Below, in pieces: positions 1 to 36,219 of a stretch of DNA of 36,219 bases. Source of the DNA: Bernardetiaceae bacterium. Its GTDB lineage: Bacteria > Bacteroidota > Bacteroidia > Cytophagales > Bernardetiaceae. Positions within the stretch are counted from its first letter, which is position 1; each line of letters starts with the position of its first letter. The stretch spans positions 1-36,219 of the forward strand of contig JAFIER010000235.1 in NCBI GenBank assembly GCA_020832465.1. The letters run 5' to 3'. The translations under genes were made by a program, and so were the position numbers. Below the pieces are notes generated by a model. That model made no database searches. It had not been told where the DNA came from and saw nothing but the letters and a program-made list of their open reading frames with translations.

Positions 1-132
1 TACAGCCAGCAGCCTGATGATGTGGCTCTTGTTTTCAAGCTCAAAGGCAGACCACAGGAAGGGCAAATTCTTACTCGCGCCGAAATTGAAGAGATGGGAT
101 ATGAATTTGGTGAGTTACTCAGGATTCTTTAG
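1..132 (+). CDS. C-terminal end of an unidentified protein (partial)
   Basis: Frame 1 is open from the first base and stops at TAG 130-132, giving the last 43 residues of a protein that begins outside the window. The visible tail is hydrophilic with a charged stretch (LTRAEIEEMGYEF) and ends LLRIL. I do not recognise a family from this fragment. A strong stem-loop follows 24 bases after the stop, which supports a true gene end here. Confidence 0.6.
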   Translation, partial: YSQQPDDVALVFKLKGRPQEGQILTRAEIEEMGYEFGELLRIL

Positions 133-156
133 AGCTTAAATTACTACGACATAAAA

Positions 157-194
157 AAAAGCCCACAGGTACACATTTGTATTTTTGGGCTTTT
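157..194. terminator. Bidirectional intrinsic terminator
   Basis: Stem AAAAGCCCA (157-165) pairs with TGGGCTTTT (186-194) around a 20-base loop. The plus strand runs into TTTT and the minus strand into eight T residues. It lies between the partial gene ending at 132 and the convergent operon whose last gene ends at 341, so it can serve both. Confidence 0.75.
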
Positions 195-340
195 CATATT
201 TTTTTTTATATACTTCCCCATTGCCAGAAATGTTATTTCTAAAATTAAATAGCTTTTAAATACCTATGATACAGACTTTTGAGCACCTAAGTAGTTACGA
301 AAAAAAAAATAATTACATAAAATTTTTTTGGACGTGTTTT

Positions 341-1072
341 TTAGAGATATTTAACGCAAAAAAAGGCTATTTTCAAATTTTGAGTTTGTGGTTGGTGTTG
401 GATTTCTATTTGTGTATGACAATCGGGGAGCTGACTATCCTTAACGCTATAGCCTCTCCATATAAGCATAAGTCCCATGACTACGAACCAATAGGGATAT
501 AATCGCCGTACCCAAAACTTAAATTGAGGTTTGAAAAACGAACGCGCCGCACCAGCTGCTGCCATCACAGGTAGTGTGCCGAGCCCAAAAATACCCATAA
601 AAAGTGCACCCGAGGGTCCGTCGCCTGCGGCTACTGCACCGAGTAGAGCTGTATAGACAAGCCCACAAGGTAGCAGACCATTGAGTAATCCTACGACAAA
701 CATACTCGCTGTATTTTTATTGGTGAGTAATTTTCCTAAAACTGCACTAATTCGACGCATTTGCATAGAAAAAAAAGGAATTTTATAAAGCCAAGTATCT
801 AAATTGACAGCCAAAAGCCCTAAAAGTACTAAAATAATTCCAGCCGTCATAGAAATATAGTACTGAAAGCCCACTAAATACAACGCTTGTCCTACCATAC
901 CAATTACTGCCCCCAAGAAAATATAGGTGCTCAAACGCCCTATTTGATAGAGTGCGTGTCTGAGATGCCCTTTTAACCCCTTACCAAAAGGCAGGCTAAG
1001 TGCAATAGGCGCACACATGCCTAAGCAATGTAAGCTACCTAAAAGTCCAGTAATAAAAGCGATGTATAACAT
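341..1072 (-). CDS. TauE/SafE-family (DsbD_2-like) membrane protein of the cbb3 operon
   Basis: The 243-residue protein is almost entirely hydrophobic, with about six membrane segments. It starts with a helix carrying GSLHCLGMC (a CxxxC pair), typical of the small DsbD/UreH-like branch of the 'sulfite exporter TauE/SafE' families. Such proteins are regularly found beside cbb3 oxidase genes and are thought to help cytochrome c or copper maturation; transport of sulfite itself is unproven. It is the last gene of the cco-hemA unit, 42 bases after hemA. The charged, Gln-rich C-terminal tail (about 30 residues) is not part of the conserved membrane core. The family call is good; the exact substrate is unknown. 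Confidence 0.85.
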   Translation of the reverse strand: MLYIAFITGLLGSLHCLGMCAPIALSLPFGKGLKGHLRHALYQIGRLSTYIFLGAVIGMVGQALYLVGFQYYISMTAGIILVLLGLLAVNLDTWLYKIPFFSMQMRRISAVLGKLLTNKNTASMFVVGLLNGLLPCGLVYTALLGAVAAGDGPSGALFMGIFGLGTLPVMAAAGAARSFFKPQFKFWVRRLYPYWFVVMGLMLIWRGYSVKDSQLPDCHTQIEIQHQPQTQNLKIAFFCVKYL

Positions 1073-1114
1073 AATTTTGACTTCACATGAAAAGCAAAAA
1101 CAACAATGCCAAAT

Positions 1115-2368
1115 CTAAGCAGTAGCTTCTTTTGCTGGTGCAAATAAGCTATCGAGTATGGCTACAAGTGGTGTAGCATCGCCACTATGGCAAGCTGCTT
1201 TAAGATTTACAGCTGGCATTTTTAATATTTTTTGAATGATATTTTCGGTGGCTTTTTCTAATAATTCAGACTCCTCTGATTTAATTTTTCCTTGATAACG
1301 AGCGAGTTCTTCCTTTCTAATATGCTCGAGCCTTGCTTTGAGTTGTCGTATTGCGTCGTGTAAAATAAGTTCTTCTGTCCACGTAATAAATTCAGCGAAA
1401 GCATCGAGTATAATATTTTCTACTTGTGGTATGGCCGCTTTTCTTTTTGCCATAGTTTCTGCAGAGTGGTTTCTGATGTCATCGATATTATAGAGTACAA
1501 CTTGTGGCATATCGCTCCATTCTGTGCTTACACTACGGGGCACCGAGAGGTCGAAAATAAATTTATACCGATAGGGGGCTATTGTTGCAAGTTTTTGAGG
1601 TGTTATAAAAGCTTCTTTCGTTGCGATAGAAGATATAATCACGTCGGCATCGAGCATAGCCTGCTCTACATTTTCGAAATCAATGACTTCATAAGCGTGT
1701 TCTGAGGCGAGCATAGCAGCTTTAGAGAATGTACGGTTACAGATGCTCACATTTTTGATTTTCATTTTATGCAAATGCCTTACTGTATCCGTACCGATTG
1801 CGCCTACTCCTAAGACCAAAATTTTAGCATTTTCTATATTTTGAATCAAAGCGCGCAATATATCTGCTGTAACGTAAGATACAGAAGCTGCACCGTCTCT
1901 AAACTCTGTTTCTTTGGCTGCTCGTTTATTAGCGTGGCTTATGCTTCGCATAAGTTTATGCAAAAATGCGCCTGCCATAGCCAACTCTTTGCTGAGCTGA
2001 TAGGCTTGTTTTATTTGAAACGAAATTTGTAAATCGCCTACTACACGCGACTCTAAGCCTACGGCTACTCGGAAAAGTCGCATAATTGCTTGCGCTGACT
2101 CTTCCAAATAAGCAAAATGATGTGCGCACTCAGTCTCTATATTTTTATATTGATGCAAAAGCGCAACCACACTGTTCAAAATATTTTGATTAGCGTTGTA
2201 ATATATTTCTGTTCGGTTGCAAGTCGAGACTACAAGTGCTTCTTCAATTTGATGATTATCTTTCAAATCGAGCATAAGCCTCTCGCATTGCATCTCGTCT
2301 AATGCAAAACGTTCGCGCACTTCAATAGGTGCTGTTTTGTGCGATATATATATAACTTTCCAGTTCAT
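1115..2368 (-). CDS. hemA: Glutamyl-tRNA reductase
   Basis: This 417-residue protein is an NADPH-dependent glutamyl-tRNA reductase. It makes glutamate-1-semialdehyde, the first committed step of the C5 route to heme. The catalytic cysteine is in STCNRTE (Cys50). The substrate-domain motif reads GLESRVVGDLQI, where many bacteria have GLDSxVLGEPQI. The NADPH loop is LGVGAIG near residue 185, and CNRTFSKA follows. A C-terminal dimerisation helix region is present, so the length is complete. It starts only 7 bases after ccoH and is followed by the DsbD_2-like gene, so it is built into the oxidase operon. Heme supply is therefore likely co-regulated with a heme-rich enzyme. Confidence 0.96.
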   Translation of the reverse strand: MNWKVIYISHKTAPIEVRERFALDEMQCERLMLDLKDNHQIEEALVVSTCNRTEIYYNANQNILNSVVALLHQYKNIETECAHHFAYLEESAQAIMRLFRVAVGLESRVVGDLQISFQIKQAYQLSKELAMAGAFLHKLMRSISHANKRAAKETEFRDGAASVSYVTADILRALIQNIENAKILVLGVGAIGTDTVRHLHKMKIKNVSICNRTFSKAAMLASEHAYEVIDFENVEQAMLDADVIISSIATKEAFITPQKLATIAPYRYKFIFDLSVPRSVSTEWSDMPQVVLYNIDDIRNHSAETMAKRKAAIPQVENIILDAFAEFITWTEELILHDAIRQLKARLEHIRKEELARYQGKIKSEESELLEKATENIIQKILKMPAVNLKAACHSGDATPLVAILDSLFAPAKEATA

Positions 2369-2375
2369 AAAATAC

Positions 2376-2822
2376 TTATTTTACCCACGTATGTTCTTCA
2401 TAAAAAGATTTTCCATCTTTTTTCCATTGAATTTTGACTTTCCAAAGTCCATTGGCTAAGTCATTGGTGGCTACACTATGTGTAAGTTCTTGCTCGAGCA
2501 CAAAGGGCAGGGTTTTGTCTAAATTTTTATCAGAAGGTCTGAAAAAATAAATTGTACCCTCGGCTTGTGCCGCCTCCTCCGAAAACTCAAAAGCAAGTTG
2601 TTGCTGCTCGCTATCGTGCGCCAACACTATAGGTGCAGCGAGCGAACGCGCATTATTGATGTCATCAATTCTATCTTGATAAGCAATCTCTTCGGCATAA
2701 TATTCAGGTGTTACTAAGTCTATTTTTTGTGTAATAAAGCTAATAACCAAACTCATAATGCCTATCATATAAATCACATAAGTGATAAAAATACCTGTGC
2801 CCCAGTTAAATTTGATTTTCAT
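2376..2822 (-). CDS. ccoH: FixH/CcoH-family cbb3 oxidase assembly protein
   Basis: The 148-residue protein has one N-terminal membrane helix (about residues 9-30: WGTGIFITYVIYMIGIMSLV) and a periplasmic domain. The segment LVTPEYYAEEIAYQDRID after the helix is the FixH/CcoH signature. CcoH is needed for stable assembly of cbb3 oxidase in proteobacteria. It lies between ccoG and hemA on the same strand. The ATG at 2820-2822 is the only sensible start, placed directly before the helix. Confidence 0.92.
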   Translation of the reverse strand: MKIKFNWGTGIFITYVIYMIGIMSLVISFITQKIDLVTPEYYAEEIAYQDRIDDINNARSLAAPIVLAHDSEQQQLAFEFSEEAAQAEGTIYFFRPSDKNLDKTLPFVLEQELTHSVATNDLANGLWKVKIQWKKDGKSFYEEHTWVK

Positions 2823-2871
2823 AATTTTTGATTCTGTTTGATGTGTAGGTGTAATAAAATTTCAATAGTTT

Positions 2872-2919
2872 GATAATCAAGTACAAACATTTTTTAAAAA
2901 CTGTTTGTACTTGATTATC
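2872..2919 (-). other. Perfect 18-bp-arm hairpin between ccoG and ccoH
   Basis: GATAATCAAGTACAAACA (2872-2889) is repeated exactly inverted at 2902-2919 around a 12-base loop. It fills much of the 112-base gap between ccoG and ccoH. No T-run follows the stem on the minus strand, so it looks more like an mRNA processing or stabilising structure than a simple terminator. Confidence 0.7.
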
Positions 2920-2934
2920 CTACAACAGGATTTC

Positions 2935-4362
2935 CTAATTAGGATTCGGACCTAAGAAATTACTCTTGACGACCTTTAATATTCGTTCCTCACTTCTGAC
3001 TTCTATAAGAATATCATTGCGTGCGCCATTGAGCTTTTCAGGTGCAATTTCTATGAAAAAGGCTGCATTAAGTGAGCCTTCACCTCCAAGTATCATTTTT
3101 TCTTGTATAGGAATAAGCTTGCCCTCTGGTTCTAAAAGCACAAATTGAATGGGCAGCTCCTCATCGGTTTTATTGCTAAGTTGTACCGTATAAAGGTTTC
3201 TTACATTACCCTCTTCCGTCATTTGATACGTCTGACCCGCAGTTCTGATAACAACAACCTCTACCGTATTTCTCAAAAGTAGCATACTTGTCATCACACC
3301 CGCCAGAATAAAAAGCACTACCGAGTAGGCAATCATACGTGGAGAGATTTTAAAAGGCAATTTTTCCTCTATTTCACGAGGCGAGGCATAACGAATTAAG
3401 CCTCTTGGGCGATTAAATCTATCCATAATATCATCGCAAGCATCAATACAAGCGGTGCAATTTACACACTCGAGCTGCACACCGTCCCGAATATCAATAC
3501 CCGTAGGGCATACTTTGACACACATATCGCAATCTACGCAATCTCCAAGCTCTTCTTGATTGATATTGCGTTTTACTTTCCCACGTGGCTCACCGCGTAC
3601 ATAATCATAGGCTACGGATATAGAATCCTGACCTAGAAGTACGCCTTGCATACGTCCGTAAGGGCAAACTTGAGTACAAACTTGCTCTCTAAAAAAGGCA
3701 AATACACCATAAAATAGCCCTGTAAAAATGAGTAAACCTGTAAAAAGTCCCCAATTTTCAATCGGACCACTTCTGACAATTTCATACACACGGCTCGGTC
3801 CTACAACATAGGAAAGAAATGTATGAGATATAATCAGCGATATAGCCAAAAATATGGTGTGCTTTGTCGTTTTTTTGAATATTTTTTGATTTGTCCAAGG
3901 CGCTTTGTTCAAGGCACGTTGCTTGCCTGCATCGCCTTCAATCCAGTATTCTATGCGCCTAAATACCATCTCCATAAAAATGGTTTGGGGGCATACCCAG
4001 CCACAAAATACACGTCCATAGACGACAGTAAAAATACCTATAAATACTAAAAACAAAAGTGCACCAATAACAAAAATATAGAAATCTTGTGGTGTAAAAA
4101 GCGTTCCTAAAATATAGAACTTGCGTTCTAAAAGATTAAGCCTAAGTAACGGCAGGCCTCCAATATTGATAAAAGGACCTGTAAATAGAAACGTTAAAAG
4201 TACAACTGATGTAATTTTGCGCCAATTGTAATATCTCCCTTTTGGCTTTGTCGGATAAATCCAAATTCGGTTGCCATCTTTGTCCACATTTGACATGCGG
4301 TCTCGGAAAGATTCCTCTTCTTGCGGTGCGGGGTTGCTATCTTTAAAATCGTTCGGCTTCAT
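2935..4362 (-). CDS. ccoG: Cytochrome c oxidase accessory protein CcoG (Fe-S membrane protein)
   Basis: The 475-residue protein has several membrane helices and a ferredoxin-like core. It carries an N-terminal FCGWVCP motif, a second VCTQVCPYGRMQ motif (NapH-like), and two 4Fe-4S clusters in CVDCDMCVKVCP and CVNCTACIDAC. An Ig-like C-terminal domain lies beyond the last helix (about residue 365 on). CcoG has been described as a cupric reductase supplying Cu(I) for the cbb3 copper centre. The conserved WIYP and YNWRK segments near the N-terminus fit the family, and length is normal. It lies downstream of ccoP across a 260-base gap full of hairpins. Confidence 0.95.
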   Translation of the reverse strand: MKPNDFKDSNPAPQEEESFRDRMSNVDKDGNRIWIYPTKPKGRYYNWRKITSVVLLTFLFTGPFINIGGLPLLRLNLLERKFYILGTLFTPQDFYIFVIGALLFLVFIGIFTVVYGRVFCGWVCPQTIFMEMVFRRIEYWIEGDAGKQRALNKAPWTNQKIFKKTTKHTIFLAISLIISHTFLSYVVGPSRVYEIVRSGPIENWGLFTGLLIFTGLFYGVFAFFREQVCTQVCPYGRMQGVLLGQDSISVAYDYVRGEPRGKVKRNINQEELGDCVDCDMCVKVCPTGIDIRDGVQLECVNCTACIDACDDIMDRFNRPRGLIRYASPREIEEKLPFKISPRMIAYSVVLFILAGVMTSMLLLRNTVEVVVIRTAGQTYQMTEEGNVRNLYTVQLSNKTDEELPIQFVLLEPEGKLIPIQEKMILGGEGSLNAAFFIEIAPEKLNGARNDILIEVRSEERILKVVKSNFLGPNPN

Positions 4363-4421
4363 TTTGTTTTTGGGAAATTAAAAGAAAAAGATTCTGTATT
4401 TTGTTTTGTAGATTAAAGCAT

Positions 4422-4592
4422 AGAAACGCTCATTGATAGCGCGCCGAGCGTTTCTTAGCTTTTGTTATTTTGATGTGTAAAATACTAATCAGAACTAACA
4501 GTTCTTTGAGAACTGTTAGTTCGATAAGTATTTTTATAGACTTACTAAGCCTGCTAAAAGGCAATTAGCTTTATGCTTAGCAAGTCTATAAA
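4422..4592 (-). repeat. Three consecutive hairpins between ccoP and ccoG
   Basis: Three stem-loops are packed in this gap. AGAAACGCTC (4422-4431) pairs with 4446-4455. GAACTAACAGTTCT (4492-4505) pairs with 4509-4522 around TTG. TATAGACTTACTAAGC (4535-4550) pairs with 4575-4590 with one G-T type mismatch. The middle one shares its CTAACAGTT core with hairpins at 27341, 31940 and 20533. They may act as partial terminators or RNase barriers between the structural oxidase genes and the assembly genes. Confidence 0.7.
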
Positions 4593-4622
4593 GGTAGTGA
4601 GTAGTATTTATTTGTTTTGTTA

Positions 4623-5549
4623 TTAGATTTCTGTCGTCTCTTCTTCCTCTTGCTGCTCCTCTTCTGAAGCATCTGGAAGTTCTTGTGTTTCTTGCTTTTC
4701 GCCTTGCGGTTCTTTAGCATTTGGCGGGTTCGTACCTTGTAGGGTAAGGATATAGCTCGATACTTCTTGCATTTCTTTAGGTGAAAGTTGCGATTGCCAC
4801 GCTAACATACCCTTTTCAGTAACGCCATATTTTACAATTCTGAAAATATCTTTGATATCGCCGCCGTGAATCCAATATTCATCAGTCAAGTTCGGACCTA
4901 CGCCTCCTTGTCCTAAGTCGCCGTGGCAGGCTCTACAGTTGTCCATATAGATTTTCTTACCGTTAGCAATACCAGCATCGCCTTCTGGGAGTGCTGTTAC
5001 AGATTTTTCATCAATAGACATGGCCTGTCGCTTTAAGTAGGCAGCTTTAACGATTTCAGCTTGTGCTAATTCTGCTTTGTATTCAGTAATAGAATCATCG
5101 GCTTTGCCTGTGAAGTGCATATAAGCATATACAAGTGCAAAAATAATAGAGAGGTAGAAACCGTATTTCCACCATGGTGGGAGGTCGTTATCGAGCTCGC
5201 GGATTCCGTCGTAATTGTGGTCGAGCATAACCTCTTTATCGGGCTTAGCAGCATTAAACTTTTGCCAAAACCACTGACCGAAAGTAAGCGATACTTCGGG
5301 TTCTATCTCTTTGCCTTCAGCTTTAGCCTTAGCCATTCTTTTGGCTTTGCCCATAGCACCGACAAGCGAATAAATACTGCCTGCCATACTAAGCAAAAGT
5401 ATGCATACCAATAATATTACACCTGCAAGCAGGAAGAGTGCAAGCTCCTCAGTAGAATAACTCTTAGCAGAAGCTTCCTCTTGTGCCATTGCTGATGCTG
5501 GCAGTAGCATAGCAAGGATAGCGAATAAGGAATATTTAAGATTTTTCAT
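4623..5549 (-). CDS. ccoP: cbb3-type cytochrome c oxidase subunit III, monoheme
   Basis: The 308-residue protein begins with a signal-like helix (about residues 5-22, ending ASAMAQ) and a second helix (about 36-58). It then shows the FixP/CcoP N-terminal signature HNYDGIRELDNDLPPWW (111-127) and a third helix. A single cytochrome c domain has CRACH (205-209) and a probable axial Met at 248 (GMLAW). Classical CcoP has two CxxCH sites; only one is present here. The last about 35 residues are a very acidic Glu-rich tail. Its start overlaps the end of ccoQ by 14 bases, so translation is probably coupled. Confidence 0.94.
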   Translation of the reverse strand: MKNLKYSLFAILAMLLPASAMAQEEASAKSYSTEELALFLLAGVILLVCILLLSMAGSIYSLVGAMGKAKRMAKAKAEGKEIEPEVSLTFGQWFWQKFNAAKPDKEVMLDHNYDGIRELDNDLPPWWKYGFYLSIIFALVYAYMHFTGKADDSITEYKAELAQAEIVKAAYLKRQAMSIDEKSVTALPEGDAGIANGKKIYMDNCRACHGDLGQGGVGPNLTDEYWIHGGDIKDIFRIVKYGVTEKGMLAWQSQLSPKEMQEVSSYILTLQGTNPPNAKEPQGEKQETQELPDASEEEQQEEEETTEI

Positions 5550-5733
5550 TTGTATGTGTAAAGTTTGGGGTTTTATCCTCGTTCAAAGGAATATTAGAAA
5601 GGTAATCTACATTTTTTTTCGTCATGCGAATTACCATATAAATCATAAAAGAAAATACACCAAAGAAGATAACAAGTCCTATGATGGGAAATATCTCTAT
5701 GTTTTCTAAGGCGCGTAGGGCTTCTTTATACAT
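5536..5733 (-). CDS. ccoQ: CcoQ/FixQ-like small subunit of cbb3 oxidase
   Basis: This small protein of 65 residues has one membrane helix (about 14-37, FPIIGLVIFFGVFSFMIYMV) followed by a basic RMTKK stop and a short hydrophilic tail. Position between ccoNO and ccoP, size and topology match CcoQ/FixQ, although sequence conservation in this family is low. In other bacteria CcoQ stabilises the oxidase complex. It overlaps ccoP by 14 bases. The ATG is at 5731-5733. Confidence 0.82.
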   Translation of the reverse strand: MYKEALRALENIEIFPIIGLVIFFGVFSFMIYMVIRMTKKNVDYLSNIPLNEDKTPNFTHTNEKS

Positions 5734-5760
5734 AATAACAAAGGGTTTATTTTTTGAAAA

Positions 5761-5806
5761 TTGCCCCTCTGCAAAAAGTTATAAGCACACTCTTTGCAGA
5801 AGGCAA
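5761..5806 (-). other. Hairpin between ccoNO and ccoQ
   Basis: TCTGCAAA (5768-5775) pairs with TTTGCAGA (5793-5800), and the outer TTGCC/GGCAA (5761-5765 and about 5802-5806) can extend the stem. It sits in the 87-base gap after the ccoNO stop. No strong T-run follows it, so an intra-operon processing role is plausible. Confidence 0.5.
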
Positions 5807-5820
5807 ACAATTTTATAAAT

Positions 5821-8019
5821 TTATTTACGTGGGCGTTGCGACTCTGGCGTACCCTTAATGTCCGTACCCAAACGTTGCAAGTAAGCAATCAATGCTATGA
5901 TTTCTCTATCGCTCTTGACTTCAATACCGTCTTTTGCTAAACGTTCCGTAATTTCATCGGCTTGCGCTTTCATCATCTCGTGAACATTGGCTTCTATGCC
6001 CTCTTCATAAGGTACACCTAAGCCACGCAATACTTCAATCTTCTTTTCAATAGAAGAGTTGTTGAGCTGATTACTAATAAGCCAAGGATAAGCAGGCATA
6101 ATCGAACCCGGTGAAATTGATGTAGGCTCAAGCATGTGCTCATAATGCCAAGAATCAGGATATTTACCACCAATGCGGTGTACATCAGGACCTGTACGCT
6201 TAGAACCCCACATAAACGGACGGTCATATACAAACTCGCCTGCCTTAGAGTACTCACCATAGCGTTCGGTTTCCGAACGGAACGGGCGTATCATTTGTGA
6301 ATGACATACTACGCAGTTTTCGCGCATATACAAATCGCGTCCTTGCAACTCAAGAGGCGTATAAGGCATCACAGAGGCTATCGTCGGAACGTTAGATTTG
6401 ACAAGTGCCGTCGGAATAAATTCTATTGCACCACCGATAAGAATGGCAATCGTTGTCCAGAAAAGCATCTGTACAGGGCGACGCTCTATCCAAGTATGCC
6501 AGTGCCCACCGCCGTGAAACTCTTGGTCTTTCAGTGCAGGTGCGCTTGCGCTTTCGGTGCGTACAAGCTCGCCTTGTTTTACAGTTTTGAAGAGGTTATA
6601 AACCATAATCAAAGCACCAGAGAGGTAGAGTGCACCACCAAAGGCACGCATGATATACATCGGTATGATTTGCGTAACGGTTTCTAAGAAGTTTTTGTAC
6701 TTCAAAAATCCACCGTCTGTAAACTCTTTCCACATCAAAGACTGCGTCCAGCCCGCCCAATAAAGCGGAATAGCGTAGAATAAAATACCGAGTGTGCCTA
6801 TCCAAAAATGCGCATTAGCAAGTGATAAGGAGTATAGCTTGGTATTGTAAAGGCGTGGTATCAACCAATAGAGCATACCAAAGGTCAAGAAACCGTTCCA
6901 GCCCAAACCACCTACGTGTACGTGGGCAATAGTCCAGTCCGTATAATGGCTCATAGCATTTACATTCTTAAATGAAAGCATAGGACCTTCAAAAGTTGCC
7001 ATACCGTAAGCCGTAACAGCTACTACAAAAAACTTCAAAACAGGATCAGTACGTACTTTATCCCAAGCACCGCGAAGGGTAAGCAATCCATTGAGCATAC
7101 CACCCCAAGAGGGTGCTATAAGCATCACTGAAAATACAGTACCTAAGGCTTGCGCCCAATCAGGAAGGGCTGTATAAAGCAAATGGTGAGGACCAGCCCA
7201 GATATAAATAAATATCAGTGCCCAATAGTGAATAATTGAAAGACGGTATGAATATACAGGACGGTTCGCTGCCTTAGGAATAAAGTAATACATCAAACCC
7301 AAGAAAGGCGTTGTCAAAAAGAAGGCTACCGCATTGTGTCCATACCACCACTGCACAAGGGCATCTTGAACACCCGCAAACATAGAATAGCTCTTCCAAA
7401 AATCAACAGGTACGGCTAAGGAGTTTACAATATGCAAAACCGCTACGGTTACGAATGTAGCAATATAAAACCAAATCGCTACGTACAAATGACGCTCGCG
7501 ACGGCGCATAATGGTCATAAACATATTCACACCAAAAACTACCCAAATCAAAGCAATCGCAATGTCAAGAGGCCACTCAAGCTCGGCGTATTCTTTCGTA
7601 GTGTTATAACCTAAGGCTAAAGTAACAGCAGCTCCTACAATAATAAGCTGCCAACCCCAAAAGTGAACTCTACCTAATATCTTACTGTACATAGGTGTAC
7701 GGCAAAGACGCTGCAAGGAATAGTAAACACCTGTAAAAATCGCATTGCCAACAAAGGCAAAAATAATCGCATTCGTATGAATAGGACGAACCCTACCAAA
7801 GGTAAGCTCTGCTGTATTCATATTAAACATAGGATGCGCAAGCTCGAGTGCGGCCAGTAAACCGACGAGCATGCCCACAATACCCCAAAAGGCTGTGGCA
7901 AAAGCAAAATCACGCACAATGACATTGTCATATTCAAAGTGCTCTAATTTGGGGGGCTTACTTACCCTCCCCGCCTGCTGTTGCAGATTCTGTTCCGTCG
8001 TCATTTTGTTGTCTTTCAT
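5821..8019 (-). CDS. ccoNO: cbb3-type cytochrome c oxidase, fused subunits I and II (CcoNO)
   Basis: This 732-residue fusion is the catalytic core of a high-affinity terminal oxidase. The N-terminal part (about 1-500) is CcoN with about 12 membrane helices and metal-ligand histidines in RPIHTNA, WWYGHNA, GPHHLLY and WTIAHVHVGG. The C-terminal part (about 530-732) is CcoO: one membrane helix, then ENCVVCHSQM with the heme c site CVVCH (about 569-573) and a probable Met ligand in GSIMPAYPWL. Fusion of ccoN and ccoO is known in Bacteroidota. The longest frame begins at TTG 8026-8028; ATG 8017-8019 (used here) or ATG 8002-8004 is more likely. All of these overlap the end of ccoS. Confidence 0.96.
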   Translation of the reverse strand: MKDNKMTTEQNLQQQAGRVSKPPKLEHFEYDNVIVRDFAFATAFWGIVGMLVGLLAALELAHPMFNMNTAELTFGRVRPIHTNAIIFAFVGNAIFTGVYYSLQRLCRTPMYSKILGRVHFWGWQLIIVGAAVTLALGYNTTKEYAELEWPLDIAIALIWVVFGVNMFMTIMRRRERHLYVAIWFYIATFVTVAVLHIVNSLAVPVDFWKSYSMFAGVQDALVQWWYGHNAVAFFLTTPFLGLMYYFIPKAANRPVYSYRLSIIHYWALIFIYIWAGPHHLLYTALPDWAQALGTVFSVMLIAPSWGGMLNGLLTLRGAWDKVRTDPVLKFFVVAVTAYGMATFEGPMLSFKNVNAMSHYTDWTIAHVHVGGLGWNGFLTFGMLYWLIPRLYNTKLYSLSLANAHFWIGTLGILFYAIPLYWAGWTQSLMWKEFTDGGFLKYKNFLETVTQIIPMYIMRAFGGALYLSGALIMVYNLFKTVKQGELVRTESASAPALKDQEFHGGGHWHTWIERRPVQMLFWTTIAILIGGAIEFIPTALVKSNVPTIASVMPYTPLELQGRDLYMRENCVVCHSQMIRPFRSETERYGEYSKAGEFVYDRPFMWGSKRTGPDVHRIGGKYPDSWHYEHMLEPTSISPGSIMPAYPWLISNQLNNSSIEKKIEVLRGLGVPYEEGIEANVHEMMKAQADEITERLAKDGIEVKSDREIIALIAYLQRLGTDIKGTPESQRPRK

Positions 8020-8155
8020 CGTTTTCAAATAAAATTCGCATACCCGGAGTTGTTGTATCTTCGTACTGACCGCTCTTTACCGACCACAAAAAGGCAGTAA
8101 GAAAACCGACAGCGACAAGGAGACTGACTCCAATAAGAATAAATATAATTTGCAT
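7958..8155 (-). CDS. ccoS: cbb3-type oxidase assembly protein CcoS
   Basis: The 65-residue protein has one N-terminal helix (about 2-26, IIFILIGVSLLVAVGFLTAF) followed by the CcoS-type WSVKSGQYEDTTTPGMRILFE. CcoS is required for cofactor insertion into cbb3 oxidase. It is the first gene of the operon, and its last codons overlap the start of ccoNO by about 60 bases. Its usual partner ccoI (copper P-type ATPase) is not next to it. The ATG is at 8153-8155, about 20 bases after the predicted proximal transcription start. Confidence 0.9.
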   Translation of the reverse strand: MQIIFILIGVSLLVAVGFLTAFLWSVKSGQYEDTTTPGMRILFENDERQQNDDGTESATAGGEGK

Positions 8156-8181
8156 GTCTGTTGGGCTTTTATTAGCTTATA

Positions 8182-8268
8182 CAAAGGTACTAAGCCTACA
8201 GGCTAATTCCTATGACATTTGTCAGGTTCGAATATGATATTTGTCATATAGAAACCTGATAAATATCA
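8182..8268 (-). promoter_or_regulatory. Proximal cco promoter with three phased Fnr/Crp-type operators
   Basis: On the minus strand TACCTTTG (8189-8182) matches the Bacteroidota -7 element TAnnTTTG. Upstream lie three inverted repeats of form TGAY-N4-RTCA: TGACATTTGTCA (8213-8224), TGATATTTGTCA (8235-8246) and TGATAAATATCA (8257-8268), each 22 bp apart. With a start site about 6 bases past the -7 element, the first operator is centred near -42. That is the class II activator position of Fnr/Crp proteins, and it takes the place of a recognisable -33 element. The spacing matches the Fnr half-site layout TTGAT-N4-ATCAA. The regulator itself is not in the window. Confidence 0.75.
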
Positions 8269-8319
8269 GTTTTTGCAAAATTAAGATAGGCTGGCGTAGC
8301 CTACTCATTTTTACATTTA

Positions 8320-8407
8320 CAAATATACTTATGTTTATTGGTAAATACTATGACATTTGTCAGGGTTTGACTATGACTTTTGTCAGGTTCAAATATGACA
8401 AAAGTCA
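8320..8407 (-). promoter_or_regulatory. Distal duplicate of the cco promoter/operator module
   Basis: A second minus-strand -7 element TATATTTG (8327-8320) is followed by TGACATTTGTCA (8351-8362), TGACTTTTGTCA (8374-8385) and TGACAAAAGTCA (8396-8407). From the -7 element to the first operator is 31 bases, identical to the proximal module, and the whole arrangement is shifted by 138 bp. Flanking bases are partly shared (GGTTCGAATATGA versus GGTTCAAATATGA), which points to a tandem duplication. Being between divergent genes, the operators could also affect the gene starting at 8560. Confidence 0.7.
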
Positions 8408-8559
8408 TACTTTTGATAAAAAATACCATAAAAACACTAAATAATTCTTAAACAATTTGCTTCTAAAACAGATAATATGTAATTGTTTGCAAAAAAAGAG
8501 TATGTTTGAGTAGATTTGCACGCTTATTTATTTATACCTTTTACAGTCCCCTTATTGTC

Positions 8560-9693
8560 ATGTTAAAATGGCTTTTTCGCTTGAGCTGTCTCTGTATTTT
8601 ATTACACATATCTATGGAGAAGGCATCGGCACAAAGTTTTATCGGTCGTTATATCAATAATTTTATTAAAGATACAAGCGATATTGCAAAACCGCAGTTT
8701 TTGGTGTATCCAACTTTAGCCTATTCCCCAGAGACAAGCTGGGAGATTGGTTTGAGCACACTGCAAGTGTTTTATGCTAATCGCGATACGACAAACCGAT
8801 TGAGCGAAATCAATGGTTTTACATTCTTTACCTTAGAAAATCAGTATGGATTGTGGTTCGACCAAGCAATTTATACACACGAAGACAAATGGTTTTTCTT
8901 AGGGCGAACTCGCTTGCAGAGTTTTCCACTTTTTTATTACGGCATTGGTATGGATACGCCGAGCGAATATACAGCAAGGGTAGATGCCAATCAGATATTG
9001 CTCAAGCAGCGTGTATTGCGCAAAGTCAAAAAAGATTTTTTTATTGGTTTAGAACTTGATTTTCAACGTATAAGCCGTGTAAACTTTGTGCCTGCTGATG
9101 AAGCCAACCCGCCCTACTTACCACTTGGTGCTATGGGCTCGAACAATTTTGGTGTAGGTTTGGGGATTGTTTATGACAATCGGCATAATGTCTTAAATGT
9201 GCGTGATGGTTTTTTCTCTGAGTTAGGGTTTTTGCATTATAGTCCTCATTTGAGTACTTTTAGATTCAATACTTTGATTTCTGATACAAGGATATTTCGT
9301 CCGGTAGGTAGAAATAACGTATTGGCCGGGCAGCTCCTCGGTCAGTTTAGCAGGGGCGATGTGCCTTTCAATCAATTAGCTTTAATGGGTGGAGAAAGTA
9401 TGATGCGCGGCTACTATACTGGGCGGTTCCGGGATAACAATCAAATAGCCGCACAAGCCGAAATGCGATTTTTACCCTTACCCTTAGGTTTTAGCAAACG
9501 CATAGGCGCAAGCGTATTTGGAAGTATGGCAACGGTTTTTGATAGGGATTTCTCTGCCCAAAATTTTGTATGGGCGGGTGGCGCAGGTTTGCGTTTTTTG
9601 GTTTTCCCCAAGAAGGATATTTTTACACGTGTAGATTTTGCACTTACCAAAGAGGGAAATGGGCTTTATATATTCATTGGAGAATCTTTTTGA
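8560..9693 (+). CDS. Omp85/BamA-TamA-family outer membrane beta-barrel protein (no POTRA)
   Basis: Starting at ATG 8560 the protein has 377 residues with a signal peptide (MLKWLFRLSCLCILL...ASAQ). The frame is open further up to a TTG at 8506, but that would bury the signal peptide. The mature part is rich in alternating beta strands and has the surface-antigen barrel motif GGESMMRGYYTGRF, the counterpart of the (V)RGY/F loop-6 motif of Omp85 proteins, and FDRNH-like DNRHN turns. There is no room for POTRA domains, so it is a stand-alone barrel of the Bac_surface_Ag type. Its cargo is unknown. It is divergent from the oxidase operon and probably co-transcribed with the S66 peptidase gene 36 bases downstream. 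Confidence 0.85.
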   Translation: MLKWLFRLSCLCILLHISMEKASAQSFIGRYINNFIKDTSDIAKPQFLVYPTLAYSPETSWEIGLSTLQVFYANRDTTNRLSEINGFTFFTLENQYGLWFDQAIYTHEDKWFFLGRTRLQSFPLFYYGIGMDTPSEYTARVDANQILLKQRVLRKVKKDFFIGLELDFQRISRVNFVPADEANPPYLPLGAMGSNNFGVGLGIVYDNRHNVLNVRDGFFSELGFLHYSPHLSTFRFNTLISDTRIFRPVGRNNVLAGQLLGQFSRGDVPFNQLALMGGESMMRGYYTGRFRDNNQIAAQAEMRFLPLPLGFSKRIGASVFGSMATVFDRDFSAQNFVWAGGAGLRFLVFPKKDIFTRVDFALTKEGNGLYIFIGESF

Positions 9694-9729
9694 GCATAAC
9701 AGAGGATTTGTACCCAAAACAAACATAAA

Positions 9730-10662
9730 ATGAAAAGTTTAATACCCCCGTTTTTAAAAAAAGGAGATAAAGTTTGCATTGTTGCGCCCTCAGGTGTAGT
9801 CGCAGTAGAAAAAATTGCATTAGCAAGGCAGTGGCTCGAGCGGCAGGGGCTTATTGTTCAGGTCGCTCCTCATGCTACGGATAATTATTATAGATTTGCT
9901 GCTACACGAGAGGCAAGGCTTTCAGATTTGCAAAATGCCCTTGATAATCCAGATTATCGTCTTATTCTTTGTGCACGTGGTGGCTATGGAATTATTCAAT
10001 ATTTGGATAATATTTGCTGGCGGAAATTTCGCTTATCGCCCAAGTGGATTGTCGGATTTAGTGATATTACAGCTTTACACCTCAAGCTCCAGCAGCTCGG
10101 CTACGCTTCTTTGCATGCGATAATGCCCGTGCAGTTTAGCTGGGAAGGCAATGAGAAAGCATTAAACTCGCTTTGGCAACAACTAATAGGTGAGCCCTCA
10201 ATAATAAGTGGCGTATCGCATCAAAATAACCAAGAGGGGATAGCAAAGGGAAAGCTCGTTGGTGGAAATTTAAGTATGATTGTCAATAGTTTGGGTACAG
10301 AAACCTCCATTCAAACACAAGGGGCTATACTTTTTCTTGAAGAAGTCGGCGAAGCGATTTATGCTATAGACCGAATGCTATGGCAACTGCGAAGGGCGGG
10401 CAAGCTCGAGCTTATCAGTGGATTGATCCTCGGTAGTTTTAATCGATTACGCGAAACCCCTAATGAATACGGTGCAGAAGTAGCTGATGTAATTCGTGCG
10501 CATATTACTAACCCTCGCATTCCTATTGTTTTTGATTTCCCCGCAGGACATATTGCAGATAATCGCGCTTTAATGCTTGGTGGCCAGGGGTCTTTAGTCG
10601 TGGACAATACTGCTTATGCAATTAAGCAGAGTGCATTTCATATTGAATCCTTAATAATATAA
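9730..10662 (+). CDS. ldcA: LD-carboxypeptidase (peptidase family S66)
   Basis: The 310-residue protein matches LdcA-type murein LD-carboxypeptidases, which remove the terminal D-Ala from tetrapeptide stems during peptidoglycan recycling. The Ser-Glu-His triad is visible: nucleophile Ser111 in GFSDITALH, Glu204 in LFLEEVGEAIYAIDR, and His274 in FPAGHIADN. RGGYGI (about 83-88) and GGNLSM are further family motifs. There is no signal peptide, which fits the usual cytoplasmic location. It lies 36 bases after the Omp85 gene on the same strand. Confidence 0.93.
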   Translation: MKSLIPPFLKKGDKVCIVAPSGVVAVEKIALARQWLERQGLIVQVAPHATDNYYRFAATREARLSDLQNALDNPDYRLILCARGGYGIIQYLDNICWRKFRLSPKWIVGFSDITALHLKLQQLGYASLHAIMPVQFSWEGNEKALNSLWQQLIGEPSIISGVSHQNNQEGIAKGKLVGGNLSMIVNSLGTETSIQTQGAILFLEEVGEAIYAIDRMLWQLRRAGKLELISGLILGSFNRLRETPNEYGAEVADVIRAHITNPRIPIVFDFPAGHIADNRALMLGGQGSLVVDNTAYAIKQSAFHIESLII

Positions 10663-11046
10663 GGAGGAGGCTGTTTAAAAACGCAATAAAATCAGCGCTT
10701 ACAATAGTTACAAGCCTATATTTACTTGTGTATTTTTGTAAGACATTTTTCAGATGCCCCTTAATCCCCGCTTTGAAAAGGTGGGGAGTGGGAAAGTTTG
10801 GGCTTCCCGCCTAAAATTAGGAAGGGTTGGGGGGGAAGCTAAAAACAAAATATAAGTACTTGGTTTTAATATTATTTTTTTAACAGCTTTAATCTTATGC
10901 CTGAAAAAAACAGCGTTCGCCGTGTTTGCTCTCCACATTAAGCACCAACGAGGTAAGTAGTTTTGAAATGCCCGTCTTAATCAAGGCACTTAACAGCATT
11001 TTGTTTGATTTGTAGAGACTGAAAAAGCCTTGAACTACAGAGCGTA
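10663..11046. other. Gene-free stretch with an unusual G-rich segment
   Basis: No credible gene is seen between ldcA and the rpsT terminator. Positions about 10769-10838 are much richer in G on the plus strand than the rest of the intergenic DNA. The segment has several GGG runs, a nested stem CCTAA..TTAGG (10810-10821), and an outer GCTTCCC (10802-10808) / GGGAAGC (10833-10839) pairing. A 62-codon minus-strand frame over it looks like a by-product of this composition. No terminator is evident right after ldcA. Confidence 0.5.
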
Positions 11047-11090
11047 AAGCCCGGCAAAATAATAATGAATTATCATTATTTTGCGGGCTT
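11047..11090 (-). terminator. Intrinsic terminator of rpsT
   Basis: A long stem GCCCGGCAAAATAATAATGA / TCATTATTTTGCGGGC, with one bulge, spans about 11049-11088. It lies 36 bases beyond the rpsT stop. On the minus strand it ends in GGGCTTT. Confidence 0.8.
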
Positions 11091-11125
11091 ATTATTTCTT
11101 AGCTTTTCCCCTAAAGGGTTAAGTT

Positions 11126-11377
11126 TTAGAGTGAAGCTACGTGCTTAGCCAATTTAGATTTGTTATTGGCTGCTTTGTTTTTATGAATGATATTGCGTTT
11201 TGCTAATTTATCAATCATAGAAAACACTTCGGGGAGCATTTTTTCAGCTTCCTCTTTGTTTTCTGCGGTGCGTAAACGCTTAATGTAAGTGCGCGTAGTT
11301 TTGAGTTGGTAACGATTGCGCAGGCGTTTCGCTTCGTTAGAACGAATACGCTTTAAGGCTGACTTATGGTTTGCCAT
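11126..11377 (-). CDS. rpsT: 30S ribosomal protein S20
   Basis: The 83-residue, very basic protein begins MANHKSALKRIRSNEAKR, the classic S20 start. It continues with a Lys/Arg-rich three-helix bundle pattern and IIHKNKAANNKSKLAK near the C-terminus. S20 binds 16S rRNA early in 30S assembly. Length is normal. It is a single-gene transcript with its own promoter (11443-11474) and terminator (11047-11090). Confidence 0.98.
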   Translation of the reverse strand: MANHKSALKRIRSNEAKRLRNRYQLKTTRTYIKRLRTAENKEEAEKMLPEVFSMIDKLAKRNIIHKNKAANNKSKLAKHVASL

Positions 11378-11442
11378 ACGATTATCTGTTTTTTTGCGAT
11401 GTATCTATTTAGACTAAAACGAGTTTCTTATAAACAAGACTG

Positions 11443-11474
11443 CAAAGCTACATAATTACTTTTAAAATCCCAAA
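11443..11474 (-). promoter_or_regulatory. rpsT promoter of Bacteroidota type
   Basis: On the minus strand TTTG (11474-11471) is followed after 20 bases by TAGCTTTG (11450-11443), matching the -33 TTTG and -7 TAnnTTTG elements of Bacteroidota primary sigma promoters. The predicted start would leave a leader of about 60 bases before rpsT. Confidence 0.7.
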
Positions 11475-11628
11475 GAAATATGATTTTTTTTTAGATTTTG
11501 TAGAAATAGTGTTTTTTCCCGCCAGCTTTGCAGGCTTAGCAAATTCGGACTGCTTAACAATTTTTATCGAGAAATCTGAAATAAAGAAATCAAAATTTTG
11601 TTATTAAGATACGATTTTGTAATTTTGA

Positions 11629-11755
11629 TCATAATACTTAGGCATTCGCTATCCAGCAATAATATTTCTTTGAGAAATGTTATTGCTAAGCCCATTTTTG
11701 CATAGCGTGGGGGTTTGCAAACCCCCACGCTATGCAAAAATGTATAGTAGTATGA
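11629..11755 (+). repeat. MITE-like hairpin repeat, most complete copy (type A+B)
   Basis: The element opens with TCATAATACTTAGGCATTCG and closes with TGTATAGTAGTATGA, which are roughly inverted ends. Inside are hairpin A (11655-11687, AGCAATAA..TTATTGCT around TTG) and hairpin B (11694-11741). Hairpin B is a perfect 48-base palindrome with 24-base arms and no loop, core CATAGCGTGGGGG. Related copies lie at 19512-19635, 20715-20772, 25581-25678 and 28520-28664. No coding capacity and no transposase are present. A flanking target duplication could not be made out. Confidence 0.75.
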
Positions 11756-11796
11756 ATTTTGATAATCAATTTAAAGCAAACAAACCTTTAGTAAAT

Positions 11797-12039
11797 ATGA
11801 AGTTGAATAAGAAATTTTTCTCGGGCGTAGCAGTCCTTTTATTAGCTTTTGCTACCTTCTCTTGTGCTCCTGATGGGCACAACCAAGCCGAAATTGTAAG
11901 AGATTACAATGAAAACGACAAACGTATATACGGTAATATCGACGGTGAGCCTTTTCAATTGCAAAACGAATACGATGCACCCGATGGCATAGTGGATAGA
12001 ATGTCTGACTTGCGCGACAAAATGTATCCAAAAGATTAG
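11797..12039 (+). CDS. Small hypothetical lipoprotein
   Basis: From ATG 11797 it encodes 80 residues: MKLNKKFFSG, a hydrophobic stretch VAVLLLAFATF and a cysteine at residue 23 (TFSC), a plausible lipobox. The mature part is short and acidic (about 57 residues, ending RDKMYPKD). The frame continues upstream through the hairpin repeat, but the signal peptide decides this start. I do not recognise the family. It lies alone 41 bases after a repeat element and is followed by a strong terminator. Confidence 0.7.
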   Translation: MKLNKKFFSGVAVLLLAFATFSCAPDGHNQAEIVRDYNENDKRIYGNIDGEPFQLQNEYDAPDGIVDRMSDLRDKMYPKD

Positions 12040-12047
12040 TCTATGAG

Positions 12048-12098
12048 GGTTTAGCACTCACCGCTGCTGAAAAGAGAGTGAGTGCTAAACCTTAATTT
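12048..12098. terminator. Terminator between convergent lipoprotein and DUF4280 genes
   Basis: GGTTTAGCACTCAC (12048-12061) pairs perfectly with GTGAGTGCTAAACC (12078-12091). TTAATTTTT follows on the plus strand. It sits 8 bases after the lipoprotein stop. Confidence 0.85.
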
Positions 12099-12485
12099 TT
12101 AGTCATTGACTGTAAACTGTCCCGGCGTAGTAAAGCTAATCATCCCTGCCCATTGGCACATTACTTTGCAAGTATCGTTCAAAGCAGGCATTTTGCCAAT
12201 CATTACCTGTGGAACGCCCGGTATCCAAGGCGCTGGAATAACCGGTACGCAAGGCATCTGCGTAAGTACGCCTTTATTAGCGGCGGTAGCGGCGGCTACA
12301 GCAGGGTTGGCGGGGCTTCGGCAAGTACCAAAAGTGGGAATATTGGCAAAGGGTTTATTATCCATGATATTAGCCGCAGGCATTTTACCCGCCATCACTT
12401 TATTCGTGGGTGCTACAATAAGCGAGGCTGGAGCTGCCCCCATTGTGCAAGTCATCATCGCACCCATACAGATTTGTTTTCCCAT
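12099..12485 (-). CDS. DUF4280 (PAAR-like) protein
   Basis: The 128-residue protein shows the DUF4280 pattern from end to end: CMGAMMTCTMGAAPASL, then PTNKVM, ANIMDNKPFANI, FGTCRSPANPAVAAATAA, GVLTQMPCVPV, PWIPG, then GKMPALNDTCKVMCQWAG and the end TTPGQFTV. Such proteins are PAAR-like spike tips associated with contractile injection systems (type VI secretion or extracellular tailocin-like systems) and with Rhs-type toxins. No sheath, tube, baseplate or toxin gene is visible nearby, so this is an orphan copy. It has no signal peptide, as expected. The ATG is at 12483-12485. Confidence 0.88.
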   Translation of the reverse strand: MGKQICMGAMMTCTMGAAPASLIVAPTNKVMAGKMPAANIMDNKPFANIPTFGTCRSPANPAVAAATAANKGVLTQMPCVPVIPAPWIPGVPQVMIGKMPALNDTCKVMCQWAGMISFTTPGQFTVND

Positions 12486-12663
12486 GATATGTTGTGTTTA
12501 GAATGATAAATACGGTATAAAATTAGAATTTTGCTACTAAGCAGCAGTGCTTTTTTATTATTTCAGCAGGTCGCTGTTTATGAGCTTATTAAACAATTAA
12601 AAAGGCCTGTTGTTTTGTATACCTTTTGAGCACCACCCACGTAAAGCCTCATTATTTTCTATA

Positions 12664-13917
12664 TCAAAGCGATTGCGAAAACTTTAACTCAAAGCCCATT
12701 GCTTTTAAATCTTCCCAAAAACGAGGGTAGGATTTAGCTACCGATTCGGGTTGAGCTAAGCGAATAGGCGATAGTAATGCTAAAGGTGCAAAAGACATGA
12801 CCATACGGTGGTCGTCATAAGTTAATACGGATTCCTTAGGCTGAGGTTGTGCTTTGCCTTTATGAATAAGCAATTCCCCCGCCGCTGGCGTATCGCTATG
12901 GATACCGACTTGCAAAAGAGAGTCTTGTAAGGCTTGAATGCGGTCAGTTTCTTTGAGCCGTAAGTTATGTAAACCTTTCAAACGCATTTCCATCCCTCGC
13001 GCTGCTGCCAATACAGCAAGGGTTTGCGCTAAATCGGGCTCATCTTTGAGGTCTAATTGCCATTTGTTTTTATTTCCCCCTATTTTTACGATGCGTGCGC
13101 CGTCTCGTTCAAAGGTTGTGCTTACGCCTACTTTTTCCATAAGTTCTGCAATACGTGCGTCGCCTTGCAAGGAGTTGTGGCGCAATCCTTTAAGAAAAAT
13201 ATCCGCTTCTTTGGCTATCGCTGCCATAGCATACCAATAGCTCGCTGCCGACCAGTCGCTTTCTACCTCCCAATCTTGCCCTTCATACTCTTGATGCGGT
13301 ATCATAAGCCGGTTTTCTGTCCAGCTCAAGAGCACTCCAAAGTTTTGCATAAGCTCAGCAGTAAGCTGTATATAAGGTGCGGAAAGTATAGGGGGCATAA
13401 TGTCTAATATCAGACCCTTAGGCAAAAGCGGTGCCGAAAGCATCAATGCAGAAATAAACTGACTGCTAATATCGCCCTTAATTTTGAGTTGATAAACCTC
13501 TGAATAAGGCTCAAAACCTTCAATTTTTAGTGGTGGAAAGCCCTCTTTTTCCATATAACTAACCTTACCCCCAACTTGCCGTAGTGCATCTACCAAATAA
13601 GCTATCGGACGCTCATGCATGCGAGGGGAGCCACGAAGCACACAAGGCTGATTGCTGATTGTTTTATAGGCAGTAAGAAATCGCATAGCCGTACCAGCAT
13701 CTTCGACATCGAGATTATCGCTCTTTGATGCAAGGGCTGCTGACAAAACTTTAGTATCATTAGCCTCTGACAAGCGATGAATCTCAAATTTTTGACGACT
13801 ACAGGCTCGGATAATAAGTAAGCGGTTGCTCTCGCTTTTAGAACTCGGCAAGAGCACCTCGCCTTTGAGTTTTGACGTAGGGTGCGAAACCAAGACTGAT
13901 GGAAGTATTTCGCGCAT
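12664..13917 (-). CDS. aroA: 3-phosphoshikimate 1-carboxyvinyltransferase (EPSP synthase)
   Basis: The 417-residue enzyme joins shikimate-3-phosphate and PEP in aromatic amino acid synthesis. Motifs in order: LPSSKSESNRLLI (substrate Lys/Ser), DAGTAMRFLTAY, GSPRMHERPI, KGDISSQFISALM, a DWSAASYW segment, EPDLAQTLAV, LRLKETDRI and TYDDHRMVMSFA. Most bacterial AroA proteins have Pro after the AGTAMR motif; Phe stands here, a variant I associate with Bacteroidota. No other aro gene is adjacent. The ATG is at 13915-13917. Confidence 0.95.
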   Translation of the reverse strand: MREILPSVLVSHPTSKLKGEVLLPSSKSESNRLLIIRACSRQKFEIHRLSEANDTKVLSAALASKSDNLDVEDAGTAMRFLTAYKTISNQPCVLRGSPRMHERPIAYLVDALRQVGGKVSYMEKEGFPPLKIEGFEPYSEVYQLKIKGDISSQFISALMLSAPLLPKGLILDIMPPILSAPYIQLTAELMQNFGVLLSWTENRLMIPHQEYEGQDWEVESDWSAASYWYAMAAIAKEADIFLKGLRHNSLQGDARIAELMEKVGVSTTFERDGARIVKIGGNKNKWQLDLKDEPDLAQTLAVLAAARGMEMRLKGLHNLRLKETDRIQALQDSLLQVGIHSDTPAAGELLIHKGKAQPQPKESVLTYDDHRMVMSFAPLALLSPIRLAQPESVAKSYPRFWEDLKAMGFELKFSQSL

Positions 13918-14079
13918 TATATTTTGGGTTTTTGTAAGAGTATGATAGGCTTATAAGCCTCAAGTTTTGATGCTTAAAGTAAGCAATTTTATACCAAATA
14001 CAAAAAAAATTCCTTTTATTTTTGATAACCTAAGCACCAACAATTATAAATCCCAATTAAAATCAATTAAATCAAAACA

Positions 14080-17000
14080 ATGTGTAAACAAACTGCGTAT
14101 ATAATGACATTACTTACTACTCCACACAAAAACTACTCACTCATGTCTCGTCCCCTCGCCTTGATTTGTCTATTATTTCTTATTTTTCCGCTCGCAGCCC
14201 AAGCCCAATCCGATAGATGGAAGGAGTTGGATAGCTTGGGGAGGGAAATAGCTACCGCTACTGATTTTGGAGAATTAGATATCAAGTTAAAAGAAATTAG
14301 TAAGACAATAAGTAAAGATGTTGGCGAAAAAGATACGCTTTACGCAAAAGCTCTTACAGAGATAGGACGGTCTTACTTTTATCAAAAAGATTACAAAAAC
14401 GCCGATAAGCATCTTCAAAAAGCCGTTTTAATCCGTAAAACGCAAGCTGATACATTAGACTATTCTTATAGGAAGCTCATACAAACTATTGGTGCTACGT
14501 ATGAAATACGTCAATTATATCCCCAAGCAGAAACTTACTATCAAAAGGTCAGTACACTCACTCAAAAGGCAGAAGGTAAGCAAAGTAAAGCTTTTACAGA
14601 AACACTACGTACGTTAGGCAATCTTTTTCTTGTGCAACAAAAATATCAAGAAGCCACAGCGTTTTACACAGAAGGCTTAGAAATTCAAAAAAACTTAGTA
14701 GGCGAAAAGCATATAGATTATGCTCCTTTTCATTTCTTGCTGGGTGTTGCTTACTACGAACTTAACAATTATAAAAAAGCTATTCTACATTATGAAGCGA
14801 CACTATCTATATATGAAGCGCATTATGGCGAAAAGCATCAAGAAACTTTAAATATTACGAACCGATTAGCTAGTGCCTTCCACAAACAAGGTAACTATCA
14901 GCAGGCAGAAGAAATGTATAAAAAAGTCATTCAAATTCAAAAAGAACTTACAGGAACACAAAACCTTTATTTTATCCATTATAACGTGAACCTAGCTGCC
15001 CTTTACCAAGAGACGGCGCGCTACAGAGAAGCCGAAATTTTACTCTTAGAAATAAAAAGTTTAGCGGATTCTGTCATTGGGCAAGAAAATACAACCTACG
15101 CATATATATGCACTATCTTATCAAACACTTATTCTTATCTGGATCGCTACAGTGAAGCCGAAAAACTGCAAATACAGGCTAAAAATATTCACGAAAATGT
15201 CTCGGGCAAAGAAACGGGCAACTACCTCAATGCCTTATATAACCTCGCTAATATATACATCAAAAGCTACCGCTACAAAGAGGCAGAACTACTGACTGTG
15301 GAGCTAAAAAATAGCTACGAAAAGCTATTAGGCAAAAAGCATCCTTCGTATGCAATGGCTTGTCTTTTGAATGGTCAGATACTCCAAAGTCAAGGGCGGT
15401 ACAAAAAAACAGAAAGTTTAATATTAGAAGCAAAGCAAATTTATGGCGAGGTACTGGGGAAAAAACATACCCGATATGCTGAGGCTTGTAACCAATTAGC
15501 TGTTTTTTATAAAAAAATGGGCTTATATAAGCAGGCACTACCGCAATACGAGCAGGCATTAGAAGTACAGAAAGACATAGTAGGCAGTGCGCACCCTGAA
15601 TATGCGAAAGTAGTCTTTAATATAGGATTATTAAATTCTACAATGGGGGATGAAATTGCTGCTGACCAAGAAGAGCGAGATGCTTTTTATGCGGAGGCGG
15701 AGCTATTATTTAAAGAAGTACAGCGCATTCAGAGCGAAGCTGTTGGTAAAAATACGATCATGTATTCCAAAGCATGCACTTCTTTGGGAAATGTATATCA
15801 AAAACAACTCCGGTTTGAAGAGGCAGAAAAGTTGTATAAAGAAGCCGCAGACACTTATATTGAAATCGCAGGGGAAAAGCACATAGACTATATAATTACG
15901 CTAAACGCTATAGGCAGTTTGAATTTAGTACAGCGAAAGCCTGAAAAAGCGATTCCCATCTTTGAGGAAGTATTAGAAATAGCAGAAGCATTAGGTAATA
16001 TAGAGAATGTGTACGTGGATATTTTATATAAAAACTTGAGTATGTCTTATTGGCTTTTGGGAGACTATGCTAAAGCCTATCAATACTCGAGTCTTTTGTT
16101 GGATAGAAACCTTACCGAAATCCAAAACCTACTCCCTATCTTTTCCGAGCACGAGCGCGAAGGCTATTTAGCGACTAAGAGTCCTAATTTCAATACTTTT
16201 CAGTCTTTTATGGTAGTTTATCATGAGCAGAATCCCCAAGCGATTAGTGAACTTTACGATTTGAATTTGTTTCGTAAGGGGCTCATTTTTTCCTCTACCC
16301 AAAAAATGAGGCAGCAAATCCTCAGCAGTGGTGATAGCACGCTGATTAGAGATTTTGAAGAATGGAAAATGCTCAAGCGTGAGTATAACGATGCTTTGCA
16401 ACTCTCCGATGCCCAGCAGCAAGAAAAGGGCATAGATGCGAAGGCAATGGCTGAAGCCATTAACGAAAACGAGCGAAACCTCTCGCGCGCTTCCGAACTC
16501 TTTGCAAAAAATGCACAAGTGCAAACATACAATTGGAAGCAAGTACAAAAGAACTTGGAAAAAAATGAAGTAGCCGTCGATATTTTACGAAGTGTTTACT
16601 CTTCAAGTGTCAATGAAAGGGGGGAGTTAGAACAGGACACCACCTACATCGCCCTTTTCGTCTCTCGCAAAACCAAAAAGCACCCCGAGATGATTGTAAT
16701 TGAAAACGGCGAGGAGCTGGAAACCAAACTTTTGAATTATTATAAAAAAGCTGTTGAGTTCAAAATAGAGGACGAAAACTCTTACAATCAATACTGGAAA
16801 CCGATTGCCGATAAGCTCGAGCAGATGAACAAAAAAGGTTTTGATAAGATTTACTTCTCACCTGACGGCGTGTATCATCAAATCAGTTTGAGTAGCCTGC
16901 GCAACCCCGAGACCAATCAGTATTTGCTCGAGCAAGAGAATATTCAACTCATAGGCACAAGCCGCGATTTGATAGAATACGGCGGCGATGAAAAAGATTT

Positions 17001-17766
17001 GAGCCAAAACTTTGAAAACTACCGCGCTTATCTTTTGGGTTTCCCGACCTACAATCTCGAAGAAGATATAGAAACTATCGAGGGCGACGACCGTAGCTTC
17101 TCGGCATTGCAACGCATCGTAGGGCAGCGAGGTAGGATAGCCCTACTCCCTGGCACCAAAACTGAAGTCGAGAATATTGCAAGCTATTTCAAAGCCAAAA
17201 ATATCAAAACCCAGAGTTTTATAGGTAAAGAGGCGAGCGAAGAGAACTTTAAAAGTTTTAAATCGCCTACGATTCTGCACGTGGCTACACATGGATTTTT
17301 CGTGCCGCCTATTGATGAAGAGGACGTAAAAGATTTGGCTACTGCCGAGACGCGCACGCTATTAGAAAATCCTTTTATGCGCTCTGGTTTGCTTTTGGCA
17401 GGTAGCGAAACGCCCAACCCTGAAGGCGAAGATGGGGTGCTCAATGCTGCCGAAGCGATGAACTTAAGCCTCGAGGGCACCGAGCTCGTCGTGCTTTCGG
17501 CTTGCGAGACGGGGCTTGGCGATGTAGTATCGGGCGAGGGTGTGTACGGTTTGCAGCGTGCGTTTCAGCAGGCGGGTGCAAAGACAGTACTCATGAGCCT
17601 TTGGAAAGTATCTGACGAAGCGACACAGGTTTTGATGTCGGCATTTTACCAAAACTTACTTGCAGGGCAACCCAAACAGAAAGCCTTCAAAAATGCCCAG
17701 CTTTCGCTCAAAGCGCAGTTTCCTGAGCCTTATTATTGGGGTGCTTTTGTGATGATGGGGCGGTAG
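14080..17766 (+). CDS. Exported TPR-CHAT domain protein (caspase-fold protease)
   Basis: The frame encodes 1228 residues. About 14 TPR-like repeats of kinesin-light-chain type (roughly residues 85-690) carry the pattern Y..AE..Y..A..I....G..H..Y. A linker follows, then a C-terminal CHAT domain (about 900-1228). The caspase-type dyad is visible: His1071 in LHVATHGFF and Cys1142 in LSACETGLGD, followed by GLQRAFQQAGA and SLWKV. A signal peptide (LALICLLFLIFPLAAQAQ) shows it is exported. ATG 14080 has the better A-rich context; ATG 14143 places the signal peptide at the very N-terminus and is also possible. CHAT proteases cleave partner proteins when their TPR part senses a signal; the partner here is unknown. 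Confidence 0.9.
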   Translation: MCKQTAYIMTLLTTPHKNYSLMSRPLALICLLFLIFPLAAQAQSDRWKELDSLGREIATATDFGELDIKLKEISKTISKDVGEKDTLYAKALTEIGRSYFYQKDYKNADKHLQKAVLIRKTQADTLDYSYRKLIQTIGATYEIRQLYPQAETYYQKVSTLTQKAEGKQSKAFTETLRTLGNLFLVQQKYQEATAFYTEGLEIQKNLVGEKHIDYAPFHFLLGVAYYELNNYKKAILHYEATLSIYEAHYGEKHQETLNITNRLASAFHKQGNYQQAEEMYKKVIQIQKELTGTQNLYFIHYNVNLAALYQETARYREAEILLLEIKSLADSVIGQENTTYAYICTILSNTYSYLDRYSEAEKLQIQAKNIHENVSGKETGNYLNALYNLANIYIKSYRYKEAELLTVELKNSYEKLLGKKHPSYAMACLLNGQILQSQGRYKKTESLILEAKQIYGEVLGKKHTRYAEACNQLAVFYKKMGLYKQALPQYEQALEVQKDIVGSAHPEYAKVVFNIGLLNSTMGDEIAADQEERDAFYAEAELLFKEVQRIQSEAVGKNTIMYSKACTSLGNVYQKQLRFEEAEKLYKEAADTYIEIAGEKHIDYIITLNAIGSLNLVQRKPEKAIPIFEEVLEIAEALGNIENVYVDILYKNLSMSYWLLGDYAKAYQYSSLLLDRNLTEIQNLLPIFSEHEREGYLATKSPNFNTFQSFMVVYHEQNPQAISELYDLNLFRKGLIFSSTQKMRQQILSSGDSTLIRDFEEWKMLKREYNDALQLSDAQQQEKGIDAKAMAEAINENERNLSRASELFAKNAQVQTYNWKQVQKNLEKNEVAVDILRSVYSSSVNERGELEQDTTYIALFVSRKTKKHPEMIVIENGEELETKLLNYYKKAVEFKIEDENSYNQYWKPIADKLEQMNKKGFDKIYFSPDGVYHQISLSSLRNPETNQYLLEQENIQLIGTSRDLIEYGGDEKDLSQNFENYRAYLLGFPTYNLEEDIETIEGDDRSFSALQRIVGQRGRIALLPGTKTEVENIASYFKAKNIKTQSFIGKEASEENFKSFKSPTILHVATHGFFVPPIDEEDVKDLATAETRTLLENPFMRSGLLLAGSETPNPEGEDGVLNAAEAMNLSLEGTELVVLSACETGLGDVVSGEGVYGLQRAFQQAGAKTVLMSLWKVSDEATQVLMSAFYQNLLAGQPKQKAFKNAQLSLKAQFPEPYYWGAFVMMGR

Positions 17767-17776
17767 GCGCAATAAG

Positions 17777-17808
17777 GGCCTTTCCAAGTTTAAGTATTTG
17801 GAAAGGCC
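17777..17808. terminator. Bidirectional terminator between convergent genes
   Basis: GGCCTTTCCAA (17777-17787) pairs with TTGGAAAGGCC (17798-17808) around a 10-base loop. It separates the CHAT gene (stop 17766) from the convergent gene ending at 17825. Confidence 0.75.
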
Positions 17809-17824
17809 TTTATGGGTATCAAAA

Positions 17825-19258
17825 TTATTCTTCTTGATACAAATTACGCACTTCAAAATCATCAAAATGCACAATTTGTGTATTGCAAACAACGAGCTGG
17901 GCTTCCGAAAATACTGTATCATCAGGCAAAGTGCGCTTCAAAATAACCTGATTTTCTACGAGTCCTAAAATTTCGTTGCCCTCTATGCGCAGTGTAAGCG
18001 TAAATGCCTTTTTGCCATCTGAAGTATAATTGGTTCTTTTGGTAGGACTTGTAAAAGTACTTTGACTTGTTGATAATGCCCTATAAATAGATTCACCATC
18101 TGGATTTAAAAATATTTGATAGGTTTTAGCATCGGTTGTAACAAGTGCAAGTCCGAAGTGAAACTTTTTGTCTTTGCTTTCTATCCACTGTGCCTTGACG
18201 CTTACTTGCCAATTTTTATAAAACTTATCTGTATTGGGAAGCATCGTATAAATACTTTCACAAGTGTTATCGCCTTCATTTTTATTGAATACCAATACAC
18301 TATCTTTGGGTTTGATACGCAAAAACACTTCATCTATATCATTAAAAGCGCTATACACTTCGTCTGGATTGCTAAAGTCTTCTTTAAAAATAACGTTACC
18401 TGCTTTGTCCTTAATGCTCAAATCATCAAACAAAACTGATGCACCCTGACAGTTGCGCATCGCAATATGGTTGATGGAAAAACCTTGTGGGAGGCTTATA
18501 GTACTTATTTTTTCTCCATTGACAGCCCAAGTCATTTGCCTGCCTGCGACTTCGATGCGCCAACGATAGATTTCTGATGCCCCTTGAGATATAGGAAGTG
18601 AGCCTGAGGTCCAGTCGTTGCTAATCCACTTTTTATCCTTACGATAGCTCGTTCCTGCTCTATTTTTATCATTCAAAACAAGACTATAAAAATGGTCATT
18701 ATCTTGCACACACATAAATCCAAACATGCCAGCACGCTCGCCCTTTACTTCGGCTAAACCCTCAAAAACAAAGTCATTTGGAATTTTTATAGATTTTCTA
18801 TTGATAGATTTCCAATAACACCAATCTTGTTTTTTATCGAAAGTAGTGAACTCATAAGCACCGTCTATTACTCGGCGTTGGTATTCTCTTTTATCAATGA
18901 TTGGAAAAATACTTGAGTCTGCATTAGAAAAATCTTCTGAAAGCAGTACAATAAGTGGCTTTGCGGGTGGGGGTTTGAGGGCATACCAAGCCGCAACTGC
19001 CCCAATAATAAGCACTGCAATAGCTATAATCGTGATTTGCTTTTGTTTTTTTTGTTCTTTAGCATGCATTTCAGCAGCAATCTGACGATACATATTATCG
19101 ACTTCTCTGTTATCGAGGGCAGTCATATCTGCTAAGGCTTCCCGAGTAGATGCGCGTATATCTTCAGTGTCTTGCTGTTTTTTTAGCTCTTCATCTCGCT
19201 CAAAAACTCGGCGGCGCAACTCTTCTAAAATTTTATCTTCTTTGCTTTTTTTAGACAT
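17825..19258 (-). CDS. Membrane-anchored protein with two tandem lectin-like domains
   Basis: The 477-residue protein has a charged cytoplasmic N-terminus of about 74 residues (probable coiled coil, KILEELRRRVFERDEELKK), one membrane helix (about 75-93, ITIIAIAVLIIGAVAAW), and an external part with two similar halves. Each half begins with EDFSN (near residues 110 and 293) and ends with a F-D-D segment (ILFDDLSIKD-like and HFDDFEVRN), as in LamG/concanavalin-like or DUF1080-like jelly rolls. No enzyme motif is recognised, so binding of a glycan or protein is a guess. It converges on the CHAT gene and is followed upstream by 600 bases of repeat-rich DNA. Confidence 0.7.
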   Translation of the reverse strand: MSKKSKEDKILEELRRRVFERDEELKKQQDTEDIRASTREALADMTALDNREVDNMYRQIAAEMHAKEQKKQKQITIIAIAVLIIGAVAAWYALKPPPAKPLIVLLSEDFSNADSSIFPIIDKREYQRRVIDGAYEFTTFDKKQDWCYWKSINRKSIKIPNDFVFEGLAEVKGERAGMFGFMCVQDNDHFYSLVLNDKNRAGTSYRKDKKWISNDWTSGSLPISQGASEIYRWRIEVAGRQMTWAVNGEKISTISLPQGFSINHIAMRNCQGASVLFDDLSIKDKAGNVIFKEDFSNPDEVYSAFNDIDEVFLRIKPKDSVLVFNKNEGDNTCESIYTMLPNTDKFYKNWQVSVKAQWIESKDKKFHFGLALVTTDAKTYQIFLNPDGESIYRALSTSQSTFTSPTKRTNYTSDGKKAFTLTLRIEGNEILGLVENQVILKRTLPDDTVFSEAQLVVCNTQIVHFDDFEVRNLYQEE

Positions 19259-19325
19259 TACTTTGGGGATTAGTTTGAATACAATATGATAAAATTCAAA
19301 TAGTTAAGGCTTTATAGCAATAAAA

Positions 19326-19375
19326 TTTTCCATAGCGTCGTAGGTTTGACAAACCCTATGGCGAGCATGGAAAAA
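19326..19375 (+). repeat. Degenerate B-type hairpin
   Basis: TTTTCCATAGCGTCGTAGGT followed by a mirrored ..AACCCTATGGCGAGCATGGAAAAA forms an imperfect hairpin like hairpin B of the MITE-like family (core CCATAGCG, GTTTG.CAAAC). Hairpin A and the GTAGTATGA end are missing. The rest of 19259-19511 holds nothing recognisable. Confidence 0.55.
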
Positions 19376-19511
19376 CCACAAAAACGATTGCCGCTATATT
19401 TTCTTGATAGTTTGTATCCTAAAGAGCCTAAGGTAAGCAGTTTTGATACACTAAAATCAAGCGCTTTATAAGGGCTGTATTGCAATTGTTATTTTTTATG
19501 GCATACTTTTT

Positions 19512-19635
19512 TCGTACTGTTATACATTTTTCCATAGTGTGGGGATTTCAAACCTGACGCCATGGAAAAATGAGCTTATGACTAACATTTCTTAGAGAAA
19601 TGTTAGTTCTGACTGACAAATGTATAGTGGTCCGA
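19512..19635 (+). repeat. MITE-like hairpin repeat (B then A)
   Basis: Hairpin B (19525-19572, CATTTTTCCATAGTG paired with CGCCATGGAAAAATG, imperfect) is followed by hairpin A (19581-19607, ACTAACATTTCT-TAG-AGAAATGTTAGT). The left edge TCGTACTGTTATACATTTTT resembles the inverted right edge of the 11629 copy. The right edge is TGTATAGTGGTCCGA. It lies in the gap before the sigma factor gene. Confidence 0.65.
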
Positions 19636-19771
19636 AAACTTATTTAAGTTAGTATTTTTTTTCAAATAAAACAAAAGTTTTGCATTCTACGTTTTTTAGA
19701 AAAATCTATTTGCAAAAAAGTTTCCTAATTGCTTTTTTTTTTGTAAATTTCAAAAAGATTTACTGACTGCC

Positions 19772-19809
19772 TTACAAAGCCAATTTTTTATATTGGTATT
19801 GCTTTGTAA
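19772..19809 (+). promoter_or_regulatory. Inverted repeat just upstream of the ECF sigma gene
   Basis: TTACAAAGCCAAT (19772-19784) pairs with ATTGG and GCTTTGTAA (to 19809), with TATT bulged on one side. It ends 51 bases before the ATG of the sigma factor gene. It may be an operator or a leader hairpin. No TAnnTTTG element could be placed confidently beside it. Confidence 0.4.
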
Positions 19810-19860
19810 ATCAGCCACTTTAGATATAAAACCCATTTTAAAGCATATTTTATCCGAGTT

Positions 19861-20436
19861 ATGTCTCGAGAATACACAGAAAAAGATAAGTTAAAAATTT
19901 TTAACGAAGAGTTTATGCCGCATGTAGATGCGATGTATAATTTTGCGTATAAATTAACGCTTGCAGAAGAGAATGCAAAAGATTTGGTACAGGATACGTA
20001 CTTAAAGGCTTTTCGTTTTATCGAGTCTTTTGAGCCTGGCACTAATGCTAAGGCTTGGCTCTTCCGTATTTTAAAGAATAGTTTTATCAATGATTTTCGT
20101 AAAAAAAGTAAGCAGCCCTCAAAGGTTGATTATCAAGAAATCGAAGGATATTACAACTCTTCGGTTTCTGATACAGATTATACCATAGATTTACGCTCCG
20201 AGACAACCCAAAATTTGCTCGGCGACGAAATTACGAATGCTGTAAACTCCCTACCTGTAGATTTTCGCACCGTTATTATTCTTTGCGATTTGGAAGGATT
20301 TACTTACGAAGAGATGGCTACTATTTTAGATATTCCTATTGGTACTGTGCGCTCAAGGCTGCACCGTGCGCGCAGTATTCTGCGAGATAGACTAAAACAA
20401 TATGCCCAAAAAAGAGGCTATAATACTGATAGTTAG
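19861..20436 (+). CDS. ECF-type RNA polymerase sigma factor
   Basis: The 191-residue protein has region 2 (about 15-90), with DLVQDTYLKAFRFIESF and NAKAWLFRILKNSFIND, which binds core and the -10-type element. Region 4 (about 125-180) has LPVDFRTVIILCDLEGFTYEEMA and the helix-turn-helix IPIGTVRSRLHRARSILRDRL. Size and both regions are complete. No anti-sigma gene follows; a terminator comes 14 bases after the stop and the next gene is on the other strand. Close relatives in Bacteroidota are often single genes. What it controls is unknown. Confidence 0.93.
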   Translation: MSREYTEKDKLKIFNEEFMPHVDAMYNFAYKLTLAEENAKDLVQDTYLKAFRFIESFEPGTNAKAWLFRILKNSFINDFRKKSKQPSKVDYQEIEGYYNSSVSDTDYTIDLRSETTQNLLGDEITNAVNSLPVDFRTVIILCDLEGFTYEEMATILDIPIGTVRSRLHRARSILRDRLKQYAQKRGYNTDS

Positions 20437-20449
20437 CCTTTACTTATCC

Positions 20450-20497
20450 AAAAAAACACCTAAATTTTCTTTTCAAAGAACGCTTAGGTGTTTTTTT
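20450..20497 (+). terminator. Intrinsic terminator after the sigma factor gene
   Basis: AAAAAAACACCTAA (20450-20463) pairs with TTAGGTGTTTTTTT (20484-20497). The right arm ends in seven T residues, a standard rho-independent structure, here also usable from the other strand. Confidence 0.88.
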
Positions 20498-20524
20498 ATG
20501 GAGTTTTACGACAAATTTGCTAAA

Positions 20525-20591
20525 TTTTAGCCCTAACAGTTTGCTAAAAACGGTTAGTATTAGAAACTATCTAAGCCGATTTACTAACTTG
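20525..20591 (-). repeat. Hairpin repeat of the CTAACAGTT family
   Basis: CTAACAGTTT (20533-20542) pairs with AAACGGTTAG (20548-20557) with one mismatch. Read on the minus strand, the element begins AGTTAGTAAATCGGCTTAG, nearly the same as AGTCAGTAAATCGCCTTAG at 31919. It lies in the 358-base gap 20437-20794, which holds no gene. Confidence 0.55.
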
Positions 20592-20714
20592 ATGTACACC
20601 CTTTTTATGGGTGCTTAGCCTATCTAAGTACTTGCATAAATGTAGTTTACGTTATTATTTATGTTTGGTAGGGACTCCAAACACGGCGATAGTAGCTGCC
20701 TATGGCTAAATTTT

Positions 20715-20772
20715 AGAAATAACATTTCTTTGAGAAATGTTATTTCTGGCTAGCGAATGTACAGTAGTATGA
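20715..20772 (+). repeat. MITE-like hairpin repeat (A plus right end)
   Basis: Hairpin A is perfect: AGAAATAACATTTCT (20715-20729), loop TTG, then the exact inverse to 20747. The right end GGCTAGCGAATGTACAGTAGTATGA-type segment runs 20748-20772. Hairpin B is absent. It ends 22 bases before the stop of the convergently placed gene at 20795. Confidence 0.7.
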
Positions 20773-20794
20773 TAAACTATATTAGTAGAAGCGC

Positions 20795-22579
20795 TTATTC
20801 TTTTTTATCTTTTTTTCCATCTTCGAGTTCATAGTTAATGATTTTGAGCTGTCCTTTTTGTATCCTAAAAATAGGCACAAATTGATTGTCAAAAGCATTG
20901 TTATAGTCTAAAAGTGGAGTAAATGCACCTTCTTGTGCTACTTTTTCTCGCATATAAGTAGTAAAATTTTCGCCGTAGGCTACGAGCATATTGCCAAAAA
21001 AGTGTAAGGCTTCGTATCCAATATAAGCAAAATCAGAAGGCATGATTTGCATTTTTTCGATAAACTTTTTAGTAAACTCTTCATTGTGTTCATTTTGAAC
21101 AAAATAATCTGGATATAGGATATAAATTTCTTTTTTTTCAAAAATATCGTAGCTAATTTGCGAAAAATTGAGCCATTCTTTTTCTACAAATAATGGAATA
21201 TCTGACTGTGATGAGGTGATGACACTTACTATGCTTGCAGCCAATGCTTGGTCTGATGTAAAGGCAACGACGTGTGCGGTTGTATCACTTTGTATGAGTT
21301 CATTTTTTTCTGTTTGTGAAACACTCCTACTGGCTTTGGGCGCTACTTTGCTCAAAAAATTTTGTACATTTCTAAATGTATTTCGGTCAGATACAATTTG
21401 TTTTATCTCGACTTCACGGCTACCTTTTAAGCGGAGTTCTTGTTGGTAAAGGTGTGCAAATACAGAATCGCGCTTAGAGTCGCCGTAGATAATATAACTT
21501 TTAGGACGCTTCATTTGACTATAGGTATAGGCAGCGATTTGCTTTGCTTGCGTACGTAGGCTTGGGTGTAGCAGATAAGTTTGCTTTGAGTTAGCAATAA
21601 AATCTGGATTGCTTGTCAGCGGGTTAAGCAGAGGAATATGCTGTTTTTCAGCATAATTAGCTAAGGGTGTAAGTTCCTCTGGATAAATTCCACCAATAAT
21701 TAAGTCCACGTTTTTGAAATCTTCATGTTCTAAAATACGCCGAATGGTAGAGGGGCTTCGTTTCGAGTCATATACCAATAGTTTGATTTTTTTGTCTTCG
21801 GCTTCTAAGGTTTCTTGTGCTACTTTAATTCCAGCATACAAATCCCATATAAATTGCATATCCCTAAGTGAGTAGCCCTGCTCGCCGTCCATAAAAGGCA
21901 ATATAAGTGCTACGGCATAAGTTTCTTTCTTTTTAAGCAACTGTGGGTTTTGCGTTTTACTCAAATTAGATGTACTTGCTAAGTTTTTATCAGGAAACTT
22001 TTCAAGGATTTGCTCTCTTATTTTTTGTTCTTCGGGGTTTGTGCTCCCTTCCAGTCGTAGGGCTAATACTTGGGCTAGCACTTTATCCTTAGGGGCTGCT
22101 TTATATGTTTTTTTAAGTATTTCGGTAGAAAACTCGGGCAAATATTTCCATTTAAGATTTTCACTTGCTTTTAGAATTTTAGGATTTTTGATTTGTTTGA
22201 GGTCTTTCATGGCACTTTCGAGTCGTTTTTGTTCGAGTTCGATAGCGGCGCGCAGGTAGTAAGCCTCTTCGATATTTTCCCAACCAGAGTAGTCATCAAT
22301 AAGTCTATTGAGCACTGATTGCGCAAAGTTTTTGTTGCCTGCTTTGTATGCGGCTAAGGCTTGAAAATAATGGGCATAGGTCGTGTACGCATTTGCTTCG
22401 TGCTTGCGTGCTATGGGCGAAAAAGCCATTTGCGCTTTTTCAAAGTTTCCTGCATCTAATAAGGCTTTGGCGGCTTTAAACTGTTTATCAAAGTCTTCGG
22501 GCTTTTGTGCTTGCGTAGCATTTTGTACACAAAAAAACAAAAGCATAAGAATCATGTAAAATATTCGCATCATATTCAT
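20795..22579 (-). CDS. TPR plus periplasmic-binding-fold protein (LpoA-like layout)
   Basis: The 594-residue protein has a signal peptide (about 1-24, FYMILMLLFFCVQNATQAQ) and an N-terminal TPR/helical domain (about 30-190, e.g. KAAKALLDAGNFEKAQMAF). The C-terminal domain (about 215-585) has the fold of type I periplasmic binding proteins of the Leu/Ile/Val family: VALILPFMDG, VDLIIGGIYPEELTPLANYA, IPLLNPLTS, YIIYGDSKRD. No permease or ATPase genes are adjacent, so classical ABC transport is not supported. The same two-part layout occurs in LpoA, the outer-membrane activator of penicillin-binding protein 1A, but no lipobox is seen here. It lies 47 bases after the penicillin acylase gene. Confidence 0.8.
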   Translation of the reverse strand: MNMMRIFYMILMLLFFCVQNATQAQKPEDFDKQFKAAKALLDAGNFEKAQMAFSPIARKHEANAYTTYAHYFQALAAYKAGNKNFAQSVLNRLIDDYSGWENIEEAYYLRAAIELEQKRLESAMKDLKQIKNPKILKASENLKWKYLPEFSTEILKKTYKAAPKDKVLAQVLALRLEGSTNPEEQKIREQILEKFPDKNLASTSNLSKTQNPQLLKKKETYAVALILPFMDGEQGYSLRDMQFIWDLYAGIKVAQETLEAEDKKIKLLVYDSKRSPSTIRRILEHEDFKNVDLIIGGIYPEELTPLANYAEKQHIPLLNPLTSNPDFIANSKQTYLLHPSLRTQAKQIAAYTYSQMKRPKSYIIYGDSKRDSVFAHLYQQELRLKGSREVEIKQIVSDRNTFRNVQNFLSKVAPKASRSVSQTEKNELIQSDTTAHVVAFTSDQALAASIVSVITSSQSDIPLFVEKEWLNFSQISYDIFEKKEIYILYPDYFVQNEHNEEFTKKFIEKMQIMPSDFAYIGYEALHFFGNMLVAYGENFTTYMREKVAQEGAFTPLLDYNNAFDNQFVPIFRIQKGQLKIINYELEDGKKDKKE

Positions 22580-22626
22580 TCAAATAAAAATAAGTGTTTT
22601 TATGTTGTATTTTGGTGTGTTGCTGC

Positions 22627-25116
22627 TTATTCTGTTTTTGCTTTTTGAGGGAGCAAATCTAAAATACCTATGGTCTCTGCGGCTATGCTATCGGCGTGCA
22701 TGTGTTGTTTGCGAAAGCGATTTTCTGCATACATAGTAGCCTGATTTCTATAAAAAGGTGAAAATACTGAACCTGATTGCCCCGTAGGATTTATGCTTTC
22801 AGAATTTTTAACATCTGCAAAATCTAATACAATACGCATGGCTGGTCCATAACTTGCTCTGTACTCTCCTTCGCCGTTGAGTTTAAACTGTATATTGTTT
22901 AGGCTTCCCATACCGCCTGGCACAGGCATCGGGCCGACGTTAAAAATTGTTGCCATGCTTGGCATTCCTCTTGCTATTGGGTGTACGTGCTCAAGGGTAT
23001 GTACTTTTCCCCATTGCCAAGTATTTACACTACCACCAAGTTGCGTACTAAGTTCCTCTACGGTTTGTAAAAAAGCAGATGTAATGATTTCTTTTGCTGT
23101 TTCTTCGTGATTTTCTGTATGGATATTATCCCACCAAACACTCTTATCATTGGCTATCAAAACAGGGATTGCACGTTGCATAAAATGCGTAGATAAAAAG
23201 GCTTTAAAATCGGCTTCACCCAGCTCATCAGCCATAGCCAGCCTTAGCGTATGATATAGCCATTTGTAATAAATGGTAGGTGCAAGACTTTCAATAGCGT
23301 GCTCTCCTTTCCAGTTTTGGAGCGTACTGAAAACTTCTTGACGGAGTGGGGTTTGCTCTACTTCTACGCTGGCAAGCTGTGCAAGCATTTGTTGTGCATT
23401 GCTTCTATGTAGTTGTACGGTATCATCAGCAAGCATAGTTTTTATATCTTGGGTATCAAATTTTTCTTTGCTTTCAAGATATTTTTCTATGCGGTCCGCA
23501 CGCATTCGGGGGGCATAGTATCCATAATAAAATTCAGAATGATTTTGAAGTTTTTGAGGTTGATTGGCTGTAAAAATAAATCCTTCGGTAGGGTTTATTT
23601 GTTGTGGATTTTCACTAAAACTGTGATAACCGAGTGGCTCGTGGCTGCGCTTTGTGCCATCGAGAATGAGTTTGCTATTGATGCCTTCTGGTCTTTTGAT
23701 GAGTTTGGCGGCTGCCCAATAAGCAATATTGCCTTCTGCATCGGCATACATAATATTTAGTCCTGGCGCTACGATTTGAGCGGCGGCGTGAGAAAACTCC
23801 TCAGGCGTTTTAGCATCTATAAAAGCGTGTGCAGCTTCTAATAATGTACTCGGGAATTGATTATACGTCCAGAAAAGCGAAAGCGACTCTTCGGATTTAA
23901 TATTGCTAAAAGGCGAGCTTGCCGTAGGTGAAAGCAAGTTGCCATGGCGACTTTTGCGCACCTGTAAAATATGTGGATCTTTGCCCTTAATATGAATTGT
24001 ATCCCTACGAATTTCAAATTTTTTCCATTCACCTTCAAACTCATAAAGCGTACTATCCTCGGGATTTATTTTTTCTCTATACAAATCCATATCGTCATTT
24101 TCGAACATGGTTAGTCCCCAAGCTGTTTCTAATGTATGCCCTACTGGGGGGAAAGGAAAACCCGCCAAAAAATTACCATAAAGATCGAGGTCTGGCGCAT
24201 GCAAATGCGCCTCGAACCATACCGAAGGTTGCGAATAGGCAATATGCGTATCATTAGCAAAAAGGACTTTCCCTGAGGCTGTTTTTTGAGGGGAAAGAAT
24301 CCAACTATTGCTACCGACCCAAAGGGGGACGGGAATTTTGTCTAATGCCGCAGAAAAAATAGCAGCTACTTCCTGTGCCTTTTTTTTCGTAGAATTAGTC
24401 TTGAGCGTATCATTGCTATGATTATTTTGAGGGAGATTTTCTCCGTATCCTGAGGGTATGAGCTCCGCCAGGTAGCTGCTATCGTAGTTTTGGTAGATTT
24501 TATCTAATATAGGTTCGGTGCGTAGTGCAAAGGAAAAGCTAAAAGCCATATAGCCCGTAATTAAATACAAATCTTCGGGTTTGTACTGCTCGGGGGCAAT
24601 GCCTAAAAGGCTAAACTCTAACGGCAAACGGTTTTCGGAAATAAACTGATTGATACCTTCTAAATAAGCAAAAGCAGCTTTTTGATAAGGCTCATGACGA
24701 CTATTCATGTATAGGGCTGCCGAGGTACAAGCATTTTTGTGAAGGTCTAACTCACGGAATAGAATATCCGTGGCTAAGAAGTCTTTGCCCAAAATTTCTG
24801 AAAGCCTGCCTGAGGCGAGGCGGCGAATCATTTCCATTTGAAAAAGGCGTTCTTGTGCATGCACATAGCCTAATGCTAAAAAAGCATCTTCGCGATTTTG
24901 AGCATAAATATGAGGAATAGCATGCGCATCATAAACTACCCGTACCGTGTCTTGCAAACCACTAATTTGTAGCTTGCCAGCGTATATAGGTTTAAATTGA
25001 TGCAGATAACTCCAAGTCAGCGCACCAGCTAAAATAAGATAAAGGCAAACGTGTAAAAAACTTACCACCCAATTGCGCTTATTCTTTAAAAATGATTTTT
25101 TAGACTTAGATTCCAA
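22627..25116 (-). CDS. Penicillin acylase family amidohydrolase
   Basis: The 829-residue protein belongs to the Ntn-hydrolase family of penicillin and acyl-homoserine-lactone acylases. It has an N-terminal membrane or signal helix (about 17-37). The alpha part shows VVYDAHAIPHIYAQN and GYVHAQERLFQMEMIRRLASG. The predicted self-cleavage site is before Ser269 in VGSNSW, the nucleophile of the beta chain. The region FANDTH, WGLTMFENDD and a late PVPGGMGSLN complete the pattern. The frame has no ATG near its beginning; TTG 25114-25116 is the most likely start. Substrate (lactam, N-acyl lactone or peptide) cannot be told from sequence. It likely shares a transcript with the downstream TPR/binding-fold gene. 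Confidence 0.93.
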   Translation of the reverse strand: MESKSKKSFLKNKRNWVVSFLHVCLYLILAGALTWSYLHQFKPIYAGKLQISGLQDTVRVVYDAHAIPHIYAQNREDAFLALGYVHAQERLFQMEMIRRLASGRLSEILGKDFLATDILFRELDLHKNACTSAALYMNSRHEPYQKAAFAYLEGINQFISENRLPLEFSLLGIAPEQYKPEDLYLITGYMAFSFSFALRTEPILDKIYQNYDSSYLAELIPSGYGENLPQNNHSNDTLKTNSTKKKAQEVAAIFSAALDKIPVPLWVGSNSWILSPQKTASGKVLFANDTHIAYSQPSVWFEAHLHAPDLDLYGNFLAGFPFPPVGHTLETAWGLTMFENDDMDLYREKINPEDSTLYEFEGEWKKFEIRRDTIHIKGKDPHILQVRKSRHGNLLSPTASSPFSNIKSEESLSLFWTYNQFPSTLLEAAHAFIDAKTPEEFSHAAAQIVAPGLNIMYADAEGNIAYWAAAKLIKRPEGINSKLILDGTKRSHEPLGYHSFSENPQQINPTEGFIFTANQPQKLQNHSEFYYGYYAPRMRADRIEKYLESKEKFDTQDIKTMLADDTVQLHRSNAQQMLAQLASVEVEQTPLRQEVFSTLQNWKGEHAIESLAPTIYYKWLYHTLRLAMADELGEADFKAFLSTHFMQRAIPVLIANDKSVWWDNIHTENHEETAKEIITSAFLQTVEELSTQLGGSVNTWQWGKVHTLEHVHPIARGMPSMATIFNVGPMPVPGGMGSLNNIQFKLNGEGEYRASYGPAMRIVLDFADVKNSESINPTGQSGSVFSPFYRNQATMYAENRFRKQHMHADSIAAETIGILDLLPQKAKTE

Positions 25117-25159
25117 AATGTCTGCTTTTTGTTAAAGGATACAACAATAAAGATTATAT

Positions 25160-25177
25160 CGTTTGAAATTTCAAACG
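25160..25177. promoter_or_regulatory. Perfect 18-bp palindrome upstream of the penicillin acylase gene
   Basis: CGTTTGAAATTTCAAACG is exactly self-complementary and ends 43 bases before the TTG start. A second inverted repeat, CGCAAAATA (25176-25184) with TATTTTGCG (25207-25215), overlaps its edge. Both are good operator candidates; no regulator gene is adjacent. Confidence 0.5.
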
Positions 25178-25215
25178 CAAAATAAAAAAAACATTTTTAA
25201 TAATGCTATTTTGCG

Positions 25216-25580
25216 TGCTATATTTGTCAAATACTTTTTCAATTGGACGTAAATTTAGCTATCTATGTAATACCGTAACCTACTAATTGAAAAACGGCTG
25301 TACATCAGCTGGGTAAAGCAACTTAGGTAGTTGTAGAACGAATAGATTTGCAAATACTTTTAGTACTGGGCTAATGTAGCAAAGTTGTCGTGTACCTGAA
25401 ATACTTGAATAATACATGGCGAAAAGCAATTTATGCTCAAATTTACAGTTTTATTGGCGTAAAGCCAAATAGAAAATATTTTTTGCGTTAGAATTTTGTC
25501 ATCTTCAAAGCAGAGTATGTGCGTAAAACGTAGGCTATACTCACAAAAGCCTCGTCGTTAAATAAGAATATTACTGTATT
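25216..25580. other. Gene-free stretch with a partial repeat
   Basis: No gene, tRNA or terminator was recognised here. GGTAAAGCAACTTAGGTAG (about 25312-25330) is nearly identical to GGTAAATCAACTTAGGTAG at about 30899-30917, so it is probably a remnant of the CTAACAGTT/GTAAATC hairpin family. Confidence 0.5.
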
Positions 25581-25678
25581 CCATACTACTGCAACCCCCA
25601 CGCTATGCAAAAAGGGGCTTAGCAATAATATTTCTTTGAGAAATGTTACTTCTGGCTAGCGAATGTTTAGTAGTATGA
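25581..25678 (+). repeat. MITE-like hairpin repeat with half of hairpin B
   Basis: The left end CCATACTACT mirrors the right end AGTAGTATGA. Only the right half of hairpin B remains (CAACCCCCACGCTATGCAAAAA), followed by hairpin A (ATATTTCT-TTG-AGAAATGT, about 25628-25650). The right end is GGCTAGCGAATGTTTAGTAG plus TATGA. Confidence 0.65.
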
Positions 25679-25770
25679 TTGTATGTTTACTTTTTTTCTT
25701 GATTTTTCATTTTTATGAACCTGCGCCTTTTAGCAGGGTAAGACTTCAATACAAAGGCAAGTATTGCCTA

Positions 25771-25909
25771 AAACAAAATAAGTCATCGACAAAAATCGAT
25801 GACTTATCCCAAATAAATCCTATCCTAAAAACTAAGTATTCTAATAGCGAGCGTCTCCCGCTACAAAACGAATACCTTGTTTCGGAGAATGATCTTTATC
25901 GCATTCTCC
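25771..25909 (-). ncRNA. Candidate small RNA, about 139 nt
   Basis: On the minus strand a -7-like element TATATTTG (25922-25915) is followed after five bases by GGAGAATG (25909-25902), which pairs with CATTCTCC (25891-25884) as a 5' hairpin. A short middle stem (TAGCG/CGCTA) follows. The end is an intrinsic terminator: ATAAGTCATCGA (25807-25796) pairs perfectly with TCGATGACTTAT (25789-25778), then TTTGTTTT. No minus-strand reading frame of note lies inside. No -33 element was found. A promoter, a structured body and a terminator in a gene-free region suggest a regulatory RNA; it matches no family I know. Confidence 0.5.
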
Positions 25910-26305
25910 TTGTACAAATATACGGATTATATACTTATAAGATTTTACTCTTCGATTATAAGCCTACATCGCTCGATAGATAGGCGTATCCCTTCGATAA
26001 AGCCTTTGTATATGGCAATTAAATTTTTGTAATTACATTTTTTTCTGTAATTTTGCGTTGTTGTTTTTCTAAAAAAGCTGTGCGTTCTTATCAAGGCAAA
26101 TAAGCGGTCTCAAAAATACTTAGTCATTGTATGCTAAACCGTACGGCAGTATCTTAGAAATTACAACGTTTAGCAATTTATAAATGCTGTATCATATAGG
26201 TACAGAACCAAGTCCACAAGCTACAGACTAAAATCAAAACGTGTCAAGTCTGTTATTTTTTATTACAAATTTTTAGCACTTAGCCGAAACTAAGACATCG
26301 CTATT

Positions 26306-27289
26306 ATGGAACATATCAAAACTGATTATTGCGTATTGCTTTATTATTGCTTTACGCCTATTAGCAACCCCGAGCAATTCAGGGACGAGCACCACTTATT
26401 TTGTATTTCGCTTAATCTGCGAGGGCGTATTATCGTCGCTGCTGAGGGCTTAAATGGCACTGTATCAGGTAAAAAGTCTGACTGCCAGCAGTATATGGAT
26501 ACGCTAAAAGCTGACCCCAGATTTAAAACTATGGATTTTAAAATTGAGGAGAGCGAGGGGCATACATTCAAAAAAATCAATGTACGCCTCAAGTCTGAAA
26601 TCGTACACGCAGGCCTGCCTCATATCAAACCCTACGAACGCACGGGCAAACACCTTTCCCCCGCAGAGTTTAAGGCACTTAAAGATCGAGATGATGTTGT
26701 AATTCTCGATGTGCGTTCTGACTATGAACATCAAGTAGGGCGTTTTAAAAATGCAGTTACACTTGATATTCAAAATTTTAGAGAGTTTCCTGAAAAGCTC
26801 GAAACGATTAAAAAATTTAAAGATAAAAAAATTCTCACCTATTGCACAGGTGGTATAAAATGCGAAAAAGCCTCTGCCTATCTTTTAGAAAATGGTTTTG
26901 AAGAGGTCTATCAATTGCACGGCGGAATCGTACGCTACGGCATCGAAGAGCAAGGCTATGATTTCGAAGGCAAATGCTATGTCTTTGACGAGCGAATTAC
27001 GGCTGAGGTCAATACTGTAAATCCAACAGTAGTCAGTAAGTGTATTGTCTGCGGTACAGCTTCGGAGCGCATGATAAATTGTGCTAACCCGACTTGTAAT
27101 AAGCACGCAGCAATATGCGAAAATTGTGGGTGGGAAATGGAAGGCGCATGCTCTACTGCTTGCAAAACACACCCCGAAAAACGCCCTTATGACGGGACAG
27201 GCATATATAGCAAAAAACAAAATGGCTATAACCCACGCATCGGTTGGAAAATGACGGCTAAGCACGTAGCCGAAAGTTGCAAACCATAA
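26306..27289 (+). CDS. trhO: tRNA uridine(34) hydroxylase (rhodanese-related, TrhO/YceA)
   Basis: The 327-residue protein has an N-terminal acylphosphatase-like domain (about 1-95, with GRIIVAAEGLNGTVSG), a rhodanese domain (about 120-215) with catalytic Cys180 in TYCTGGIKCEKA, and a Cys-rich C-terminus (CIVCG, CANPTCNKH, CENCG, CSTACKTHP). That is the full TrhO layout. TrhO makes 5-hydroxyuridine at tRNA position 34 using oxygen. Length is normal and the ATG at 26306 fits the family start. It stands alone, 400 bases after the candidate small RNA. Confidence 0.94.
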   Translation: MEHIKTDYCVLLYYCFTPISNPEQFRDEHHLFCISLNLRGRIIVAAEGLNGTVSGKKSDCQQYMDTLKADPRFKTMDFKIEESEGHTFKKINVRLKSEIVHAGLPHIKPYERTGKHLSPAEFKALKDRDDVVILDVRSDYEHQVGRFKNAVTLDIQNFREFPEKLETIKKFKDKKILTYCTGGIKCEKASAYLLENGFEEVYQLHGGIVRYGIEEQGYDFEGKCYVFDERITAEVNTVNPTVVSKCIVCGTASERMINCANPTCNKHAAICENCGWEMEGACSTACKTHPEKRPYDGTGIYSKKQNGYNPRIGWKMTAKHVAESCKP

Positions 27290-27340
27290 GTTTGTACAAT
27301 TTTAGGAGCTGAAGTTGCGCATATAACGTACTGATAGACA

Positions 27341-27373
27341 ATAACTAACAGTTTTTTGAAAACTGTTAGTTAT
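27341..27373. repeat. Perfect hairpin of the CTAACAGTT family
   Basis: ATAACTAACAGTTTT (27341-27355), loop TTG, then the exact inverse to 27373. GGTAACTCCAGTTAGGAGG, a diverged form of the GTAAATC..CTTAG motif, follows at about 27380. No T-run follows the stem, so it is not an ordinary terminator for trhO. Confidence 0.65.
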
Positions 27374-27504
27374 CAAATTGGGTAACTCCAGTTAGGAGGT
27401 GGGGTGACGAGTTTATTTTCTTTAAGTAGGCTTATTTCTATGAATATTTTAGGGCTAAATTCCTTATTTGCCATTTGTAACTTATCACTCCTTACCACTG
27501 TTTT

Positions 27505-28437
27505 ATGGCAGAAAAAGAGTTAAAAGGCAGTTTGAAGGATTACCTTCACATGCACTTTATTGTATTACTTTGGGGTTTTACTGCTATTTTGGGTAAGCTC
27601 ATCAGTATCCCTGCGCTCGAGATGGTATTTTTTCGAACGCTTATCGCTTCTATCACGATTGGGCTTTGGCTTTATGTATGGCAAAAACGGCGTTTTAATA
27701 TCGGCATGCCCGCTATTGCTACGCTCGGACTGACAGGCATAATCATTGCTTTGCATTGGATATTCTTTTTTGGGGCTGTCAAAGTGGCTAATGTTTCGAT
27801 TTGCCTTGTGGGCATGTCCACAACTTCATTATGGACTGCTTTTTTAGAACCCCTTTTTAAAAAGAAAAAAATACAAATCTATGAAGTGCTTTTGGGAATT
27901 GTCATTATTTTTGGGCTTTATGTCATTTTTACCTTCGAGGCTTCAAGCAACTCGGATTATTTTATAGGACTTTTGATGGCACTATTTTCTGCTTTCTTAG
28001 GTGCTTTATTTTCTACAATGAACGGCAATTTTGCCCTGCGCTACGACCATTGGGAAATTAGCTTTTTTGAACTTACGGGGGCTTTTATAGCTTGCGCTTT
28101 ATTTTTTCCATTTTATACAGAATTTTTAAGTCCTACGGGTGAGCTTAATCTTTTGCCGACACTTGAGGACTGGGGCTGGCTTTTGATTTTGGCCTGGGTC
28201 TGTACTGTATATGCTTTTGCAGCAAGTGTAGAGCTACTCAAACGCATTACGGTTTTTGCTTCTAACTTAATTGTTAATCTCGAGCCTGTATATGGCATTG
28301 TATTAGCAGCTTTAATTTTTAAGGAATACGAAAACCTCGATGATAGTTTTTATTACGGCACTTTGATTATTTTAATGGCAGTCATAAGCTATCCTATATT
28401 TGAGCGTTGGCGTAAAAGGCGTAAGCATAATTTTTAG
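27505..28437 (+). CDS. DMT-superfamily (EamA) transporter
   Basis: The 310-residue protein has about ten membrane helices in two repeated halves. The first half has FIVLLWGFTAILGK and ALEMVFFRTLIASI; the second has ISFFELTGAFIAC and NLIVNLEPVYGIVLAALIF, which fits the EamA repeat. Such proteins export metabolites or amino acids; the substrate cannot be inferred. A Lys/Arg-rich C-terminus follows the last helix. A terminator comes 7 bases after the stop. Confidence 0.92.
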   Translation: MAEKELKGSLKDYLHMHFIVLLWGFTAILGKLISIPALEMVFFRTLIASITIGLWLYVWQKRRFNIGMPAIATLGLTGIIIALHWIFFFGAVKVANVSICLVGMSTTSLWTAFLEPLFKKKKIQIYEVLLGIVIIFGLYVIFTFEASSNSDYFIGLLMALFSAFLGALFSTMNGNFALRYDHWEISFFELTGAFIACALFFPFYTEFLSPTGELNLLPTLEDWGWLLILAWVCTVYAFAASVELLKRITVFASNLIVNLEPVYGIVLAALIFKEYENLDDSFYYGTLIILMAVISYPIFERWRKRRKHNF

Positions 28438-28444
28438 ATAGTCA

Positions 28445-28483
28445 AATAACTCAAAAAAATGCTGTAACTTTTTTTGAGTTATT
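28445..28483 (+). terminator. AT-rich intrinsic terminator after the EamA transporter gene
   Basis: AATAACTCAAAAAAA (28445-28459) pairs exactly with TTTTTTTGAGTTATT (28469-28483); GGGTTTTTTC follows. It has only two G-C pairs per arm, compensated by length. Confidence 0.75.
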
Positions 28484-28519
28484 GGGTTTTTTCTGTATAT
28501 TTCCTTTTGAAAATACATA

Positions 28520-28664
28520 TCACGATACATTTTTCCATAACGTGGAGTGTGTAAACCCCACGCTATGGAAAAAATGCGCTTAAAAAATGCGCTTAGCAAT
28601 AACATTTCTCAAAGAAATGTTATTGCTGGCTGGCATTTCTGGCTGGCAGATGTACAGTAGTATG
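28520..28664 (+). repeat. MITE-like hairpin repeat (B, A and right end)
   Basis: Hairpin B spans 28529-28575 (ATTTTTCCATAACGTGG.. paired with ..CCACGCTATGGAAAAAAT, with small mismatches). Hairpin A spans 28595-28627 (AGCAATAACATTTCT-CAA-AGAAATGTTATTGCT, perfect). A duplicated GGCTGGC..TTTCTGGCTGGC segment and the end TGTACAGTAGTATG close the element. Confidence 0.7.
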
Positions 28665-29009
28665 TTGAAAACATAATGTAGAACTCACAGGGTGTACGTC
28701 ATTTAGTGCATTCATAGGCTTTTAATAAGGGATTATTCAAAGGATAACCTACCTATATAATAATTTTCGGAGCTGTTAAGTTCTTTTGCGTTTGGTGAGT
28801 ACACCGAATACGGCGAGAATATTTGGGTAACATATTTCTTGGGGGCTTCCTAACTAAATTTACGCAGTTAGCGTTAAAAAAGCATAGAAATAGCATGCTT
28901 TTTAGCAATCTTGTTTATAATACCAAACTTGATAATGCTTGTTAGCTATACTGCAACTACTACAACACAAAAATACATAGCACTTTAGCATTTTTGCATT
29001 TTACTTTTT
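28665..29009. other. Gene-free stretch upstream of the GAF-PAS gene
   Basis: No gene or clear promoter was recognised. About 28793-28822, GGTGAGTACACCGAATACGG plus CGAGAATA, resembles GGTAGGGACTCCAAACACGG plus CGATAGTA at 20669-20696, a possible further short dispersed repeat. Confidence 0.4.
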
Positions 29010-30869
29010 ATGGCAAAAAAGATTCAAAACCGATTGGGATTTAACTCTTTTGAACGGCGGAGCTTACTAATTTTTACAACTTTTGTAATTTTAGTTATTG
29101 CTCTGGCGAGCTTGCTATTGGTATCCGTGCGTGGTGTATTTTTAGAAAACCAACGTTTGGCAAAATGGCATTTTATCAAATACGAAATCAATGAAATCAA
29201 CTCTTCTATCAACGAATCTTTTGCACATTTGAGCCTCTCGGCTTACTACCCCAATGGTGCTGTACACCGCCAGACGGCTTTTGATATTTTTAATAAAAAA
29301 GCAACACCAGCTTTGGATACCTTGCAGCGATTTGTGTACCGCGAGCAGATGGATTTTATGACGGAGATAGACGCGCTCAAATCAGATATGGATATGTTCA
29401 TTAATTCTTATGAACGTATTGAAAATCAAGAATATAAAGATGCCGTACTCGGAGATTATATCGCACTTGTTATTGTCCCTCAGGTAGCAAGGCTTGCTGA
29501 CCGTACGCAATCCATGAGCGAATCTATAAGGCTAAAAGAGGTAAGATTAGAAAAAGATTTGGAAAAAAATATCAACGAACGTATTTTTATTTTCGCCCCG
29601 CTTTTCTTGTTTATTATCATTGTTTTCTTTATTTTTATTATACAAAATAATCGCTTTTTGCACCAAGATTTAGAGCATGTTTTTGATTATTTGCGTGCGC
29701 TTCGCAAAGGTGATATCCCGCAGCGTTTAGATTATAAAGTAGATGAGCTCCACCGCATTATTAGAGAAATCAATGCACTTAGGCGCACCTTTCAGTCGCT
29801 CGAGGAGTTTAGCTTCTTGCTTAAGGAAGATAAGCAGCTTGTTCACAGTCAGATTTTTGCAGAAAATAGTCGCTTAGGAGTTGCTTTTGATCAAATGCAA
29901 GAGAGCTTAAAATTCTCAAGGCAGCAAATAGAAGCGAGGCGTTGGCAAAATGAAGGTGTAAGGGAGCTTGCTCAAATTATCAGACAAGAAACACGAGGGC
30001 AGGAGCAACTTTGCAAAGATTTTATTTCTTACTTAGTTAGCTATATTGGTTGCGAGCAGGGCGCATTGTTTGTGTATGATGAGAGAAAAAAAGTATTACA
30101 ACTCGAGGCAGCTTATGCTTATCAAAGGTATAAGTTTATAGACAAAACCCTTGAGCCAGGCGAAGGATTTGTCGGTGAAATATTTTTAGATGCACAGCCC
30201 CGCTTCATAACAGATGTACCTAAGCATTATAGCCAAATTATATCTGGTACGGGGGGCGAAAAGCCCGCTCATTTGCTGTTTGTGCCTATCAAAACGCAGT
30301 ACAAAGTGGTAGGAGTCGTAGAGCTTGGCAGTTTCAAACCCTTTCCTGAACCTACACTTGGCTTGATTGAAAGGGCAAGTGAAATCCTCGCCGCAGACCT
30401 TGCCGATATCGCAACGCAAGAACGCATGCAAACACTACTTCAAGAAGCTAAAGAAAGGGGGCAAGAATTGCAAAATAACGAACAGCAACTCAGCCAAACC
30501 GCTAAGGAGCTAACGCAAATGAGAAATGCACTTAAAGAACAGATGAAGCACCTCGAGCAACAGCTCGAAATTTTTCAAAACCTCTTTAAATATAGCAATT
30601 TTGGTATCCTTATTACAGACCCCACAGGAGAAATTAAAGATGCAAATAAAAAAGCATTACAAATTTTACAAACTACAAAAAGCGATGCACGCAAATTGAG
30701 AGTCAGCCATTTTATACCCACTATGAGAGGACTTAATACTTTAGCAAATCAAAGCACTTTGCAGAGCTATAAATTGTCTGATAATCAAAAAGTTATTAAA
30801 GCATTGGTTAGTAGAGTGCAAACTCAGCACAATTATCAATATACAGTCTTAATTGTAGATAATGTGTAA
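29010..30869 (+). CDS. Membrane HAMP-GAF-PAS signalling protein without output domain
   Basis: The 619-residue protein has helix 1 (about 18-40), an external helical sensor domain (about 42-190), helix 2 (191-212), a HAMP-like linker (213-265) and a coiled coil. A GAF domain (about 335-470, with GEGFVGEIFLDAQPRFITDV and LLFVPIKTQYKVVGVVELGS) follows, then a second coiled coil (470-525) and a C-terminal PAS domain (527-619, with NFGILITDPTGEIKDANKKAL). The top half looks like a chemoreceptor or histidine kinase, but no kinase, cyclase, phosphatase or MCP domain follows the PAS. The stop at 30869 is followed by a normal intergenic gap, and no continuation was seen. No adjacent regulator gene is present. 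Confidence 0.85.
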   Translation: MAKKIQNRLGFNSFERRSLLIFTTFVILVIALASLLLVSVRGVFLENQRLAKWHFIKYEINEINSSINESFAHLSLSAYYPNGAVHRQTAFDIFNKKATPALDTLQRFVYREQMDFMTEIDALKSDMDMFINSYERIENQEYKDAVLGDYIALVIVPQVARLADRTQSMSESIRLKEVRLEKDLEKNINERIFIFAPLFLFIIIVFFIFIIQNNRFLHQDLEHVFDYLRALRKGDIPQRLDYKVDELHRIIREINALRRTFQSLEEFSFLLKEDKQLVHSQIFAENSRLGVAFDQMQESLKFSRQQIEARRWQNEGVRELAQIIRQETRGQEQLCKDFISYLVSYIGCEQGALFVYDERKKVLQLEAAYAYQRYKFIDKTLEPGEGFVGEIFLDAQPRFITDVPKHYSQIISGTGGEKPAHLLFVPIKTQYKVVGVVELGSFKPFPEPTLGLIERASEILAADLADIATQERMQTLLQEAKERGQELQNNEQQLSQTAKELTQMRNALKEQMKHLEQQLEIFQNLFKYSNFGILITDPTGEIKDANKKALQILQTTKSDARKLRVSHFIPTMRGLNTLANQSTLQSYKLSDNQKVIKALVSRVQTQHNYQYTVLIVDNV

Positions 30870-30889
30870 GGCGGAGGGAATGGGTGCAC

Positions 30890-30965
30890 CTTAAAGTTGG
30901 TAAATCAACTTAGGTAGCATCAATAACTAACACTGCTGCCAGAACTTTTAGTTGTTGATGCTTAG
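30890..30965 (+). repeat. Hairpin repeat with the GTAAATC..CTTAG motif
   Basis: GGTAAATCAACTTAGGT leads into AGCATCAATAACTAA (30916-30930), which pairs with TTAGTTGTTGATGCT (30948-30962) with one mismatch. It follows the GAF-PAS gene and is related to copies at 20525 and 31918. The rest of the gap to 31067 shows only a purine-rich AAAAGGA 7 bases before the next ATG. Confidence 0.55.
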
Positions 30966-31067
30966 TAAATTAAAGAAATGTTATTGGCAAACCATTTTTT
31001 CAATTATAGAAAAATGTATGTTAGATGTCTGAAAATATAAAAATTCGATATTCAAAAGGATTATTTA

Positions 31068-31874
31068 ATGCAAGATAAAGTTGTAATTATTACGGGAGGC
31101 TCTTCGGGAATTGGTAGGGCTTGCGCAGAAAAGTTTGCAGCAGAAGGCTCAAAAGTTGTTATTACAGGTAGAAATGCCGAAAAACTCAATGAAACAGTAG
31201 CCGAGCTCAAGGCGCAAGGTGCCGATGTTTTTGGCTTTGTATCTGATGTGAGCAGCGAGGAGGATAATCAAAAAATGGCGCAAGCTGTCATAGCGCATTA
31301 TGGCAAAATAGATATTCTCATCAATAATGCGGGTATTTCAATGCGCGCACTTTTTGAAGATGTAGAATTAGATGTCATTCGTAAGGTTATGGACATCAAT
31401 TTTTATGGGGCACTTTATGCTACAAAATATTGCCTACCTGAGATAATAAAACATAAAGGCTCTGTTGTTGGAGTTTCTTCTATTGCTGGCTTTAGAGGCT
31501 TACCCGCTCGAGCGGGATATTCTGCTTCTAAGTTTGCTTTACAAGGATTTTTAGAAACTTTACGCACAGAGATGCTCAAAAAAAACGTGCACGTACTTAT
31601 TGCATCGCCTGGATTTACAGCTTCTAATATCCGAAACACGGCTCTTACTAAAGATGGTAGTGCACAAAAAGAATCTCCAAGAGATGAGTCTAAAATGATG
31701 AGTGCAGAAACTTGTGCCGCACATATCTACCGCGCAGTAGTAAAACGAAAAGCCTATCTTATACTTACTTCACAAGGCAAACTTACCGTATGGCTCAACA
31801 AACTTTTTCCTGTTTTTATGGACAAACTCGTATATAACGCCATGGCAAAAGAGCCCAATTCGCCATTGAAGTAA
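31068..31874 (+). CDS. Short-chain dehydrogenase/reductase (SDR)
   Basis: The 268-residue protein is a classical SDR. It has the cofactor loop TGGSSGIG (9-16), NNAG (86-89), catalytic Ser in VGVSSIAG (about 137-138) and Tyr151/Lys155 in GYSASKFALQG. Arg at GRN (35) after the second strand hints at NADP(H). The C-terminal part after SPGFTASNIRN is the substrate-specific segment, and a hydrophobic stretch near LTVWLNKLFPVFMDKLV resembles DHRS7-like members. The substrate is unknown. AAAAGGA at 31054-31060 is a possible ribosome-binding site. Confidence 0.92.
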   Translation: MQDKVVIITGGSSGIGRACAEKFAAEGSKVVITGRNAEKLNETVAELKAQGADVFGFVSDVSSEEDNQKMAQAVIAHYGKIDILINNAGISMRALFEDVELDVIRKVMDINFYGALYATKYCLPEIIKHKGSVVGVSSIAGFRGLPARAGYSASKFALQGFLETLRTEMLKKNVHVLIASPGFTASNIRNTALTKDGSAQKESPRDESKMMSAETCAAHIYRAVVKRKAYLILTSQGKLTVWLNKLFPVFMDKLVYNAMAKEPNSPLK

Positions 31875-31917
31875 ACACAAAAGAAAATTAGAAACAACAT
31901 TTTTTTGGGTGTAGATT

Positions 31918-31986
31918 AAGTCAGTAAATCGCCTTAGTTCTCAGCACTAACAGTTTTTCGAAAACTGTTAGTGCTGAGATTTAGCA
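31918..31986. repeat. Long perfect hairpin of the CTAACAGTT family between convergent genes
   Basis: CTCAGCACTAACAGTTTT (31940-31957), loop TCG, then the exact inverse to 31978: 18-base arms. AGTCAGTAAATCGCCTTAG precedes it. It lies between the SDR stop (31874) and the glyA stop (32047), where it could end both transcripts, although no long T-run adjoins it. Confidence 0.65.
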
Positions 31987-32046
31987 AGCTTGTCCTGCGC
32001 CCCTTCTTTCCTTGAGAAATATTGTTTCTAATTTCTATATAATGAT

Positions 32047-33339
32047 TTACACGGATACAGTATCCCCAGCAAAAAGCGGGAATTTATCCATGTATTGATT
32101 TACTTCATTTTTGATCGCTTCAAGTGAGGCTTCGTTTTGATGTTGCGTAAGCACTTGATCTATAAAATCTACAATGCGTTGCATATCAGCTTCTACAAGT
32201 CCTCTTGTAGTTACGGCAGCCGTGCCGATGCGCATACCAGAGGTGATGAAGGGAGATTTGTCATCGAAAGGCACCATATTTTTGTTGATGGTAATATCTG
32301 CTTTTCCGAGTGCTTCTTCGGCTTCTTTTCCTGTGATATTTTTGTTGCGTAAATCAATGAGCATCAAGTGGTTGTCTGTCCCCCCAGAAATAACTTGATA
32401 GTCTTTGCTCATGAAAGCTTTTGCCATAGCTTGTGCATTTTCTTTGACTTGCACTGTATAATCTTTATATTCTTGCGTAAGTGCCTCTCCAAAAGCAACG
32501 GCTTTGGCAGCAATGACATGCTCGAGCGGTCCGCCTTGCGTACCGGGAAATACGCCACTATCTAAAAGCGAAGAAACAGAGCGAAGTTTGCCTTTGGCAG
32601 TTTTGATGCCAAAAGGATTTTCAAAATCCTGCCCCATCATAATAATTCCACCTCTGGGCCCTCTTAAAGTTTTGTGCGTCGTAGAGGTAATCACGTGGCA
32701 GTGTTTAAGGGGATCGTTGAGCAGTTTGGTAGCGATAAGTCCAGAAGGGTGAGAAATATCAGCTAATAAAATTGCACCTACGGCATCTGCAATTTGTCTT
32801 AGATGTGCATAATCCCAATCTCTGGCATAAGCTGAGGCACCGCAAATAATCATTTTGGGTTTTACTTCTTTGGCTTTTTTCTCCACTTTATTCCAATCTA
32901 TGAGCCCTGTTTCTTTTTCTACACCATAGAAATTAGGTTTGTATAGCTTGCCTGAAAAATTGACGGGCGAGCCGTGCGTAAGGTGTCCGCCATGCGAGAG
33001 GTCGAATCCAAGTATTGTATCGCCTGGATTGAGCAGTGCGAGCATAACAGCGGCGTTGGCTTGTGCGCCGGAGTGAGGTTGTACGTTTGCCCAAGTAGCG
33101 CCGAAGAGTTTTTTGAGGCGTTCGATGGCAAGGTTTTCTACTTCATCGACAATTTCGCAACCGCCGTAATAACGTTTGCCGGGCAGCCCTTCGGCATATT
33201 TATTCGTCAGGACACTACCCATAGCATCTTGCACTTGCTGCGAAGCAAAATTTTCGGAGGCGATAAGTTCTATGCCTGTGCGTTGGCGTTGGTGTTCTGC
33301 TTCGATTAAATCAAAGATTTGTTTGTCTCTTGTAATCAT
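32047..33339 (-). CDS. glyA: Serine hydroxymethyltransferase
   Basis: The 430-residue PLP enzyme interconverts serine and glycine while loading one-carbon units on tetrahydrofolate. Visible motifs are [39 protein letters not shown], the DISHPSG loop and the PLP lysine Lys223 in [14 protein letters not shown], followed by GTQGGPLEH. Length and order are normal. It lies 76 bases downstream of the cNMP-binding gene on the same strand and may be read with it. Confidence 0.98.
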
Positions 33340-33415
33340 AATAAATGTAAAGGTAAAGTGATGTAGGTATCAAGTAAAATGTAAAATCATTGTATAGGCT
33401 TTGCGCAAGCACTTT

Positions 33416-33970
33416 TTATTCTTTGTTATTTTCCTCCTCCTCTTCTTCCAAAAAGCTATAATAAGCCCTGCCAAGCTCAAAGAATCCAAAATCCTCACGA
33501 TAAAAAGCAAATATAGACTGAATTTGTTTTTGTTGCAAAGATGCTAAGGCTTGCATGACTTTGCTTTTGAGTTTTGTATTTTCTTCAAAAATTTCCATTA
33601 AACTCACTTGGGGTAGGATATAAAGTTGGTTATCTTCTTGCTTACAAATAGCATTATACAAACGATGCGAACGTGGTAATAGTGCATTTTCGCCAAAGTG
33701 CATGCCGCTTTTGAGTAAGGCTAAGGGTTCAAAACTGTCATCTATATCGAGTTGCAACGCAACCCTTCCTTTCTTGAGTAGATAAAGAGCTTGGCTCGGG
33801 TCATTTCTAAAAAAAACAACTTCGTTTTTGCCATAACTGCGTTGGTGCAGATGCGGTATAAAATTGAGAAGCTCTTCGTTTGATAAATCTTTAAAAATAG
33901 GATTTTTACGCAAGAAATTCATAATTTCTTTTTCTTGCTGTGAGTAGGTGCGTGCAAAGGGATTAAACAT
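33416..33970 (-). CDS. Cyclic-nucleotide-binding-domain protein without HTH
   Basis: From ATG 33968-33970 it encodes 184 residues (the frame is open three codons further to a TTG). One Crp-type beta-roll spans about 20-140: FKDLSNEELLNFIPHL, VVFFRNDPSQALYLLKKGRVAL, a GMHFGENALLPRSHRLYNAICK segment matching the FGE..L...R.A phosphate-binding pattern, and YILPQVSLMEIF. After a helix (about 140-165) it ends in an acidic Glu-rich tail; no helix-turn-helix is present. It is not a DNA-binding Crp/Fnr protein and so is not the regulator of the cco operators. Its role is unknown. Confidence 0.85.
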   Translation of the reverse strand: MFNPFARTYSQQEKEIMNFLRKNPIFKDLSNEELLNFIPHLHQRSYGKNEVVFFRNDPSQALYLLKKGRVALQLDIDDSFEPLALLKSGMHFGENALLPRSHRLYNAICKQEDNQLYILPQVSLMEIFEENTKLKSKVMQALASLQQKQIQSIFAFYREDFGFFELGRAYYSFLEEEEEENNKE

Positions 33971-34018
33971 GGTATTCAAAAGGCTTCTGTTTTTGAGAAA
34001 TATTTTTCTAAGTTAATA

Positions 34019-34053
34019 AAAACCCCAAAAAAATGCAACTTTTTTGGGGTTTT
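34019..34053 (-). terminator. Terminator of the POT transporter gene
   Basis: AAAACCCCAAAAAAA (34019-34033), loop TGCAAC, and the matching TTTTTTGGGGTTTT (34040-34053) form a strong stem. It follows the minus-strand gene ending at 34090 by 37 bases. Confidence 0.82.
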
Positions 34054-34089
34054 GTATAGATTGATTTGTTTGCAGGAGTAATTTAATAT

Positions 34090-36009
34090 TTATTTTACAC
34101 CGTGCATCCATTTGCGCAACAGCGGCGAGAGCAGAAGTAGAATCAACCCGCCAATAGCACCCGTAGCAACAAAAATCATAAAAAATTCTGACATAGACTG
34201 CTCTTGGGCAATTTTATCAATCAACCCAGAGAGTGCACCTGCGATATAATTACCAATCGCTGCTGCCAAAAACCATATACCAAACATCAAACCGACAAGA
34301 CGCTTCGGCGAGAGTTTGTTTACAAAAGAAAGCCCTACAGGAGAGAGGCAAAGCTCGCCCCAAGTATGCAGCAGATAAGCCAATACAAGCCAAAGCATGC
34401 TTACATTACCCGCAGGGTCGCCAGGGTTAATAGAGGCTGCACCAATGACCATAGCCACAAACCCTAAGGAAAGTAAGAAAAGCCCAAAGGCAAATTTTAC
34501 AGGACCATTGGGGTTAAACTTACCCAAACGAATCCAAAGCCCCGCAAAAAGAGGAGCAAAAATAAAGATAAATAAAGCATTTATGCTTTGAAACCAAGTA
34601 GCAGGTACTTCAAATCCTTTTTGATTATTTCTATCTACTTGGCGGATATAGTAGCGACTATTCTCTTCGCTTATCTGCGGGCCAGACTTTATTTGGCTGA
34701 GCAAGAAGGGGTCTAAGGCTTTCTTGTCTTCTTTAAAATTGCGAATAACGATAAACTCACCAGCAGTATGCGTAACGGAGTCTATTTTGTTATAGGCTAA
34801 AAATCTACCTTGTTTAGTTACTAAGGGCGTATTTGAAGCCAAGTCCTTATAAGTTGTGTCTTTAGGACTAAAGTAATCAATAGTTGTCGATACTTCATTT
34901 TCTGCCAAAAAGGATTTGATATAATCCATTTCTTGTAGTTCTTGGCGGTTTTTGAAACTATCTGGGAGCGCATAATGCGTAATTCTATAGGCTTGAAATT
35001 CTTGTTTTTTGAGCATTTCATCATAAGCCTCCGAGCTTGCTGCTTTATTTTTCTTATCATTAAAAATTTCTGCAACGGCACGCATAGCAATAGAATCAAT
35101 ACTTGTGGCTCTTTTGCTCTCTACTTCTTTGATGGCATAGTCGCTTGTAAAAAGTAATCTATCCGAATATTTATAAGCAAAAATATTCATGGAAGAGCCT
35201 GCTTGCTCAAAAGCTACCCAAAATAAGATTGAAAATACCGAAAGCACACCAATTACTGCCAATCGCTGTATTTCTACGGTAGTGAGCTTTTGCGGCTCAT
35301 CGAGTTCTTTTTGTATTTCTTCTGCTGTTTTGGGTTTAGGCTTTAAGCCAATATCGCCCAAAAGTTTGCGTCCTACGTAAAACTGTATTAAACCTAATAC
35401 CATACCAACACCTGCTGCACCGAAGCCCCAGTGCCAGCCCACAAACTCGCCAAGCGCACCGCATACTAAACTACCTAAAAGCGCACCTAAGTTGATGCCC
35501 ATATAAAATATCGTATAACCAGAATCTTTCTTTGGACTATTAGGGGCATAGAGCTGCCCTACCATTGAAGATATATTAGGCTTAAAAAAACCGTTGCCTA
35601 TAATAAGCAACCCTAAGCCAGTAAAAAAGAAGGGTAAAGGCTCAAAAGCCAAAACGCCATGCCCGAGTGCCATAAGCACACCGCCAATAAATACTGCCGA
35701 GCGATAGCCCAAATAGCGGTCGGCGAGCCATCCACCCAAAATAGGCGTTACATAAACTAAGCCCGTGTACCAGCCGTAGAGCTGCCCCGCTTCACCAGAG
35801 CTCCAGCCTAAGCCTCCATTTACAGTTTCAGAAATCATATAAAGTACGAGCAACGCGCGCATACCGTAATAGCTGAAACGCTCCCACATTTCAGTAAAAA
35901 ACAAAAGAAATAGTGCCTTGGGGTGTCCTAAAATAGTGCCACCTGCCGCTTGTTCAGCAGCTTGCTCTTCAAAAGCATTATCATCCTCGGGCGTATTTGA
36001 TTTAGCCAT
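34090..36009 (-). CDS. POT-family proton-coupled oligopeptide transporter
   Basis: The 639-residue protein has the POT/PTR2 motifs: ExxER in FFTEMWERFSYYGM (40-44 and following), GGWLADRYLGYR, NGFFKPNISSMVGQLY, FYMGINLGALLG (167-178) and FWVAFEQAGSS in helix 7. Such carriers import di- and tripeptides with protons. Compared with typical bacterial POTs of about 450-520 residues it has an extra hydrophilic segment of about 185 residues (284-468) between helices 7 and 8, predicted on the periplasmic side. The last helices end LSPLLRKW. The ATG is at 36007-36009. The 210 bases upstream show no recognisable promoter or gene. Confidence 0.94.
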   Translation of the reverse strand: MAKSNTPEDDNAFEEQAAEQAAGGTILGHPKALFLLFFTEMWERFSYYGMRALLVLYMISETVNGGLGWSSGEAGQLYGWYTGLVYVTPILGGWLADRYLGYRSAVFIGGVLMALGHGVLAFEPLPFFFTGLGLLIIGNGFFKPNISSMVGQLYAPNSPKKDSGYTIFYMGINLGALLGSLVCGALGEFVGWHWGFGAAGVGMVLGLIQFYVGRKLLGDIGLKPKPKTAEEIQKELDEPQKLTTVEIQRLAVIGVLSVFSILFWVAFEQAGSSMNIFAYKYSDRLLFTSDYAIKEVESKRATSIDSIAMRAVAEIFNDKKNKAASSEAYDEMLKKQEFQAYRITHYALPDSFKNRQELQEMDYIKSFLAENEVSTTIDYFSPKDTTYKDLASNTPLVTKQGRFLAYNKIDSVTHTAGEFIVIRNFKEDKKALDPFLLSQIKSGPQISEENSRYYIRQVDRNNQKGFEVPATWFQSINALFIFIFAPLFAGLWIRLGKFNPNGPVKFAFGLFLLSLGFVAMVIGAASINPGDPAGNVSMLWLVLAYLLHTWGELCLSPVGLSFVNKLSPKRLVGLMFGIWFLAAAIGNYIAGALSGLIDKIAQEQSMSEFFMIFVATGAIGGLILLLLSPLLRKWMHGVK

Positions 36010-36219
36010 TTTTTATGGGTTTATTAGGTTTTAGAATTAGTTAATTTGTGTGCATTCTTGCAATTTGTTTTCCTATTGAATGGCAAATTACTAAATTTTT
36101 TTTTGTTTCAAAACGATATAGAATTTGTTTTCGCTTTTTTTTCTCAAATAAGGCTCAATATCTTTTGTAAAAAATCGAAATTCTTACATAAGCGGTTTTT
36201 TATGTTGTTGATTTGGAAT

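What the first reader, a model, noticed from the sequence alone, without database searches (positions are those of the whole stretch)
8182..8407. Tandemly duplicated promoter with two arrays of three Fnr-like operators in front of the cbb3 operon
Six TGAY-N4-RTCA inverted repeats form two triplets with internal spacings of 22/22 and 23/22 bp, about two helical turns. Each triplet lies exactly 31 bases from a minus-strand TAnnTTTG element (8182-8189 and 8320-8327), and the two modules are offset by 138 bp. The first operator of each module falls near -42, the class II activator position of Fnr/Crp proteins. All this is visible directly. That an Fnr-like oxygen or redox regulator acts here is inference from the half-site layout and the gene controlled. 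Phased triple operators in duplicated promoters are unusual and suggest cooperative or filament-like binding.
Basis: partly seen in the sequence, partly recalled or inferred. Interest (0 to 1): 0.78.

Follow-up and report, generated by a model that had tools for sequence, protein, structure and literature searches.

The report
Duplicated Fnr-operator promoter of cbb3 oxidase
Six copies of an oxygen-regulator binding site sit in two evenly spaced triplets before the genes for a low-oxygen respiratory enzyme; this is an enlarged version of a two-site switch that turns out to be shared across the bacterial phylum Bacteroidota.

Summary
Six perfect TGAY-N4-RTCA palindromes form two triplets (spacings 22/22 and 23/22 bp). 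Each triplet ends 23 nt before a minus-strand TAnnTTTG box, and both modules face the ccoS-ccoNO-ccoP-ccoG-ccoH operon. Using the published position of TAnnTTTG (-12 to -5), the sites lie at -41.5/-63.5/-85.5 and -41.5/-64.5/-86.5.

Comparison turns the guess into a well-supported model. Of 107 cco loci, 87 carry such a site (control mean 5). In 63 of 79 non-redundant loci a partner lies 22/23 bp away (0-7 at control offsets). The gap to TAnnTTTG peaks at exactly 23 nt. The genome has one full Fnr-type regulator; its orthologues are linked to cco operons in many relatives. The same composite promoter precedes hemN, universal stress protein, ccoI, hydroxyacid dehydrogenase and Hsp20 genes elsewhere in the phylum.

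So a 22-bp tandem double operator before a class II promoter is a Bacteroidota-wide feature; the window's three sites at each of two promoters is unique among 107 cco loci. Fnr control of cbb3 is known; the tandem architecture appears undescribed in the open literature searched. Cooperative binding is likely but unproven; filament formation has no support.

The parts
8213..8224 (-). operator A1 TGACAAATGTCA, centre about -41.5 of promoter A
   Evidence: position inferred from the -7 box
8235..8246 (-). operator A2 TGACAAATATCA, centre about -63.5
8257..8268 (-). operator A3 TGATATTTATCA, centre about -85.5
8182..8189 (-). promoter A -7 box TACCTTTG; predicted start about 8177; no TTTG at -33
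   Evidence: box position from PMC9723704
8351..8362 (-). operator B1 TGACAAATGTCA, centre about -41.5 of promoter B
8374..8385 (-). operator B2 TGACAAAAGTCA, centre about -64.5
8396..8407 (-). operator B3 TGACTTTTGTCA, centre about -86.5
8320..8327 (-). promoter B -7 box TATATTTG; predicted start about 8315
7958..8155 (-). ccoS (FixS, cbb3 maturation), first gene of the operon
   Evidence: PF03597 E=2.8e-20
5821..8028 (-). ccoNO fusion (COX1 + FixO)
4623..5549 (-). ccoP (FixP_N, cytochrome c)
2935..4362 (-). ccoG (Fer4_18, FixG_C)
2376..2822 (-). ccoH (FixH)
1115..2368 (-). hemA-type glutamyl-tRNA reductase, same strand directly downstream; operon membership inferred
341..1072 (-). DsbD_2 membrane protein, same strand; operon membership inferred

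Best explanation
The region holds two tandem, oxygen-controlled class II promoters of the cbb3 oxidase operon. In each, an Fnr-family dimer at about -41.5 replaces the missing -33 element and recruits RNA polymerase to a TAnnTTTG box. A second and a third dimer bind two and four helical turns further upstream on the same face of the DNA and probably bind cooperatively with the first. The effect would be a strong, steep rise of oxidase production when oxygen falls. The two-dimer arrangement is ancestral or recurrent across Bacteroidota; this lineage added a third site and duplicated the module. Shown: sites, spacing, box distance, phylum-wide conservation, a regulator gene of the right family, and its linkage to cco in relatives. 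Inferred: transcription starts, binding by this regulator, cooperativity, oxygen response.
For: Sites, counts and chance level. 87/107 cco loci have the strict site within 600 bp against a control mean of 5; spacings between strict sites peak at 22 (20) and 23 (9), of which the window itself gives 4, against 0 in controls. The operator-to-TAnnTTTG gap peaks at 23 (9) and 45 (23). 63/79 non-redundant loci, window excluded, have a partner site at 22/23, against 0-7 at control offsets. The composite promoter is found 53 times in 28 of 296 Bacteroidota genomes, with no match to the reversed pattern, before ccoS/ccoN, ccoI, hemN, USP, Hsp20 and hydroxyacid dehydrogenase genes. With the inner gap left free from 0 to 30, 128 of 150 listed matches fall at about 21-23 bp spacing. 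One full Crp/Fnr regulator in the genome, aligned to solved FNR, with the E209, R213 and C122 equivalents conserved in orthologues. An fnr-like gene within about 12 kb of ccoN in about 21 relatives (coordinates). In F. psychrophilum cbb3 is strongly induced by oxygen limitation (PMC9723704).
Against: No transcription start, binding or expression data for this organism. The regulator gene is on another contig here, and its third N-terminal cysteine is not conserved in all orthologues, so its oxygen-sensing cluster is unproven. Two Flavobacteriaceae loci (L121, L122) keep only the proximal site, so the distal site is not indispensable everywhere.
Confidence: 0.86

Rival explanations
1. The regulator at these sites is not the Fnr of contig C27 but another Crp-family protein, for example the C203 protein or the truncated one next to ccoI. 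The promoter logic stays, the signal differs.
For: A second Crp-like protein with a partial HTH match and a truncated cNMP-domain gene directly after ccoI exist in this genome; REC-Crp fusions beside FixL-like kinases lie near cco in relatives.
Against: The C27 protein is the only one above the HTH_Crp_2 cut-off, and its orthologues in seven same-family genomes lie about 7.5-8 kb from ccoN on the same contig.
Confidence: 0.2
2. The extra sites are not cooperative activating sites but brakes: the upstream dimers limit or shut off expression at full anaerobiosis, as upstream FNR does at E. coli yfiD (own knowledge), giving a microaerobic window.
For: The cbb3 oxidase is useful only in low, not zero, oxygen; a dimer at -63.5 occupies DNA where alpha-CTD lies at simple class II promoters (established knowledge, inference).
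Against: In the panel the distal site is the stronger one and the proximal one is often degenerate (strict distal 25/35, strict proximal 8/35), which fits recruitment to a weak activating site better than a brake.
Confidence: 0.2
3. The second module is a decaying relic of a local duplication without function of its own.
For: A duplicated promoter is seen in only 1 of 107 loci.
Against: All six palindromes and both -7 boxes are intact while the spacers have diverged to 12/23 identity, so selection has probably kept the elements in both.
Confidence: 0.1
4. A chance or low-complexity repeat cluster.
For: AT-rich intergenic region, 29% GC.
Against: 0.058 sites per kb expected and no 22/23 pair in 3 Mb simulated; conserved across the phylum.
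Confidence: 0.01

Closest known systems
Class II FNR/ANR/FixK-activated ccoNOQP (fixNOQP) promoters of Proteobacteria, e.g. Sphingopyxis granuli ccoN, Fnr box at -41.5 (PMC7713065)
   Same: TGA-N6-TCA-type palindrome centred at -41.5 of a cbb3 operon; regulon also has hemN and uspA
   Different: one box is listed for that promoter; here 22-bp-spaced tandem boxes, three per promoter, two promoters, and a Bacteroidota TAnnTTTG box instead of a -10
Bacteroidota sigma-A promoters (TAnnTTTG at -12 to -5; PMC9723704)
   Same: same -7 box
   Different: no TTTG at -33; its place is taken by the operator
E. coli promoters with two FNR or CRP sites (class III, yfiD; own knowledge)
   Same: more than one dimer of one regulator per promoter
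   Different: known pairs are usually spaced further apart, about 30-60 bp; here 22/23 bp, so neighbouring dimers should touch

Membership tests
Class II Fnr-dependent promoter | TGA-N6-TCA palindrome of the Fnr type | tested here: met
Class II Fnr-dependent promoter | centred near -41.5 from the transcription start | tested here: inconclusive
   exactly -41.5 if TAnnTTTG lies at -12 to -5; start not mapped in this organism
Class II Fnr-dependent promoter | weak or missing -35/-33 element | tested here: met
   no TTTG at -33 in either module; none conserved in the panel profile
Class II Fnr-dependent promoter | controlled by an Fnr protein in response to oxygen | not testable with these tools
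   needs expression data; cbb3 induction by oxygen limitation is shown only in F. psychrophilum
Fnr protein (C27 gene, L035:1162-1881 minus) | cNMP-type sensor fold plus Crp HTH | tested here: met
   PF00027 E=2e-20, PF13545 E=3.1e-17
Fnr protein (C27 gene, L035:1162-1881 minus) | recognition helix with E209 and R213 (FNR numbering) | tested here: met
   S212 is Ile here, consistent with no conserved outer T in the operators.
Fnr protein (C27 gene, L035:1162-1881 minus) | four cysteine ligands of an oxygen-labile 4Fe-4S cluster | tested here: inconclusive
   C-x2-C-x8-C and the C122 equivalent are present here; the third N-terminal Cys is missing in several orthologues
Bacteroidota tandem double-operator promoter (defined here) | two TGA-N6-TCA at 22/23 bp, then 23 nt, then TAnnTTTG | tested here: met
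   both modules, and ccoI of the same genome with one mismatch

The most novel reading that the evidence does not exclude
Bacteroidota use a phylum-wide two-dimer promoter class in which a strong Fnr site at -63.5 loads a second dimer onto a weak site at -41.5. Different oxygen sensors (a cysteine-bearing Fnr, or a FixL-like kinase with a REC-Crp fusion) feed the same DNA architecture, and the window genome has scaled it to three dimers at each of two promoters to steepen or strengthen the response.
Probability: 0.5. Interest if true: 0.65.

Novelty: new variant of a known kind. Interest (0 to 1): 0.52.

Why it matters
Oxygen control in Bacteroidota is poorly characterised in the literature I could search, although their cbb3 oxidase is central to life at low oxygen. 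The composite motif (two sites at 22/23 bp, 23 nt, TAnnTTTG) gives almost no matches by chance and can be used to read out candidate low-oxygen regulons in Bacteroidota genomes. It also offers a clean test of how stacked Crp-family dimers activate one polymerase, because natural one-, two- and three-site versions exist.

Tried and rejected
The strict single-site scan TGAYWWWWGTCA gives many hits, most inside genes or beside unrelated genes; single sites were not used as evidence. The perfect pair on C174 lies inside a gene and is GC-richer: taken as chance. Triplets in other genomes: G244 looks like coding repeats, G212 is two back-to-back pairs between ccoI and a FixL-like kinase, G065 is before a YceI-like gene; none is a duplicated cco promoter. 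A plus-strand reading of B1/B2 with TACTTTTG at 8408-8415 was considered as a divergent promoter and set aside, because B3 would lie at about -18. Rfam gave nothing for the C155 transcript, and its DNA search in relatives gave only weak partial hits. Literature searches for Bacteroidota Fnr/cbb3 regulation found no description of the tandem operator; most subscription papers are not covered. Filament-like binding was set aside as unneeded.

Full report
Observation. The window has no other TGAY-N4-RTCA, and the whole-window chance expectation is 1.34; in sequence simulated with the composition of the intergenic region the density is 0.058 per kb and no pair at 22/23 bp arose in 3 Mb. In the 4.6-Mb genome a two-site scan with up to one mismatch and a 10-bp inner gap finds only three places: this promoter, one intergenic place on contig C155 and the ccoI gene on C249.

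Surroundings. The minus-strand genes read ccoS, ccoNO (fused), ccoP, ccoG, ccoH, a glutamyl-tRNA reductase and a DsbD_2 membrane protein. The plus-strand neighbour at 8506-9693 is an Omp85-superfamily protein. In Flavobacterium psychrophilum the TAnnTTTG box lies at -12 to -5 (PMC9723704). Applying that here gives starts at 8177 and 8315 and operator centres at -41.5/-63.5/-85.5 and -41.5/-64.5/-86.5. Neither module has TTTG at -33. This is the anatomy of an activator-dependent class II promoter; the coordinates of the starts are inferred.

Conservation. I took 110 loci around ccoN: the window's own, 29 from relatives' genomes and 80 from named genome contigs. Of 107 with enough sequence, 87 have a strict site within 600 bp upstream of ccoN, against a mean of 5 and a maximum of 12 in composition-matched controls. 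Distances between strict sites peak at 22 (20 cases) and 23 (9), four of these from the window itself, with no other value below 36, and no 22/23 pairs in controls. The distance from operator edge to TAnnTTTG peaks at 23 nt (9) and 45 nt (23), that is 23 and 23+22. In many loci of the 45-nt group a degenerate TGA-N6-TCA lies 22 bp downstream of the strict one; with one mismatch allowed, 63 of 79 non-redundant loci have a partner at 22/23, against 0-7 at control offsets. Anchored on the box instead, 35 loci show the double site, null mean 0.12; the distal site is strict in 25, the proximal in only 8. All eight same-family genomes with ccoN keep the arrangement with the exact 23-nt gap, seven of them in a form where each site has one mismatch.

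Beyond cco. The composite of two TGA-N6-TCA with a 10-11 nt inner gap, 22-24 nt and TAnnTTTG occurs 53 times in 28 of 296 Bacteroidota genomes; the reversed pattern occurs in none. First downstream genes include ccoS/ccoN, ccoI, a D-lactate-type hydroxyacid dehydrogenase followed in one case by hemN, universal stress proteins, Hsp20, YceI-like and cytochrome c proteins (assignments by reading the translated sequences, not by a profile search). ccoN, hemN and uspA are also class II Fnr targets in Sphingopyxis (PMC7713065). Letting the inner gap vary from 0 to 30, 128 of the 150 listed matches have lengths equal to 21-23 bp spacing, with a small second group near 32-33 bp, three turns (list truncated by the tool). 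Spacing therefore seems constrained in helical turns.

Regulator. The genome has one Crp-family protein above the HTH_Crp_2 cut-off, 239 aa on contig C27, with both Pfam domains and alignment to solved FNR from residue 11 on. It has C-x2-C-x8-C near the N terminus and a cysteine at the FNR C122 position. The equivalents of FNR E209 and R213 are invariant in the 30 proteins aligned, and S212 is Ile in all but three, which fits operators without a conserved outer T. The third N-terminal cysteine is not universal, so the cluster is unproven. In about 21 relatives an orthologue or related Crp protein lies within about 12 kb of ccoN; in seven same-family genomes it is about 7.5-8 kb away on the same contig, and in G035 it is divergent and adjacent (coordinates, compared by eye).

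What is special here. Triplets with one mismatch allowed occur at 2 of 107 cco loci (the window, and a degenerate one in L110), and two complete double-site promoters at one cco operon occur only in the window. Strict triplets occur in 4 of 395 Bacteroidota genomes and only the window has them at cco twice. The modules align over their whole length, with spacers at 12/23 identity while all operators and boxes are intact. I read this as an old local duplication kept by selection.

Mechanism. Most likely an Fnr dimer at -41.5 contacts polymerase directly, and dimers one and two steps upstream, on the same DNA face and close enough to touch, bind cooperatively, so that two or three dimers assemble for full activity. 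The strong-distal, weak-proximal pattern in the phylum supports loading of the activating site by its neighbour. A braking role of the upstream dimers is the main rival. Nothing here tests filaments, and none are needed.

Novelty. Fnr-type control of cbb3 is established knowledge. A phased tandem operator as the common form in a whole phylum, and its six-site extreme, I could not find described (open-access text only). I rate it a new variant of a known kind.

Noticed in passing
L001 (own genome, C155) 1286-1534, minus strand: A perfect double Fnr operator with the same 23-nt gap to TACTTTTG (start about 1465) faces no gene for 600 bp but a terminator-like hairpin plus T-run about 175 nt downstream; the transcript folds better than shuffles (z -3.8). 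Candidate Fnr-activated small RNA, conserved only weakly.
   Followed up: partly
L031 / L193 (own genome, C249) 1501-1565: The ccoI copper ATPase gene has the canonical pair: strict distal site, one-mismatch proximal site, 23 nt, TATTTTTG.
   Followed up: yes
L040 (own genome, C249) 1417-1842: A gene with a cNMP-binding domain starts directly after ccoI and is cut by the contig end: a possible further Crp-family regulator.
   Followed up: no
L192 (G040) 1498-3549: A REC-Crp fusion protein next to a FixL-like PAS histidine kinase near cco, as if FixJ and FixK functions were joined in one protein (domains read by eye). Similar 350-380 aa Crp proteins appear near cco in other relatives.
   Followed up: partly
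L158 (G212) and matches in G121, G343, G448, G505: Operator arrays shared by divergent promoters; in G212 four sites form two back-to-back pairs between ccoI and a FixL-like kinase gene.
   Followed up: partly
window 33416-33979, minus strand: A cNMP-binding-domain protein of 187 aa without a recognisable DNA-binding domain, in the same window.
   Followed up: no
one search matches of 75-76 nt (e.g. G558, G448, G520): A minor class of double operators spaced about 32-33 bp, three helical turns.
   Followed up: no
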